The position numbers and the translations under genes were made by a program. DNA of 64,000 bases from NCBI RefSeq assembly GCF_011682045.1, contig NZ_VVIW01000019.1, forward strand, positions 1 to 64,000, read 5' to 3'. The notes below the pieces were generated by a model that was given only the letters and a program-made list of their open reading frames with translations, was not told where the DNA came from and ran no database searches. Position 1 is the stretch's first letter, and the number at the start of each line of letters is the position of its first letter. Below are positions 1 to 64,000 of the stretch, one piece after another. This DNA comes from Massilia aquatica. Its GTDB lineage: Bacteria; Pseudomonadota; Gammaproteobacteria; Burkholderiales; Burkholderiaceae_D.

Positions 1-326
1 ACCGGCTATGCCAGCGAAGCAAAACCGGGACCGATCACCATGCTGCATGGGCTACAGCGCTTCGACAGCATGGTGCACGGCTGGAAACTTGCAAAAATGT
101 GGGCATAGCATAGCGCCTGCGCGGGGGAGACGGATTGTCGGTCAACGGTATTGTTCACCCGTGACGGGAGCGGCAGGCAAAAAAAATGCGCATCCGGAAA
201 TTCCGGACGCGCAAACAGGGGGTAGTCAATAAACCAGGCCGACCGGGTCGCGCCTGTTCTATTGCGGCACATTGTACATACATCGCGGCTGCCGCCACTT
301 ACATTTTTTGTATTGTTGTATCCGCG
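1..326. other. Left-edge stretch without a supported gene
   Basis: No reading frame here has a convincing start, ribosome binding site or protein-like composition on either strand. The only clear element is the hairpin with an A-run described separately at 179-212, which ends the minus-strand kinase transcript. The outer 170 bases may belong to the control region or tail of a neighbour outside the window. Confidence 0.5.
179..212 (-). terminator. Intrinsic terminator of the sensor kinase gene
   Basis: An inverted repeat (188-199 with 201-212, one mismatch) lies directly beside a run of eight A at 179-186. On the minus strand this reads as a GC-rich hairpin followed by eight T, the classic rho-independent layout. 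It sits about 115 bases after the kinase stop codon. Confidence 0.75.
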
Positions 327-1694
327 CTAATCTTCCAGCGCCGTCGCCTGGCTTTCCAGCGGAATCATCATCGCCAGCGTGGTCCCGCCGCCCGGCCGGC
401 TGTCGATCACCATCTGCCCGCCGAACACATCGACCCGTTCGCGGATCCCGCGCAGGCCGAACGAGGCCACCTTGGCCGCGTCGCCCGGCCCCATGCCGAC
501 CCCGTTGTCGACAATGGTGATGGTCAGGTATTCCATGCCGATATCGAGCCCCACCTCGACCCGGGTGGCCTTGGCGTGCCGCAAAATGTTGAGCAGGCAC
601 TCCTGGATGATGCGGAAAATGACATCGGTGCGGTGACTGTCCGGCAGCGGGCCGTCGCCTTCGGCCACCGTCAGCGAGGTGGCGATGCCGCTGCGCTTTT
701 CGAATTGCTGCACCAGCCACTCGGCCGCCGCCGGCAAGCCCAGGTCCAGGGTGCTCGGATGCAGGTCGTTCATGATCGCGCGCACCGAGCGGATGGTCAG
801 GTCGATGGTGTCGAGCACGTCGCCCACCTTGCGCTGGAGCAGCGGATGGCGCAGGCCTGCGCGCGCGTACAGCATTTCGACGTCGATCTTGAGCGCCATC
901 AGGTTCTGCCCCAGCTCGTCGTGGATGCCCTTGGCGATGCGCTTGCGCTCTTCTTCCTTGATCGTTTCCAGATGAGAACTGAGCTGGCGCAGCTCGCGGA
1001 ACGATTCGGCCAGCGCGTGCTCGGCCATCTGGCGCTCGGCCACTTCGATGCGCAGCTGGGCGTTGCTGCGCTCCAGCTCGGCAGTGCGCATGCGGATGCG
1101 CACTTCCAGGCCGATCTGCACCGCCGCCAGTTCCAGCTCGGCCGCCTTGCGTCCGCTGATGTCGGTCAGCATCAGCAGGGTACCCTCGGCTACGCCGTCG
1201 TCGCCCAGCATCGGGCGCCCGCTCACGATGGCCCAGCCGATCGTGCCGTCCACCCGGCGGTACGACAGGTCGTGGGTGCAGCCGACATGGGCGGCGTCGG
1301 CGCTGGTCATTTCGGCCAGGTCGCGGTGCGGATTGTCGCCCAGGAAGTCGTGGATCGGGCGCCCCAGCAGGATGCCGGGGGTGGCGCCGAACATCTGGGC
1401 CAGGCGCGCGTTGGCGAAGGTGGTGCGGGCCGCGCAGTCGAGCGTCCAGACGCCTTCGTGGGCGGTGTCGATGAAGTGCCGGTAGCGGCTCTGGGCACTG
1501 TTGCGCGCCATGGCCAGGGCGCGGATGCGCAGGCTGGCCACCAGCGCGGCGCCGGCCAGCGCAATGATGAGGGAGAGCAGCCAGCGCGGCACCGCGTGGG
1601 CGTCGCCCAGCGCGATCAGCGCCACCAGGAACGCCAGCACCAGGACGATGGCGGCTACGGTCAGGCAAAGCGACTCCACGCTCCACGTTTTCAT
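327..1694 (-). CDS. PAS-domain sensor histidine kinase (NarX/HisKA_3 type)
   Basis: Predicted 455-residue membrane sensor kinase. Two hydrophobic segments (about residues 9-30 and 37-58) are followed by a PAS domain (about 70-190), a coiled-coil linker and a HisKA_3 dimerisation region with the phospho-acceptor in ERKRIAKGIHDELGQ (His near 258). The HATPase domain has an N box (IIQECLLNILRHAK), DNGVGM and GLRGIRER. This architecture normally pairs with a LuxR-type response regulator, but none is adjacent: a terminator follows, so the partner is elsewhere or beyond the left edge. The ATG at 1694 is preferred over a GTG at 1700 because AGGGG lies seven bases upstream of it. The signal sensed is unknown. 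Confidence 0.88.
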   Translation of the reverse strand: MKTWSVESLCLTVAAIVLVLAFLVALIALGDAHAVPRWLLSLIIALAGAALVASLRIRALAMARNSAQSRYRHFIDTAHEGVWTLDCAARTTFANARLAQMFGATPGILLGRPIHDFLGDNPHRDLAEMTSADAAHVGCTHDLSYRRVDGTIGWAIVSGRPMLGDDGVAEGTLLMLTDISGRKAAELELAAVQIGLEVRIRMRTAELERSNAQLRIEVAERQMAEHALAESFRELRQLSSHLETIKEEERKRIAKGIHDELGQNLMALKIDVEMLYARAGLRHPLLQRKVGDVLDTIDLTIRSVRAIMNDLHPSTLDLGLPAAAEWLVQQFEKRSGIATSLTVAEGDGPLPDSHRTDVIFRIIQECLLNILRHAKATRVEVGLDIGMEYLTITIVDNGVGMGPGDAAKVASFGLRGIRERVDVFGGQMVIDSRPGGGTTLAMMIPLESQATALED

Positions 1695-1900
1695 GCGCAC
1701 ACCCCTCGTGTTTCAGACAGGTTGTTGGTCAGTTCATTCTATGCCAACTTTTTGGAAACAGTGCAATGTGTACAGGACAACGAATCCGGCGTATGCCCAT
1801 CGCATGGGGGTGTTGGAAATTCGACGCATGTGGGTTGTTGTTGCTCAGGGAACACTTTGCTGCCACACTCGGTGGACCACAACCACAATGCCAGGGTCCC

Positions 1901-2308
1901 ATGCCGATTCATCCGTTTTACCTCGCCCTGTTGCTCGCTGCCGCGCATGGTGGCGCTGTCGCCCAGGTGACCAAATGCACCGATGCAAGCGGTCGTACCA
2001 CGTACCAGAGCACCCCCTGCGCCGCAGCCCAGGGCGCCCGCGAGCAGAAAATGGCCACGCCTGCGCAGAAGTCCGGCAGTGCGCCAGCCCCGGCAGCGCC
2101 GGCGCCACCGGCCGAGATGGATGCCTTTAACGACAGGATGCGCGTGCGGATGTGCGAAGTACACCGCATCTCGCTCAAGCGCTTGAAGGAGTCCGACACC
2201 ATGCTGGTGCCGAACGGAAGTGGCAATGGGATTGTGAAGGCGGACCCGGCGCGCCGGGCAAGCGAAATCGCCCAGGCCGAGAAAAGAGTCGCAGACACCT
2301 GCAAATGA
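1901..2308 (+). CDS. Exported DUF4124 domain protein
   Basis: A 135-residue protein with a signal peptide ending near AVAQ, then a short DUF4124-like segment (VTKCTDASGRTTYQSTPC) with the typical two cysteines. A Pro/Ala linker and a helical C-terminal part containing two more cysteines follow. DUF4124 proteins are common periplasmic proteins of betaproteobacteria with no defined biochemical role. The start at 1901 is chosen because it begins the signal peptide; the frame is open upstream but that part has no protein-like character. It converges on ppc, with a GC hairpin between them. Confidence 0.78.
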   Translation: MPIHPFYLALLLAAAHGGAVAQVTKCTDASGRTTYQSTPCAAAQGAREQKMATPAQKSGSAPAPAAPAPPAEMDAFNDRMRVRMCEVHRISLKRLKESDTMLVPNGSGNGIVKADPARRASEIAQAEKRVADTCK

Positions 2309-2310
2309 CA

Positions 2311-2337
2311 GGCGGCGCCGCGTGCAGGCGCGCCGCC
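2311..2337. terminator. GC hairpin between convergent genes
   Basis: An 8-bp stem (GGCGGCGC at 2311-2318 with GCGCCGCC at 2330-2337) sits between the stop codons of the DUF4124 gene and ppc. There is no T-run on either side, so a termination role is plausible from position only. Confidence 0.4.
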
Positions 2338-2346
2338 CGGTAGCGC

Positions 2347-5166
2347 TTAACCCGTGTTGCGCAGGCCGGCCGCCACGCCGTTGATCGACAGGTGGATGCC
2401 GCGGTGGACCCGCTCGTCGACCTTGCCCGGTTCGCCCGACAGCGCGCGGTGGCGGTGGATCAGCTCGACCTGCAAGTGGTTCAGCGGATCGAGGTAGGCG
2501 AAGCGGTTCTGGATCGAGCGCGCCAGCAGCGGATTGCCGGCCAGGCGTTCGTGCGCGCCGGTGATCATTTCCAGGCAGCGCAGGGTGGTGCCGTGTTCCG
2601 CTGCAATGCGCTTGAAGATGCGCTCGCGCAGTTCCACGTCGGCCACCAGTCCGGCGTAGCGCGAGGCGATCGCCAGGTCGGTCTTGGCCAGCACCATGTC
2701 CATGTTCGAGAGCAGGGTGGCGAAGAACGGCCACTCCTTGAACATGGCTTGCAGGGTCGCGATTTTTTCGTCGCGCTTGCCTTCCTCGACCCACTGCGTG
2801 ATGGCCGAGCCGAAGCCGTACCAGCCCGGCAGCAGCAGGCGGCACTGGCCCCACGAAAAGCCCCACGGAATGGCGCGCAGGTCTTCGATGCGCTTGGTCG
2901 ACTTGCGCGAGGCCGGACGCGAACCGAGATTGAGTTCGGCGATTTCGGCGATCGGCGTGGCCGAGAAAAAGTAGTCGGTGAAGCCCGGCGTTTCGTAGAC
3001 CAGGTTGCGGTAAGCCTTGTAGGCGCGTTCGGACAGGTCGGCCATGATGGCTTCGAAGCCACCCAGGCGCTGGGCCTTGGCGCCTTCGGGCGCATGCGGC
3101 ATCAGGCTCGCCTCAAGCGTGGCGGCGACCAGCAGTTCCAGGTTGCGGCGGCCGATTTCGGCGTTCGAAAACTTGGAGGCGATGATTTCGCCCTGTTCGG
3201 TCAGGCGGATCTGGCCATTGACGGTACCCGGCGGCTGCGCCAGGATCGCCTCGTACGACGGCCCGCCGCCGCGCCCGACCGTGCCGCCGCGGCCGTGGAA
3301 CAGGCGCAGCTTGACGCCGGCATCCGCGAACACCTTGACCAGGTGGATTTCGGCCTTGTACAGCTCCCAGTTGGAGGTGAGGAAGCCGCCGTCCTTGTTC
3401 GAGTCGGAGTAGCCGAGCATGACTTCCTGCAGCTGGCCCTGGTGCGCGATCAGTTCTTTGACCAGCGGCAGCGCCATCCACTCGTGCATGATGCCGGCCG
3501 CGCGCTGCAGGTCGGGAATCGTCTCAAAAAGAGGAATGACCATGGCGTCGAGCTGCTTGTCGCGCGCGCGCAGCAGGCCCGTTTCCTTTTGCAGCAGCAG
3601 TACTTCGAGCAGGTCGGACACGGTCTCGGTGTGCGAGATGATGTAGTTGCGGATCGCGCGCTTGCCGTAGCGCTGGCGGATATCCTTGGCCGCGCGCAGG
3701 ATCGCCAGTTCGGATGCGGTCTCCTCGCTCAGTTCCGCGTACGGCGAATACAGCAGGCGCGGTTGCGCCAGTTCGGCCAGCAGCAGTTGCACTTTCTGTT
3801 CTTCGGTCAGCCTGGTGTAGTCGGCTTCGACGCCGGCGCCGGCGAACAGTTCGGCCAGCACCCGTTCGTGCACATCCGAGGTCTGGCGCATGTCGAGCGA
3901 GGCCAGGTGAAAACCGAAGATGGCGGCGGCGCGCTGCAGCGTGGCCAGGCGCGGCTTGACCAGCAGCTGGCCGTGATTGGCGCGCAGCGAGTCGGCCAGC
4001 ACGGCCAGGTCGGCGCAGAAGTGAAAGGCGTCAAGGTACGGCGCGGCATGGCCGACTTCCTTACGCAGGATGTTGGTCGCGCCCAGCGCACGGGCGGTGG
4101 CGGCCAGGCGCGCGTAGATGCCGATCAGGGCGCGCCGGTATGGCTCGTCGCTGCGGTGCGGCGACTGGTCGGGCGAGGCGTCAGCCAGCGCTTGCAGGGC
4201 GCCGCTGGCGCCGACCATCAGCGTCGAAATCGACAGCTCGGCGCCGAGCGCGTGCACTTCGTCGAGGTAGAAGTCGAGGATGGTGGTGGCGTGGCGCACC
4301 AGCGCCTGCTGCATGGTGCCGGCGTTGACGTTCGGGTTGCCATCGCGGTCGCCGCCGATCCAGCTGCCCATCTGGACGTAGGAGTTGTGGGTAAGCGCTG
4401 TGTCGGGACTGCCGCCATCCGGATAGTGCGCGGCGATTTCTTCTTCGATGTCGTCGTACAGGCCGGGCAGCTCGTGCAGGAAGGTGATGCGGTAGTACGA
4501 CAGGGCGTTGTCGATTTCGTCGGCCACGGTCAGCTTGGAGTAGCGCAGCATGCGCGTCTGCCACAGGGTGGCGATGCGTGAGTGCAGCAGCGCCATGTTG
4601 GCCACCCGTTCGCGCGGGGTGAGCGGCAGGTCGCGTTCGGCCAGGAGGCGCGCGATGTCATGCTCGGCGTCGAGAATGCTCTTGCGCTGCACTTCGGTCG
4701 GGTGGGCCGTGAGGACCGGCGCGATCAGGGCCTCGCCGAAAAAGGTGCGCACGGTGTCGCTGGCCACGCCGGCAGCTTTCAGCTTGGACAGCGCGAAGCT
4801 CACGCTGCCCTGTTGCGGCGCCGAGCCGGCCAGCAGGTGGGCGCGGCGGCGGCGGATGTGGTGCTGGTCTTCGGCGATGTTGGCCAGGTGCGAAAAATAC
4901 GAAAATGCGCGCACCACCGAAATGGTCTGCTCGCGCGAGAGCTTGTGCAGCAGGGCGGTCAGGTCTTCGCCGGCCTGGGCGTCGTCTTCGCGCCGGAAGC
5001 GCACCGCCGTCTGGCGGATGGTCTCGACGACATCGAAGACGGCTTCCCCTTCCTGGTCGCGCAGCACGTCGCCGAGCAGGCGGCCGAGCAGGCGGATATC
5101 TTCTTTCAGCGGGGCGTCCTTGTCGAGGACTGGCGGGTTTTCTTGTGCAGCGGATGAATTTACCAT
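2347..5166 (-). CDS. ppc: Phosphoenolpyruvate carboxylase
   Basis: A full-length 939-residue PEP carboxylase, which makes oxaloacetate from PEP and bicarbonate to refill the TCA cycle. Visible signatures are the catalytic-histidine motif HPTEVQRKS (His 155), [10 protein letters not shown] near residue 584, the [14 protein letters not shown] loop near residue 622 and the conserved C-terminal RNTG. The start at 5166 (MVNSSAAQ) gives the usual length; the frame stays open about 100 codons further upstream into the hemC promoter region, but that part is not protein-like. It is divergent from hemC, with a 127-base gap that must hold both promoters. Confidence 0.97.
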
Positions 5167-5293
5167 GTTGGACCACAGAGTTAAAGTTGGTGCAAAGGCT
5201 TCTGGCCAGGTTCTGCAAAGGGGACGCATGATAAAATTTGTGATCTTATGCATGTGCCGATGACTGCCATAACCGGTTTGAGGTTTTACGACA

Positions 5294-6358
5294 GTGAAAG
5301 AATCCGTTTTGAAAGCAACTGAATTGACTGGTACGCCTTCGCGTCCGCAGCAGCCCTCCAAGCTCATTATCGCTTCGCGTGAAAGCCGGCTTGCCATGTG
5401 GCAGGCCGAGCATGTTCGCGCGCAATTATCTTTATTATATCCGCAGTGCAGCATCGAGATTCTGGGAATGACCACCCGCGGCGATCAGATCCTGGACCGT
5501 ACTTTATCAAAGGTCGGCGGCAAGGGTCTGTTCGTCAAGGAACTCGAGGTGGCCATGGCCGAAGGACGCGCCGACCTGGCCGTGCATTCGCTCAAGGACG
5601 TGCCGATGGACTTGCCGGAAGGCTTTGAACTGGCCGCCGTGCTGGAACGGGAAGATCCGCGCGACGCCTTCGTGTCGAACGATTTCGGCAGCCTGGACGA
5701 GCTGCCGCCGGGCGCGGTGGTGGGCACCAGCAGCCTGCGCCGCCAGTCGCTGATCGCGGCGCGCTACCCGCACCTGGTCATCAAGCCGCTGCGCGGCAAT
5801 CTCGATACGCGCCTGGGCAAGCTCGATCGCGGCGATTATGCGGCCATCATCCTGGCTGCGGCCGGGCTCAAGCGCCTGGGGCTGCCGCAGCGCATCCGTT
5901 CGCTGATGGACCCGGCGCACTCGCTGCCGGCGGCCGGGCAGGGCGCGATGGCGATCGAAATTGTTTCGGGCCGCACCAACGGCATCGACCTGCGCGAGGT
6001 GCTGGCGCCCCTGAACCACGTGCCGACGGCGCAGCGGGTGGCGGCCGAGCGCAAGGTGTCGAAGGTATTCGGCGGCAGCTGCCAGATTCCCCTGGCCGCG
6101 TTCGCCACCATCGACGGCGGCGTGATGCACCTGCGCGCCATGGTGGCCACGCCGGACGGCAAGCGCAGCGCGCACGCCGAACTGCGCGGCCCGGCCGATG
6201 ATCCTGAACTGCTCGGCCAGCAAGTGTCGGACCTGCTCGACACCCAGGACGCGCGCGCGATCCTGGCCGAGTGCAAGGCCGATGCCGCCGCCGCCGATGA
6301 CGCCGCCGGCGCCGCCGCCGCGCCGGCAGCACCCGCCGTACCAGCCGCCGATGCCTGA
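5294..6358 (+). CDS. hemC: Hydroxymethylbilane synthase (porphobilinogen deaminase)
   Basis: Polymerises four porphobilinogen molecules into hydroxymethylbilane in tetrapyrrole synthesis. The 354-residue protein shows the substrate-binding segments ([32 protein letters not shown]) and the dipyrromethane-cofactor cysteine in [12 protein letters not shown] near residue 263. It is longer than the typical ~310 residues because of an Ala/Pro/Asp-rich C-terminal tail of about 35 residues, probably disordered. The start is a GTG at 5294 with GAGG about ten bases upstream. The stop overlaps the hemD start by eight bases, so translation of the two is likely coupled. Confidence 0.96.
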
Positions 6359-7121
6359 TCCCGTCATCATCACCCGTCCGCTGGCGCAAGCCGGCGCGCT
6401 GGCCGAGCAGGTGACGGCGCTCGGGCGCGAGGCGGTGCTGTTGCCGCTGCTGGAGATTGCGCCGCTGGACGACCAGGGCCCGCTCAAGGCGGCGCTGGCC
6501 GGCATGCACGACTGCGCCATGGTGGCCTTCGTCTCGCCCAATGCGATCGATGCGGCGTTCGCCCACATCACCGTGTGGCCGACCTGGGTCACGCTGGCGG
6601 TGCTGGGCGAGGGCAGCCGCGCGGCGCTGGAACGGCACGGCATCAACAACAACACGGCAACCATCGTCAGCCCGCGCGACCCGACCCGCAGCGACTCGGA
6701 AAACCTGCTCGAGACGCTCGACCTGGCGGCCCTGGCCGGCCAGAAAGTGCTGATCGTGCGTGGCGAAAGCGGGCGCGAGCTGATGGCCGACGGCCTGCGC
6801 GCGGCCGGCGTGATCGTCGCCACCGTGCCGGCCTACCGGCGCAGCGTGCCGCTGCTGACGGAGGCGCTGGCGCAGCAGCTGCGTACGCTTTTGCAGGGTG
6901 AGAACGACTGGATCATCACCAGTTCCGAAGCCCTGCGCGGACTGGTGGCGCTGGTGGCGCAACTGGGCGAACCGGCCCTTGTGGAAAAAATGCAACAACA
7001 GCACGTGATCGTGCCGCACGCCCGTATTGCCGAAACGGCAAGCTCGCTGGGCCTGGTGCGATTGACGCTGTGCGGATCAGGCGACGAACGTTTGCTTGCC
7101 GCGTTACAATCACGAGCATGA
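6351..7121 (+). CDS. hemD: Uroporphyrinogen-III synthase
   Basis: A 256-residue HemD-family protein that cyclises hydroxymethylbilane to uroporphyrinogen III with inversion of ring D. The family is poorly conserved. Support comes from the N-terminal [17 protein letters not shown] segment, the two-lobe length, the internal ...[11 protein letters not shown] and [12 protein letters not shown] segments, and its position between hemC and hemX. The ATG at 6351 overlaps the hemC stop, and the stop overlaps the next start (ATGA). Confidence 0.93.
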
Positions 7122-8326
7122 ACGAATTGCCTACATTACCTGAACACAACGCAGCGCCCGGCGCTGCACCCCAGCCGGCTCCCGCGGACCAGTACAGTGC
7201 GCCGCAGGCGCGCGCCTCGCGTGGCGAGAGCATGGGCGAAATCCTGCAGCGTCCGATGACGGTGGTGGTGATCCTGCTGGCGCTGCTGCTGGCTGCGCAC
7301 GCCTGGTCGACGCGCAGCAATCTGCTCAAATTGCGCATGGAAATGGCCAATCGCCTGCAAAAGGGCGAAGTGGTCAATACCGAAACGAGCGTGCTGGCGC
7401 GCACCGTGCAAGACCAGACCAAGGATTTGCAGGCCAAGGTGGGCCAGCTCGAAAACCGCCAGGTCGAAGCCCAGAGCCAGCAACTGGCGCTGGAACAGCT
7501 GTACCAGGATCTGTCGAAGAATCGCGATGAATGGGCGCTGGCCGAAATCGAACAGGTGCTCTCGACCGCCAGCCAGCAGTTGCAACTGGCCGGCAATGTG
7601 CAGGGCGCGCTGATCGCGCTGCAAAACGCCGACCGTTCGCTGTCGCGCTCGGACAAACCGCAATTCATCACGATCCGGCGCGCCATCGCGGGCGATATCG
7701 ACAAGCTCAAGGCCCTGCCGGCGCTGGACCTGACCGGCGTGGCGCTGCGCCTTGACAACGTGATTACCCAGGTCAATACCCTGCCGATGCTGGCCGACGA
7801 ACAACCGGCGCTGCCGGCCAGGGCGGCCAAGGTGGCGGCCGCGCCGGTGGCTGCGCCGGTGACCGTCAAAGCGCGCGTCGCCGGTGCTGCCGGTGCTGCC
7901 AGTGCGGCCGATGCGCTCGTGGTCCCGGTCGTGGCCAGGGATACCATGCTCGACAAGGTGCAGGACGTGTGGCAGAGCTGGACTGGCGAAATGTGGGATG
8001 AAATGCGCCAGCTGATCCGCGTGCGCCGCGTCGACACGCCGGAAGCGCTGATGCTCTCGCCTTCGGAAACCTATTTTGTGCGCGAAAACGTCAAGCTGCG
8101 CCTGTTGAACGCGCGCATGGCGCTGCTGGCGAGGAACGAAGTGGCATTCCGCAACGACCTGGTGGCGGCGCAGGAAGCGCTCACCAAGTATTTCGACACG
8201 CGCGCCGGCAGCACCCAGACCGCGCAAGCGCTGCTGCGCCAGGTCCAGGCCAGCAATCTCGCGATCGAGATGCCATCCCTGTCCGACAGCCTGAACGCCG
8301 TGCGCAACTACAAGGCGAAGCCATAA
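7118..8326 (+). CDS. hemX: HemX family protein (annotated uroporphyrinogen-III C-methyltransferase)
   Basis: A 402-residue bitopic inner-membrane protein with a Pro/Ala-rich cytoplasmic N-terminus, one transmembrane helix (about residues 45-63, MTVVVILLALLLAAHAW), then a coiled coil rich in Gln/Glu and a helical periplasmic HemX domain (LAEIEQVLSTASQQLQLAG onward). HemX proteins are often labelled uroporphyrinogen methyltransferase, but no SAM-methyltransferase motifs are visible here. A scaffold or regulatory role in haem synthesis is more likely (inference). The start overlaps the hemD stop as ATGA. Confidence 0.92.
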   Translation: MNELPTLPEHNAAPGAAPQPAPADQYSAPQARASRGESMGEILQRPMTVVVILLALLLAAHAWSTRSNLLKLRMEMANRLQKGEVVNTETSVLARTVQDQTKDLQAKVGQLENRQVEAQSQQLALEQLYQDLSKNRDEWALAEIEQVLSTASQQLQLAGNVQGALIALQNADRSLSRSDKPQFITIRRAIAGDIDKLKALPALDLTGVALRLDNVITQVNTLPMLADEQPALPARAAKVAAAPVAAPVTVKARVAGAAGAASAADALVVPVVARDTMLDKVQDVWQSWTGEMWDEMRQLIRVRRVDTPEALMLSPSETYFVRENVKLRLLNARMALLARNEVAFRNDLVAAQEALTKYFDTRAGSTQTAQALLRQVQASNLAIEMPSLSDSLNAVRNYKAKP

Positions 8327-8327
8327 C

Positions 8328-9524
8328 ATGCGTCTTCTTCTCTGGTTAGTCGCGCTGATGGCAGCGGCCATCGGCATTGCCGTGACGGCACGCTTCAATC
8401 CCGGCAACGTGGTGTTTTTCTACCCGCCGCACCGGATCGACATGTCGCTCAATTTCTTCGTGGTGGTCGTGGCGCTGCTGTTTTTGGTGGTGTACGCGCT
8501 GCTGCGCGCTTCACGCGCCACCTTCGGCATGCCGGCCAAGGTCGCCGCGTACCGCAAGAGCAAACGCGAACGCGATGGCAACAAGGGCTTGCGCGATGCG
8601 CTCAAGGCCTTGTTCGAAGGCCGCTTCGGGCACGCCGAAAAAGCCGCCATGCGCGCCGCCGAACTGCCCGAAAATGCCGGTATCGCGGCCCTGATCGGCG
8701 CCCGCGCCGCGCACCGCATGCGCCAGGGCGCGCGGCGCGACAACTGGCTGGCCGGCGTGGTGCACGACAACGCGCTGAAAACCGCGCGCCTGATGACCAT
8801 GACCGAACTGCTGGTCGACGACCACCAGCCGCACGCGGCGCTCGACGCCGTGGCCGAACTCAATGCCAGCGGCACGCGCCACATCCACGCGCTGCAATGG
8901 TCGATGAAAGCGCACCAGCAAGCCAAGAACTGGCCGGAAGTGCTGCGCCTGGTGCGTTCGCTCGACAAGCACAAGGCGCTGCATCCGGCCTTGTCGGCAC
9001 GGCTGCGCGAGCTGGCGTACGATGCCTTGCTGTCCGACACTTCGCACGACGCCGAATCGATCCTGCGCGTATGGTCGACCGTGCCCACCGCCGACCGGGT
9101 CAAACCGTACGTGGCGGCGCGCGCCGCTGCGGCCTTGAATGCGCGCGGCTTGCACGATGAAGCGCGCGCCAGCGCCGAGGAAGCGCTGCGCGCCGACTGG
9201 GACGACCGCGTGGTGCGCGCCTACCGCGAGTCGGCCGCGCAGTCGGGCTCGCCCGCGCTGCTGGCCCAGATCGAGCATTGCGAAGCGTGGATGAAACAGC
9301 GTCCGACCGACGCGGAACTGGCGCTGACCCTCGGTTCGCTGTGCCTGAAACAGAAACTGTGGGGCAAGGCGCAGCGTTACCTGGAACAGGCCTTGTCGGA
9401 CGCGACCGAGCCGCGCATGGTGCGCGAGGCGCACTTGAAGCTGGCGCAGATGCATGAGGCGCTCGGCCAGCAGGAAGAAGCGAACGCGCATTTCAGGCAG
9501 TGTGCGCTGGCGAGTATTTTGTGA
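8328..9524 (+). CDS. hemY: HemY family haem-biosynthesis-associated protein
   Basis: A 398-residue inner-membrane protein with two N-terminal helices (about residues 3-20 and 38-60), the HemY_N region (ARFNPGNVVFFYPPHRIDMS) and a long TPR-like helical tail ending in LKLAQMHEALGQQEEAN. This is the proteobacterial HemY that follows HemX, not the protoporphyrinogen oxidase of the same name. It begins one base after the hemX stop and is the last gene of hemCDXY. Confidence 0.93.
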   Translation: MRLLLWLVALMAAAIGIAVTARFNPGNVVFFYPPHRIDMSLNFFVVVVALLFLVVYALLRASRATFGMPAKVAAYRKSKRERDGNKGLRDALKALFEGRFGHAEKAAMRAAELPENAGIAALIGARAAHRMRQGARRDNWLAGVVHDNALKTARLMTMTELLVDDHQPHAALDAVAELNASGTRHIHALQWSMKAHQQAKNWPEVLRLVRSLDKHKALHPALSARLRELAYDALLSDTSHDAESILRVWSTVPTADRVKPYVAARAAAALNARGLHDEARASAEEALRADWDDRVVRAYRESAAQSGSPALLAQIEHCEAWMKQRPTDAELALTLGSLCLKQKLWGKAQRYLEQALSDATEPRMVREAHLKLAQMHEALGQQEEANAHFRQCALASIL

Positions 9525-9810
9525 TTCGGCAATCGGGCACGACGACCTTCTACCGCTAGCCTGGAAACCGTCGTCTCCGGCACTGCGGAACCCGACTCCC
9601 CGTCGAGGGCCGCCTTGGCGCGGGGACGACGTCTTGAGGTGAGTGGTGCTGCGTAGTCCGCCGCATATTACCCGCTAGCCGATCTCTTCCGTCGTATCAC
9701 CCTCATTCACCAACATCCTTACGCGGTCCCCGCTTGCTGCAATGCACAAGCCTACGTGAAATTTCGTTATAATGTCGGCCATCGACCCCTCAGCAATCTA
9801 AGGATATCCC
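9525..9810. other. Gap between hemY and ppa with an inverted repeat
   Basis: No gene is visible. CGTCGTCTCC at 9569-9578 can pair with GGGGACGACG at 9622-9631 around a 43-base loop, suggesting a structured transcript end or a small dispersed repeat after hemY. The 3' part holds the ppa promoter. Confidence 0.4.
9768..9773 (+). promoter_or_regulatory. Consensus -10 box upstream of ppa
   Basis: A perfect TATAAT 38 bases before the ppa start codon. No equally good -35 hexamer is seen at 16-18 bases, so only the -10 element is claimed. Confidence 0.55.
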
Positions 9811-10356
9811 ATGAGTTTGAATAAAGTCTCCTCCGGCCGCGACGTGCCGAACGATTTCAACGTGATTATCGAAATCCCGATGAATGCCGATCCGATCAAG
9901 TACGAAGTGGACAAGGAATCGGGCGCGATTTTCGTTGACCGTTTCATGGGTACCGCCATGCACTACCCGTGCAACTACGGCTATGTGCCGAACACCATCG
10001 CCGATGATGGCGACCCGTGCGATGTGCTGGTCATTACCCCGTTCCCGCTGATTCCTGGTGTCGTGGTCCGTTGCCGCGCCATCGGCGTGCTGAAAATGAC
10101 CGACGAAGCCGGCGGCGACGCCAAGGTACTGGCCGTTCCTGTCGATAAGATCCTGCCGATCTACAAGCACTGGCAGAAGCCGGAAGACATGAACGAACTG
10201 CGCCTGCAGCAGATCCAGCACTTCTTCGAGCACTACAAAGACCTGGAGCCAGGCAAGTGGGTCAAGATCGAAGGCTGGGGCGGTCCCGAGGATGCCAAGG
10301 CGGAAATCATGGGCGGCATCGCCGCTTACGATAAAGACATCGCCGCCAAGGCGTAA
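9811..10356 (+). CDS. ppa: Inorganic pyrophosphatase (family I)
   Basis: Hydrolyses pyrophosphate to phosphate in the cytoplasm, pulling biosynthetic reactions forward. The 181-residue length is usual for bacterial hexameric enzymes. The metal-binding signature is present ([10 protein letters not shown]), with GAIFVDRF and [11 protein letters not shown] upstream. The start is preceded by AAGGATATCCC. It appears monocistronic: a near-consensus -10 lies upstream and a strong hairpin lies 46 bases after the stop. Confidence 0.97.
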
Positions 10357-10401
10357 GCCTGCATCCGCCGCTGCCATTGGCAAGGGCGGGTTCTGGTAGT
10401 A

Positions 10402-10431
10402 CACAACGCGCTCCCCAAGGAGCGCGTTGTG
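10402..10431. terminator. Bidirectional hairpin terminator
   Basis: A perfect 13-bp stem (10402-10414 with 10419-10431) with a CCAA loop separates ppa (plus) from the convergent metalloprotease gene (minus). The T-tracts are weak on both sides, but stem strength and position support termination. Confidence 0.7.
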
Positions 10432-10447
10432 CGTTTACAGCGCCGTC

Positions 10448-11881
10448 TTACCAGCCAATATCCTGCAACAAGGGAAAGGTCAGGTCATGCGGCGGCAGCA
10501 CATCGTGGGTCAGGTCGGGGTTGATGGACGGCTCCATCAACTGGTTCGGCTTGGTGTCGACCGAGTAGTGCGACACCGACGAGCCCGGCGAATATTCTTC
10601 CGGACTGTACATGCGCACGCGCCGCACCCAGTCGGTGCCCGCCAGTTTGTCGGGATCGACGCCCAGGCTGGCGACCACGCCCGACGAGGTGCGCGAGCGC
10701 CGGTACATCGCCGTCTTGAGCCGCTCGCCGGTGGCCTTGTCGATACGGACCGCCGGAATGCGCACGGCCGGGTCGCTGCCGCCCAGCGGGCTGACCGGAT
10801 CGTCGGTGTTTTCCACCACCACCATGCCGCGCGCTCCCGCATTCTGCAAGATGCGCGCCTTGGTCACGAAGGCGCAGGCGCCGCGGTCGACCAGGGCGAT
10901 ATTGCCGCGCACCGCCATCGCGTTGGCCGGACTGAGCGGAGTGCAGGCCAGGCCGCCGCCGTTGGCCTGGTCGATCAGCGGCATGAGTTCGCCCGTCACC
11001 GCGTTTTGCCCGAGTTGCGGGCCGAACGAGGCATCGCCCACCAGGTGCTTGCCGCCGCTTGTACCCGCCGCCATGCCGCTGATGAGCAGTTGCGGCTCGG
11101 GCGCGAGGATGCGCGCGGCGGCTTTGTAGACGCGCTCGCCGTTCCACGACAGGGTGGCGCCGCCGATGGCCGACAGGCGCCGCTCTTCATTTTTCATGTT
11201 GACCCAGGCTTTGTTGTTGCGGATGTCGACCAGGAAGTGATCCCAGATCGACGGCTTTTCGTCAAAGAATTCGCCGGTGCCTTCGTCGGTGAAGTTCTGG
11301 AAGCCGAGCCCGTGCCCCAGTTCGTGCAGCAGCACGGCCACCAGGTCGATCTGTTCGCCCGCCTTGCGGTCGAGCCCGAGGTAGAAGCCGGAGCCGGGCA
11401 GGCAGTCGGGGAACAGGCCGAGGCGCGAGTTGAAGCGCGCCCGGATATGCCCCCTGCCTTCCGAGGCCATGTCGGTTCTCGTCAGTTTGCTGGCCAGCGC
11501 ACCCGGATACCAGGTGTTGGCCTTGGGCGCCTTGGGAAAGTCGCGGAAGATTTCGATTGCGCCGGCCGAGCCGAGCACCGCGCCATCGGCCGTGCAGGCG
11601 AGCGGCTCGAACACGGCTTCCACCCTGATCGGAACCGGGCTCGTGAGCGTGCGGGCCCAGATGTCCGCCGCGTGCTGGAACGCAATGAGGCGTTGCTCGC
11701 CGAGCGTGCGGCCGTTGTTGCCGCCGACCGGCTGCGCCGGCGTGCGATCGTTGAAGCCGACATTGGGCGTGTTGAGGTTGACGATCGTGATCGTCGCCGC
11801 CGCGTGGGCGACGCCGATGGTGCAGCAGGCGAGGGCGAGGGCGGCGGCGGCGCGCCGCAGGAAGGTGGGCTTATTGCTCAT
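10448..11881 (-). CDS. Exported PA-domain zinc metalloprotease-like protein
   Basis: A 477-residue secreted protein with a signal peptide ending GVAHAA. A metalloprotease-like region carries HELGHGLGF, the HExxH zinc motif extended to HExxHxxGF, near residue 190. A PA-like insert follows (about residues 275-370: GNIALVDRGACAFVTKARILQNAGA), typical of exported peptidases. No C-terminal anchor is visible. It is the last gene of a minus-strand operon behind a PEP-CTERM protein and a post-PEP-CTERM-1-like protein, and its start overlaps the latter's end by 11 bases. The substrate is unknown; processing of, or co-secretion with, the operon's surface protein is an inference. Confidence 0.85.
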   Translation of the reverse strand: MSNKPTFLRRAAAALALACCTIGVAHAAATITIVNLNTPNVGFNDRTPAQPVGGNNGRTLGEQRLIAFQHAADIWARTLTSPVPIRVEAVFEPLACTADGAVLGSAGAIEIFRDFPKAPKANTWYPGALASKLTRTDMASEGRGHIRARFNSRLGLFPDCLPGSGFYLGLDRKAGEQIDLVAVLLHELGHGLGFQNFTDEGTGEFFDEKPSIWDHFLVDIRNNKAWVNMKNEERRLSAIGGATLSWNGERVYKAAARILAPEPQLLISGMAAGTSGGKHLVGDASFGPQLGQNAVTGELMPLIDQANGGGLACTPLSPANAMAVRGNIALVDRGACAFVTKARILQNAGARGMVVVENTDDPVSPLGGSDPAVRIPAVRIDKATGERLKTAMYRRSRTSSGVVASLGVDPDKLAGTDWVRRVRMYSPEEYSPGSSVSHYSVDTKPNQLMEPSINPDLTHDVLPPHDLTFPLLQDIGW

Positions 11882-12251
11882 TCTGGCGCCCCCCGGCTGG
11901 CGTGGCGACATCTTGATGGGCAGCATGCTGCGCGGCGTCTTCGCCTTCCACGCAGCGCTGCACCAGCTTGCCGTCCGGCGTGCGCGAGACCACGGAATAC
12001 ACCATGCCGCGCTCGCCGAGCAGCGCGCCGTGGGTGCCGTCGGCACGCACCGACACTTGCGGCTGCGGGCGCACCATGTGCGGTTGCGGCAGCTTGCCCT
12101 GCATGGCGCGCAGTTCGGCGGCGGTGGCCGGACGCAGTTGCCCGGTTTGCTTGTCGCGCACCACGGCCATGCCGGCGGATTGCTCTGCCGCCACGGCAGC
12201 CGTCGAGATGACGGCCAGCGCGCAACAGCTGATCAGGGTTTTACTCAACAT
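11871..12251 (-). CDS. Exported post-PEP-CTERM-1-like protein
   Basis: A 126-residue protein with a signal peptide (cleavage near AVAAEQ), then a stretch of the form VVRDKQTGQLRPATAAELRAM. This resembles the short domain that NCBI calls post-PEP-CTERM-1, found next to PEP-CTERM genes. It has a single cysteine in VQRCVEGED near the C-terminus. GGAG lies ten bases upstream of the ATG. It lies directly downstream of a PEP-CTERM gene and overlaps the metalloprotease start, so the three are probably co-transcribed. The function of this family is not established; the assignment is from memory of the motif. Confidence 0.72.
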   Translation of the reverse strand: MLSKTLISCCALAVISTAAVAAEQSAGMAVVRDKQTGQLRPATAAELRAMQGKLPQPHMVRPQPQVSVRADGTHGALLGERGMVYSVVSRTPDGKLVQRCVEGEDAAQHAAHQDVATPAGGRQNEQ

Positions 12252-12273
12252 ATCGGGATTCTCCTGGGTTGGT

Positions 12274-12936
12274 TCACGTTAGCTGCCTGCGGCGAAGCAA
12301 TACCAGGGCGCCCAGGCCGGCCAGCAGCATCAAATACGTGCCCGGTTCGGGCACCGTAGTAACTAAGACAGCGTCGATGCCGATATAGTTCGCCGCCGAT
12401 GCATCGCCGACGTAACGAAATGCGAATCGCCCCTGGCCGTTGTAGTCGATGCTGGAAATAACCTGCTGCCAGACAGTGGGATAGTCCGAGATGCCGCCCA
12501 GCACGCCGAGCACCGTGTTGAAGCCGCCGGTTTCGCTGCCCGTACCGGGGGAGAAGCGCACTTCGAGCGTATCGCCGAAGCCGCTGGCGCTGGCCGAGCG
12601 CGTGAAGAACGACAGTTCGCTGGGACCGATCAGGCTCACCACCGGCGTGATCAGCCAGTTGTCGACGCTGCCCATGCCGTTTTGCGCGCTCAGGTAATTG
12701 GCGGCGATGTAGGACGCGGCCGGGCCGGACGGGGCGGGGAAGACGCCGGGGTTGCCCTGCGACCAGGCCAGGCCCGGCGGCACGCTGTTGTTGACGAGAG
12801 ACCAGTTGTTGAGGCTGCCGATGTCGTTGAATTCTTCGTTGAGGACGACGATGGGGACGCTTGTCTGCGCGGCGGCGGGCAGCGCGGCGGCGATGGCGAT
12901 ACTGGCCATGGCAATCAGTTTGTGATGGAGTTTCAT
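12274..12936 (-). CDS. PEP-CTERM surface protein, choice-of-anchor J-like
   Basis: A 220-residue exported protein: signal peptide to about residue 23, then a beta-rich region starting LNEEFNDIGSLNNWSLVNN, like the choice-of-anchor J module. The C-terminal sorting signal is complete: VPEPGTYLMLLAGLGALVLL followed by RRRQ. PEP-CTERM tails are recognised by the EpsH/XrtB-type exosortase, which is not in this window. Such proteins are often linked to exopolysaccharide. It is the first gene of a three-gene minus operon; AAAGAG precedes the ATG. Confidence 0.88.
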   Translation of the reverse strand: MKLHHKLIAMASIAIAAALPAAAQTSVPIVVLNEEFNDIGSLNNWSLVNNSVPPGLAWSQGNPGVFPAPSGPAASYIAANYLSAQNGMGSVDNWLITPVVSLIGPSELSFFTRSASASGFGDTLEVRFSPGTGSETGGFNTVLGVLGGISDYPTVWQQVISSIDYNGQGRFAFRYVGDASAANYIGIDAVLVTTVPEPGTYLMLLAGLGALVLLRRRQLT

Positions 12937-13178
12937 GGTCGCTCTTTCAGCAATTGCCAGAAGGATGGCATGTCCACTCGCGCTGGCAGGCGCGAGGCCA
13001 CTGTTGACCCCATCATAGGAGTGGACGAAGCGCCGGCATTGATGTGCGCTTAATGAACAGGGGGCGTTTGCGGGCTATTCCGGGGAACTTATCTGACGAA
13101 GCGCGGCGAAGCTTGATGGAGCGAAAGAGGCGTACGAAAAAGGCGTCCCTGCGGGCACAGGGACGCCGCAAGGAACGA
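12937..13178. other. Gap between two minus-strand operons
   Basis: The left end holds the terminator of the importer operon (13136-13167). The rest must contain the promoter of the PEP-CTERM operon, but no box stands out by eye and no gene is supported. Confidence 0.4.
13136..13167 (-). terminator. Terminator of the importer operon
   Basis: A perfect 10-bp stem (13142-13151 with 13158-13167) with a six-base loop, next to a run of five A at 13137-13141 that becomes a T-tract on the minus strand. It lies 12 bases after the last permease gene and closes the seven-gene operon. Confidence 0.8.
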
Positions 13179-14261
13179 TCAGTGGGCGCCGGGGCGCGCG
13201 GCGATCCTGCGCAAACGCAGTTTGCCGACGATGCCGATCGGGAAGAAATAGATCGACAACACGAACAGCACGCCGAGCCACAGCATCCAGCGGTCCGGAT
13301 GCAGGGCCTCGGCCAGCAGCGGCACCCCTTCCAGCGCCGACGAGCCTTGCGCCATCAGCGACTTGAGGTAGTTCTGGGCAATGATGAACAAGGTCGCGCC
13401 CACCACCGCGCCGTACATGGTGCCCATGCCGCCGATCACCACGATCAGCAGGATGTCGGTCATGACCTCGAAGCCGAGCATGGTCTTGGGGCCGACGTAG
13501 CGCAGCCACAGCGCCATCAGCGCGCCGGCCAGCGCCGCCACCAGCGCCGCCAGCACATTCGCCCAGATGCGGTACAGCACGGTGCGGTAGCCGAGCGCCT
13601 CGGCGCGGAACTCGTTTTCGCGGATGGCTTGCAGCACCCGCCCGAACGGCGAATTGACCAGCCGCAGCAGGAACAGGAACAGCAGCAGGCAGCCGCCGAA
13701 CACGATGTAGTACGTGATCAGCTTGCCGTCGATGGCGCGCCCCAACACCTCGCTTTCAAACAGGCGAAAGCCCGGCGTGAGCAATGCCGGCACGCTGAAG
13801 GTCTTGCCGTCTTCGCCGCCGGTCAGGTCGGACAGTTGCGAGGCCAGCACGGCGAACGAGGCCGCCACCGCAAGCGTGATCATGGCGTAGAAGATGGCGC
13901 GCACGCGCAGCGCGAACAGGCCTACCACCAGCGCCAGCGCCAGGGTCAGCAGCAGGGCCAGGGCGACGCCGATCGCCATCGCGCCCCAGCTCGGTTCGCC
14001 ATGCGACAGTCCGAGCCCGACGCCATAGGCGCCGATGCCGAAAAACATGGTGTGGGCGAAGGAGACGATGCCGGTGTAACCGAGCAGCAAGTCGTAGGAG
14101 GCCACCAGCACGATGTAGACGCAGATGGTGGCGGCGGTGTTGAGCGGACGCGCGCCGCTGGTGATGAAAGGCGCCAGCGCCAGTCCCAGCAGGATCAGCA
14201 GCAGGGTGGCCGACAAGGCCCGGCTGCGCGGCATGTCGCCGGATAGCAATTGATTGAGCAT
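13179..14261 (-). CDS. Branched-chain-type ABC transporter permease, LivM-like
   Basis: A 360-residue polytopic inner-membrane protein with about nine hydrophobic segments, the LivM-family signature YDLLLGYTGIVSFAHTMFFG and a conserved GGMGTMYGAVVGA motif near the C-terminus. The start at 14261 (MLNQLLSG) is preferred because AAGGAAACTC precedes it. It ends the minus-strand operon with LivH-, LivF- and LivG-like proteins and a binding protein. The family moves branched-chain amino acids but also urea, amides and aromatic acids; the operon partners suggest the substrate here is not simply an amino acid. Confidence 0.9.
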   Translation of the reverse strand: MLNQLLSGDMPRSRALSATLLLILLGLALAPFITSGARPLNTAATICVYIVLVASYDLLLGYTGIVSFAHTMFFGIGAYGVGLGLSHGEPSWGAMAIGVALALLLTLALALVVGLFALRVRAIFYAMITLAVAASFAVLASQLSDLTGGEDGKTFSVPALLTPGFRLFESEVLGRAIDGKLITYYIVFGGCLLLFLFLLRLVNSPFGRVLQAIRENEFRAEALGYRTVLYRIWANVLAALVAALAGALMALWLRYVGPKTMLGFEVMTDILLIVVIGGMGTMYGAVVGATLFIIAQNYLKSLMAQGSSALEGVPLLAEALHPDRWMLWLGVLFVLSIYFFPIGIVGKLRLRRIAARPGAH

Positions 14262-14269
14262 GAGTTTCC

Positions 14270-15349
14270 TTAGCGGCGCAGGTTGGAATACAGGCCGGCC
14301 GGGCGCCACAGCAGGATGGCGATCATCAGGACGATGTTCGACACCAGCGCGAACTTGGGCAGCAGGAAGCCGGCGTAATTGGCCACCAGCGCCATCAGCA
14401 GCGCGCCGATGAAGCAGCCGCCGACCGAGCCCAGGCCGCCGATGATGATGACGATAAAGATCATCACCATCATCTCGCCGCCCATGGCCGCGTTCAGGGT
14501 TTCCTTGTACAGGCCCCAGAGCACGCCGCCCAGGCCTGCCAGCGCCGAGCCGGCCGCGAACACGGCCACGAACAGGCGCCGGATGCGGTAGCCCATGGCT
14601 TCCACCATTTCGCGGTTTTCGACGCCGGCGCGGATCAAGAGGCCGACCTTGGTGCGGTTGAGTACGAGGAACATGGCGACGAACACCACGAGGCCGATCA
14701 CGACCGCCACCAGCCGGTATTTTTCGACCGCCGCGTCGCCCAGCAGCACCGCGCCGCGCAGGCTGGCCGGCAGCGGCAGGGGAATCTGCTCGGCGCCCCA
14801 GATCACGCTGATCAGTTGCTCGGCCACGATCATGCCGCCCATGGTGATCAGGATCTGCTTGAGATGCTGGCCGTACACGGGCGCAATGATGATGCGCTCA
14901 AAGGCCCAGCCGAGCAGCGCCGTGGCAAGCATGGCCACCGTGATCGCCAGGGCCAGCACGCCCAGGTTGATCAGCAGGGAATCGACCTCGAGCCAGCCGC
15001 GCATGGGAATGAGGACCATGGTGGCGGCGTAGGCGCCGACCGACACGAAGGCGCCATGGCCGAAGTTGAGCACGTCCATCAGCCCGAACACGAGCGTCAG
15101 GCCGCTGGCCATGATAAAGATCATCATGCCCATCGCCAGGCCGGCGATGCTCAAGGTGACCCAGGTGGGAAAGCTGCCGACCAGCGGCAGCATGAGCAGG
15201 ATCAGGGCCGGCACCAGCAGCAGCGGCGCGAGGTCGCGCTCAGCTGCCGGCAAGGGCGTGTCGTTCGGTGCGGCCGGGTTGGCGGGCAGGGCCGTGGCCG
15301 CGCTCACCGGAGGCGATTTGGTGGTCACGTGCTTGGTCTCCGTGTTCAT
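14270..15349 (-). CDS. Branched-chain-type ABC transporter permease, LivH-like
   Basis: A 359-residue permease. The N-terminal ~45 residues are a hydrophilic Ala/Pro/Thr-rich extension not usual for LivH. The core follows with GLTLVFGLMDVLNFGHGAF and IIIGGLGSVGGCFIGALL, the family hallmarks. The start at 15349 overlaps the stop of the upstream ATPase gene by one base. The frame is open for another 188 codons upstream, but that part is a shadow of the ATPase gene. Confidence 0.9.
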   Translation of the reverse strand: MNTETKHVTTKSPPVSAATALPANPAAPNDTPLPAAERDLAPLLLVPALILLMLPLVGSFPTWVTLSIAGLAMGMMIFIMASGLTLVFGLMDVLNFGHGAFVSVGAYAATMVLIPMRGWLEVDSLLINLGVLALAITVAMLATALLGWAFERIIIAPVYGQHLKQILITMGGMIVAEQLISVIWGAEQIPLPLPASLRGAVLLGDAAVEKYRLVAVVIGLVVFVAMFLVLNRTKVGLLIRAGVENREMVEAMGYRIRRLFVAVFAAGSALAGLGGVLWGLYKETLNAAMGGEMMVMIFIVIIIGGLGSVGGCFIGALLMALVANYAGFLLPKFALVSNIVLMIAILLWRPAGLYSNLRR

Positions 15350-16074
15350 TATTGATGTGCGCTCAGCGAAAGCCCGAGCAGGCGTTGCTGCAAGTTGTCG
15401 TCCTCGACCAGTTCGCGCATGGCGCCGGCGTGCACCACCTTGCCGTCGTCCATCACCGAGACCGTGTCGCCCAGGTGCTTGACGAAGCTGAAGTTCTGCT
15501 CGACCAGCAAAATGGTGGTGTCGGTCTGCTTGAGTTCGCGGAAGGCGGCGATCAGGCTCTGGATAATGGCCGGGGCCAGGCCCTTGGTCGGCTCGTCGAT
15601 CAGGATCAGCTTGCGCGGCTCGACGATGGCGCGGGCGATCGCCACCATCTGCTTTTGCCCGCCAGACAAATTGCCGGCCGGGTAGTGCCAGAATTTGCGC
15701 AGCGCCGGAAAGAAGCCGAAGATCCATTCCACGCGCGCTTCGCTGAGCGGCCCGTTGCGCGCGGCCAGATACAGGTTTTCGCGCACGGTCAGGTCGGAAA
15801 ACACGGCCATCGATTCGGGCACGTAGGCAATGCCGAGCTGGGCGATGTCGGGCGTGGGCAGGGCGGTGATGTCGTGGCCGTCGAAGCGCACCGTGCCGGC
15901 GGAGGCTTTCCATAGCCCCATGATGGTGCGCAAGGTGGTAGTCTTGCCGGCTCCGTTGCGGCCCAGCAGCACCGACAGGCCGCCGCGCGGCACGGTCAGG
16001 TCGACCCCTTGCAGGATGTGGTATTCCCCGATGTGGGTGTGGACCCCGCTGAGTTGAAGGATTGGATCAGACAT
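15349..16074 (-). CDS. ABC transporter ATP-binding protein, LivF-like
   Basis: A 241-residue ATPase with Walker A GRNGAGKTTT, signature LSGGQKQMVAIARA, Walker B ILIDEPTKGLAP and a switch histidine region (TTILLVEQNFSF). The start MSDPILQL at 16074 is favoured over an in-frame codon five residues upstream because it gives the normal N-terminus. The gene overlaps the LivG-like gene by eight bases and the LivH-like gene by one, indicating strong translational coupling. Confidence 0.92.
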   Translation of the reverse strand: MSDPILQLSGVHTHIGEYHILQGVDLTVPRGGLSVLLGRNGAGKTTTLRTIMGLWKASAGTVRFDGHDITALPTPDIAQLGIAYVPESMAVFSDLTVRENLYLAARNGPLSEARVEWIFGFFPALRKFWHYPAGNLSGGQKQMVAIARAIVEPRKLILIDEPTKGLAPAIIQSLIAAFRELKQTDTTILLVEQNFSFVKHLGDTVSVMDDGKVVHAGAMRELVEDDNLQQRLLGLSLSAHQ

Positions 16075-16837
16075 GCTCGGGCGTCCCAAGGTAAGCTTCT
16101 TGCACGATGGCCGAGGCCATCACCTCGGCCGGATTGCCGTCGGCCACCAGGGTACCGTTGTGCAAGACGATGATGCGGTCGGCCAGCGAGCGCACCACGT
16201 CCATCTTGTGTTCGACCAGCAAAATCGTCTTGTTGCGCTCGGCCTTGACCTGGTGGATCAGGTCGAGCACGACCGGCACTTCGTCCACGCTCATGCCGGC
16301 GGTCGGTTCGTCGAACATCATCACGGCCGGCTCCAGGGCCAGCAGGATCGCCACTTCCAGCTTGCGCTTGTCGCCGTGCGAGAGGGCCGCCACGCGCGTA
16401 TCGCGCCGGCTGGCCATGGAGACGCGTTCGAGGTAATAGTCGGCGCGCACGATCAGGTCCTGGTGGCTGGACCATCTTGAAAACATGTTCATGCCGGTGC
16501 CTGCGCGGCTTTGCACCGCCAGGCGCACGTTTTCGGCCACCGTGAGCAGCGGAAACAGGTTGGTCAGCTGGAAGGCGCGCCCGATGCCGAGCGCGGTGCG
16601 TTTGGCCGCACCGAAGCGGGTGATGTCGGCGCCGTCGAGCAGCACCGTGCCCGAGGTGGCCGGCAACTGGCCCGACATCAGGTTGAAGTAGGTCGTCTTG
16701 CCGGCGCCGTTGGGGCCGACGATCACGGTCAGGGTGCCGGGATAGAAGTCGGCGCTGACCTGGTTGACCGCCACGTGCCCGCCGAAGCGAATGCTCAGCT
16801 TGCGCGTGGACAGCGACGGCATGGCCGCCGGCGTCAT
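16067..16837 (-). CDS. ABC transporter ATP-binding protein, LivG-like
   Basis: A 256-residue ATPase with Walker A GPNGAGKTTYF, the LivG-type insert after the Q loop, and Walker B VMMFDEPTAGMS. The signature helix reads ALSHGDKRKLEVAILLA, where SHGDKRKLE replaces the usual LSxGxQR form; this variant is common in LivG proteins of this transporter class. The ATG overlaps the binding-protein stop as ATGA. Confidence 0.92.
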   Translation of the reverse strand: MTPAAMPSLSTRKLSIRFGGHVAVNQVSADFYPGTLTVIVGPNGAGKTTYFNLMSGQLPATSGTVLLDGADITRFGAAKRTALGIGRAFQLTNLFPLLTVAENVRLAVQSRAGTGMNMFSRWSSHQDLIVRADYYLERVSMASRRDTRVAALSHGDKRKLEVAILLALEPAVMMFDEPTAGMSVDEVPVVLDLIHQVKAERNKTILLVEHKMDVVRSLADRIIVLHNGTLVADGNPAEVMASAIVQEAYLGTPEHV

Positions 16838-18027
16838 CGCTTGTTCCTCACCGGCAGCGGCAATTCGCTGGCCGGGATTTCGCGCACCAGTTCCAGCAAG
16901 TCCCACTCGTTCTTTTGATCCTTCTTGATCTTGAAGTGGTACATCGACTGCAGCGCCTGGTGGTCTTCCTTGCGGAAGGTCATCTTGCCCTTGGGCGTCT
17001 CGAAATCCATGCCTTCCATGGCGGCGATCAGTTTTTCGGTGTCGCCCGAGTTGGCGCGGGTCAACGCGGTGACGACCGCGCTGGCCGCCGCGAAGCCGCC
17101 GGCGGTGAACATGTCGGGCGGGCCCTTGAAACGCTTGCTGTGTTCGGCCACGAACCAGTCGTTCATTTTGTTCTTCGGAAAACCGTGGTAGTAGTAGATG
17201 GTGCCCTGGGTGCCGGCGAAGTTCTTCCAGGTTTTCATCACCGGCAGGATGTTCCCGCCCGGCGACAGGATGACGCCGTAGCGCTCGGGCTTCATGTCGG
17301 CCAGCTTGTTCATCGGATTCGGGCCGGCCCAGACGATTTGCAAGAGGCGCGGTTCGGGCTTGTTTTTCAGGGCGTCGAAGATGCGCTGGGCCGGGGCCGT
17401 GAAGTCGCTGGTGCTCTGGGGCGCGTATTCCTCGTGCACCACCTGGGCCTTGCTGCCGGTAGCCGTCAGCGCTTCGCGGCCGGCCTTGACCGCATCCTTG
17501 CCGAAGGCGTAATCCTGCGCCAGGAAGGCCACACTGCCGGCCTTGAGCGTGCTGGCGGCGGCCAGCGCATCCTGCATCGAACTGCGCGCGGTGCGGAAGA
17601 TATAGCGATTCCATTTGTCGCCGGTGATGGCGTCGGCTACGGCCGGTTCGATGATCAGGATTTTCTTGTATTCCTGCGCCACCGGCAGCATGGCGATGGC
17701 CGAGCCCGACGAAGTGGTGCCGACCGCAATGTCGGCCTTGTCGTCGCCGTAGGCTTCGGCCAGCAGGGTGCGGCCCAGGTCGGGCTTGCTCTGGTCGTCC
17801 TTGACGATCACCTTGAGCTTACGGCCGTTGATTTCCATCTTGCCGCCAGTGAGGTACTCAAGGCCCATCATGAAGCCGGTTTCGGTTTCCTTGGCATAGG
17901 TTTCCAGAATGCCGGTCTTGCCGGCGATGAGGGCGATTTTCAGGTCGGCCGCGGCCAGCGCGGGCGTTGCCAGGGTGGTCGCCAAGGTGGCCAGGACGGC
18001 GGCTGCCAGGGTGTTGAATTTGTACAT
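16834..18027 (-). CDS. ABC transporter periplasmic binding protein (Peripla_BP_6)
   Basis: A 397-residue type-I periplasmic binding protein with a signal peptide ending TPALAAADL. The mature part starts LKIALIAGKTGILETYAKETETG and continues with the two-lobed Leu/Ile/Val-binding fold (IAVGTTSSGSAIAMLPVAQEY; FTAGGFAAASAVV). Relatives bind amino acids, amides or aromatic carboxylates; the ligand cannot be read from the sequence. It lies 57 bases downstream of the hydrolase gene and overlaps the LivG-like gene, so it is probably co-transcribed with the receptor and hydrolase. Confidence 0.9.
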   Translation of the reverse strand: MYKFNTLAAAVLATLATTLATPALAAADLKIALIAGKTGILETYAKETETGFMMGLEYLTGGKMEINGRKLKVIVKDDQSKPDLGRTLLAEAYGDDKADIAVGTTSSGSAIAMLPVAQEYKKILIIEPAVADAITGDKWNRYIFRTARSSMQDALAAASTLKAGSVAFLAQDYAFGKDAVKAGREALTATGSKAQVVHEEYAPQSTSDFTAPAQRIFDALKNKPEPRLLQIVWAGPNPMNKLADMKPERYGVILSPGGNILPVMKTWKNFAGTQGTIYYYHGFPKNKMNDWFVAEHSKRFKGPPDMFTAGGFAAASAVVTALTRANSGDTEKLIAAMEGMDFETPKGKMTFRKEDHQALQSMYHFKIKKDQKNEWDLLELVREIPASELPLPVRNKR

Positions 18028-18084
18028 CGTGTCTCCTCTTGGGATGGCTGTTTTATGTATTTATATGGTGCGGCTTGAATTGCT

Positions 18085-19032
18085 TCAGTCGACCTGCGCC
18101 AGGAAGCGTTCGATCGCCTGCCGCGCCGGCGCTTCGGTCAGCATCGGCGCGTGGCCCACGCCGGGCACTTCGGCGTACTGCATGCCTGGGGCGGCGCGCT
18201 GCATGTAACTGGCCTGTTCCGGCTCGACCAGGTCCGACAGGCTGCCGCGCACCAGCAAGGTGGGGCGGTTGCGCGCCAGGCGCCGGAACGCCATGCGCGA
18301 AGTCAACGACGACGGTTTGAGCTTGCCGTTTTGCAGGGGCAGGGCGATGTTCGGGTCGTAGCGCAGCACCAGGTGGCCGGCATCGTTTTCGCTGAAGGCG
18401 CGGCGCGCCCACTTGTTCCATTCGGCCATGTCGTTCGATGGAAAGGCCGGCTGGTTGATGTCGCGCATGTACTCGGCCGCCTGTTCCCAGGTCAGCATGG
18501 TGGCGCCCTTGCCGGCGTAGGTGGCGATGCGCGACAGGCCTTTTTGCGAGATCACCGGGCCGACGTCGTTGAGGATGGCGGCGGCGATGAGTTTCAGGCG
18601 CCGTAGCGCCAGGGTCATGGTGATGATGCCGCCCATCGAGGTGCCGACGAACACGGCGCGCTCGATGCCCAGGTCGTGCGCCAGCTTGATCACGTCGCCG
18701 GCGTACACCGCCGGGTTGTAGTGGGCCGGGTCGGGGTCGCGCGCCGAGTGGCCGCGCCCGCGCACGTCGAGCGCCAGCACGCGCCGCCCCAGGCTGGCGA
18801 TCCATGGCGCCAGTTCGTCGAAGTCGCCCGAGTTGCGCGTCAGCCCGTGGATGCAGATGACGGGCAGGCGCGCGCGCCCGCCGTGGCCGGGATAGTCGCG
18901 CGCGTACAGGGTCAGGCCATCGTCGCTGAGGTAGCTGACATCGTTGAATTGCCGGGCCACTTGCGCTTCGTTGGCGGCCGGGGGAAAGTGGGCGGCGTGG
19001 ACGCCATCGTGTTCATGCACCGAAACTCCCAT
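18085..19032 (-). CDS. Alpha/beta-fold hydrolase
   Basis: A 315-residue alpha/beta hydrolase with a complete triad by eye: Ser 132 in the elbow GTSMGG, an acid in GSLSDLVEP (Asp 267) and His 294 in VPGVGHAPM. The oxyanion-region motif ICIHGLTRNS is present near residue 61. There is no signal peptide, so it should act in the cytoplasm. It starts two bases after the TonB-dependent receptor gene and precedes the ABC importer genes, which suggests it cleaves the imported compound, such as an ester, lactone or C-C bond (inference). Confidence 0.88.
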   Translation of the reverse strand: MGVSVHEHDGVHAAHFPPAANEAQVARQFNDVSYLSDDGLTLYARDYPGHGGRARLPVICIHGLTRNSGDFDELAPWIASLGRRVLALDVRGRGHSARDPDPAHYNPAVYAGDVIKLAHDLGIERAVFVGTSMGGIITMTLALRRLKLIAAAILNDVGPVISQKGLSRIATYAGKGATMLTWEQAAEYMRDINQPAFPSNDMAEWNKWARRAFSENDAGHLVLRYDPNIALPLQNGKLKPSSLTSRMAFRRLARNRPTLLVRGSLSDLVEPEQASYMQRAAPGMQYAEVPGVGHAPMLTEAPARQAIERFLAQVD

Positions 19033-19034
19033 GT

Positions 19035-21341
19035 TCAGAACCGGTATTCGAGGGTGGCCGAGACGGTGCGCGGGGCGCCGTAAAAGGCCGTCAGCACGCC
19101 TTCCCTGCCGAGGTTCGGAAAGACGTAGCCCCCGGTGCGATAGCGTTTGTCGCCCAGGTTCTTGCCGTGCAGGCCGGCGCGGATCTTGCTGTCTGCGCTG
19201 GTCCAGGTCAGGCTCAGGTCGTACAGGGTGTAGCCCGGCTGGTCGAGCACCGAGACGTATTCGAACTGGCTGGTGTCGTCCTTGTAGGAGGCGCTGCCGC
19301 TGATGCTGGCGGTGCCGCTGCGGCCCATCATCGGCAGGGCAATGTCGTAAGTGGCGCGCAGGTTGGCCGAGTTCTTCGGCGTGTTCTGGAAAAAGCGCTC
19401 GCCGGCCACGTTGACCAGCGCCGGCACGCCGCCCACCAGTTGCGAGGTCAGGAACTGGGTGTATTCGGCCTTGATGTGGCTAAGCATGCCGGTCACGCTC
19501 AGGGCATTGCTCAGCTTCGCGCTCGCCTCGATTTCGACGCCGCGGATCTTGGCCTTGCCGGCGTTGGTGGTCACGCCGGCGAAGCTGTCGGGGCGGCCGT
19601 CGTTGTTGGTGTCGACCTCCACCGAACCGGGAATCTGCACATCCTTGTACTTGCTGTCGAACAGGGCGATGTTGGTCAGGATGCGGTTGTTGTTATAAGA
19701 CGACTTGAGGCCGAGTTCGAGCGTGTCGATGGTTTCGGGCAGGTAGCCGGCGCGCGCGGTGGCGTCGCTGATTTTGGTGCCGACCACGTTCATGCGCGGA
19801 TCGAAACCGCCGCCCTTGAAGCCGCGCGCCCAGCTGGCGTAGATGTTCTGGTTGGCGCTGGCCTTGTAGGCCATGCCGACCTTGGGCGTGAACTTCTTGT
19901 CTTCGCGTTCCAGTTCGCCATGGGTGAAGTCGGTGTCGGTGCGGAACAGCACGGCGTTGGCGTTGCCCATTCCCGGCGAGCCGTTCAGGCCCAGGTAGAT
20001 CTGGCGCAGGATGCTCGCTTCGCGCTTGTCGACCGTGTAGCGCCCGCCCAGCGAGAAGCTGAGCGCCTCGTTGTATTTATAGTTGGCGTCGGCGAACACG
20101 GCCCAGGCCTTGGTGTCGATATCGCCCAGGGTGTAGGTCGAACTGGGGAACGCACCGGCCAGCACGGTGTCGAAGATGTTGAAGGCGTTGGCGTCGATGT
20201 AGTACACGCCGGCCACGCCCTGGACCTTGTCGCCGGTGTAGGTGAGCTGGAATTCCTGGCTGAACTGTTTGTTCTTGTACAGCGCGGGCACTTCGAAGTC
20301 GACCACCGGCAGCGAGTCGAAGTCGATCGGCGCGTACGACTTGTCGCGGCGCGAGGCGGTGACCGACTTGACGCTCAGTTGCGGGCTGAGGGTGTATTCC
20401 AGCAGCGCCGACCAGCCATGGGCGCTGACCTCCTGCTCCTGCCCGAGCGCGCGGGTCAGGTTGGCGCGCGTGTCGAACACGTTCTCCAGGATCGGCGCGC
20501 CGCTGGTGCGCCCGACCGTCACCCGGTGGCCGTTGCGCGGGCTCGAATCGTCTTGGGTGGCGTCGGCCGCGAGGCGGATGAACAGTTCGGGTGTGGGCGT
20601 CAATTCCGCCGACAGGCGCCCGGCGGTCATGTCCTTGTCGTAGTTGGGGGCGCCGGTAACCAGGTTGCGCCCGTAGCCGTCGCGCTTGAAGCGGGCCACC
20701 GAGCCGCCCACGCGTACCGTTTCAGACAAGGGCGTGCTGGCCGTGAGCACCGCTTCGCGCTGCTTGTAGTCGCCCAGCGTGACGCGGCCGCGGATATCGG
20801 TCCTGGAGCCGAGTTTGCGCGTAACGTACTTGACCGCGCCGCCGATGGTGTTGCGGCCGTACAGGGTGCCTTGCGGGCCGCGCAGCACTTCGATGCGCTC
20901 GACGTCGTAGATGTCGGTCACGGCTGCCTGCGGGCGGGCCAGGTAAATATCGTCGAGGTAGATGCCGACGCCGGCTTCGAAGCCGGCCAGCGGGTCTTGC
21001 TGGCCGACGCCGCGAATGAAGGCGGTCAGGGTCGAATTGGTGGCGCGCGAGGCTTTCAGGGTGGTGTTCGGAATCGACAGGGCGAGGGCGGTAATGTCGG
21101 GCGTGCCCTGCTTGGAGAGCTGGTCGCCGCCGAACGCGGTGACGGAAACTGGCACGTCCTGCAGGTTTTCGGGGCGGCGGCGGGCGCTGACGGTGACCAC
21201 GCCGGCATCCTGGATGGTGTCGGCGGCCGGAGCGCCCGACGCGGTCTGCGCCTGCGCCGGGCCCAGCGCGCCACCGGACAGTACCAGCACGGCGCAGGCT
21301 ATACGATGTAGGGGAAAGTGTCGAACGGTGGTCATGCGCAT
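19035..21341 (-). CDS. TonB-dependent outer-membrane receptor
   Basis: A 768-residue receptor: signal peptide to AQAQ (about residue 32), plug domain with VVTVSARRRPENLQDVPVSV and VLRGPQGTLYGRNTIGGAV, then a 22-strand-type barrel ending in a terminal aromatic (LEYRF). No N-terminal STN signalling domain is present, so cell-surface sigma-factor signalling is not expected. The ATG at 21341 follows AGGAGA. The plug sequence resembles receptors that take up organic molecules rather than classic siderophore receptors, but ligand prediction from sequence is weak. It is the first gene of the seven-gene operon. Confidence 0.93.
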   Translation of the reverse strand: MRMTTVRHFPLHRIACAVLVLSGGALGPAQAQTASGAPAADTIQDAGVVTVSARRRPENLQDVPVSVTAFGGDQLSKQGTPDITALALSIPNTTLKASRATNSTLTAFIRGVGQQDPLAGFEAGVGIYLDDIYLARPQAAVTDIYDVERIEVLRGPQGTLYGRNTIGGAVKYVTRKLGSRTDIRGRVTLGDYKQREAVLTASTPLSETVRVGGSVARFKRDGYGRNLVTGAPNYDKDMTAGRLSAELTPTPELFIRLAADATQDDSSPRNGHRVTVGRTSGAPILENVFDTRANLTRALGQEQEVSAHGWSALLEYTLSPQLSVKSVTASRRDKSYAPIDFDSLPVVDFEVPALYKNKQFSQEFQLTYTGDKVQGVAGVYYIDANAFNIFDTVLAGAFPSSTYTLGDIDTKAWAVFADANYKYNEALSFSLGGRYTVDKREASILRQIYLGLNGSPGMGNANAVLFRTDTDFTHGELEREDKKFTPKVGMAYKASANQNIYASWARGFKGGGFDPRMNVVGTKISDATARAGYLPETIDTLELGLKSSYNNNRILTNIALFDSKYKDVQIPGSVEVDTNNDGRPDSFAGVTTNAGKAKIRGVEIEASAKLSNALSVTGMLSHIKAEYTQFLTSQLVGGVPALVNVAGERFFQNTPKNSANLRATYDIALPMMGRSGTASISGSASYKDDTSQFEYVSVLDQPGYTLYDLSLTWTSADSKIRAGLHGKNLGDKRYRTGGYVFPNLGREGVLTAFYGAPRTVSATLEYRF

Positions 21342-21427
21342 GGTGTTTGTCTCCTGGAATTTTTTTGGACAATGCGGTAAGCCGGAAATGAAGCCTTGCA
21401 GTGTGCCCCGATTCGAATTTGCGCGAA

Positions 21428-21456
21428 AGATAACGAAACGCCCAAGCACTGTGCAA
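21428..21456 (-). promoter_or_regulatory. Sigma70-like promoter of the receptor operon
   Basis: On the minus strand TTGCAC (plus 21451-21456) and TTATCT (plus 21428-21433) are separated by exactly 17 bases, about 85 bases upstream of the receptor ATG. The -35 box lies inside the inverted repeat at 21450-21465, so a protein bound there would compete with or contact RNA polymerase. Confidence 0.5.
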
Positions 21457-21465
21457 AAATGCACA
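21450..21465. promoter_or_regulatory. Putative operator copy 1, TGTGCA-N4-TGCACA
   Basis: Perfect dyad TGTGCAAAAATGCACA, flanked by a further matching A-C / G-T pair at 21448-21467. It shares both half-sites and spacing with the copy at 21562-21577, and it overlaps the predicted -35 box of the receptor operon. Confidence 0.6.
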
Positions 21466-21561
21466 GTAGTGATTTTTGCAACTTATCGTTTTCGCAGCAG
21501 CGCGTTCCAGCGCGAGTTTGCGTTTTATCAATACATAAAAATCAAAAGATTGCGCGCGCGG

Positions 21562-21577
21562 TGTGCACTGGTGCACA
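21562..21577. promoter_or_regulatory. Putative operator copy 2, TGTGCA-N4-TGCACA
   Basis: Perfect dyad TGTGCACTGGTGCACA, ending 31 bases before the LysR start codon. Centre-to-centre distance to copy 1 is 112 bp, which would allow looping. A third, different dyad (TATTCAC-G-GTGAATA) follows at 21579-21593, close to the lysR start. Confidence 0.6.
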
Positions 21578-21608
21578 ATATTCACGGTGAATAACAGACA
21601 TTGTTTCC

Positions 21609-22523
21609 ATGAATACCTTGCCTGAGTGGACAGACCTGCGTTTCTTCCTGGAGCTGGCGCGCGCCGGTACCTTGTCCGGTGCGTCGCGCCGGCTGGGGGT
21701 CGAACACACGACCGTGGCGCGCCGCATCGACCGGCTCGAAATCCAGCTCGGCACCACCTTGTTCGACCGCAGCCGCGAGGGATACGAGCTGACCGAGATG
21801 GGCCAGGCGCTGTTGCCGCATGCCGAAGCGATGGAAAGCGCGGCGCTGGCCGCCACCGAGCAGCTGGGCGGCACCGAAGTGGCGGCGCACGGCGTGGTGC
21901 GGCTGGGCGTGCCGGAAGTGTTCGGCGTGCGCGTGGTGGCGCCGCTGCTGGTGGGGCTGCTGCAGACGCATCCGGACCTGAGCATCGACCTGCTGGTACT
22001 GCCGCGCTTTGCCAACCTGGCCAACCGCGAGGCCGATCTGGGCGTGATGCTCGATCCGCCCAGCACCGGGCGCTACATGATCACGCGGCTGGCGTCGTTC
22101 CGTTTCTATCTGTACGCGTCGCCCGCGTACCTGGCGCGCCATCCGCCGATCCGCGAGCACGCCGATCTGGCGCGCCACGATTTTGTCGATTATGTGCAGG
22201 ACCGGCTGGCCAGCCGCGAGCTCAGTTATCTCAACGAATTGGGGTTCACGCCGAGGCGCAGGCTGTGCTGCACCGGGATGACCGCGCAGGTGGAGGCGGC
22301 GGCGCTGGGAATGGGCTTGATCATGGCGCCGCCGTATGCGGTGCCGGACGACGGGCGGCTGGTGCCGGTGCTGGACCAGTTTTTCGCGGAGCGCTCGTTC
22401 TGGCTGGCTGCGCCGACCGATTTGTACCGCTTGCAGCGGGTCAGGGCGGTGTGGAATTTGCTCAGGGAGTATTCGGACCGGCAGCCGTCCTTGTTTGTGC
22501 ATGGGCGGGAGGAGCGGCGGTGA
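21609..22523 (+). CDS. LysR-family transcriptional regulator
   Basis: A 304-residue LysR regulator with an N-terminal winged HTH (LRFFLELARAGTLSGASRRLG and TTVARRIDRLEIQLG, about residues 9-46) and an effector-binding domain starting near residue 90 (GVVRLGVPEVFG). It is divergent from the receptor/hydrolase/importer operon across a 267-base region carrying two identical dyads, the usual arrangement for a regulator of its neighbours. The inducer is probably the imported compound or its hydrolysis product (inference). Confidence 0.92.
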   Translation: MNTLPEWTDLRFFLELARAGTLSGASRRLGVEHTTVARRIDRLEIQLGTTLFDRSREGYELTEMGQALLPHAEAMESAALAATEQLGGTEVAAHGVVRLGVPEVFGVRVVAPLLVGLLQTHPDLSIDLLVLPRFANLANREADLGVMLDPPSTGRYMITRLASFRFYLYASPAYLARHPPIREHADLARHDFVDYVQDRLASRELSYLNELGFTPRRRLCCTGMTAQVEAAALGMGLIMAPPYAVPDDGRLVPVLDQFFAERSFWLAAPTDLYRLQRVRAVWNLLREYSDRQPSLFVHGREERR

Positions 22524-22600
22524 TCTTTAGGAGGGAAGCATGATCAGGAAAAATGCCCAGCAGGCGGGGAAGCGTGAGATTGCTTGCTGCTGACTTTATG

Positions 22601-22633
22601 CCCGTCGTTCCTGCCACCGGCAGAAACGACGGG
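22601..22633. terminator. Bidirectional hairpin between convergent genes
   Basis: A stem of CCCGTCGTT (22601-22609) with AACGACGGG (22625-22633) extended by CTGCC/GGCAG across one mismatch, with a three-base loop. It sits between the LysR gene and the convergent large unknown gene. Confidence 0.65.
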
Positions 22634-22664
22634 TTGTATCAGCTAAGAGAACGCACTACTGGAC

Positions 22665-25526
22665 TCAGGCCTCCGGGCTATCGTCAATCAACACCGGTGG
22701 CACCAGGATGTATTCCGCCTGGTCGGCCGGCTGCGCCAGCTTGGGAAACGCGATGTCGGTCCCGTCATCGAGCACCGTCAGCATGGTCGGCACGCGATAG
22801 GTCCAGGCGGCGCCTTCGGGCGAACCTTCCATCGGCGTATTCTGGTTGACCAGCCGCACTTCGCGGTTCAGATCGGCCAGCACGCGGTCGGCCGGCACCA
22901 CGGCGATGTCCGACACGATCCCGGTCTGCAGGTACAGCGCGGCCGCGTCTTCATACCCCTGGCGCACCGGCAGGATCACCGACGCGAACCCGGCGTTCAG
23001 GAACGCCGTGAACACGCTGTCTCCCTGCGGCTCGAAGCGCGACGCGGCCCACTGCTGCGCACCCTCGCTCCAGAAGTACGGGAAGAAGGTGTACGTCACC
23101 TGATCCCACTCGAAAGCGTACTCGAAGAAGCGCACTTCGCGCGCCGCCTGCTCCAGGCGCTCCGGCGCGATGGCCGGTGCGCTGCCGATCACGATGGCCG
23201 AAGGCGGCGCGGCCTGTCCACTGCCGCTGCGTACGATTTCCAGCACCGCGCGTTTGAGTTCGGTGCGTTCGATGGTGCGCATCTGTTCTTCGCTCAGCGC
23301 TGCGGACGCATCGTCTTCTTCAACGCGCGCCGCCAGCAGGGCGCGGTGCTGTTTCAGGTCGGCCTCGTATTGGTCGTTGATGATCTGGAGGCATTCCAGC
23401 TGCCACTTCTCGAGCGCGATCTTGGTGCGGGCCCAGACCAGGTAGAAGTTGACCGTGAACTGGTCGAGCTGGCCCCAGCCGCTGGCGTTGTAGCTGACCG
23501 CGCCGCTGTTGGTGCCGATGGCCTGCGCCGCAATCGGCGTGGCGCCGGCCGGGCTGCTCGAAAACAGCCTGGTGCCGACGCTGGCGGTAATGCCGGACTG
23601 GTTGTCGACGCCGTACCAGGTCATCGACACGCCGGCCGCCGCCGCCGCATAGCCCTGTTCCAGCGCGCGCGGCGAGTTGAACACGCCGCTCAGGGCGGTG
23701 CCGCCGGCGCCGCCGCCCGGATAGGTCAGGCTGGCGTATTCGGTGATGGCGGCCGTCGGCGGCGGCGGCAGGGTCACGTTGAAGCGGTCGGCGATGGCCA
23801 GCCAGGTGGCGTCGGTGATGTCGGCCGGACGCAGGACCGGCTTGACCGGGGCCGGGCCGGCGTGCCCGCCAAAGCCGGGCTGCTGGGCCAGCAGGTGGCG
23901 GAACATGGCAGCCGGCGCCGGCACCATCACTTCGTACATGGCGCGCGCACCGTAGGTGAACACCTGCGCCTGGTACACCTTGTCGACCCAGCGGTACTGG
24001 GCGCGCACGGTGGCCGCCGGCGCGCTGTGGCGCACCACGTCGCTTTCGTAGACTTCGGCGCTGCGGGTGCGGAAGCGCTGCCGTCCGACCCGTTGGCGCA
24101 CCAGGGCGACGGCGCGGTCGATGATCTCGCGCGCCTGGCGCAGGTCGGCGCCGCGCGACTGGTCGCCGCCGTTCGAGTTGTTCATGAAGGTCGAGGCCTG
24201 GGCGTTGACGGTACCGTAGTTGGAGGTCAGGTTGATGCTGGCGTTGCGGTCCTGCTGCTTGCGCGCCGTCTCGAAGGCCGACTGGCCCATGTCGAAGCGC
24301 TCGAAGCCGGTTTGTTCCTGCGAGACTTCGGCGTCGCCGTCGTCGTAGTTGCCGGTGCTTTCGTCGGCGCGGCTCAGGCGCGAGTGAAAGTGCTCGTGCT
24401 CTTCACCTTGCAGGACGTTGTGGATGTTGGCCAGCTCGCCTTTTTCGTAGCCTACCAGTACCTGGCGCACCACGCGCAGGTCGGCCACGCCGACCGGACG
24501 GATGCCGAACTTCATGGTCGGGATGGCGCCCGGCTTGAACGCGGGAACGGCGGGAATCAGCGCGCCGAGTTCCGGAATGGCGGCTAGCACGGCTGCCGAG
24601 GCGGGGCCGCCCGCGGGTGTGGCGGCGGCGCTCGCGACGCCGCTGGCAATCCGGCGCCGCACCTCGTCGAGCAGGTCGAAGGTGCTCTGGTTGGTGGTGG
24701 GGACGCTGGCGTCGGCCAGCTCCTGCATCAGGTTGGCGTTGTCGGCGCGGAACTGCTGGTCGATGTCGGCCGCTGGCTGGGTGCGGAACACTTTTTGCAG
24801 TTCCGAGGGGCCGCCGGTGCCGGGCATGCCGGGCGCGTGCGGGCCGCCGGCGGTCATCTGATCGAGTGCGGCGACGAGGCGCCGTTCCAGCTGGACCAGG
24901 GTGTCGATCTGCTTGAGCAGGTCGGCGAGGATCCGGTCCTGCTCGTCGGCGGTGTTGTCGCCGGCCGCGTTTTGCTCGGCGCCTTGCTGTTCGCGGCGCA
25001 GGCGCATCTGTTCTTCGAATGCGGCCGGCAGGGCGATGGCGGGATTGAGGGCGGCCTGCACCGATTCCGGCGACAGGGCGGCCTGGTCGCCAGCGAGGAT
25101 TTTTTGCAGCAGGGTGACTTGCCCCAGCAACTGCTGGGCACGCTGCAACTGGGCGCTGCTGGCTTTGCCGGAGGCGATCCCTTGCAGGTAGTAACGCCAC
25201 AAGGCGGTTTGCAAGGCGGGGACGTCGCCCACCACGTTTTGGGCGATCGGGAACAGGGTCTCGGCGGCCAGGGTCAGCTGGCCCTGGCGCGCGGCCTCCA
25301 GGTCGGCCGCGATGGCCTCGGGCGTGCGCTTGACCAGCGCGCTCCAGTGCGCGCTCAGGATGTCCAGCTCAGCGGTGAAGTCCAGCTCGGCGGCGGAGCC
25401 GATCCATGCGGCGACGTTCGATTGGTCCGGCAGTTCGAGGAGTCCTGCTTGCGCCGGCGTCGGGTTGGGCGCCCTGGTGGTGGCGAAGCGGAACAGTTCC
25501 TCGGCATTGGCGGTAGCTTGCGTCAT
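22665..25526 (-). CDS. Large conserved protein of unknown function (953 residues)
   Basis: I cannot assign a function. No signal peptide or membrane helix is visible. The N-terminal third is helical and Gln/Ala-rich with coiled-coil segments (about residues 50-230). The central part has a charged stretch (LQGEEHEHFHSRLSRADES, about residues 370-388) and a beta/helical region. A striking motif follows near residues 510-530: YRWVDKVYQAQVFTYGARAM then EVMVPAPAA. The C-terminal part has aromatic-rich segments (FEWDQVTYTFFPYFW; ILPVRQGYEDAA). From memory this pattern recurs in large uncharacterised proteins of unrelated bacteria. The ATG at 25526 follows GGGAGAT. The gene appears to stand alone. 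Confidence 0.85.
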   Translation of the reverse strand: MTQATANAEELFRFATTRAPNPTPAQAGLLELPDQSNVAAWIGSAAELDFTAELDILSAHWSALVKRTPEAIAADLEAARQGQLTLAAETLFPIAQNVVGDVPALQTALWRYYLQGIASGKASSAQLQRAQQLLGQVTLLQKILAGDQAALSPESVQAALNPAIALPAAFEEQMRLRREQQGAEQNAAGDNTADEQDRILADLLKQIDTLVQLERRLVAALDQMTAGGPHAPGMPGTGGPSELQKVFRTQPAADIDQQFRADNANLMQELADASVPTTNQSTFDLLDEVRRRIASGVASAAATPAGGPASAAVLAAIPELGALIPAVPAFKPGAIPTMKFGIRPVGVADLRVVRQVLVGYEKGELANIHNVLQGEEHEHFHSRLSRADESTGNYDDGDAEVSQEQTGFERFDMGQSAFETARKQQDRNASINLTSNYGTVNAQASTFMNNSNGGDQSRGADLRQAREIIDRAVALVRQRVGRQRFRTRSAEVYESDVVRHSAPAATVRAQYRWVDKVYQAQVFTYGARAMYEVMVPAPAAMFRHLLAQQPGFGGHAGPAPVKPVLRPADITDATWLAIADRFNVTLPPPPTAAITEYASLTYPGGGAGGTALSGVFNSPRALEQGYAAAAAGVSMTWYGVDNQSGITASVGTRLFSSSPAGATPIAAQAIGTNSGAVSYNASGWGQLDQFTVNFYLVWARTKIALEKWQLECLQIINDQYEADLKQHRALLAARVEEDDASAALSEEQMRTIERTELKRAVLEIVRSGSGQAAPPSAIVIGSAPAIAPERLEQAAREVRFFEYAFEWDQVTYTFFPYFWSEGAQQWAASRFEPQGDSVFTAFLNAGFASVILPVRQGYEDAAALYLQTGIVSDIAVVPADRVLADLNREVRLVNQNTPMEGSPEGAAWTYRVPTMLTVLDDGTDIAFPKLAQPADQAEYILVPPVLIDDSPEA

Positions 25527-25654
25527 GATATCTCCCGGTGATGAAGGTGAAGGGTCATCATCGGCCGGGATGGCGCCCCGGAGTTCCGCCTGCATCAGTG
25601 TTAAAACCGACCTGGCTCAACTCGCGGGCTGTTTGGAATGTCGCGCTGCAAGTG

Positions 25655-25876
25655 TCAGGGGTTTTCCGGTTCCAGCTGGAACAAGGTTTCGAGCGGGACA
25701 TTAAAAGTGGCTGCCAGTTTCAATGCGAGCACCACCGATGGGACCATGTTGCCGGTTTCGATGGCGTTGATGCTCTTGCGGCTGACCTTGATGCGCTCGG
25801 CCAGTGCGGCCTGGGTCAGGTCGTGCATGGCGCGCTGGACCTTGAGCGCGTTGCGCAGTACGGGAACATCGCTCAT
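25655..25876 (-). CDS. Small Xre-type HTH regulator
   Basis: A 73-residue Cro/C1-type protein consisting of one HTH domain: LRNALKVQRAMHDLTQAALAERIKVSRKSINAIETG, with the recognition helix around VSRKSINAIE, then VPSVVLALKLAATFNVPLE. It starts inside the stop of the upstream membrane-protein gene (ATGA overlap), a common two-gene unit in which the short HTH protein accompanies a small membrane protein. The target is unknown. Confidence 0.88.
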   Translation of the reverse strand: MSDVPVLRNALKVQRAMHDLTQAALAERIKVSRKSINAIETGNMVPSVVLALKLAATFNVPLETLFQLEPENP

Positions 25877-26337
25877 GCCGCGCCGCGTCCAATATAAAGG
25901 AAGGCGCCGAGGAAGGCGGTGGCGCCGGTGAGCATGCTCAGGCAGGCCATGAGGACCAGTTGCGGCTGCGCGGTCTGGCTCTCCAGCAACAAGGCCAGGG
26001 GCAGTTGAACGAGCACCAGGAAGACCAGGGCAAAGCGCAGGGCGCGGGCCATGCTTTGCTGCCTGAATTCGTCCTGGAACATGGCTTGCCAGAGTAACTT
26101 GCGTGCCGCGCTGCCGCCGGGGTGGCTGTGCTGATGGCGCACCCATGCGCAGAACAGGATGATGGCCAGAGGCACCATTGGCGCGGCATCTTGCAGGCGT
26201 TCGCTCCACGCGCCGAGCACGCCGAAGGCCGACGCCAGCGCCAGCGCGGCTACCGTCAGCAAGGCGGCAAAAATGACAGCAAGCACGGTGCGGCCTTGTT
26301 GCACGCAGTCGTCAATGGTCGGTTTGGTGGCGTTCAT
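25873..26337 (-). CDS. Small polytopic membrane protein paired with an HTH regulator
   Basis: A 154-residue protein with four predicted transmembrane helices (about residues 17-40, 52-66, 100-120 and 127-150) and a basic cytoplasmic loop (HQHSHPGGSAARKLLWQ). I do not recognise a named family. Its stop overlaps the start of the HTH gene, so the regulator is translated with it; membrane sequestration or simple co-expression are both possible. Confidence 0.78.
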   Translation of the reverse strand: MNATKPTIDDCVQQGRTVLAVIFAALLTVAALALASAFGVLGAWSERLQDAAPMVPLAIILFCAWVRHQHSHPGGSAARKLLWQAMFQDEFRQQSMARALRFALVFLVLVQLPLALLLESQTAQPQLVLMACLSMLTGATAFLGAFLYIGRGAA

Positions 26338-26449
26338 GCTGGCTCCGGATCATGGTTGGGATGCGTAAAATGTACCATGATTGGGATAAAAAGTAACCTA
26401 TCGGTGTCTTTTTTGTGCTTTCGACCATCCATGACCGGCGTGTCTGGTG

Positions 26450-28096
26450 TTACCGCAACGGTGCCGAGGCGTCGCCTGGCGTGCCGAGCGCCTCGGCGGC
26501 GTCCACCCTGGTGACGGCGGCAACCGGTGCAACCGGCCTGGCCTTGGGCGGTGGCGTTTCGGGCCTGCCGTTTTGCGCCGCAAATGGACCGGTGTTGATG
26601 TGGTAGGCAGCGATGGCGGCCGCAATTGCCGGGTCGCGCGCGGCCAGCAGCGCCTGCTCCGGCGCCGGCACAAGCGGTGGCTGTGGCGTGGTTGGCCGGT
26701 CCGCATCCGGGGGGGCCGTGGCTGACTGCGCGGCCGTGGCCGTGCGCACGGTGTCCGCGGGCCGCGCAAACCGCTCCGGCGCCAGCGGGGCGCTGATGGC
26801 TGGCTGCGGCTGGTCCACGCGTTGCTGTGCCCTGGCACTTTCCGCATTGAGCAGGCCGACCCTGCTGGCGTCGCGCCGGGCGATGTCGTCGGCCAGCGCG
26901 GCGCGCACGGCGTCGCTGGCGCCGGCGATTTTCTCGTCGAGCTCCCGCGCCGCTTCGCGTTCCGCCTGCAACTGTTGCGCCAGAACGCGCGCCTGTTGGG
27001 CGACGCCGGCGGCGTTGCCTGCCGTGGTGTCGGGTTCGGCCGCCGTGGCCGCTGCCGGCGTGGTACCTGGCGGCAGGGGCTCGAGCCGGTCTTGCGCAGC
27101 CGGCGTCGCCGCCGCTGCCGGGGGCGCTACCGTTGCAGCCGGCGTAGCGGGCTGGCGCACGTCGGCCGGGACCACGTTGGCGCTGCTCGCGGCGATGGCC
27201 GCTGCCACTGGCGCTTCCGCCAGCGCTGCGCCGCGCACACCCGCAGCCACGGCCTCCGCTTGCGGCGAGGCAATCGGATTGGCCTGCATGGGAAATACAT
27301 CATCGCCGATCAGGTCGGCCACAGGAACAGGCAACGGATCTTCAGTGCGCAAACTTTCGCTCACCAGGTTCTGGAGGAACATATTGTCCGTATAGCTGGC
27401 CGGCTGCGCCATGGGATAGCTTGGGGCGGCGGCAATGTCTTGAGAAGCAGCGCCAGGAAGCGGCAAGGCGGCGCCGAACACGCTATCGTCGTCCAGGAAA
27501 GAGAGGTTGGCAACTTGTGCCTGGATTTGCGTGCCGACCACGTTCAAGAAGGCGCCGGCGGCGCGTTCCAGCAGTGCCGACGTGGCCCCCGGGTCCTGGC
27601 CGAACGCGTCCTCAAGCAAGGTCTCGTCCACGCTCAGCGCGCCGGGGGCAGTGCCTGTCGCCGGCGAGAACGTCAGGCCGATGGCGGCCAGGCTTGCTTC
27701 GGCATCGTCCGGCGTGCCGCCAAGTTGCTGGAAAAATTGCGATTGCAGCGATTGGCCGTCCAGGCTGTCGGTCGGCAGGCCGTTGCTGTCGACCGCGCTG
27801 GTCTGCAATTCGGTGAATGCGCCGGCCATGGCGGCCGCCGATACGGCCGCGTCGGCAAAGGCCTTCGAGGTATCGGTGTTGGCAGCGACCGAGGTTTGCA
27901 AGTCGAGCGTCTTTTTCTGGAATAGCGAGGCCAGCGACAGGAACCGTCCGGAGCTCGACAGGTCTACCGTGGTGGGCGCGACGCCGAGGAAACTCAGGTT
28001 TTGGGCTTGCTCGATGGCGACGGTACGGCTCGTGGCGACCGGGGCGACCAGGCTGGCGGCGCGTGCCGCGGGCGCGGTGATCTGGGAGATGTCCAT
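26450..28096 (-). CDS. Ala/Pro-rich protein with a FliD-like segment
   Basis: A 548-residue protein without a signal peptide or membrane helices. The N-terminal ~200 residues look folded. Residues about 140-190 (GALSVDETLLEDAFGQDPGA, then LLERAAGAFLNVVGTQ) resemble the C-terminal part of flagellar cap protein FliD. The second half is low complexity in Ala, Pro and Thr with a coiled-coil stretch (AQQLQAEREAARELDEKIAG) and is probably disordered. No flagellar genes are nearby. The start MDISQITAP at 28096 gives a sensible N-terminus. Function unknown; a filament- or hook-associated role is only a guess. Confidence 0.72.
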   Translation of the reverse strand: MDISQITAPAARAASLVAPVATSRTVAIEQAQNLSFLGVAPTTVDLSSSGRFLSLASLFQKKTLDLQTSVAANTDTSKAFADAAVSAAAMAGAFTELQTSAVDSNGLPTDSLDGQSLQSQFFQQLGGTPDDAEASLAAIGLTFSPATGTAPGALSVDETLLEDAFGQDPGATSALLERAAGAFLNVVGTQIQAQVANLSFLDDDSVFGAALPLPGAASQDIAAAPSYPMAQPASYTDNMFLQNLVSESLRTEDPLPVPVADLIGDDVFPMQANPIASPQAEAVAAGVRGAALAEAPVAAAIAASSANVVPADVRQPATPAATVAPPAAAATPAAQDRLEPLPPGTTPAAATAAEPDTTAGNAAGVAQQARVLAQQLQAEREAARELDEKIAGASDAVRAALADDIARRDASRVGLLNAESARAQQRVDQPQPAISAPLAPERFARPADTVRTATAAQSATAPPDADRPTTPQPPLVPAPEQALLAARDPAIAAAIAAYHINTGPFAAQNGRPETPPPKARPVAPVAAVTRVDAAEALGTPGDASAPLR

Positions 28097-28171
28097 GCTG
28101 AACCTTCCGTGTTCGAAGTAGCTACACAGTCGATTATGGCCCCTATTTGTCGATGGCACCGCTAAATTGAT

Positions 28172-28555
28172 TCAATCGTGGCAGCAGACGCATAGTTTGT
28201 TGCCATCAGGATCGCGGAAGTACGCGCCGTAATAGCTTGCATGATATTCCGGACGCAGTCCCGGCGCCCCTTCGCAGACCGCGCCGTGGGCGAGGGCGGT
28301 GGCATGGGCGCTGTCGACCGCCGCGCGCGACGGCGCCAGCAGGGCTGTCATCTGGCCGTTGCCGGCGCCGTGCGGGCCGGCGAACGGGGCGCCGACCAGG
28401 AGCAGGGGGCGCGGGTGGCCGGGCTGCATCCAGCCGGCCCACGGTTTGGCCGGATCGCTGAACTTGAGCGTCAGGCCGAGTTGCGCCATCAATGCCGCGT
28501 AAAAGTCGACCGCGCGCGCAAAGTCGGTCACGCCGATGAACACGTGCGAGATCAT
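28172..28555 (-). CDS. VOC-family (glyoxalase-like) protein
   Basis: A 127-residue single-domain vicinal oxygen chelate protein: the N-terminal MISHVFIGVTDFARAVDFYA strand-helix, central WAGWMQPGHPRPLLLVGAPF and C-terminal YGAYFRDPDGNKLCVCCHD. Metal-ligand positions are plausible (His 4, Glu 103 in RPEYHAS). Families of this kind range from glyoxalase I to dioxygenases and antibiotic-binding proteins, so the reaction is not predicted. Its ATG overlaps the stop of the upstream GNAT gene, indicating co-transcription. Confidence 0.88.
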   Translation of the reverse strand: MISHVFIGVTDFARAVDFYAALMAQLGLTLKFSDPAKPWAGWMQPGHPRPLLLVGAPFAGPHGAGNGQMTALLAPSRAAVDSAHATALAHGAVCEGAPGLRPEYHASYYGAYFRDPDGNKLCVCCHD

Positions 28556-29691
28556 GTGGGGTCCTTGAAGGGATTGCGGTCGCTCAGTTCATCGATGTAC
28601 TCGTCGATGCCGCCGCTTTCGCGCTCTAAAAAACGCTCGATCGCATCCGAAAACGCCGGGTGCGCCAGCCAGTGGGCCGACCAGGTGCGGGTCGGCAGGA
28701 AGCCGCGCGCCATCTTGTGTTCGCCCTGTGCTCCGCCTTCGAACACGCCGATCTTTTGCTCGATGCAGAATTCGAGCGGCTGGTAGTAGGCCGTTTCGAA
28801 ATGCAGGCAGGGCACGTGTTCGAGTTCGCCCCAGTAGCGGCCGAACAGGGTGTCGGCGCTGTGGATCACGAGCGAGGCGGCGACCGGGCGGCCTTCGCGT
28901 TCGGCGATCACCAGCAAAATATTCTCCGGCATGCTGCGCCCGATGCGCTGGAAGAAATCCAGGTTCAGATACGGCGAGGAGCGGTGCGCCTGGTAGGTGC
29001 GCTGGTAGCAGCGGTTGAACAGGCGCCAGTCGGCATCAAGCGCATCAAGCCCGCGCACGCGCCGCAGCGTCACCCCGGCGTCGCGCACCTTGCGCCGCTC
29101 GGCGCGGATGTTCTTGCGCTTCTTTTGCTCCAGCGTGGCCAGGAAGCCGTCAAAGTCCGTGTAGCCGGCGTTGAGCCAATGGAACTGCACGCCGCTCCGG
29201 AGCATGAAGCCGGCCGCCTCCAGCTGCTTGACCTGGTCTTCGGGTGGGTACAGGATATGGGTCGACGAGACATCGGATGCTTTCTGGGTCGATACCAGCG
29301 CCGCCAGCAGCGCGCCCCTGGCGTCGGCGTCGCGCGCCAGCAGGCGCGGCCCGGTCACCGGCGTGAACGGAATCGCCGACAGCAGCTTGGGGTAGTAATC
29401 GACCCCGTTGCGCTGGTAGGCGTCGGCCCAGGCCCAGTCGAACACGTACTCGCCGTACGAGTGCATCTTGACATACAGCGGCATGGCGGCGACCAGTTCG
29501 GCGCCGTCGTACAGCGCCAGGAACTGGGGCTGCCAGCCGGTGTCCGCGCAGGCGCTGCCCGATTCGTGCAGGGCGTCGAGAAAGGCGAACGAGAGGAAGG
29601 GATTGGCCGATGGCTGGGATGACGCCAGGGCGTCCCAGGCCGGCTGGCCGATCTCGGAAAGAGAGGATACGATATGCGTGCGATAATTCAT
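28552..29691 (-). CDS. FemAB-like GNAT-fold protein (DUF482/peptidogalycan biosynthesis family)
   Basis: A 379-residue protein of the large GNAT-like family often named peptidogalycan biosynthesis protein. It shows the N-terminal NPFLSFAFLDALHESGS, the central basic QKKRKNIRAERRKV and the C-terminal YYQPLEFCIEQKIGVFEGGAQG with RGFLPTRTWSAHW. These proteins are predicted to transfer aminoacyl or acyl groups, but substrates are unproven. The ATG at 29691 is chosen to match the family N-terminus; the open frame upstream runs into the nadE control region. It is divergent from nadE and overlaps the VOC gene downstream. Confidence 0.88.
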   Translation of the reverse strand: MNYRTHIVSSLSEIGQPAWDALASSQPSANPFLSFAFLDALHESGSACADTGWQPQFLALYDGAELVAAMPLYVKMHSYGEYVFDWAWADAYQRNGVDYYPKLLSAIPFTPVTGPRLLARDADARGALLAALVSTQKASDVSSTHILYPPEDQVKQLEAAGFMLRSGVQFHWLNAGYTDFDGFLATLEQKKRKNIRAERRKVRDAGVTLRRVRGLDALDADWRLFNRCYQRTYQAHRSSPYLNLDFFQRIGRSMPENILLVIAEREGRPVAASLVIHSADTLFGRYWGELEHVPCLHFETAYYQPLEFCIEQKIGVFEGGAQGEHKMARGFLPTRTWSAHWLAHPAFSDAIERFLERESGGIDEYIDELSDRNPFKDPT

Positions 29692-29840
29692 TCTTGTCGA
29701 ATCGGCTATTCCATTATTTTGGCGGGCGACGCCGGCTGAGGTTCGGGTCGGTCCATTGCATTCTACGCACATTAGCGTAAGGAGGCCCGAAGCGGTCGGA
29801 TGCCCTGCCGCGCGCGCCGCCACCCTACGAAAGACACTGC

Positions 29841-31910
29841 ATGCAGAACGACTTCTTCAACCTCTATTCGCACGGCTTCGCCCGGGTCGCGGTGGCCACG
29901 CCACGCTGCAAGATCGCCGATCCAGTCTTCAACGCGGCCCAGACCATCGCGCTGGCCGAAGCGGCTGCGCGGCAGGGCGCGGCGCTGGTGGCGTTCCCGG
30001 AGCTGGGCTTGTCGGCCTACAGCTGCGACGACCTGTTTCACCAGGGGGCGCTGCTGGACGCCTGCGAGGCCAGCCTGCGCACGGTCATCGATGCGACCGC
30101 GCACCTGCCGCTGGCGCTGGTGGTCGGGCTGCCGCTGCGGGTCGGGCATCAGTTGTTCAACTGCGGCGTGGTGGTCGCCGGCGGGAGAATCCTCGGCGTG
30201 GTCCCGAAAAGCTATCTGCCGAACTACGGCGAGTTTTACGAAGCGCGCCAGTTCAGCCCCGCCGACAGCGCGCCGTGCAGCCAGGTCAGCCTGCTGGGGC
30301 AGGACGTGCCGTTCGGCGCCGGCCTGCTGTTCGAAGTCGAGGGCATCGCGCTGCTGCGCTTCCATGTGGAGATCTGCGAAGATGTGTGGGTGCCGATTCC
30401 GCCATCGTCGTTCGCGGCGCTGGCCGGGGCCACGGTGCTGGTCAACCTGTCGGCGTCGAACGTGTTGGTCGGTAAAAGCGGCTACCGGCACCAGCTGGTG
30501 TCGCAGCAGTCGGCGCGCTGCCTGGCGGCGTATCTGTACACCTCGGCCGGGAACGGCGAATCGTCGACCGACATGGCGTGGGACGGCCAGACCCTGATCT
30601 ACGAAAAAGGCGATCTGCTGGCCGAGGCCGAGCGCTTCCAGGACGACTCGCACATCATTTACGGCGACGTCGACCTGGAGCGCCTCTCGCGCGAGCGCAT
30701 GCACACCACCACCTTCGCGCAGCAGGTACGTCACCATGCGCAGCAGGTGGCGGCGTTCCGCGTGGTGCGCTTTTCCCTGGGCGGCGCGCCGGGCGGCGGC
30801 AAAACGCTGGCCTTGAACCGCGCGGTCGAGCGCTTTCCGTACGTGCCTTCGGACCCGCAACGTCGCGACGAGCGCTGCACCGAGGTGTATCACATCCAGG
30901 TGCAGGCGCTGGTGCAGCGATTGTCCCAGAGCGGCATGAAAAAAGTCGTCATTGGCGTCTCGGGCGGGCTCGATTCGACCCACGCGCTGCTGGTGTGCGC
31001 CAAGGCGATGGATCGCCTGAAGCTGCCGCGCACGAATATCCTCGCTTACACGATGCCGGGGTTTGCCACCAGCGAGCGCACCCTGCGCCAGGCGCGTGCG
31101 CTGATGGAGGCGGTTGGCTGCGAGGCGCACGAGATCGACATTCGTCCGAGCTGCATCCAGATGCTCAAGGATTTGGGCCATCCGTATGCGCAAGGGCAGG
31201 AGACTTACGACATCACGTTCGAAAACGTGCAGGCGGGCGAGCGCACCAGCCATCTGTTCCGGCTGGCGAATTTCCATAACGGGATCGTGATCGGCACGGG
31301 CGACCTGAGCGAGCTGGCGCTGGGCTGGTGTACGTACGGCGTGGGCGACCATATGTCGCACTACAACGTCAACGCCAGCGTGCCCAAGACGCTCATCAGC
31401 CACCTGGTGCGCTGGGTGGCCGAGTCGGGCGTGATCGGTACCCACGGCTCGGACGTGCTGCTGCAGGTGCTGGCGACCGACATCAGCCCCGAACTGGTGC
31501 CGGGCAAGGCGGGCGAAGACAAGCCGGCGCAGAGCACGGAGAGTTCGATCGGACCGTACGAGCTGCAGGATTTCAACCTGTATTACATCCTGCGTTATGG
31601 CTTTGCGCCGTCGAAGGTGGCGTTTTTGGCGTGGTCGGCCTGGAAGGACCGCGAGCAGGGCGCATGGCCGGACGCCGTGCACGCCAGCCGCAACCAGTAT
31701 GCGCTGGCGGACATCAAAAAGCACCTGGGCACCTTCGTGTACCGCTTCTTCAAGATCAGCCAGTTCAAGCGCTCGTGCGTGCCCAACGGGCCGAAGGTCG
31801 GCAATGGCGGATCGCTCTCGCCGCGCGGCGACTGGCGCGCCCCGAGCGACGCCGAGGCGGTCGTGTGGCAAGCCGATCTGGCAAGGATTCCGGATGAAGT
31901 CGGGAAATAG
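29841..31910 (+). CDS. nadE: Glutamine-dependent NAD+ synthetase
   Basis: Converts deamido-NAD to NAD using glutamine and ATP. This is the long two-domain form (689 residues, like the actinobacterial enzyme). The N-terminal nitrilase-like glutaminase has its Glu in FPELGLSAY, its Lys in [14 protein letters not shown] and its Cys in VEICEDVW (Cys 179). The C-terminal synthetase has the PP-loop [12 protein letters not shown] near residue 374. Both catalytic halves look intact. It is followed 70 bases later by glnB on the same strand. Confidence 0.96.
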
Positions 31911-31971
31911 AACAGTCGGTCGTTTACAATAGCGGCAACAGTCAATCTATCGCATGACGAACAACCATTGA

Positions 31972-32319
<348 letters not shown>

Positions 32320-32336
32320 TTTCACTCGGCAACTAG

Positions 32337-32369
32337 TTGCAAAACCGGGGACAGACCCCGGTTTTGCAA
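32337..32369. terminator. Strong bidirectional terminator
   Basis: A perfect 14-bp stem, TTGCAAAACCGGGG (32337-32350) with CCCCGGTTTTGCAA (32356-32369), and loop ACAGA. Runs of A and T at the stem base give both strands a partial T-tract. It lies between glnB (plus) and the TRIC-type channel gene (minus). Confidence 0.8.
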
Positions 32370-32426
32370 TGTTGTTTAACCGGAATCCGAGGTGGCTGCG
32401 GTCAGGCAGGACTCGGTATGCAAAAG

Positions 32427-33035
32427 CTAAGAGCGCCCCATGCGCATGTCGAATTTCCACGTCAGCAGCCGCAGCGCGCTGATCGTCGTCGCACTCGTCC
32501 ACAGCGCCAGGTCGGGATCGGCCCCGAATTTTTTCATTATCAAATACATCCAGCTGCCGATAAACGCGCAAATGGCGTAAGGTTTCCCGTCGCGGAACAC
32601 CATCGGCACTTCGTTGCAGACAATATCGCGCAGTACCCCACCAAAAATCCCGGTAATCACGCCCATCATCGAGGCGATGAAAATCGGCATGTGCGCTTCC
32701 AGCGCCGAGGCCACGCCGGCGATCGAGAACAATCCCAGCCCCACGGCGTCGGCCACTACGATGAGGCGTTCCGACACGATCTGGCGCAAGGTGCGGATCA
32801 GGGGCGCGGCCATGAGCGCGAGGACAAAAATGAGAATCGCGTATTCCTGGTGCGTGACCCAGAACAGCGGGCGCCGGTCGAGCAGGATGTCGCGCAGGGT
32901 GCCGCCGCCGAACGCGGTGATGAAGGCCACGGTGAATACGCCGACCAGATCCATGCGCTTGCGCCGCGCTTCAATGAAGCCGGAGAAAGCGCCAACAAGG
33001 ATCGCCATGATTTCGATGAGCGTAATGAGGGTCAT
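32427..33035 (-). CDS. TRIC-type cation channel family protein (UPF0126)
   Basis: A 202-residue polytopic membrane protein with the duplicated glycine-rich repeat that defines the family: GGGTLRDILLDRRPLFW in the first half and GGVLRDIVCNEVPMVF in the second. About seven helices are predicted. Bacterial homologues form trimeric monovalent-cation channels; the physiological role in bacteria is unclear. The ATG at 33035 was chosen; a GTG three codons upstream is also possible and neither has a strong ribosome binding site. Confidence 0.9.
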   Translation of the reverse strand: MTLITLIEIMAILVGAFSGFIEARRKRMDLVGVFTVAFITAFGGGTLRDILLDRRPLFWVTHQEYAILIFVLALMAAPLIRTLRQIVSERLIVVADAVGLGLFSIAGVASALEAHMPIFIASMMGVITGIFGGVLRDIVCNEVPMVFRDGKPYAICAFIGSWMYLIMKKFGADPDLALWTSATTISALRLLTWKFDMRMGRS

Positions 33036-33104
33036 ACGGTGCACTGTACTGTGGCGAATATTGCTAGCCTAACATGCGCCCGGCATGATGGACAGTGCAA
33101 GAGG

Positions 33105-33129
33105 TGCGCCCGGCAAGATACCGGGCGCA
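33105..33129 (-). terminator. Hairpin downstream of the Smr gene
   Basis: A perfect 9-bp stem TGCGCCCGG (33105-33113) with CCGGGCGCA (33121-33129) and a seven-base loop, 15 bases past the Smr stop. It lacks a T-run. Confidence 0.45.
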
Positions 33130-33143
33130 TGCGGGCTATCGAA

Positions 33144-33809
33144 TCAGGTGCCGATGGCCGATTTGAGCAGGACAATCAGGGCGCCGTGGCTGCGCCCGTC
33201 CACGTTGGCGGCGCAAAAGGCAATCACTTCATCTTTCTGCTCGAGCCAGCTGTGCACCATCGAGCGCAGCACCGGCTCGCCGCCGGCCGAGCCGAGGCCC
33301 TTGCCGTGGATTACGCAGACGCAGCGCAGCTTGCGTTTGCCGGCCTTGTGCAGGAACTCGCCGATGGCCTCGCGCGCGCCATCGCGGCGCAAGCCGTGCA
33401 GGTCGAGCTCGTCCTGCACCGGCCAGTAGCCCTTGCGCAGCTTGCGCACCACGTCCGGACCGATCCCGGCGCGCGAAAAACTCAGGCTGGGGTCGTCTTC
33501 GAGCAGGTGATCGACCTCGAACTGGTCCGAGAGCGATTCGCGCAGCACCGCCGCGTCATCCTCGGCCTGGCTGCGGAACACCTTGGCCGGCTTGATCTTG
33601 AGATTGACGCCGGGCGGGGCGTTGGGTACGAAGCGGTTCGACTCGGGCATCTTCTTGACGCCGCCGATGGCGCTGTTGAACAGGTTGGCCTCTTGCACGG
33701 CCACCCGCTCCCGTTCTTCGCGCTCGGCTTTTTCGCGCGCACGCGCTTCATCCTGGCCCTTGAGCTGTTCACGCAAGGATTTCAGATCGGAAAAGTCTTT
33801 CATCGGCAT
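33144..33809 (-). CDS. Smr domain protein
   Basis: A 221-residue protein with an N-terminal charged coiled-coil region (EARAREKAEREERERV), a middle linker and a C-terminal Smr domain (about residues 130-215) carrying DLHGLRRDGAREAI and IHGKGLGS, the conserved DLHG and HGxG motifs. Stand-alone Smr proteins are nucleases or nickases; recent work links them to RNA cleavage on stalled ribosomes in some bacteria. It lies 15 bases downstream of trxB and is probably co-transcribed. An alternative ATG is two codons in. Confidence 0.9.
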   Translation of the reverse strand: MPMKDFSDLKSLREQLKGQDEARAREKAEREERERVAVQEANLFNSAIGGVKKMPESNRFVPNAPPGVNLKIKPAKVFRSQAEDDAAVLRESLSDQFEVDHLLEDDPSLSFSRAGIGPDVVRKLRKGYWPVQDELDLHGLRRDGAREAIGEFLHKAGKRKLRCVCVIHGKGLGSAGGEPVLRSMVHSWLEQKDEVIAFCAANVDGRSHGALIVLLKSAIGT

Positions 33810-33824
33810 CGTCTTGTTTACCTA

Positions 33825-34838
<1,014 letters not shown>

Positions 34839-35009
34839 TCAAGTGGCGCGGGAATTCAATTGCGCACCCTCGATTATAGTCCATGATGCGCCCTAGCATG
34901 AATCATGGGCCCGATGCCCGCTGGATGGCTTAGAATGAGCGCATCGTCAACATCGTCCTACCTGTCGCATCATTGCGGCAGTACTGTAAGCAACAAAAGA
35001 AACAAAAGA

Positions 35010-37472
35010 ATGCCAAAGACAAGCCAACCTTCCAACGCCAGTTACACCCGAAAGCCAGTCACCCGGCAACCCTTGCCGAACCGCGTGGTGCGCCTGCTGT
35101 CCGAAGCGCGCTGGATCGCGCTGGCCGTGGTGTTCCTGTATTTCGTGATGATCCTGCTCACCTATAACAAGGGGGATCCGGGCTGGTCGCACGAGGTGCA
35201 GGTATCGCAGGTGAGCAACCTGGGCGGGCGCGCGGGCGCCTATCTGGCCGATTTGCTGCTGTTTATTTTCGGCTTCTCGGCGTGGTGGTGGTGCATCTGT
35301 TTCCTGCGCATCCTCTGGAAGGGGTATCGCTCGCTCAATCAAAAATTCGTACTGGAAACAGAAGACGATCCCGAGCACCAGCAGGAGGCGGTGATTCGCT
35401 GGCTCGGCTTTGCGGTCTTGTTGATCGGCAGCCTGGGCCTGGAATTTTTGCGCATGTGGTCGCTGGCGGTGCAATTGCCGCGCGCGCCCGGCGGGGTGCT
35501 GGGCCAGCTGATCGGCCATGCGGCCCATTCGGCGTTCGGCTTCACCGGCGCCACCTTGCTGCTGCTGCTCTTGTTCGGACTGGGTTTCAGCCTGTTCTTC
35601 CACGTCTCGTGGATGGGCGTGGCCGAGCGCATCGGCGGCGCGATCGAAAACGCCATCGAGTGGTTCCGCCTGCGCTACCAGGACCGCGAAGACCGCAAGC
35701 AGGGTGAAGTGGCGGCCGTCAAGCGCGATGAAGTGGTGGTGCACGAGCGCGCCAAGCATGTGGCCGCGCCGGTCAGGATCGAACCGCAGGTGATGGAAGT
35801 GGTCCAGTCCGAACGCGCACTGAAAGAAAAGCAGCTCGACAAGCCGGTCGAGCATCCGGCGCAAGCTGCGCAACCTTCACAAGCGGCGCAAGCGTCGCAA
35901 GCCGCGTCGCGGCCGGTTGCCAGCACCGTCAAGATCGAGAAGCCGGCCGAACGCCAGGCGCCGCTGTTCCGCGACTTGCCGGGCGACTCGTCGCTGCCGC
36001 CGCTGTCGCTGCTCGACGATGCGCCGGAAGTGCAGGAAACGGTGTCGGTGGAAACGCTGGAGTTCACCAGCCGCCTGATCGAAAAGAAATTGTCCGACTT
36101 CGGCGTCGATGCCAAGGTGGTGGCGGCGTATCCGGGTCCGGTGGTGACGCGCTACGAAATCGAACCGGCCACGGGCGTGAAGGGCAGCCAGATCGTCGGC
36201 CTGGCGCGCGATCTGGCGCGCTCGCTGTCGCTGACCTCGATCCGCGTGGTCGAAACGATTCCCGGCAAGAATTACATGGCCTTGGAATTGCCAAATCCCA
36301 AACGCCAGATCGTGCGCCTGACCGAAATCGTCGGCTCCAAGATCTATAACGACAGCACCTCGCAGTTGACGGTGGCGCTGGGCAAGGATATTGCCGGCAA
36401 GGCGGTCATTGCCGACCTGGCCAAGATGCCTCACTTGCTGGTAGCCGGCACCACCGGTTCCGGTAAATCGGTGGGCATCAACGCGACCATCCTGTCGCTG
36501 CTGTACAAGTCCGACCCGGCCGACGTGCGCATGATCCTGATCGATCCGAAGATGCTGGAGATGTCGGTGTACGAAGGCATTCCGCACTTGCTGGCGCCCG
36601 TGGTGACCGACATGCGCCAGGCCGGCCATGCGCTGAACTGGGCGGTGAACGAGATGGAGCGCCGTTACAAGCTCATGAGCAAGCTGGGCGTGCGTAACCT
36701 GGCCGGCTACAACGCCAAGATCGCCGAGGCGGCCAAGCGCGAGGAACATATTCCGAATCCGTTCAGCATCACGCCGGATTCGCCGGAGCCGCTGGAAAAA
36801 CTGCCGACCATCGTCATCATCATCGACGAGCTGGCCGACCTGATGATGGTCGTCGGCAAAAAGGTCGAGGAATTGATTGCCCGTATCGCGCAGAAGGCCC
36901 GTGCGGCCGGCTTGCACCTGATCCTGGCGACGCAGCGGCCGTCGGTGGACGTGATTACCGGCCTGATCAAGGCAAATATTCCGACCCGGATCGCGTTCCA
37001 GGTCTCGTCCAAGATCGACTCGCGCACCATTCTCGACCAGATGGGCGCCGAAGCGCTGCTGGGCATGGGCGACATGCTGTACATGCCGCCGGGAACCGGT
37101 TTGCCGGTGCGGGTGCACGGCGCGTTTGTGTCCGACGAAGAAGTTCACCGCGTGGTGGCCCACCTCAAGCTGTCGGGCGAGCCGAACTATATTGAAGGCA
37201 TTCTCGAAGGCGGCACGCTCGAAGGCGAGGGCGGCGCGGAAGGCGGCGCGTCCGGCGAGGCGGGCGGCGAGGCCGATCCGATGTACGACCAGGCGGTGCA
37301 GGTGGTGCTCAAGAACCGGCGCGCCTCGATCTCGCTGGTGCAGCGTCACTTGCGCATCGGCTACAACCGCGCGGCACGCTTGCTGGAGCAGATGGAAAAC
37401 AGCGGTGTTGTTTCTCCAATGCAATCGAATGGCAACCGCGACATTCTGGTGCCGGCCGCCAGCGCAGAATAA
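35010..37472 (+). CDS. ftsK: DNA translocase FtsK
   Basis: A septum-anchored motor that pumps chromosome ends through the division site and activates XerCD recombination. The predicted 820 residues comprise several N-terminal transmembrane helices (residues about 30-215), a fairly short Gln/Ala-rich linker, the alpha/beta motor with Walker [11 protein letters not shown] near residue 480 and Walker [13 protein letters not shown], and the gamma winged-helix domain at the end ([21 protein letters not shown]) that reads KOPS. The start is uncertain: the ATG at 35010 has only A-rich sequence upstream, and in-frame ATGs also exist at 34935 and 34905. Confidence 0.95.
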
Positions 37473-37567
37473 TCCGTCGCCTGTGCACCGGCTTGGCCGC
37501 TCGTCCGTTACAGGATGAGCGGCTGCCGACCTCTTCTTTGCCCACGCGGCCCATACTTAAGGACACT

Positions 37568-38200
37568 ATGCAATTTTTACTGAATAAAACCACGGCCGTG
37601 CTGGCCCTGAGCCTGGCCTGCGCCGGCATGGCCCACGCCAGCGCCCTCGAACAATTCAAATCCTTCGTCGCCGGCACCAAGGCCGCGCGCGGGGAATTTA
37701 CCCAGCGCCAGGTGAAAAAGGCCGACTCCGCCAAAGTAGCGGCGCCATCGTCCGGCACCTTCGTGTTCGCCCGTCCCGGCAAGTTCATCTGGACCTACGT
37801 CAAACCGTACGAGCAACTGTTGCAGGCCGATGGCGAGCAGCTGTATATCTACGACAACGACCTGAACCAGGTCACCACCAAAAAACTCGGTGACGCCCTG
37901 GGTTCCTCGCCAGCCGCGATCTTGTTCGGCAGCAACGAGCTGGAAAAGAACTTCACCCTGACCGAAGCCGGTACGCGTGACGGCCTGGAGTGGCTCAATG
38001 CCGCGCCCAAGGGCAAGGATTCGCAGTTCGAGCAGATCAGTATCGGTTTGCGCAACGGCACGCCCGAAGCGATGGAACTGCGCGACGCCTTCGGCCAGAC
38101 CTCGGTGCTCGCATTCAAGAAGTTCGAGAAAAACCCGCCCCTGACGGCGACCCAGTTCAAATTCGTCATTCCCAAAGGTGCCGACGTCGTCAATAACTGA
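37568..38200 (+). CDS. lolA: Outer-membrane lipoprotein carrier protein LolA
   Basis: The periplasmic chaperone that carries lipoproteins from LolCDE to LolB. 210 residues with a signal peptide ending MAHASA. LolA features are the N-terminal [51 protein letters not shown] and [23 protein letters not shown] precedes the ATG. The order ftsK-lolA with rarA nearby is a conserved proteobacterial arrangement. Confidence 0.95.
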
Positions 38201-38224
38201 TCCATCTTCCCTCGTGGAGCTCAC

Positions 38225-38881
38225 TTGAATTCAAGAGCAATCGGTACCGTACTGGCTGTGACTTTGTTGACTGGCACCACGATGGCTCCCGCCCTGGCGC
38301 AAACGCGCATGCCGCCGTCCGACACTGAACGCTTGCCCTCGGCCTGCACCCGGCCCGACTGGCCGCCCGAGGCCAAGCGCTACGACCTGGAGGGCACGAC
38401 CGTGCTCGACTACCGGATCAAGGAGTGGCGCATCGCCGATGTCAAGGTGCGCAAAGGCAGCGGCTGGCCGATCCTGGACGCCGCCGCCGTGCGCGGTTTG
38501 CAAGCCTGCAAGCTGAAAACGGATGCTGCGCAGCCACGCGAGACCGCCGTGCGCACGCTCGACTACGTCTGGGCCACCGCCGGCGGACCGTCGGCGCGGC
38601 CCCAGTTGCGTGCCGACAGCTGCGCGCCATCGGCCCAGTTGCACGGCTTCGTGCCGCTCGACCGCACCCCGACGTCCAGCGATGGCGTACTGGTGCGCTT
38701 CCTGACCAATGGCCGTGGCGAGCCGTTCAACATCCGCCTCGAAGGTCGGATCACCGACAACGAGCTGGCCGAGCAGATCAGGCAGTACGTGCAGAGCTGC
38801 CGTTTCGTCGCCGCCAACGTGCCGGGACCGAAGACCGATGCGGTGTACGGGCGCGTGCTGCTGGCGGCTCCCGGTAAATAA
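38225..38881 (+). CDS. Exported protein with TonB-like C-terminal domains
   Basis: A 218-residue exported protein: signal peptide to ALAQ (about residue 26), then two modules that each resemble the TonB C-terminal fold. The first contains CTRPDWPPEAKRYDLEGTTV and LDAAAVRGLQACK; the second VLVRFLTNGRGEPFNIRLEG. Such stand-alone modules occur in periplasmic proteins of unknown role. The start is a TTG at 38225 with GGAG eight bases upstream; no ATG alternative keeps the signal peptide. It is 24 bases downstream of lolA and probably part of the same transcript. Confidence 0.75.
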   Translation: MNSRAIGTVLAVTLLTGTTMAPALAQTRMPPSDTERLPSACTRPDWPPEAKRYDLEGTTVLDYRIKEWRIADVKVRKGSGWPILDAAAVRGLQACKLKTDAAQPRETAVRTLDYVWATAGGPSARPQLRADSCAPSAQLHGFVPLDRTPTSSDGVLVRFLTNGRGEPFNIRLEGRITDNELAEQIRQYVQSCRFVAANVPGPKTDAVYGRVLLAAPGK

Positions 38882-38968
38882 AGTTGGCATGCATATCTGG
38901 CAATATTGATTTTCCCGATATATGATCGGCTGCCGGACCACTCCGGGCCGGATCATCGGGAGAGCATC

Positions 38969-39373
38969 ATGAAGCACTGGATCAGCCGTTGGTTGATAGG
39001 CGTTGCACTACTGCATACTGCGTTTGCGTTCGTCGTCATGGGACCGCCTATGCTGGAAATGCTGCGTGGCGGCCTGTTTAACACAGTCAAGAACATGACC
39101 TTGGCCGCGACCACCTGGTTCTTCCTGTTCGGCCTCTTGCTGGCGCTGATGGCGGTGCTGCTGCATGCGCTCGAGAAAGCCGGCGTGGCGCTGCCCAAGT
39201 CGTTCGGTTGGGGCTTGCTCGGACTGGCCGCGCTGGGAGTGCTGCTGATGCCGGACTCGGGTTTCTGGCTGGTTTTCCCGCCCGCGTTCGCCATTCTACG
39301 GCGCAAGACCGAGGTAGACATGGCTGGCGGCGCCATGCAAAACATCGTTACCGGGCCGGGTGTGCCAAGATAA
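38969..39373 (+). CDS. DUF6463-type small membrane protein
   Basis: A 134-residue integral membrane protein beginning MKHWISRWLIGVALLHTAFA, with four hydrophobic helices (about residues 8-24, 45-68, 78-93 and 95-108) and a short polar tail. The N-terminal pattern and size fit the DUF6463 family as I remember it; no function is known. GGGAGAGC precedes the ATG. Confidence 0.75.
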   Translation: MKHWISRWLIGVALLHTAFAFVVMGPPMLEMLRGGLFNTVKNMTLAATTWFFLFGLLLALMAVLLHALEKAGVALPKSFGWGLLGLAALGVLLMPDSGFWLVFPPAFAILRRKTEVDMAGGAMQNIVTGPGVPR

Positions 39374-39474
39374 TCGCATCGCACGGGAACTGTCGCGCGC
39401 GGCGCGGGTCTTATCTTGAACGCCGATTCGCGCCATGCGCTAGACTACGCGCTTCCTATTCATGAAGACTCCGC

Positions 39475-40776
39475 ATGGACGATTTGTTCAAGACCGAACC
39501 TGCCGCGCCCCTCGCTGAAGCGCTGCGTCCGGCAACGATTGACGAGGTCATCGGCCAGAGCCATTTGCTGGGCGAGGGCAAGCCCCTGCGCCTGGTGTTC
39601 AGGTCGGGCAAGCCGCATTCGATGATTTTATGGGGCCCGCCCGGGGTCGGCAAGACCACCCTGGCGCGCCTGACGGCCAACGCCTTCGGCTGCGAATTCA
39701 TCGCCCTGTCGGCCGTGCTGTCTGGCGTGAAAGATATCCGCGCCGCCATCGAGCAGGCCGAGCATCACCTGGCCACCGGCAAGCACACCATCCTGTTCAT
39801 CGACGAGATTCACCGCTTCAACAAGTCGCAGCAGGATGCCTTGCTGCCTTTTGTCGAGTCCGGCCTGGTGACGCTGATCGGCGCCACCACCGAAAACCCC
39901 TCGTTCGAGGTCAATTCGGCGCTGCTCTCGCGCGCCCAGGTGTACGTGCTCAAGGCCCTGACCGACGCCGAACTGCTGCAGTTGCTCAAGCGCGCCCAGG
40001 ACAAGGTGCTGGGCCACCTGACGTTCGACGAGGTCGCCATCGCCACCCTGATCGGCTATGCCGATGGCGATGCGCGCCGCTTCCTCAACCTGCTCGAACA
40101 GACCAAGACCTCGGCCGAAACGTCGGGCCTGACGCACATCACCGGCGAGTTCGTCGACAATGCGCTCACGCTCAACTCGCGCCGCTTCGACAAGGGCGGC
40201 GACAATTTCTACGACCAGATTTCGGCGCTGCATAAATCGGTGCGCGGCTCGCACCCGGACGCGGCGCTGTACTGGCTGTGCCGCATGCTCGACGGCGGCG
40301 CCGATCCGCAATACCTGCTGCGCCGCATCGTGCGCATGGCGTGGGAAGACATCGGCATTGCCGACCCGCGCGCGATCCAGATCGCCAACGATGCCGCCGC
40401 CACCTACGAACGGCTGGGCTCGCCGGAGGGCGAACTGGCGCTCGGCCAGGCCGTCATTTACCTGGCCATCGCGGCCAAGAGCAACGCCGGCTACAACGCC
40501 TACAACCGGGCGGTGGCGTTCGTCAAAAAGGACAAGTCGCGCGAGGTGCCGGTGCATCTGCGCAATGCACCCACCAAGCTGATGAAGGAGCTCGGCTACG
40601 GCCACGAGTACCGCTACGCGCATGACGAACCGAATGCGTACGCAGCCGGCGAAACCTATCTGCCCGACGGCATGGTCGAGCCGCGCTGGTACGAGCCGGT
40701 GCCGCGCGGGATCGAAGCGAAGATCGCCGAAAAACTCGCGTGGCTGCGCGGGCTCGACGCCGACGCCGGCGACTGA
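39475..40776 (+). CDS. rarA: Replication-associated recombination protein A
   Basis: A 433-residue AAA+ ATPase (MgsA/Mgs1/WRNIP1 family) acting at stalled replication forks. Walker [12 protein letters not shown] (residues about 54-64), Walker [19 protein letters not shown] and sensor 1 [20 protein letters not shown] are all present. The C-terminal tetramerisation domain is complete ([37 protein letters not shown] end). The lolA-rarA-serS order matches other gammaproteobacteria and betaproteobacteria. Confidence 0.96.
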
Positions 40777-40783
40777 GGACGGC

Positions 40784-40808
40784 GAAGGGCCCGCAACGGC
40801 GGGCCTTC
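40784..40808 (+). terminator. Intrinsic terminator of rarA
   Basis: A hairpin of GGGCCCGC-type sequence (40787-40794 with 40799-40807, loop AACG) eight bases after the rarA stop, followed by TTCTTG. Confidence 0.65.
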
Positions 40809-40944
40809 TTGCATCCGCTTACAGGCCGTCGCGAATTCGTGCCTCCTGTCCCGGCTTTCCGGCACTTCATCGCAAGCCGCTGGAAGGGCAGGGGGCGAGT
40901 GGGTAAAGTCACACCATACCAACTCGCCTGACCCACCGGAGAAG

Positions 40945-41148
40945 ATGATGAAAGTCCGCAAAAACCTCGAAGCCGTTTTCCTTGCCGCCAGCGTCATGGT
41001 TACGTTTGCCGCCTACGCCACGGCCGACGTTCCGGTGCGCGCTAATGCCGCGCCGGCCAGCGCCTCGGCAGTGGCCGACAGCAACATGACCGTGGTCGTG
41101 GTCAGCGCCAAGCGCCTGAGCGCCGCCGAGAAAGTCGCACAACAGTAA
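40945..41148 (+). CDS. Small exported protein of unknown function
   Basis: A 67-residue protein. Residues 1-28 form a signal peptide (basic start, hydrophobic AVFLAASVMVTFAAYATA). The mature part is about 40 residues, Ala/Val-rich, ending VVVVSAKRLSAAEKVAQQ. CCGGAGAAG lies right before the double ATG, giving a good ribosome binding site and making it a credible gene despite its size. No family recognised. It is located between the rarA terminator and the DUF3053 gene. Confidence 0.6.
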   Translation: MMKVRKNLEAVFLAASVMVTFAAYATADVPVRANAAPASASAVADSNMTVVVVSAKRLSAAEKVAQQ

Positions 41149-41194
41149 TCAAGCGGCGGCGTCAATTTACTGATGCCAAATTTGCATTTTTGCA

Positions 41195-41220
41195 CTATGA
41201 TAAAAGTCTTATCATAGGAG
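41195..41220 (+). promoter_or_regulatory. Hairpin/operator overlapping a -10 box and the DUF3053 ribosome binding site
   Basis: A perfect 9-bp dyad CTATGATAA (41195-41203) and TTATCATAG (41209-41217) around AAGTC. It contains a good -10 hexamer TATGAT (41196-41201), and its right arm runs into AGGAG (41216-41220), seven bases before the start codon. It could act as a DNA operator or, if transcribed from upstream, as an RNA hairpin hiding the ribosome binding site. Confidence 0.5.
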
Positions 41221-41226
41221 TCATTA

Positions 41227-41943
41227 ATGCAAACAGTCATGAAATTTTCGCAACGTTCCCTGTTGTGGATGCTGGGCGGCCTGCTGGCCCTTGCGATCGC
41301 CGGTTGCAGTTCCGAGCCTAAAGAGCGCGCGGCCTTCATCACCTTCCTGCAAACGCGCATTGTCGACAAGCCCGGCGTGCACTTGCCCAAGCTGACCCCG
41401 GACGAGGAAAAATCCTTCGGCGAGTACAGCAAGCATTTTGCCGTCATCACCGATTACAACAAGGCGCTCGATGCCAAGGTCCAGAAGCCCTTGCGCGACA
41501 TCACCGGCATGCGCATGCCGCGCACCATGGCCGACCTGCCGGCGTGGCGCGCCAATATGGTTACCCTGCGCAAGACCAGCGTGCAAATGCGTAACACTAT
41601 CGATACCGAGCAAGCCGCCGCCGGCGTCAAGCGCGTGGCGCTCAAGCAGCCCGACGACCTGAAAACCGTCTACGACAACGCCTATGCGCGTACGGTCTCG
41701 GATCCGGGCAATGGCATCAAGGACATGCTGGTGGCGCTGGAGGGCATGATCGACAGCGCGGAAAAACTGACCGCGTTCCTGGATCTGCATAAGGACAAGA
41801 TCAGGCTCAACGGCGCCGTTGCCGAAGTCGACGATCAAAAAGTGCTCGATGAAATGAATGTGCTGATGAAGGAACTGAACGCCGGCAACGAGAAGGTGGC
41901 GGCGTCGCAGCGCAAGCTCAACGCCCTGGTCTCCGGTAAGTAA
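41227..41943 (+). CDS. DUF3053 family lipoprotein (YiaF-like)
   Basis: A 238-residue lipoprotein with a lipobox in LAIAGCSSEP (Cys 29). The body is helical (RAAFITFLQTRIVDKPGVHLPKLT; FGEYSKHFAVITDYNKALDAKV; VALEGMIDSAEKLTAFLDLHKDKIRLNGAV), as in the DUF3053/YiaF family. Residues after the Cys are Ser-Ser, so export to the outer membrane by Lol is expected. Function unknown. A compact dyad overlaps its ribosome binding site. Confidence 0.88.
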   Translation: MQTVMKFSQRSLLWMLGGLLALAIAGCSSEPKERAAFITFLQTRIVDKPGVHLPKLTPDEEKSFGEYSKHFAVITDYNKALDAKVQKPLRDITGMRMPRTMADLPAWRANMVTLRKTSVQMRNTIDTEQAAAGVKRVALKQPDDLKTVYDNAYARTVSDPGNGIKDMLVALEGMIDSAEKLTAFLDLHKDKIRLNGAVAEVDDQKVLDEMNVLMKELNAGNEKVAASQRKLNALVSGK

Positions 41944-42101
41944 GCCCTTGCGCGGTCCCCGGGCACGGCGCCGACAAGGTGCCATTGTGCAGGGAATCGG
42001 TTAAACTGTTCATTGAACAACCGGCCAGTGCGCGTTGTGCAGGCCTGGGCCTGCCGCCTGGCCGCCTCATCAAGTGCATCGCCTTGATTTGAGCGTTGTG
42101 A

Positions 42102-43541
<1,440 letters not shown>

Positions 43542-43552
43542 GGGAGGGGGGC

Positions 43553-43558
43553 TATAAT
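43553..43558 (+). promoter_or_regulatory. -10 box of the tRNA-Ser genes
   Basis: A perfect TATAAT 28 bases before the first tRNA gene, directly after the serS terminator. A clear -35 box is not seen. Confidence 0.55.
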
Positions 43559-43585
43559 TTTGCCTTCTCGCAGCAATGTGAGAAA

Positions 43586-43675
43586 GGAGAGGTGGCAGAG
43601 TGGTCGAATGTACTTGACTCGAAATCAAGCGATGGGGCGACCCATCCGTGGGTTCGAATCCCACCCTCTCCGCCA
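43586..43675 (+). tRNA. tRNA-Ser (anticodon CGA), copy 1
   Basis: A 90-base gene with encoded CCA. Acceptor stem GGAGAGG/CCTCTCC, anticodon stem CTTGA/TCAAG with loop CTCGAAA (anticodon CGA at 43620-43622, reads UCG), a long class II variable arm (GATGGGGCGACCCATC region) and T-arm GTGGGTTCGAATCCCAC. All arms pair. A terminator follows at 43689-43716. Confidence 0.95.
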
Positions 43676-43688
43676 TGAATAAAGAAGG

Positions 43689-43716
43689 AATCCCCTACTG
43701 CCAGGGGATTTTTTTT
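43689..43716 (+). terminator. Terminator between the tRNA-Ser copies
   Basis: An 8-bp stem AATCCCCT (43689-43696) with AGGGGATT (43703-43710) and a run of eight T. It implies the two tRNA genes can be transcribed separately, although no clear promoter lies between them. Confidence 0.85.
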
Positions 43717-43726
43717 GCAGTAAGTT

Positions 43727-43817
<91 letters not shown>

Positions 43818-43830
43818 TATCAGGAAAAAC

Positions 43831-43855
43831 AGCTCCCCAACGGGAGCTTTTTTTT
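43831..43855 (+). terminator. Terminator after the second tRNA-Ser
   Basis: A 7-bp stem AGCTCCC (43831-43837) with GGGAGCT (43842-43848), loop CAAC, followed by T at 43848-43855. Confidence 0.85.
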
Positions 43856-44160
43856 CGTCCGTCGCCGGCTGGCGGCGCGCTTTTGTCCGTGTGCATTCGC
43901 ATACGGGCTCCATTCGTTTCACAATGTGGCTAATGCCAATTTGTTCAATCGGGTCCCACTGCCTGACGAAACGTGCCTCTGCATGAGGCACCCCAGCAAG
44001 CAAACTAGCTCATTCCAGAGCATAACAAATCGACTTGTGCGTAATGTCGAGGTGGCGGAGCGTGTGCGTTCTGACTGACCAATCCACCAGATAACGTGTT
44101 ATCTTAAAGTTATCGTTGACAATAATAGCATCCTGCCGCAGTATCGGGATTGCCCACCTG
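43856..44160. other. AT-richer gap before the effector-immunity pair
   Basis: No gene is supported. The sequence is visibly less GC-rich than the housekeeping DNA to the left. Its last 75 bases hold the palindrome and TTGACA box described at 44089-44121. Confidence 0.5.
44089..44121 (+). promoter_or_regulatory. Palindrome and -35 box upstream of the immunity gene
   Basis: Perfect palindrome AGATAAC-GT-GTTATCT (44089-44104), a further GTTATC half-site at 44109-44114, then a consensus TTGACA at 44116-44121. The -10 is unclear (TATCGG at 44142 or CAGTAT at 44139). This looks like an operator just upstream of the promoter of the Tai4/Tae4 genes. Confidence 0.5.
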
Positions 44161-44550
44161 ATGGAGATTTTTTTGAAATATGTTCTCACATTGTTAGTTG
44201 CGTATTCATTCGCATTGCCTTGTTTGGCGCAGACACCAAAAGATATTACTCGCCTTACAGGGCAGCAACTTGTTGATCTGCTCGCCGTACCATCTGGAAC
44301 GCTGAATACCGCCCAGTTGAGTCCACGAGAACAGCACAATCATCGCATCGCGGACGCTTATATTGACGGTGTGCTCGACGCCACTACTGGAATTGGTTGG
44401 TGTCCGAACAAGCGATATAAGCCTGATACGATCGAAGAAAAGGTGATTTGGGGCCTTCGAAAACTTTCTGCAGAATCTCTTCAGCGCGCAGCTGCGCCAC
44501 TCATTCTTGAGATCCTGCGCCCGTTGCTACCTTGCCCTGAAAAAGAATAG
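44161..44550 (+). CDS. Tai4-like T6SS amidase immunity protein
   Basis: A 129-residue periplasmic protein with a signal peptide (LKYVLTLLVAYSFALPCLAQ). Its helical body ends in DGVLDATTGIGWCP, EEKVIWGLRKL and ILEILRPLLPCPEKE, the two-cysteine pattern of Tai4/Rap1a immunity proteins that block a cognate peptidoglycan amidase. The next gene, nine bases downstream, is a Tae4 amidase, which supports the call. Start ATG at 44161 directly begins the signal peptide. The region is AT-richer than its surroundings, suggesting transfer. Alternative: another member of the wider Rap1a/Tai family. Confidence 0.85.
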   Translation: MEIFLKYVLTLLVAYSFALPCLAQTPKDITRLTGQQLVDLLAVPSGTLNTAQLSPREQHNHRIADAYIDGVLDATTGIGWCPNKRYKPDTIEEKVIWGLRKLSAESLQRAAAPLILEILRPLLPCPEKE

Positions 44551-44559
44551 ACGACAACG

Positions 44560-45042
44560 ATGATAAAAATTTCATTTGCAATGCTGCGTGCTAATTATCC
44601 GGCTAAAACGCATGTGTCGAAGGACGAGCTGTATGGGTCCATTGGGCACGAAAAACTGGCGAAAGACTTTAATTGGGACAACACTTGCGCGGTCCGGGTT
44701 AGCCTTGCGTTGATCGCATCAGGCGTTCGTGTTCCGGGGCACATGAGAGTCAACGCCGGCCGCTATAAGGGACGACTATTCCAGCCGGGCCAGGCTAAGT
44801 TGTCAGATTTTCTTGCAAGACCCACAGTGTTGGGCAAGCCAGAGATATACACTACCAGCGTCTCCGCCCTGATGGCAGTTCGTGGCCGGACCGGAATAAT
44901 CTCGTTCTTCGGACTGCTTGGAGGCACCGACACCCAGGGACACATTGATATCGTTTTCCCCGGCGGTGATTACGCAGATCCGACTTGCGGAAATTCGTGC
45001 TACTGGTCCTCGAATACGGTCTGGTTCTGGCCTATTAAATAG
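44560..45042 (+). CDS. T6SS amidase effector Tae4
   Basis: A 160-residue NlpC/P60-type gamma-D-glutamyl-meso-DAP amidase of the Tae4 family, delivered by a type VI system to cleave the peptidoglycan of rival cells. Catalytic Cys 43 is in WDNTCAVRVSLAL, His 128 in TQGHIDIVFPG, and Asp 137 or 140 follows. Two close cysteines (CGNSC, 143 and 147) fit the family disulfide. No signal peptide, as expected for an effector. It follows its immunity gene; no T6SS structural, VgrG or Hcp genes lie in the window, so it must use an apparatus encoded elsewhere. Confidence 0.92.
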   Translation: MIKISFAMLRANYPAKTHVSKDELYGSIGHEKLAKDFNWDNTCAVRVSLALIASGVRVPGHMRVNAGRYKGRLFQPGQAKLSDFLARPTVLGKPEIYTTSVSALMAVRGRTGIISFFGLLGGTDTQGHIDIVFPGGDYADPTCGNSCYWSSNTVWFWPIK

Positions 45043-45941
45043 CTGCGGAGCAAATCTTCTAAGGAAGCGCTGATCTATTCCACCACTGACGCCCCTGACG
45101 GGGGCGACGACCTGAACAATATTGAGGTAGCTACCTGCCTCGCCACCGATCGTTCAAAAGAGTTTTTCTGACCTCGAATACGCTGCCAAGAGGAAGCTGA
45201 CACGGCACGACCGTTTTCTCGCGAAGATCGACAGCGTAACGCCATGGGACAAGCTGTACGAGCTGATTGAGCCGTTCTATGCAACGGTGGTGGGCGCAGC
45301 TCGTCCACCGATCGGAATGGCGCGCATGTTGCGTGTGTATGTGGCCCAGCAGCACTTCTGTTGTCTGACGAAGGCACCGAAGATGCGATCTATGACAGCC
45401 AGTCCATTCTTGCTTTTGTCGGTATCGGGGCCTGAAAATCGCATCGACTCCGCAATCTACAGGATCGTCGGTGCAGCACCAGTTCAAACGTCATGCTGTT
45501 CTGCCTTATCATCGAAAAAAGCTTCCCGCTGGGACTTTTGTCCGCGCAGCCAAAGACATACCCAGCGCGGTGCTTCGCTTGTTCGACTACGCCTGAGCGA
45601 TTCCCTTGTTCGCGATGCATCCTATGCTCAATTTCCCATGCGCGCCCCTCCATTTCACGCGCTCGATTTCCTCATGACGCACGCTAACAAGCAAACTACC
45701 GGCTTCAGTGCACTAGTGCCGTGGGATGGAAATTATACGGCTGTCACGAATGCAAAACACAGCGCTGACGCTTCATCGGAAGGTGCTCTCCGCATACACC
45801 CGAACTAGCCGTTGAAGTAGCGTTTGCGCCGTCCTGTGAGTTTTTACGGACGCGGCATGCGGCTTGGCTCATGATGCCGGATCGGCAATAGCCGGATCAC
45901 TACAATGTTCCTTTGATAATACGCAAGGAACCCGATCCGCG
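45043..45941. other. Gap with a transposase remnant, otherwise unassigned
   Basis: Beyond the IS5-family fragment at 45155-45435 no gene is supported. A stretch around 45480-45597 reads, on the plus strand, as a stop-bounded 38-residue tail (RHAVLPYHRKKLPAGTFVRA, ending LRLFDYA) that looks protein-like but has no start and is not recognised; it may be another gene fragment. The remainder has several stops in every frame. Confidence 0.5.
45155..45435 (+). pseudogene. IS5-family transposase remnant, frameshifted
   Basis: The plus strand encodes the N-terminal part of an IS5-family transposase: QKSFSDLEYAAKRKLTRHDR, then FLAKIDSVTPWDKLYELIEP and GAARPPIGMARMLRVYVAQQ. After the Cys-rich end near 45360 the frame shifts by one base and continues LSDEGTEDAIYDSQSI to a stop at 45433. 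The start codon and the whole DDE catalytic region are missing. GGAAGCGCTGATCTATTCC at about 45063-45081 may be the old left terminal repeat. The element is dead. Confidence 0.85.
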
Positions 45942-46394
45942 ATGAAAACCGTGCTGCTGTTAATTGCGCTGCTCTGTGCCACGCTGGCCCGCGCCGAAGC
46001 GCCGGTGAATCAATGGCTGGTGGCCGCAGTAGCGAAAGAAATGGGTAAACCGGCGTCCGAGATCAGGAAAAGCGTCGCCGCAAAGACGTGCGAAGGGCGG
46101 ATCAACCCGATCGAGGAGTGCATGTCGGTCAAACTGGCCGCGGGCGAAATCAGGATGCGCAGCCAGTATGCGCGTGCGCATAAGCGCCTGCCGGATGCGC
46201 GCGACCGCGACAGGCTGGCCAGGGCGCAGCAGGCGTGGATTATCTTCCGGGGCGCCAGCTGCGACTACGAGGCGGGGACAATGGAAGACGGCCGTTCAAG
46301 CAGCGTGGAAGAAAGCGCCTGCAAGTCGTCCATGACCGAAGCGCGCATCACGACCTTGCGCGCCTATGCCGAATGCGGGAGCGACGATTGCTGA
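45942..46394 (+). CDS. LprI/DUF1311-family exported protein
   Basis: A 150-residue periplasmic protein with a signal peptide ending LARAEA. The LprI (DUF1311) core is clear: LARAQQAWIIFRGASCDYEA, followed by a second Cys in SACKSSMTEARITTLRAY. Some members of this family inhibit lysozyme; others are uncharacterised. Four cysteines in the mature part could form two disulfides. Three more distant relatives lie at 54.2-56.3 kb. Confidence 0.85.
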   Translation: MKTVLLLIALLCATLARAEAPVNQWLVAAVAKEMGKPASEIRKSVAAKTCEGRINPIEECMSVKLAAGEIRMRSQYARAHKRLPDARDRDRLARAQQAWIIFRGASCDYEAGTMEDGRSSSVEESACKSSMTEARITTLRAYAECGSDDC

Positions 46395-46453
46395 TACACG
46401 GCGTTGTATACTTGCACAAATGAATTATCCAATGAATCAATCAGGAGTAGACC

Positions 46454-47443
46454 ATGCGTAAATTAGCCACCGTTCGCAAGGTCATCGATATCGCGCCGAT
46501 TCCCGGCGCCGATGCGATCGAATGCGTGACGGTCGACGGCTGGAAGGTCGTATCAAAGAAGGGTGAATACCAGATCGGCGGCAACGCCCTGTATCTCGAA
46601 GTCGATTCGTGGGTGCCGGAAGCGCTGGCGCCTTTCCTGTGCAAGGACAAGCGCGAGTTCAATGGCGTGTCCGGCGCGCGCCTGCGCACCATTAAGCTGC
46701 GCGGCCAGATCAGCCAGGGCCTGCTGCTGCCCGTGCCGGAAGGCGCCAGCGAGGGCGACGACCTGACCGGGATGCTGGGCATCCAGAAGTACGAGGCGCC
46801 CATTCCCGCCGATCTGCAAGGGATCATGAAAGGGCCGTTTCCTTCATTCGTGCGCAAGACCAATCAGGAGCGCATCCAGAATCTCGTGGCCGAGCTCGAG
46901 GAATGGGTGGACGCGGGCCTGGAGTGGGAGGTAACGGAAAAGCTCGACGGCTCCAGCCTGACCGCCTATCTTTTCCAGGGTGAGTTTGGCGTTTGCAGCC
47001 GCAATCTGGATCTGCTGGAAACCGCAGGCAACTCCTACTGGAAGCTTGCACGCGACCACAAGCTGGAACAGTTGCTGCGCGCTAGCGGGCGCAATCTGGC
47101 TGTGCAAGGAGAGCTGATCGGGCCTAACGTCCAAGGCAATCCGTATGGCGTCGGTGCGCCCCAGCTGCATGTGTTCGACGTCTATGATATCGACCAAGGC
47201 CGCTACCTGACGTCCCCTGAACGGATGGCGCTCCTCGACGGTGCCGGCCTCCTGCATTGCCCCGTGCTGGGCACGCAAAATCTGGCGGGCGCGAGCGTTG
47301 CATCGCTGCTGGCCAGCGCCGAAGCCAAAAGCGCGCTCAAGGCCGGCACCGAGCGCGAAGGCCTGGTTTTCAAATGCCTGAGCGCGGATGTGAGCTTCAA
47401 AGTCATCAGCAATAAGTTTTTGCTCGGCGAGAAGGCGATTTAA
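46454..47443 (+). CDS. RNA ligase, DraRnl (DRB0094) type
   Basis: A 329-residue ATP-dependent RNA ligase. An N-terminal OB-like domain (about residues 1-120: ATVRKVIDIAPIPGADAIEC, LRTIKLRGQISQGLLLPV) precedes the nucleotidyltransferase domain, the layout of Deinococcus radiodurans Rnl. Motif I is TEKLDGSSLTAY with nucleophile Lys 163; motif IIIa is LHVFDVYDI; motif IV EREGLVFK; motif V SFKVISNKFLL. The family seals nicks with a 3'-OH RNA strand opposite a template. CAGGAGTAGACC precedes the ATG. It is monocistronic by layout and has no obvious toxin or repair partner. Confidence 0.92.
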   Translation: MRKLATVRKVIDIAPIPGADAIECVTVDGWKVVSKKGEYQIGGNALYLEVDSWVPEALAPFLCKDKREFNGVSGARLRTIKLRGQISQGLLLPVPEGASEGDDLTGMLGIQKYEAPIPADLQGIMKGPFPSFVRKTNQERIQNLVAELEEWVDAGLEWEVTEKLDGSSLTAYLFQGEFGVCSRNLDLLETAGNSYWKLARDHKLEQLLRASGRNLAVQGELIGPNVQGNPYGVGAPQLHVFDVYDIDQGRYLTSPERMALLDGAGLLHCPVLGTQNLAGASVASLLASAEAKSALKAGTEREGLVFKCLSADVSFKVISNKFLLGEKAI

Positions 47444-47508
47444 CCCCGTTTGCATGACTCGTCCGTTTCATTGCGTACCGATGTACATTCAACGAAACGG
47501 ACCCGACC

Positions 47509-48108
47509 ATGAAACCAGACCGCCCGCCGTACCAGCCGATTGCCCTGCACCTTGTCGAGATTCCCGTGCCGTGCACGGCGTCGTGGGAGGACATGACGGG
47601 CGACGTCCGCGTCCGCCACTGCGAGGGGTGCAACAAGAACGTTTTCAATCTGTCCGCGATGCCTGCCGTAGAAGGGGCGGCGTTGATTGCGGAAAACCTC
47701 AACGGCGAGCTGTGCGTGCGGATGGAGAAGCGCCACGACGGCAGCGTCGTCTCCAGCGATGGCGCCGACAGCGAGCGCGCCACGGCGCGCCAGCCGTGGC
47801 GCAGGCTGCCAGGCCTTGCCGGCGTGGCGGTGCTGGCCTTGTCCGCCGCAGGCTGCTCCACCGGCGACGTCCAGCCCGTAGCGTCGACCACCGCCGGTGC
47901 GACTGCAATTTCCGAGCCGCCCACGACGGTGCTGATGGGTGCGCCGCCCGCGAGCGAGCCGCCTGCCGCAGTCGTCGCGCCCGCGCCGGCCAAGGGCGGG
48001 CGGCAGTGCGAAGAAGGTGCCCGGTTACAGCAGTTGATCGGCAAGCCGATGACGGGACACTCGATGCCGCATGTCTTGGTCGATCGTAAAGGCATCTGCA
48101 CGCGCTGA
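47509..48108 (+). CDS. CxxC-domain membrane-linked protein, paralogue 1
   Basis: A 199-residue protein. The N-terminal ~60 residues form a small domain with VPCTASWEDM then RVRHCEGCNKNVFNLSAMP, a CxxC pair that could bind zinc. A linker is followed by a hydrophobic segment ending in Cys (VAVLALSAAGCSTG, about residues 104-122), which looks like a lipobox placed internally, and a Pro/Ala-rich tail with further cysteines. It has the same order of parts as the protein at 51535. The function is not known. Confidence 0.78.
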   Translation: MKPDRPPYQPIALHLVEIPVPCTASWEDMTGDVRVRHCEGCNKNVFNLSAMPAVEGAALIAENLNGELCVRMEKRHDGSVVSSDGADSERATARQPWRRLPGLAGVAVLALSAAGCSTGDVQPVASTTAGATAISEPPTTVLMGAPPASEPPAAVVAPAPAKGGRQCEEGARLQQLIGKPMTGHSMPHVLVDRKGICTR

Positions 48109-48112
48109 GCGC

Positions 48113-48925
48113 CTACCGCACCGACTGCTGCAGCCGCGCGATCAACGCATGCAGCAGTTCGAACGATAAAATCGAACTCGGATGAATCTTGTGAAACACC
48201 TTGCCATCGACATCGAGAATGCTCGATTTCTCGGTCCATAAATTGGTCTTGATATCGGCGATGCGGGCGATGTCGATGCTTTTTTGCCCGATCTGCAACT
48301 GGTCCGCGCTCAGGATCATGTCGAAGGTCGGGAACTCCATATTGCGCGTGGCGACCATGCTTTTCGATTGCGCCACGCTGTCCTCGAAATACCGGAACAC
48401 CACCGGTTTTCCGGCGCGCAGCTGCTGGTACAAGGCCTCGCCGCGGTGCTCGATCTGCAGGCTGCTCAAGCGTTCGCTCAATTCGGCAAAGCGGTGAATG
48501 CGGCTGCCGATGAAGGTCCAAGGCGCACCCGGCGCGGCGCGATAGCCAATGCCGCCGTAAAAGAAGCGGTACAGGTCTTCCAGGTCGCGGTACAGGATGG
48601 TATTTTCGCCGGCGCGAATGCCGTTCTCGAGCAGATGAAATGTCGGCTGCGAGGCCGCCAGGCGCCAGAAGATAATGGCGATCGCGGCGCCCAGCGCCAG
48701 CGAGCCGAATCCCACCGTGTACAGTAACGACACAGGGCCGGTGAAACGGAAATCGGGGCCGATTTGGGTGGTCAGCCACAGCACGAACAAGCCGACCCCG
48801 GCGAACAGCGCCGCCATGAACCAGCCGACGAACAGAAACGAGCGGCTTTTGCCGTACGTGGCAATCAATTTTCCCAGCGCTTGCGCGCCGCTTGCGGAAC
48901 CTGTCGATTTTTCAGTGGAGATCAT
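48113..48925 (-). CDS. Membrane protein of unknown function
   Basis: A 270-residue protein with two transmembrane helices (about residues 30-52 and 64-90) followed by a soluble domain of about 180 residues (FHLLENGIRAGENTILYRDL; TFDMILSADQLQIGQKSIDI; IHPSSILSFELLHALI). The repeating strand pattern recalls PH-like domains of bacterial membrane proteins, but I do not recognise a family. It is convergent with the CxxC gene, four bases apart. Confidence 0.75.
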   Translation of the reverse strand: MISTEKSTGSASGAQALGKLIATYGKSRSFLFVGWFMAALFAGVGLFVLWLTTQIGPDFRFTGPVSLLYTVGFGSLALGAAIAIIFWRLAASQPTFHLLENGIRAGENTILYRDLEDLYRFFYGGIGYRAAPGAPWTFIGSRIHRFAELSERLSSLQIEHRGEALYQQLRAGKPVVFRYFEDSVAQSKSMVATRNMEFPTFDMILSADQLQIGQKSIDIARIADIKTNLWTEKSSILDVDGKVFHKIHPSSILSFELLHALIARLQQSVR

Positions 48926-49146
48926 CGCTCGCTTTCATCATGAATGGGGACGGCGCCTGTCTCGCGCGCAGCTTGGCAAGATTGGAAACTTGGCAACCGA
49001 TTCTATCAAACTCAGGCGACTGCGCCGCACCGGAAGCATGGCATTAACTATTGCAATATCGCGCTGGCGTCCCATCTACGACGGGTACAGGCATGCTTGA
49101 ATGCATGCTTGGTTGCAACAATCACTTGATGAACGAGGACGCACAC

Positions 49147-49659
49147 ATGAAAACAGAACAAGCAATCCTGGCCGGCGGATGTTTTTGGGGCATGCAAGAC
49201 CTGATCCGCAAGATGCCTGGCGTCAAATCGACACGGGTCGGTTACTCGGGCGGCGACGTGCCGAACGCCACCTACCGCAACCACGGCACCCATGCGGAAG
49301 CGATCGAGATTACCTTCGATCCCGAGGTAATGAGCTATCGTAAGTTGCTGGAATTTTTCTTTCAGATCCACGATCCGTCCACGCCGAACCGCCAGGGCAA
49401 CGATACCGGCATGAGCTACCGCTCCGCCATCTACTATGCCAGCGAGGAGCAAAAGGCGACCGCGCTCGACACCATCGCCGATGTCGACGCATCCGGCATG
49501 TGGCCCGGCAAAGTGGTGACCGAGCTGGCGCCGGCCGGTCCGTTCTGGAATGCCGAGCCGGAACACCAGGATTACCTGGAGCGTAACCCGGGCGGTTACA
49601 CCTGCCACTTCGTGCGCAAGGACTGGCGCCTGCCGCAGCGCGACAAGAGCGCGGGCTAA
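49147..49659 (+). CDS. msrA: Peptide-methionine (S)-S-oxide reductase MsrA
   Basis: A 170-residue enzyme that repairs methionine S-sulfoxide in proteins. The catalytic motif GGCFWGMQD (Cys 12) is at the very N-terminus, with conserved [20 protein letters not shown] and [12 protein letters not shown]; the recycling Cys is Cys 153 (GGYTCHF). GAGG nine bases upstream supports ATG 49147. There is no signal peptide, so it is cytoplasmic. No msrB is adjacent. Confidence 0.95.
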
Positions 49660-49706
49660 GCTTTTCCCACAGTTCGCAACTGCCTGCGCCCCGGCCGCAT
49701 CTGCGC

Positions 49707-51344
49707 TTACTTCAAAACAACCGCAATATCGACCACTACCGCGCTGCCCGAGCCGATCACCGAGTTCGCCGGCGTGGCCGTGCCATTGAAGGGCAGCGCC
49801 GTGCCGGTCGCAACGTCAACCCGGTACAGCGTGGCCGGCCCCGTGCCCGCGCTGCGCAAGGCGGCCAGCACCAGGCCGTTGGCGCCGCCGGCGATATCCA
49901 TGCTGCCGTCCCCCATCACATCCATGCCCAACGCGCCGATATTGGTCAGCGTGCCGTCGTTGGGCGGATTGACCAGCGCCAGGTTGTCGCTGGCTGTATC
50001 GAGCACGAACAGCATGGTCGCCGTGGTGCCGGCAAAACTGTTGGTGTAGGCGCCGGCCGTGACCACCGGTGCGGCCCCGGCGCGGTTGATGGCGCCGTCG
50101 GTCGTGGTCGCGCCCGTGTCGACATTGATGCGCAGGCTCTGGCCGCTGTTGCCGATCACGCGCAGGCGGTCCGCCAGCGGGTTGAAATCGACAGCGAATG
50201 CGGTGCCGGCGATCGCGCTGAACGGCAGCGTGAGATCGGCCGCGTCGGCAACCAGGGTCGCCTTGACCGTCGCCACACCGGTTTTGGCATCGATGGTGAC
50301 GATGCGGGCGCTTGAAGTAATTCCGTACAGCAAGCCATCCTTGGGCCGGATATCGAAGCCGAGCAGTTTTTCGCCGCTGTTCATGCCCGTGATGGCGACA
50401 TCGGTATCGAACATGGCAGGGGTTTGCGGCTTGAACGACACCAGGCGGGCGCCATCGGTCAGGCCCAGCACCACCGGCGCGGCCGGCGAGCGCACGGCCA
50501 GGCCCTTGACGGCATCGCTCAGGTCGAGCGCGGCGACCAGGGTGGCCGGGTTGGCGCTGGCGGCCAGGTTGATCGCATACAGGCCAGCCTTGCCGCCCAC
50601 GGTCAGGACCGCCAGGCCGCGGTTGTTGCGGGCGTCGATGTCGAAGCCGCCCACCGCGCTGGCCGTCACGCCCAGCGCCAGCGGCACGCTCAGGGTGCCG
50701 TTGTTGGGCGGGTTCTGGGTGTACAGGGTACTGCCGGCGGCGTCGATCACGAACAGGGTGGTGGCGCTGGTGCCGGCAAACGAGTTGGTGTAGGCGGCCG
50801 CAGTGATTTTCGCCGCTGCCGGGCCGCCGTTGATAATGCCGTCGGTGGTGGTCGCACCCGACTCGACGTTGATGCGCAGGTTCTGGCCGCTGTCGCTGAC
50901 CACGCGCAGACGGTCGGCGGCGGGGTTGAAGTCGACCGCGTAGTCGGCCCCGGCCAGGGCCGTGAACGGCGCGCTGGTGTCGGCCGCGTCCGCCGCCAGG
51001 ATCGAACGCATGCTCGCCGCGCCCGTGTTCGGATTAATCGTGTAAATGCGTCCGCTGCTGCCCACGCCGTACAACAGGCCGTCCAGCGGGCGGAAATCGA
51101 TGCCGAGCAGGGTTTCGGACGCTTGCAGGCCGGACAGCGCCACATTCGTGCGCACGGTGTTGTCGGCGTTGAGCGAGACGATGCGCCCGGCCGCGGTCAG
51201 CATGACCGTGTCGCCTGCTTCGACCACCGGTTGCACCACCGGCGGCAGCGGGGCAGGGGTGTCGTTGTCGTCGCTGCCGCAGGCGGCCAGGGTCATGGCG
51301 ATGGCGGAAGCAAGCAGGAGTTTGGTAAATGGGATGTTGTGCAT
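49707..51344 (-). CDS. DUF4394 lipoprotein with two tandem repeats
   Basis: A 545-residue lipoprotein with lipobox MTLAACGSDD (Cys 22). The mature part is two DUF4394-type beta-propeller-like modules of about 250 residues. Each has LLGIDFRPLDGLLYG or LLGFDIRPKDGLLYG, then AVDFNP and ADRLRVVSDSGQNLRIN or ADRLRVIGNSGQSLRIN, then ATTTDG and AYTNSFAGT. The close match between halves shows internal duplication. Function unknown; an outer-membrane location is likely. Confidence 0.87.
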   Translation of the reverse strand: MHNIPFTKLLLASAIAMTLAACGSDDNDTPAPLPPVVQPVVEAGDTVMLTAAGRIVSLNADNTVRTNVALSGLQASETLLGIDFRPLDGLLYGVGSSGRIYTINPNTGAASMRSILAADAADTSAPFTALAGADYAVDFNPAADRLRVVSDSGQNLRINVESGATTTDGIINGGPAAAKITAAAYTNSFAGTSATTLFVIDAAGSTLYTQNPPNNGTLSVPLALGVTASAVGGFDIDARNNRGLAVLTVGGKAGLYAINLAASANPATLVAALDLSDAVKGLAVRSPAAPVVLGLTDGARLVSFKPQTPAMFDTDVAITGMNSGEKLLGFDIRPKDGLLYGITSSARIVTIDAKTGVATVKATLVADAADLTLPFSAIAGTAFAVDFNPLADRLRVIGNSGQSLRINVDTGATTTDGAINRAGAAPVVTAGAYTNSFAGTTATMLFVLDTASDNLALVNPPNDGTLTNIGALGMDVMGDGSMDIAGGANGLVLAALRSAGTGPATLYRVDVATGTALPFNGTATPANSVIGSGSAVVVDIAVVLK

Positions 51345-51534
51345 GGTGGCCTCGTTTTTTATGAAAAATCACCCGGATTGCGGGAGCGCACCACCAGATA
51401 CGCGTCAACGTGCTGATCGGATTCAAATTTCTTCAGTTGTTTAACCCCGCCGTCGCGCTTGCGCCGTTTCATGGTCAGCCATGCCCCGCAGTCTTGCGTG
51501 GGTATTAACTTACTGACAAGATGTGGATTGCGAT

Positions 51535-52047
51535 ATGCCAAAATTTAACAACGACGCCAATGTGATTGCCTTGCATCGCATCACGATCGCCTCGCCCTGC
51601 AGCGCCTCGTGGGACGCCATGCAGGGGGACGAGCGCGTGCGCCACTGCGGCGACTGCGACAAGCATGTCTTCAACCTGTCGGCGATGCCCGAAGCGGAAG
51701 CGGCAAGGCTGGTGGCCGCGCACAGCGCGGACGGCATGTGCGTGCGCTTTTACCGGCGCGCCGATGGCACCGTGATGACCAGCGATTGCGGCGCGCCGTC
51801 GGCCGCCTCGCGTCCCGCATGGCATGCGCTGCCCGGCCTGGCCACGGCGGCGCTGCTGGCCATGTCGCTGGCCGCCTGTACGGCGCGCGCACCGGCGCCC
51901 GAGGATATGCTGGTCGGTGTGCTATTCCCAGGCTCCATGCCCGGCAGCCAGGGGGATGCCAAGCCGGAAACACCGCCGCCGATGCTCATGGGCGAGATAC
52001 CGGGGCCGGCGGTGCCGGCGCCGGACCCGCGCGGCGCGCAGGAATAG
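51535..52047 (+). CDS. CxxC-domain membrane-linked protein, paralogue 2
   Basis: A 170-residue paralogue of the protein at 47509: IASPCSASWDAM then RVRHCGDCDKHVFNLSAMPE, a variable middle region, a hydrophobic segment ending in Cys (TAALLAMSLAACTARAP) and a Pro-rich tail ending GEIPGPAVPAPDPRGAQE. ATG 51535 is preferred; a GTG four codons upstream is possible. It converges on the DUF4349 gene. Confidence 0.78.
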   Translation: MPKFNNDANVIALHRITIASPCSASWDAMQGDERVRHCGDCDKHVFNLSAMPEAEAARLVAAHSADGMCVRFYRRADGTVMTSDCGAPSAASRPAWHALPGLATAALLAMSLAACTARAPAPEDMLVGVLFPGSMPGSQGDAKPETPPPMLMGEIPGPAVPAPDPRGAQE

Positions 52048-52067
52048 CCGCACCCGGCCCGGGGGCA

Positions 52068-53114
52068 TCAGCCTGGCGTGCTGCCGTTTTTGCGGCGGCG
52101 CAAGGCGCGCCAGAGTGGCAGGCCGCCCAGGACGCCCAGCAGCAGCAGCGGCCAGACGCCGGCCAGCGCCAGCAGCAGTTCCAGCGCGCCGTCCCAGCCG
52201 CGCGCCAGTTTATCCTGCAGGCGGCTGGCAAAACCCGGCTGCAACTGTTCAAACAGGCTGTCCACATCGGCCAGCTCGCTGCGCAGCATGCGCGACGGCT
52301 GGCTCAGCGTCAGCTCGATGGTGCTGAACGCCACCTGATCGTCGGACTCCTTTTTAGCGAGCAGGGCGGCATCGCGCGCGGCCTTGGCCTCGCCGCGCAG
52401 GGCGATGACATCGGCGCGCTGCGCCAGCTTGCCGCCATCCTTGAGCGTGTCGCCCAGTTCCGCCTGGGTTTCCTGGCCGCGCATCGCTTCGAGCGACTGG
52501 CGCAGCAGGTCGAACTGGGCATCGTGCGCGGAGAATTTGCGCTCGTTCAGGAATACCACGTGTCCGGCGATCGCGCGCAGGAATTCCTGGGTTCGGGCGC
52601 TGGGCACGCGCACCGTCAGCTGCCCCTGCACCTCATATTCCTTCAGTTCGATCAGTTTGCCCTTGTCGACCGGCTGGCGCTCGATGCGCAAGGTGTTGCT
52701 GGTGATATCGTTTTTCACCACGAAACCGCCATGGCTGGCGACCGTGTCCTCGATGCCGAGCGCGGCGACATACACATCCTTGACGCGGAAGCTGGCTTTG
52801 GCGGTGCGGATGAACTTGCGTTCGCCATCGTTGTAGACAATCCCGCTGCCGGCCAGCTGCTGGGCGGCGCTGGCCGTGGTAACGCTCGGGGCGGGCGTGT
52901 CGGGCGTGTCGGGCGGGGCTGGCTTGGCCTCGTTGCTGCCCACCGGCATGTTGGTCGAGACCGCCTCCCTGGCTCGCGGGGCGGCAGGCGCAGCCTCCGC
53001 ATGCAATTCCACGGCTTGCTCCACCGGGGCCTCGGCCTTTTTTGAACAGGCTGTCATCAGGGCCAGCAGGGTAATGCAGCCGGCAAGGCGCGCGGCGGAG
53101 GTGAGGGCAGTCAT
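52068..53114 (-). CDS. DUF4349 lipoprotein
   Basis: A 348-residue lipoprotein with lipobox LMTACSKKAE (Cys 23), a Pro/Ala linker, then the DUF4349 region: RKFIRTAKASFRVKDVYVAA, GGFVVKNDITSN, QGQLTVRVPSARTQEFLRAI and a coiled coil. It ends in a transmembrane helix (LLLALAGVWPLLLLGVLGGL) with a basic RRRK tail. Family members are envelope proteins of unknown role. The combination of lipidated N-terminus and C-terminal helix implies a periplasm-spanning topology. Confidence 0.87.
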   Translation of the reverse strand: MTALTSAARLAGCITLLALMTACSKKAEAPVEQAVELHAEAAPAAPRAREAVSTNMPVGSNEAKPAPPDTPDTPAPSVTTASAAQQLAGSGIVYNDGERKFIRTAKASFRVKDVYVAALGIEDTVASHGGFVVKNDITSNTLRIERQPVDKGKLIELKEYEVQGQLTVRVPSARTQEFLRAIAGHVVFLNERKFSAHDAQFDLLRQSLEAMRGQETQAELGDTLKDGGKLAQRADVIALRGEAKAARDAALLAKKESDDQVAFSTIELTLSQPSRMLRSELADVDSLFEQLQPGFASRLQDKLARGWDGALELLLALAGVWPLLLLGVLGGLPLWRALRRRKNGSTPG

Positions 53115-53278
53115 GTGATCCTTGGTGATTGTTTGAAACGGCGCAGGGCCGGCCAGGAGCGTGGCATCCTTGCGTCAGGTAAACGGGGGAGCGGACAAAA
53201 AGGGGTTAAACGCTGCGGCGGGCAATGCGGGCAATGCGGGCAAGGCGGGGCGCGTGGCGGCGCCCGCCGACAGGGCGA

Positions 53279-53911
53279 TCAGGCGGCCTTGCGCGCGCCC
53301 GGCAGGCGTTGCAGGGCACGGGTTTGCAGCGTGCCATCGTGCTGGTCGCAGCGGGCGCGCAGCACGGCCAGGTCGACCAGGAAGGGCTGGCTGACGGCGT
53401 CGTCGAGCGTGCGCGTGTACCACGACGGGTCGAGCGGGTCGTTGCTCTGCGCGCGGACGCGCTCGTCGATGTCGGCCTGCAAACTGGCGCGGCAGCGGTA
53501 CGGATCGAGGGCCACGCCGAAATGGCGCTGCATCATGTCGCGTACCTGGGCGCTCTCTTTGCGAACGACTTTTTTGTCGTAAATATAGGAGCCGATCGCG
53601 GCGGCGGCGGACAAGGCCATGATGAGTCCGCAGATTACCTTGCCCAACATGCCATCGACCGTCTCGAAAACGTCGAACGCGATCAGGGCGATCACGAACG
53701 CCAGCGGCATCCAGATGCGCAGGTAGGCGCACAGGATCGAGCGCCCATCCATGCTGGTCAGTTCGTACGAGGTGCCACTCTTGGCGTCGACGTAATGGCT
53801 GCTCATCGGGATCAGCGGCAGGTAATACAGGTGACCGAAAACGGTTTTTACCGTCGTCGTGCCGACTTTGTCGACCGCGCCATACGTACGTTTGCCCCAG
53901 ATGATGAACAT
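53279..53911 (-). CDS. Membrane protein of unknown function
   Basis: A 210-residue protein. The N-terminal ~55 residues (MFIIWGKRTYGAVDKVGTTT, then FGHLYYLPLIPMSSHYV) are typical of small cytoplasmic domains placed before membrane helices. Two helices follow (about residues 68-82 and 88-110), then a basic cytoplasmic tail (RDMMQRHFGVALDPYRCRAS). I do not recognise a named family. The start follows a weak ribosome binding site. Confidence 0.75.
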   Translation of the reverse strand: MFIIWGKRTYGAVDKVGTTTVKTVFGHLYYLPLIPMSSHYVDAKSGTSYELTSMDGRSILCAYLRIWMPLAFVIALIAFDVFETVDGMLGKVICGLIMALSAAAAIGSYIYDKKVVRKESAQVRDMMQRHFGVALDPYRCRASLQADIDERVRAQSNDPLDPSWYTRTLDDAVSQPFLVDLAVLRARCDQHDGTLQTRALQRLPGARKAA

Positions 53912-54217
53912 GTTTTTCCCGATAATTTAATGCAACTTTGTGTGCTGCGGACATACAGTATGACGCGCTTGGACTTATTGCTCAATCAACAAGCAGAGAC
54001 TTGGTTAAGTTATGACGCTGGCCCATCGAATATTATGCAAAAATACAACATTTATGTGTAGTAAAGGCGTTTTAGCTGACACTGCCATAGTGCGGGGAGA
54101 TTCCCAGTTTTCTAAATGTTGGCATTTCTGTCATGGCAGGTGCTATTCTTGCTTTGCGCTGGCATGTCACGCGCAATCACATCAGTACGCAATCGTACAA
54201 AAAGGAATCAGCAGAAC
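53912..54217. other. Divergent gap before the LprI-like gene pair
   Basis: It separates the minus-strand membrane-protein gene from the plus-strand exported-protein genes, so it should hold promoters for both. The sequence is locally AT-rich (about 53930-54075). No consensus box pair stands out and no gene is supported. Confidence 0.4.
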
Positions 54218-54670
54218 ATGCGTACCGTATCCGCCCTTGTATTCATGGCCTGTTTCACGGCGGCACTCGTCGCCATCGAAGCCACGGCGGCCCAACCGCC
54301 CGCAGTGGCAACACACGCCGTTGCAGCCCAAAAATGCGGTGAGTTTTCGCACACCGGCGGGCGCCAGTGCTTCCGCAAATTGCTTGCCGAGAGCACGGTA
54401 TCGTTGAAGAAGGCCGAGGCCGATGCACTCGCCAAAATCGCTCAGTGGTTCGAAAACGACCGCTATAAAAATGTTGCCCGGACCAGGATGCGGGCCGCCG
54501 GCGCGTCCTTTGCGCGCTACCGCGCGGCCAGGTGCGCCTATCTCGCCGCGCTGCACGGCGACACCCGCGACATCAGCCGGCTTGCTTGCCTGGCTGACAT
54601 GAATGCCGAACGCGTGCTGGAACTGACGCGCAATACGCACGATCTGCCTTCCGACTCGGAGCTCGAATAG
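54218..54670 (+). CDS. LprI-like exported protein A
   Basis: A 150-residue exported protein with a signal peptide (VFMACFTAALVAIEATA). The mature part has paired cysteines (KCGEFS; RQCFRKLL) and an LprI-like core, ARTRMRAAGASFARYRAARC followed by SRLACLADMNAERVLEL. Weaker than the clear DUF1311 protein at 45942, but with the same spacing of Arg, Tyr-Arg and Cys. AAAGGAATC precedes the ATG. Its stop overlaps the next gene's GTG by one base. Confidence 0.75.
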   Translation: MRTVSALVFMACFTAALVAIEATAAQPPAVATHAVAAQKCGEFSHTGGRQCFRKLLAESTVSLKKAEADALAKIAQWFENDRYKNVARTRMRAAGASFARYRAARCAYLAALHGDTRDISRLACLADMNAERVLELTRNTHDLPSDSELE

Positions 54671-55128
54671 TGCAAAATTTCATTACGCTGCGCCATGGCG
54701 CCGCTCATATCGCCCTGATGCTTCTGTGCGCGCTACTGCTTGTGCTGCCAGCGCGCGCCGCCGCGCCTGAGCGGTTCGACCCGTTCGACGACTGCGATTC
54801 CTATTCAATGGCGGACAAGCACGAGTGCATTGCCAAACTGGCCAAAAGCAGCGCGCTGGCGCTGGAGAAGGCCGAGGCAAAAGCGGCCGCCGCCATCGCC
54901 CGGCCGGATGGCAAGGCCAGAAACGTCAAGCAGGCCAGGGCCAGGCTCAAGGCATCGAGCGCGGCATTCTCCGCGTACCGCGTGGATCAATGCGCGTTCG
55001 CCATGGCCACCATCGGCGGCGGCGCCGGCGATGCGCGCGATACCACCCGGCTCACTTGCCTGGCCCGAAAAAACCTGCAACGCGCGCAGGAACTGGCGCG
55101 CGAGACGGACACTGTGTCAAGCGAATAA
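54670..55128 (+). CDS. LprI-like exported protein B
   Basis: A 152-residue exported protein starting with GTG fused to the preceding stop (TAGTG). Signal peptide ALMLLCALLLVLPARAAA. It has the same cysteine layout as its neighbour (DDCDSYS, HECIAKL) and the core KQARARLKASSAAFSAYRVDQC with TRLTCLARKNLQRAQEL. The two genes form a tandem duplicate translated together. Confidence 0.75.
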   Translation: MQNFITLRHGAAHIALMLLCALLLVLPARAAAPERFDPFDDCDSYSMADKHECIAKLAKSSALALEKAEAKAAAAIARPDGKARNVKQARARLKASSAAFSAYRVDQCAFAMATIGGGAGDARDTTRLTCLARKNLQRAQELARETDTVSSE

Positions 55129-55430
55129 GCCACGCCGATGTGGCTGTTTTATATTGAATCTTGGTATTTCTGTCAATTCCGATAAAATGCGTGCAAGGGG
55201 TTGTTGTTTTGGTGATGTCTCAGAAGAAACTTCATGCATGACGAGGAGAAGGGGCGGCAAGGCCCGGGCAACTCGCCGGACAGCGCCGTTCTGGATTTCT
55301 GCAATTGCAACATCCAGACACCCGTAGTGTGGACGCCATCAACCGGCGTATCCTCAAACAAGGCTGTGCGAGCCTGGACCGGGCGCAGTGCGCCGGGAAC
55401 CATGCCAATGGCCCAGATGGAGAACAGAAG
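55129..55430. other. Gap before yggL
   Basis: Open frames cross this stretch but lack plausible starts and composition. It should contain the yggL promoter. No repeat or hairpin of note is seen. Confidence 0.4.
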
Positions 55431-55778
55431 ATGCTTCGTGCCAACGAGCGCCTCAACCAGCGCCAAGGGAAAAAACACTATATCGGTGAATGCCAGGAGT
55501 TCACCTTTGCCGTCGAAGCGCGTTTTCGCGGCGTACCGGACCGCGACAAGCTGTTCGCGATGATGGACGATTTCATCGACATTGCGATCGAAGGCAATGG
55601 CCTGGTCTTCGGTGGCGGCTTGAGCGACGCCTTGCGTGGCTGGGTGTCGGCGGGCGCGGGATCGGCGCCCTTGGGCGAGGAACATCGGACCCTGATCAGC
55701 GATTGGCTGACGCGGCAAGCCTTGCTGGAAGATGTGCTTGTCAGCCCGTTGCAGGACGCTTGGGAAGAGCTCGGCTGA
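55431..55778 (+). CDS. yggL: YggL-family 50S ribosome-binding protein
   Basis: A 115-residue DUF469 protein. Core: RQGKKHYIGECQEFTFAVEA, LFAMMDDFIDIAIEGNGLVF and GGLSDALRGWVSAGAGSAPL. E. coli YggL binds the large ribosomal subunit. GGAGAACAGAAG precedes ATG 55431; the frame is open upstream but the added residues are not conserved in type. It sits between LprI-like genes, without a functional link. Confidence 0.88.
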   Translation: MLRANERLNQRQGKKHYIGECQEFTFAVEARFRGVPDRDKLFAMMDDFIDIAIEGNGLVFGGGLSDALRGWVSAGAGSAPLGEEHRTLISDWLTRQALLEDVLVSPLQDAWEELG

Positions 55779-55856
55779 TCGATGCGCGCTGGCGTGGAAC
55801 GCGGGTGCGCAAGAGCGCGCCATGTGCACAACGTATTTGAACGAGAGGAAAGCGCA

Positions 55857-56300
55857 ATGCGCTTCTTGACGACGTATTTGTTGATGGCGCTGGGCATGGC
55901 CCCGGTATGCCAGGCGGGCGAACGCGCCGCCGCGCCGGAGTCGGTCAAAACTGCCATGGAAACATGCGACCAATTCTCGCAGGCCGATATACGGGAGTGT
56001 CTCGGCATGCATGCGTGGAAAAGCGCCACCTTGCTGAAAAACGCGCAAGCCGGGGCGCTCGCGGCGCTCGGCAAATGGGATGAGGATGAGGGGTATGTCA
56101 CGGCGGCGAGGGCGAGACTCAAGCAAGCCAACACGGCGTTCGCGCGTTACCGTGACGCGCAGTGCGGCTTTGCGACCTCGCTCGCCGGTGGCGCTGCCGG
56201 CAATTCACACGAGAGCAGCCGGCTCGCTTGCGTGGCCGACCTGAACACGCAGCGCGCGCAGAGATTGACGAGCGACGCCAAGTCGTTGCCGCCTCGCTAA
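55857..56300 (+). CDS. LprI-like exported protein C
   Basis: A 147-residue exported protein with a signal peptide (LTTYLLMALGMAPVCQAGE). It shares the layout of proteins A and B: METCDQFSQADIRECLGMHA, then ARARLKQANTAFARYRDAQC and SRLACVADLNTQRAQRL. GAGAGGAAAG precedes the ATG. With A and B it forms a local family interrupted by yggL. Confidence 0.75.
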   Translation: MRFLTTYLLMALGMAPVCQAGERAAAPESVKTAMETCDQFSQADIRECLGMHAWKSATLLKNAQAGALAALGKWDEDEGYVTAARARLKQANTAFARYRDAQCGFATSLAGGAAGNSHESSRLACVADLNTQRAQRLTSDAKSLPPR

Positions 56301-56365
56301 TCGGTGTGCGGGCAGGGCGCCTTGCGTGCCAGACCGGCCGACGTTGCGCGCGACGAATGCACTCG

Positions 56366-56399
56366 CTGAGCGGCCTCGTCAGTGCCCGAGGCCGCTCAG
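56366..56399. terminator. Bidirectional hairpin between LprI-like C and the cupin gene
   Basis: A perfect 13-bp stem CTGAGCGGCCTCG (56366-56378) with CGAGGCCGCTCAG (56387-56399) and an eight-base loop, between convergent genes; its right arm includes the cupin stop codon. Confidence 0.65.
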
Positions 56400-56719
56400 A
56401 GATCGACAATCACCAGGCTGCCATGGCTGCCCGCCAGCACGGCATGGCCGGTGCCGGCCTCGACCAGGTACATGCTTCCGGCCTCGACCGTTACAGCCGC
56501 CCCCGCCACTTCCAGCAGCATGCGCCCCGAGACGACCAGCAGCGCCTCGTTATAGTCGTGGGTTTCCTCGCCGTAGGCCAGCTCGTCCATCCTGAGCAGT
56601 TTTACGCGGGCTGGGCCGACCTGGCCCAGCACCTGGGATTGCCAGGCAGCCGGCAGTGCGCCGGCAAGGCCGGCCAAATCGAATAAAGGCAACAGCGGCT
56701 CCATTGAAGGTGATTCCAT
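56396..56719 (-). CDS. Cupin-domain protein
   Basis: A 107-residue single cupin barrel: VLGQVGPARVKLLRMDE, YGEETHDYNEALLVVSGRML and EVAGAAVTVEAGSMYLVEAG, then GTGHAVLAG. The metal-binding motif is partly kept (H in ETHDYNEALLV and H in GTGHAV). Small stand-alone cupins bind varied ligands; no reaction is predicted. Either the first ATG or one five codons later (56704) may be the start. Confidence 0.85.
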   Translation of the reverse strand: MESPSMEPLLPLFDLAGLAGALPAAWQSQVLGQVGPARVKLLRMDELAYGEETHDYNEALLVVSGRMLLEVAGAAVTVEAGSMYLVEAGTGHAVLAGSHGSLVIVDL

Positions 56720-56823
56720 GCCCCTTGGGCATGGTCAGCGAAAATGCCAAAAAGGGATGTTGACGTGCTTTCCTGTCTGCACGCATTATAATATCGAATC
56801 TATAACATTTCTGTGGCAGGGCG

Positions 56824-57267
56824 ATGGCGAAGGACATTTATTTTTTCGGCAAGGACGGCCGCTACGCCGCCTTGTCCAACTTCGCCGGCAGCGCATTTTC
56901 CCTTGACGGTCATGCGTGGCGCACGATGGAGCACTATTTCCAGGCGATGAAATTCGAAGGCAGCCCGCAGTTCGAGCGCATTCTCGGGTGCGGTTCGCCC
57001 AAGCAGGCCAAGGACCTCGGCCAGAGCCGCGCCACCCCGATCCGGCGCGACTGGGACGACGTGAAAGAAGACATCATGCTGCGCGGCCTGCGCCAGAAAT
57101 TCCAGGACCCTGCGCTGCGCGCGCTGCTGCTCGGCACCGGCAAGAAGCGCCTCATCGAAGACTCGCCCTACGACAGTTACTGGGGCATCGGCCCGAACGG
57201 CAAAGGCAAGAACCGGCTGGGCGAATTGCTGATGCGGCTGCGCCAGGAACTGTCCACCAGCGCCTGA
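56824..57267 (+). CDS. NADAR-family protein (YbiA-like)
   Basis: A 147-residue protein with the NADAR fold signatures YAALSNFAGSAFSLDGHAWR, TMEHYFQAMKF and GTGKKRLIEDSPYDSYWGIG, close to E. coli YbiA. Family members are N-glycosidases: YbiA acts on early riboflavin-pathway intermediates, and others remove ADP-ribose from guanine. The conserved Glu-His and the WG near the end are present. No DarT-like partner is adjacent, so a YbiA-type metabolic role is more likely (inference). Confidence 0.92.
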   Translation: MAKDIYFFGKDGRYAALSNFAGSAFSLDGHAWRTMEHYFQAMKFEGSPQFERILGCGSPKQAKDLGQSRATPIRRDWDDVKEDIMLRGLRQKFQDPALRALLLGTGKKRLIEDSPYDSYWGIGPNGKGKNRLGELLMRLRQELSTSA

Positions 57268-57426
57268 GAATGCCTCCCGGCATGCGGCGCCGTCTCTGTG
57301 CTGGCACAGGCGGCGCGCTGACACTGGCCAAACAAGGACTGCCTCGCCTCCCGTACGCTGGGTTCAGGTCCAGGACGCCAGCGCGCGTGCCTGCCTGTCC
57401 CTTGAACGTGTATGAGGAGAACCAAA

Positions 57427-57900
57427 ATGGCACTGCAAGCAATGTGGGTCCCTGGCTACGTGGCCCAGGTCGAAATTCCCGGCAACACGCGTCTGCGCCT
57501 GGTCAATGGCATACCCTGGACCGATGTGACCGGCCTGCGGGTCGGCTGGGGCACCACCTTCCGCGGCGCGGCCAACCAGACCAACTGGTTTCACTTCGCC
57601 ATTCCCACCCCGGTGATCACCGACGGCAAGCGGGTGACCCTGGACCGCGTGTTCGTCCTGTACAACGCCAGCCCCGGCGCCCGGGTGGAAGCTGCCCATA
57701 TCTGGGACGGTCCCAACCGGATCCGCAATTATGATGGCTTGAACCTGACCGGCAACCATGGCGCCGGCATCGATGCCGCCAACACCTGGGCCGGTGGCGG
57801 CGGACCGGTATTCTGGGGCATTGGCGTCTCGATCCTGGTGCGCTTCACCAGCGAGGCCAACATCCATTTCACCACCGCCGGCGGCGACTTTACCTCGTAA
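57427..57900 (+). CDS. DUF6623-type protein
   Basis: A 157-residue protein without a signal peptide, rich in Trp, Asn and Gly. Segments such as LQAMWVPGYVAQVEIPG, VGWGTTFRGAANQTNWFHFA, IPTPVITDGKRVTLDRVFVL and VFWGIGVSILVRFTSEA match the DUF6623 pattern as I remember it. Predicted all-beta. Function unknown. GAGGAGAACC precedes the ATG. Confidence 0.75.
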   Translation: MALQAMWVPGYVAQVEIPGNTRLRLVNGIPWTDVTGLRVGWGTTFRGAANQTNWFHFAIPTPVITDGKRVTLDRVFVLYNASPGARVEAAHIWDGPNRIRNYDGLNLTGNHGAGIDAANTWAGGGGPVFWGIGVSILVRFTSEANIHFTTAGGDFTS

Positions 57901-57921
57901 GCGCCCTGGCCGGACCAAGGC

Positions 57922-60195
57922 TCAATAGAAATATTTGGTCGCCTTGGTCCATTTACTCGCCGGATAGTACTTGTGCGCCACCTCGTACGCCTCGCGAGAA
58001 TAGCGCGCGCGCAACTGCTTCGCTTCGGGCACATCCGTGCCGTACGGGCATTCCATGCGCGTGGACGCCACCAGGAAGTGCAGCGCTTTGGGCGCTTCTT
58101 CATCGGCTGGTTTGGTGCGCGCCCATGCCAGCAGGGTAGGCGCGAGAAATTCCGTGCGCAGGGGCAGGCGCAGCAGCGCTTCCTGCTCCTTGGCGGCCGC
58201 CAGCGTTTGCTGCGCGCTTAAAAAGCGTGGGGCCGGCGCGCCGGTGCGCACCACCACCGGCCCATCGCCCCATTCTTGCCTGCAACCCCAGTAGCGCTTT
58301 TTCTCGTCCTTGTCGAACACGGCCGGCTGCAACTCCGGCGTGTTGACCAGGATTAGCGCGCCGGCCAGCTTGCGCTGTTCGCCGCTGGCCGCCTTGCGGT
58401 AGCGCTGGTACAGATGCGCGGTGCTCTTGCGCGGTTTGGCGAGCGCGTCGAGCAGGCTCAATGCGGTCTCTTCATCGCCCGCGATCAGGGCCCGCGCCAG
58501 CATGCTTTCTTCCAGCTGCGTTTTCGAGGCTGGCGGCAACAGCGGATGCTTGCGCAGCACGTTCAGTTCGGCCAGCGACAGGTGGCGCCAGACGGCCACG
58601 TCGAAATCGTCGTCGGTCGCGGTCAGGCTGGCCTGGCCCGGCGCGGCGTCGATCGGTTCGCCATGCTCGATCGGATCGATGCGGCGCGGCGCCGCTTTCA
58701 GGAAGCCGTCGAGCGTGCCGGCCGAGAGCATCTTGAGCGCCAGGAAACGGTTGCTGGTGGCGACCGACATCTGCTTGCCCTGGGTGGCCAGCAGACGGTC
58801 GATATCCTGGTCGGCGCGCTCGCCGTCGCGCTCGGCCAGCGCCAGGCGCGCCAGGTGGTATTGCAGGCTCTGGTACAAAGGATGCGTGGCCGGGACGGCG
58901 GACGCCGCCTTGCGCTCGGCCGCGCTCAGGTCGTTGCGGCGGGCGAGGGTCAGCAGCGGCGCCAGCCAGACCGGATCGGCCTGCTTGAGCCAGCTCTTGC
59001 GCAGGGTATCGAGCGCGGCCACCCGTTGCGCTTCCAGCAGCGGGCTGCGTTCGGAAGCCCATTCTTCCAGCACCGTGTCGGCCTGCATGCTGGCGATCCA
59101 CGCCGTCATCGGTTCCTTCGCGGTCATGGTAATGCTGCGCGGCAGCTTGTCCATCAGCACCAGGTAGTCGCTCAGCATGCGTGCGGTATCGGGGCCGAAC
59201 GGTTCCTTGTCGAGCGCGCGCGCCAGTGCCGCCAGGCGCGCGGCCGGATCGAGCCGCGCTTCCACCAGGGTGGTCATCTGCCGGGCCGGCGCCGACGTGT
59301 GGGCCAGCGCATCGAGTTCCTTCTTCGCTTGCGCCAGGGCCTCGACCCGCTCGCGCGCCGCCGGCCTCTCGTCCAGCGGGAAGTCGAGCGTGGCCTTGCG
59401 GATCAGGGTGCGCGCGGCAAGGTAGGGCGCCAGCGCGTGCCACGGCGACGCCGGTTCGCGCGCGATTTGCTGGAACCCGCTGCGCGCCTGGTCGAAGTTG
59501 CGCGCGTAAAAATGGGCGGCGGCGTTCTGGTAGGCATGGTCGTGGCGCAGCCAGTCGGGCGCGCCGGCCGGCGGCGGCGGCGGCAGCTTGACCACCCGTT
59601 TCGGCACCGGTTTGTCCCAGTCGTGCTGCGGTTCGGCGCAGTTGGCGAACACCGCATCCTGGCCTTGCAGCCACAGCTTGAACCAGGCGTCCGGCTTGCC
59701 GCCCGCTGCCAGCCCGGCGCGCGCGGCCATGGTCAGGCCGGCTTGCTTGAACGCATCCGGATGGCAGTTCAGATACGGGTCGCCGCGCGCGGCGACGCCG
59801 CTCACGTCGATCTCCATCGCGGCCGGCAGCGCCACTTGCGCCGCCAGCGGCGCGCGCGCAGCCAGCCAGCTGGCCGGGCCGGGACTGTCCATGCCGGCCT
59901 GGCTCCACTCGCTGGTCGGGCCCACATGCCAGGTATCGATGTTGAGCGCCGCCACCTGTTGTTTGGTGAGCGGCCGTGCGCGCGCCGCCTGGTAGGCCAG
60001 GTAGTGGTAGAGGCGCCAGTAGCTGCCCGGCACCACGCCCAGGTTACCGGCGGCGAACAGTGCGGCATTGGCGGGCTGGAATTCGGAAGCGAAGCGGCTG
60101 GTCTGGTACATATCGCCACCGCTGGCCGAGGCCGGCGTGGCGCAGGTCCACAACAGGGCGGAAGCGAGCAGGGAACAAGTGCGGGAAAGACGCAT
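57922..60195 (-). CDS. Large exported helical-repeat protein of unknown function
   Basis: A 757-residue exported protein with a signal peptide ending PASASGG. After an N-terminal region (FASEFQPANAALFAAGNLGV; SYWRLYHYLAYQAARARPL) the sequence becomes long alpha-helical TPR-like repeats (AAAHFYARNFDQARSGFQQI; YQSLQYHLARLALAERDGER) and ends YYPASKWTKATKYFY. I recognise no enzyme motif. A DUF3142 gene ends five bases upstream, so the two are co-transcribed and probably work together in the periplasm. Confidence 0.85.
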   Translation of the reverse strand: MRLSRTCSLLASALLWTCATPASASGGDMYQTSRFASEFQPANAALFAAGNLGVVPGSYWRLYHYLAYQAARARPLTKQQVAALNIDTWHVGPTSEWSQAGMDSPGPASWLAARAPLAAQVALPAAMEIDVSGVAARGDPYLNCHPDAFKQAGLTMAARAGLAAGGKPDAWFKLWLQGQDAVFANCAEPQHDWDKPVPKRVVKLPPPPPAGAPDWLRHDHAYQNAAAHFYARNFDQARSGFQQIAREPASPWHALAPYLAARTLIRKATLDFPLDERPAARERVEALAQAKKELDALAHTSAPARQMTTLVEARLDPAARLAALARALDKEPFGPDTARMLSDYLVLMDKLPRSITMTAKEPMTAWIASMQADTVLEEWASERSPLLEAQRVAALDTLRKSWLKQADPVWLAPLLTLARRNDLSAAERKAASAVPATHPLYQSLQYHLARLALAERDGERADQDIDRLLATQGKQMSVATSNRFLALKMLSAGTLDGFLKAAPRRIDPIEHGEPIDAAPGQASLTATDDDFDVAVWRHLSLAELNVLRKHPLLPPASKTQLEESMLARALIAGDEETALSLLDALAKPRKSTAHLYQRYRKAASGEQRKLAGALILVNTPELQPAVFDKDEKKRYWGCRQEWGDGPVVVRTGAPAPRFLSAQQTLAAAKEQEALLRLPLRTEFLAPTLLAWARTKPADEEAPKALHFLVASTRMECPYGTDVPEAKQLRARYSREAYEVAHKYYPASKWTKATKYFY

Positions 60196-60200
60196 GATGA

Positions 60201-61013
60201 CTATCTCGATGGAATGGTTGAACGGGGAGTGCTGCGCAGCGCCTGCCAGCGCGCGGCGCTCCAGGCCTGCGGTGAAAAATAATAGCGGCGGCCTTCGCGC
60301 ACCGCCATCATCGGCTCGTCGCTTGAGAACCCGATGGCTGCGCCGCAGCGCGCGCGGGTAAAGCCGCCCTGGTGCAGCAGGCGCGCGCGCAAGGCGTGCT
60401 GCGCCGGGCCCATGCGAAAGGCCATCGGCACCACTTCGTCGGCGGCGATGTCATGCAGCCAGTAGTCGTCCAGGCACCACGAGGCCAGCGCGGTGACAGA
60501 CAGCGCGATGGACGGATCGAGGCGCGCGCGGATGGCGCCGATGGTGCGCGCGAGAAAAGGCCGCTGCGAGCGCCGCACCTCGAAGTCGAGCTGCACCACC
60601 TTGCGGTTGGCCTGGGCGGCCAGGCGCAGCAATTCGTCGGCCACGCGCCGGCTCTGGGCCTCGCTCAAGGCGGGCGGGCGGCGCCACGACATGTCCACAT
60701 GCAGCACCGGCACGCGCGCCGCGCCCGCCGCCAAGAGCAGCGCGCTGGCGCGCCGGTAGACCCGGGCGTCCTCGCCCTGCAGCAGCACCGAGGACGCCAC
60801 GTAGGCTACGCCGACGTCAAGCGGCAGCCAGCGCAAGTCTTCCGGGCGCTCCCACGCCCACACCAGTTCGGCGGGGAGGGCGGCCAGCGCCGGATGCGTG
60901 GCGCGCAGCGCGCCGGCGCCGCTGTCCATCCGCAGCGTCAGCAGCGCAAGGGAAGTCAACAGAAGCAGGAGGAGGCGGTGCATGAGGTCGTCGCGGGGTG
61001 AGGTGGGCAACAT
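60201..61013 (-). CDS. DUF3142 exported protein
   Basis: A 270-residue exported protein with a hydrophobic N-terminal segment (HRLLLLLLTSLALLTL) and the DUF3142 segments ELVWAWERPEDLRWLPLDVG, VLHVDMSWRRPPALSEAQS and RKVVQLDFEVRRSQRPFLAR, followed by LSVTALASWCLDDYWL. The alternating strand-helix pattern suggests a TIM-barrel glycosidase-like fold with acidic residues (LDFEV), but activity is unproven. ATG 61013 has GGAG upstream; the ATG at 60983 is an alternative. It is first of a two-gene minus operon. Confidence 0.85.
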   Translation of the reverse strand: MLPTSPRDDLMHRLLLLLLTSLALLTLRMDSGAGALRATHPALAALPAELVWAWERPEDLRWLPLDVGVAYVASSVLLQGEDARVYRRASALLLAAGAARVPVLHVDMSWRRPPALSEAQSRRVADELLRLAAQANRKVVQLDFEVRRSQRPFLARTIGAIRARLDPSIALSVTALASWCLDDYWLHDIAADEVVPMAFRMGPAQHALRARLLHQGGFTRARCGAAIGFSSDEPMMAVREGRRYYFSPQAWSAARWQALRSTPRSTIPSR

Positions 61014-61147
61014 CTTACTCCGAGTTATAGAACATCGTGCAAAGCGCCGGACGGCGCGATGCGTGCGTCATCGAACGGAGCCCGGCGCGGCGCGGTGGCA
61101 CGCTGTGGAACACGGGCGCACACCGCGCCACTCTGGAGAACAACACC

Positions 61148-61342
61148 ATGTCAGACAATCCGCTCGAACCGAATCCGCAGGATTACGACCGCATCAACGT
61201 CAACGTCGAGGCCGAACTCGCTTACTGGAGCGCGCAGTTCGGGGTGCCGCGTGCGCGCCTGGCCGACGCCATCGAACAGGTTGGCCCGCGCGTGCCCGAC
61301 CTGCAAAAATACCTCGGCATACCGGTGGTTGGAACCGACTAA
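61148..61342 (+). CDS. DUF3606 protein
   Basis: A 64-residue cytoplasmic protein: DYDRINVNVEAELAYWSAQF then GVPRARLADAIEQVGPRVPD. This is the DUF3606 pattern, a short helical domain common in proteobacteria and of unknown role. CTGGAGAAC precedes the ATG. It is divergent from the DUF3142 operon. Confidence 0.85.
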   Translation: MSDNPLEPNPQDYDRINVNVEAELAYWSAQFGVPRARLADAIEQVGPRVPDLQKYLGIPVVGTD

Positions 61343-61643
61343 AGGCGGACCTGCGCTTGCGGGCGCTTGCCTCAGGCGCGGCGCGCCGCCAGCAGGTCCG
61401 CGCCGGCGCCGGCGAGCAGCACTGCGTCGCCGCGGTTGACGATGCGCTGGCCGTGCGGGCGGGCGAAACAGCGGCGCAGACGCACGCCCATGTACGCATA
61501 GTCGGTAATGTGATTGTCGATTGCGCAGCCCCCATCGGCTGGCCCGCATGCGCCGATACCGAAAAAGTATCACCAAACCGGTATTGGACCGGCGCCGCGT
61601 CCGGCTTTACAGTCGCTCCATCAACCACAACAAGGAGGGCACG
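61343..61643. other. Gap before the carboxymuconolactone-decarboxylase-like gene
   Basis: No supported gene. On the minus strand a stop-free run of about 55 codons between 61378 and about 61548 has protein-like composition (CAIDNHITDYAYMGVRLRRC, ending LLAARRA) but no start codon, so it may be a gene fragment. The 3' part holds a promoter and AAGGAGGGC of the downstream gene. Confidence 0.4.
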
Positions 61644-62021
61644 ATGGACAACGACCGATACGCGCGCGGCTGGGACAAACTGCGGGAAATCGATGGCGAA
61701 CAGGGAGAGAGAGTGATTGCAAGCCTGGCCGGCATCGCGCCCGATTTCGGGCGGCTGCTGATTGAGTTTGGCTTTGGCGACATCTATTCCCGTCCGCGGC
61801 TGGACCTGCGCTCGCGCGAGATTGCGACGATCGCCGCCCTGTGCGCGCTCGGCACGGCGGCACCGCAACTGCGGGTGCACATCCACGGCGCGCTCAATGT
61901 CGGCTGCACGCGCGACGAGGTAGTGGAAGTGATGATGCAGATGGCATTGTACGCCGGCTTTCCCGCCGCGCTCAACGGCCTGTTCGCGGCAAAGGAAGTC
62001 TTCTCCGAGCGCGCCTTGTAG
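61644..62021 (+). CDS. Carboxymuconolactone decarboxylase family protein
   Basis: A 125-residue helical protein of the CMD/AhpD superfamily: LREIDGEQGERVIASLAGIA, DLRSREIATIAALCALGTAA, HIHGALNVGCTRDEVVEVMM and FPAALNGLFAAKEVF. The His and acidic residues of the decarboxylase type are present, and the AhpD CxxC pair is absent, so a peroxidase role is unlikely. The reaction is otherwise unpredictable. AAGGAGGGC is an excellent ribosome binding site. Confidence 0.9.
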   Translation: MDNDRYARGWDKLREIDGEQGERVIASLAGIAPDFGRLLIEFGFGDIYSRPRLDLRSREIATIAALCALGTAAPQLRVHIHGALNVGCTRDEVVEVMMQMALYAGFPAALNGLFAAKEVFSERAL

Positions 62022-62030
62022 TCACCGGCT

Positions 62031-62048
62031 GGTGTCAGACCTGACACC
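62031..62048. terminator. Short inverted repeat between convergent genes
   Basis: GGTGTCAG (62031-62038) and CTGACACC (62041-62048) form an 8-bp dyad around two bases, between the CMD-like gene and the convergent response-regulator gene. With a two-base centre it needs some unpairing to form a hairpin. Confidence 0.4.
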
Positions 62049-62080
62049 GCAGTGGCGGTGGCCGTGGCCCCCTCGGTGGC

Positions 62081-62863
62081 CTACATCTGCTTGAACTGCT
62101 CGGCGTAATTGCGGCTGACGGTGAGCTGTTCGCCGCGCTCCTTGAGCTTGACCACGAGGCGGCCACGGAAGTCGGTGTGGGTGCCGGCCACCGATTTGGC
62201 GGCGACGATCACGCTGCGGTGAATCTGCCAGAAGCGCGCTTCGTCGAGCTGCTCGCGCAGTTTGCTCAGCGGCGTGCGGATCAGGCATTCGCCTTCTTGC
62301 AAAAACACGCTGGTGTATTTGTCGTTGCTCTGGAAGTAAATCACTTCGTCGATGGCGATCAGCCGCGTTTCGTCACCGTGCGCGGCGCGGATCCATTGCA
62401 GGGGCGCCGGCGCCGGCGCGGCCGCAACGGGTGCGGCCAGTTGCTGCAGCAGCGCGCGCAGCGCGTCGGGCACCACCGCCGGCGCCGGCGCGCGCAGTGC
62501 CAGTTTGAGCTTGGCGACGGTCTTGGCCAGACGCTCCACCGTGGTCGGTTTGAGCAGGTAGTCTAGCGCCGCGTGCTCGAAGGCGTCCACCGCGTATTCG
62601 TGATGCGCGGTCACGAACACGATGTGCGGCGCCTTGCCGTCGCTGCCCAGGCGCTGTGCCAGATCGAGGCCGTTCAGGCCCGGCATCTGGATGTCGAGGA
62701 AGACCACGTCGGGAGAGAGCTCGTCGATCAGGCGCAGCGCCTCAATGCCGTTGCCGGCCTTGCCGACGATGCGCAGCTGCGGCCAGGCCGTGGCCAGTTG
62801 CGTTTGCAGGTAGTCGAGCAGGTGCGGTTCGTCGTCCGCAATCAGGGCGCGTGGATGGTCGAT
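62081..62863 (-). CDS. LytTR-family response regulator
   Basis: A receiver domain (ALIADDEPHLLDYLQTQL, phospho-acceptor Asp in VVFLDIQMPGLNGLD, FVTAHHEYAVDAFEHAALDYL) joined by an Ala/Pro linker to a C-terminal LytTR DNA-binding domain (IDEVIYFQSNDKYTSVF, FWQIHRSVIVAAKSV, QLTVSRNYAEQFKQM). It is the partner of the overlapping LytS-type kinase. The start is uncertain: near the expected N-terminus the frame has no ATG, GTG or TTG. The right boundary given (62863, an ATC codon) is only the likely N-terminal neighbourhood; CTG codons occur at 62845 and 62911. Confidence 0.9.
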   Translation of the reverse strand: MDHPRALIADDEPHLLDYLQTQLATAWPQLRIVGKAGNGIEALRLIDELSPDVVFLDIQMPGLNGLDLAQRLGSDGKAPHIVFVTAHHEYAVDAFEHAALDYLLKPTTVERLAKTVAKLKLALRAPAPAVVPDALRALLQQLAAPVAAAPAPAPLQWIRAAHGDETRLIAIDEVIYFQSNDKYTSVFLQEGECLIRTPLSKLREQLDEARFWQIHRSVIVAAKSVAGTHTDFRGRLVVKLKERGEQLTVSRNYAEQFKQM

Positions 62864-64000
62864 GGCAGTGTTTCTTTCAGTGGCAGCAGCAGGCGCACGG
62901 TAATCCCGCAGGGTTCGTTTTCGAGCAATTGTACCCGAGCCGACGCGCCATACACACTGCGCAGGCGCGCGCGCAGGTTGGATAGCCCGACCCCGCCGCC
63001 CGGCTTGGGCGGGGCGTTGCCCAGTCCCGCGCCGGTGTCGCTCACTTCGATGCATAGCTGGTCGTCGCGGCAGGTGGCGCGAATGATGATCCGGCCACCC
63101 TCGACCTTCGGTTCGAGGCCGTGCGCGACGGCGTTTTCGATCACCGGTTGCAGCAGCATGGGCGGCATGGCGATGTCGCGGCAGCCGTCCGCCTCGATGC
63201 TGTACGACAGACGCGGCCCCATGCGCACCGCCAGCACGTCGAGATAGGCGGCCGCCAGGTCGAGTTCCGCACCCAGGGTGGCCTGGTCGGCGCGGCTGGC
63301 GGCCAGGCTGGCGCGCAGGTAGTCGATGAAGCGTTCGAGCATGTGGCGCGCCTGGGCCGGATGCGTCTCGATCATGCCGACCACGTTGGCCAGGGTGTTG
63401 TACAAAAAATGCGGCTCGATCTGCGCTTGCAGGGCGCGCAGGCGCGCTTCGGCCAGCAGCTGGGCGGCGCTGGCAATCTGCTGGCCCTGGCGCGCGGCCA
63501 GCGTTTCGGTGGCGATGCGGCGCTCGCCGCTGACCAGCACGGCGACCATGATCAGCGCCGCGAACAGGGCGAATGGCAGCAGCGGCGCCAGGTCCACGCC
63601 GCCGGTGAGATAGCGCAGCGGGTTGACGCCGTTGAGCAGGCCGTTGCCGATGGCGATGCCGGCGACCACGCACAGGCCCACCGTGGCCACGAAGTACAGC
63701 ACGCGCGGCAGCCCGGTCAGGCGCGACGGCCAGCCGCGCAGCACATGATCGCCGCCGCTCAGCACCGCGTGAATCAGGTAGCCGACCACGTTCGAGGTCA
63801 CCAGCGTCGGCCCGAAAAAGTCGAGGAAGCCGTGCCGCTGGCCTTTGAACAGCGTGTTCGCCGCCGTCAGGAAGACGGCGATCAGGAAGTTCCAGATGCC
63901 TGTATAGAGCACGTCGCGCCACGGCGAACAGGGCCAGCGCCGGAACAGCGGGATTGCATCGAGTGGATGCGACGAGGTGTGCGCGGGACGTTGGATCGTG
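62842..64000 (-). CDS. LytS/YpdA-type sensor histidine kinase (5' end beyond the window)
   Basis: At least 385 residues. About four N-terminal hydrophobic segments (VLYFVATVGLCVVAGIAIGN; LLPFALFAALIMVAVLV) precede a His_kinase domain with phospho-acceptor in LQAQIEPHFLYNTLANVVG and a HATPase domain (QPVIENAVAHGLEPKVEGG; SDTGAGLG; GVGLSNLRARL). A GTG occurs at 63912, but the frame stays open and protein-like to the window edge (QRPAHTSSHPLDAIPLFRR), so the true start lies outside. It overlaps the regulator gene and both should be one operon. Confidence 0.92.
   Translation of the reverse strand, partial: TIQRPAHTSSHPLDAIPLFRRWPCSPWRDVLYTGIWNFLIAVFLTAANTLFKGQRHGFLDFFGPTLVTSNVVGYLIHAVLSGGDHVLRGWPSRLTGLPRVLYFVATVGLCVVAGIAIGNGLLNGVNPLRYLTGGVDLAPLLPFALFAALIMVAVLVSGERRIATETLAARQGQQIASAAQLLAEARLRALQAQIEPHFLYNTLANVVGMIETHPAQARHMLERFIDYLRASLAASRADQATLGAELDLAAAYLDVLAVRMGPRLSYSIEADGCRDIAMPPMLLQPVIENAVAHGLEPKVEGGRIIIRATCRDDQLCIEVSDTGAGLGNAPPKPGGGVGLSNLRARLRSVYGASARVQLLENEPCGITVRLLLPLKETLPSTIHAP

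Follow-up and report, generated by a model that had tools for sequence, protein, structure and literature searches.

Results

Architecture of the operon

The window analysed here is a 64,000-nucleotide stretch of contig C10 in the 7.47-Mb genome (G000) of the soil bacterium Massilia aquatica. Open reading frames and Pfam matches place seven minus-strand genes, all open and in the expected order, across positions 21341-13179. The first encodes a TonB-dependent receptor of 768 residues (19035..21341) with plug (PF07715) and beta-barrel (PF00593) domains and the second an alpha/beta hydrolase of 315 residues (18085..19032). They are followed by a periplasmic binding protein of 397 residues (16834..18027; PF13458, Peripla_BP_6), ATPases of the LivG type (16067..16837; PF00005, PF12399) and the LivF type (15349..16074; PF00005), and permeases of the LivH type (14270..15349) and the LivM type (13179..14261), both matching PF02653 (BPD_transp_2). 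All Pfam matches exceed their cut-offs, that of the hydrolase included, and the last five proteins form the full complement of a Liv/HAAT-type ABC importer. For the receptor, the ATG at 21341, which is preceded by AGGAGA, was preferred over the start of the longest frame at 21464.

From receptor to LivM the genes are separated by 2, 57, -4, -8, -1 and 8 bases. A terminator scan of all operon gaps found no terminator-like site, and a minus-strand hairpin at 13142..13167 (11 pairs, 8 of them G-C, then TTTTT) ends the operon; a scan for sigma-70-like promoters across 12000-24500 returned none. The plus strand carries a divergent LysR-type regulator (21609..22523; PF00126 and PF03466 over cut-off). 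Between it and the receptor lie two exact copies of TGTGCA-N4-TGCACA, copy 1 at 21450..21465, 108 bp upstream of the receptor start, and copy 2 at 21562..21577, 31 bp upstream of the LysR start. The initial annotation had described a seven-gene minus-strand unit with short gaps or overlaps, a single terminator and an opposing LysR gene; coordinates, Pfam matches and the hairpin scan bear this out. Related genomes keep the same gene order, so the arrangement is not a product of chance.

Conservation of the receptor-containing loci

A scan seeded with the hydrolase gave 27 loci. In 26 of them it is accompanied by LysR, the receptor and the binding protein, and by importer genes wherever the contig is long enough; the exception, in Phenylobacterium (L051), has the hydrolase alone. 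Loci whose binding protein is at least 77% identical to that of the window were termed type A. In the 294 family genomes searched, the hydrolase (counted at E of at most 1e-50) occurs in 70, the type-A binding protein in 71 and both in 67. Relatives carrying the locus are, where named, mostly Massilia.

Forty-nine type-A records were compared in detail, and removal of duplicates (L087, L088 and L133) left 46 distinct loci, all from Oxalobacteraceae, with the receptor in 45/46 and the hydrolase in 42/46. Across the 49 records the binding protein and LivG are always present, the receptor is found in 48, LivF, LivH and LivM in 47 each, and the hydrolase and LysR in 45 each; L034, L037 and L127 are truncated by contig ends. 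In L124-L126 LysR and hydrolase are missing and the receptor runs directly into the binding protein, with the importer kept. Five loci (L046-L050) contain a CoA ligase and a MaoC hydratase inside the cluster and three (L040, L041, L043) a FabG-like reductase. The conserved co-occurrence of receptor, hydrolase and Liv importer, which had been put forward as a check on the initial annotation, is found in most of the distinct Oxalobacteraceae loci.

A shared operator

TGTGCA-N4-TGCACA occurs exactly twice in the whole host genome, both times between LysR and receptor, and the reversed control pattern has no copy there. Allowing two mismatches gives 4 sites in the window, where 3.66 are expected, and weight was therefore put on exact sites. 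An exact copy lies upstream of the receptor in 45/45 type-A records that have LysR (42/42 distinct); the distance from the nearest copy to the receptor start is 102-114 bp in 26 of these records and 78-335 bp in the others. None is present where LysR and hydrolase have been lost (0/3, L124-L126), in the contig-cut L127 or in type-B loci, defined below (0/34). In L046-L050 an exact copy precedes the receptor and there is none beside LysR.

Eight distinct loci (L036, L040-L043, L097-L099) have the receptor separate from the hydrolase-importer genes, with LysR beside the hydrolase. Their receptors share just 50-52% identity with that of the window. Seven of the eight have a copy at each part, upstream of the receptor and in the interval from LysR to hydrolase; L042 has an exact copy at the receptor only. 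Taken together, gene content, order and operator make it practically certain that receptor, hydrolase and importer are one conserved, co-regulated unit.

We infer that the LysR protein would bind the predicted operator. The usual motif of LysR proteins, T-N11-A, is by eye missing from the operator core, a point against this regulation.

The exact pattern is present in 26 of 77 family genomes surveyed. All 14 operon-bearing genomes among them have it, with 32 sites, of which 28 were assigned to the operon (one of these, on contig C392 of G094, without reading its surroundings), as do 12 of the 63 operon-less genomes, with 13 sites. Of the four off-operon sites in operon genomes, three are identical in sequence and come from one genus, and the fourth is in G094. 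One of the three same-genus sites was read; it lies between genes resembling priA and hemE and was set aside.

The G094 site is followed, at a distance of 236 bp, by the ATG of a secreted PHB depolymerase. The host genome has four type-1 depolymerase matches over cut-off, the best of them leaderless. The third, on contig C19, has 577 residues, a signal-like N-terminus, a catalytic domain, fn3 and a C-terminal stretch common to other depolymerases read, and is the orthologue of the G094 protein (68% identity). A one-mismatch operator lies 196 bp before its ATG; by a simple base-composition model the chance of such a site in 300 bp is 4e-4. The G094 case came from reading the off-operon sites and the host site was looked for afterwards. 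More distant depolymerase relatives, in L141 and inside the operon of L100, have no operator. With up to one mismatch, it was also absent before other depolymerases of operon genomes (0/40 regions; controls 0/20), regions drawn from about 60 type-1 matches listed and representing mostly each genome's best-scoring match and not the secreted subfamily of the C19 type.

Identity of the hydrolase, importer and receptor

The window hydrolase has no visible signal peptide, and its Ser132-Asp267-His294 triad is invariant in all 34 aligned hydrolases. Its predicted structure (mean pLDDT 90) is closest to 3bwx (TM 0.84, 39% identity). By sequence and fold, PDB entries 3bwx and 4ose are the nearest solved relatives, with the same triad and fold, and their names give no function beyond hydrolase; past these two the fold search returns only general hydrolases, led by general esterases. 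Against the intracellular PHA depolymerase model NF050089 the hydrolase scores 35.4 bits, under the cut-off of 300.

The binding protein is closest to PDB 3n0x (E 1.3e-151); this entry and 3nnd, its nearest solved relatives, are named only as possible substrate binding protein. The NCBIfam models for branched-chain amino-acid importers were missed by the binding protein (59.2 against 477 bits), LivF (161.6 against 441) and LivG (176.7 against 362), as were those for the urea importer (UrtA 62.9 against 492.75, UrtE 219.1 against 285.8, UrtD 207.6 against 304.1). The receptor likewise falls under the cut-off of the TonB-dependent siderophore receptor model TIGR01783 (143.7 against 223.5 bits).

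The LivJ/LivK-LivHMGF system of E. coli has the same inner-membrane gene complement, but its locus as read has neither receptor nor hydrolase and LivJ/LivK share only about 20% identity with the window binding protein. The acidic, ammonium-binding residue of LivK, E226, which we take to contact the amino group of the ligand, is absent in the window protein and, by eye, has no acidic counterpart among 21 aligned family members. A serine matching what is presumably the carboxylate contact of LivK is, again by eye, kept.

PHB-degrading enzymes beside related importers

More distant binding proteins (49-65% identity), termed type B, occur in 21 further genomes of a phylum sample (23/397 counting G000 and G031), in other genera of the window's family and in 163/299 genomes of another Burkholderiales family, that of G527. 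Thirty-four type-B loci were read. None of them has the receptor. Liv genes are present in 31 or 32, whereas 12 carry a sigma-54 activator and 6 an acyl-CoA ligase (at least 44% identical to that of L112). A hydrolase adjoins LivM in 13; it is of divergent form and in a different position, and its best solved relatives are again 3bwx and 4ose. By its own account the initial annotation would be contradicted by homologous importers that always stand without the receptor and serve amino-acid use; the first half holds for type B, but no tie to amino-acid use was seen.

In nine genomes of six genera (G527, G488, G646, G798, G917, G761, G922, G914 and G975) an extracellular type-2 PHB depolymerase adjoins the binding protein on the same strand. 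Eight that were scanned, plus G922, pass the NCBIfam cut-off, and loci of this kind make up 7 of the 30 listed from the survey of the G527 family. Clusters of G595, G527 and G477 contain a 3-hydroxybutyrate (3HB)-oligomer hydrolase (PF10605, 1025-1093 bits against a cut-off of 27), placed after the permeases and with a lipoprotein-like leader by eye; among the loci examined, PF10605 is confined to these three of the 34 type-B loci, and type-A loci gave no match. The row in G527 (L113) comprises binding protein, PHB depolymerase, LivGFHM, 3HB-oligomer hydrolase and a hydrolase of the window's kind. In G071 (L141), four depolymerase stretches lie near a binding protein that has no Liv genes.

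Two type-A loci have similar company. In L100 a type-1 depolymerase and then PhaZ7 (560 bits against a cut-off of 450; E 3.6e-190 to the solved PhaZ7) follow downstream on the same strand, and in L098 a type-2 depolymerase lies about 2.4 kb before the receptor. PhaZ7 exceeds its cut-off in 0/17 genomes of the genus, and the window's own operon contains neither a depolymerase nor a 3HB-oligomer hydrolase. Type-1 or type-2 matches are found in 73/74 operon genomes and 143/220 others; little weight is given to this co-occurrence, because kinship confounds it, type 2 alone shows no difference (29/74 against 82/220) and leaderless esterases, the best match of the host genome among them, score with the type-1 model as well.

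Discussion

PHB is common in nature as a storage polyester and is also marketed as a biodegradable plastic. Depolymerases, the 3HB-oligomer hydrolase, acyl-CoA ligases, MaoC and the FabG-like reductase recur beside relatives of the importer, and together they point to 3HB oligomers. From this gene context we propose that the locus is a LysR-controlled operon for uptake of 3HB oligomers released from PHB, a reading to which we assign a probability of roughly 0.7. The broader claim, that the operon is linked to PHB breakdown, is very probably correct; the presence of PF10605 in importer clusters raised our confidence in it. We infer the substrate, the size of the molecule that each layer would carry and the reaction of the hydrolase. 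The aromatic esters, lactones, amides and plant phenolics suggested by the initial annotation are not supported by the neighbours, which are PHB-degrading enzymes, CoA ligases, MaoC and FabG-like genes.

In the proposed route, a secreted depolymerase would cut PHB outside the cell into oligomers, which the TonB-dependent receptor would take across the outer membrane. The binding protein would catch them and the LivGFHM-type importer would take them across the inner membrane, where the cytoplasmic hydrolase is predicted to cleave their ester bonds and yield 3HB. This could then be oxidised or joined to CoA, as the CoA ligase, MaoC and FabG-like genes of variant clusters would allow. Passage of oligomers whole, through the receptor as well, is probable. 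On balance we also lean towards a dedicated two-membrane route for polyester oligomers, in which receptor, importer, cytoplasmic oligomer hydrolase and secreted PHB depolymerase stand under one LysR operator. The initial annotation had envisaged a pathway that imports a compound whole and then cleaves it; the single conserved, co-regulated unit underlying that idea stands, and import followed by internal cleavage would be its most economical reading.

The weak point of the mechanism is the place where oligomers would be cut. With its lipoprotein-like leader, the PF10605 enzyme of type B may cut them before they reach the inner membrane, and the importers there may then carry monomer or dimer. 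An observation on type A also counts against the proposal: L124-L126 retain receptor and importer without the hydrolase. Further points against it are that the window's own operon encodes no depolymerase or 3HB-oligomer hydrolase, that the 40 other depolymerase regions show no operator and that the hydrolase scores well under the cut-off for intracellular PHA depolymerases.

The main rival builds on the same point. The importer would be limited to monomeric 3HB or a short hydroxy acid like it, oligomers being cut outside the inner membrane; the hydrolase would have dimers or some other ester as its substrate, and the receptor would serve either to bring in oligomers that are cleaved in the periplasm or to import a different ligand. 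The PF10605 enzyme of type-B clusters would supply such monomer or dimer, Liv-type binding proteins take small ligands and no type-B locus has the receptor. Yet the hydrolase that accompanies the importer, in type A and in the 13 type-B loci, has no signal peptide, which suggests that esters reach the cytoplasm, and the type-A loci examined gave no PF10605 match. This rival is unlikely, though less so than the two that follow. Import and hydrolysis of aromatic esters, lactones or plant phenolics could draw on the weaker PDB matches of the binding protein, which include 4ey3 and 4evq, presumably aromatic-acid binders, and on the general esterases that come directly after 3bwx and 4ose in the fold search; reading of the clusters brought up no recognisable gene of an aromatic pathway, the recurrent partners there being PHB-degrading enzymes, and this substrate is highly improbable. 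Slightly less credible still is a common importer of branched-chain amino acids or urea that stands downstream of an unrelated receptor and hydrolase by coincidence. Membership of the same superfamily as Liv and Urt importers speaks for it, but the Liv, Urt and siderophore-receptor cut-offs were all missed, the E226 position is not acidic in the aligned family and the operator is shared by receptor and importer also in loci where the two are separated.

The oligomer-uptake operon would have its closest parallel in TonB-linked polysaccharide utilisation loci, for example for alginate, in which a receptor, an inner-membrane importer and degrading enzymes stand under one regulator and are fed by a secreted depolymerase. 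It would differ in its polyester substrate, in a Liv-type importer that comes with a binding protein of its own and in the cytoplasmic location of the cleaving enzyme. If correct, the operon would be a polyester counterpart of these loci, with a TonB receptor recruited for PHB oligomers. It names a receptor, importer, hydrolase, regulator and operator that can be tested together, and suggests what may be bound by a family of proteins that are usually assigned to amino-acid transport and occur in the 163/299 genomes noted above.

The type-1 and type-2 depolymerases, PhaZ7 and the PF10605 enzyme encoded beside homologous importers have a known role in cutting PHB; an operon for uptake of the products is what we propose here. 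All parts belong to known families. Their union and its PHB link were not found in the open-access literature searched, where neither such an operon nor a TonB receptor that takes up PHB oligomers came up, and a review still names no proven transporter for uptake of PHB fragments. HbuT of Bacillus subtilis, a single-membrane organism, is a presumed 3HB transporter (PMC8000602); the operon resembles it in its proposed task, 3HB uptake.

Variation in operon content

LysR, the hydrolase and the operator have been lost together at three loci (L124, L125 and L126) from three genomes of a single genus (G124, G222 and G196). Both the receptor and the importer are retained there despite the loss of the hydrolase, which makes these loci a natural test of the purpose of that enzyme. 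A different arrangement is found at L036, L040-L043 and L097-L099, where the receptor is separated from the importer and belongs to another subfamily, with 50-52% identity to the receptor of the window; in most of these loci a copy of the operator is present on both the receptor and the importer sides. Three genomes belonging to a single genus also carry the identical, exact 16-base site at a position outside the operon (L205, G065:C5:250101 and G100:C47:30217), and at L205 it is flanked by priA-like and hemE-like genes. In the complete genome of Massilia sp. H-1 (L052), the majority of the operon genes are split over several frames, probably reflecting poor base quality of the assembly.

Neighbouring genes and binding-protein copies

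Downstream of the terminator in the window, the minus strand carries genes for a PEP-CTERM-like protein (12274-12936) and a peptidase-like protein (10448-12046). Such genes also adjoin around half of the 49 type-A loci, in which the binding protein is at least 77% identical to that of the window (22/49 and 25/49, respectively). The distant importer of L107-L111, all from a single genus, lies beside a GGDEF/EAL protein and a PAS-like sensor, and is also flanked by a set of genes for cytochrome P450, SDR and luciferase-like proteins. One genus (L131, L141 and L172-L176; G042, G071 and G089) has 2-4 copies of the binding protein, some without Liv genes, together with up to seven matches to type-2 and up to eight to type-1 PHB depolymerases; this genus may be a PHB specialist.
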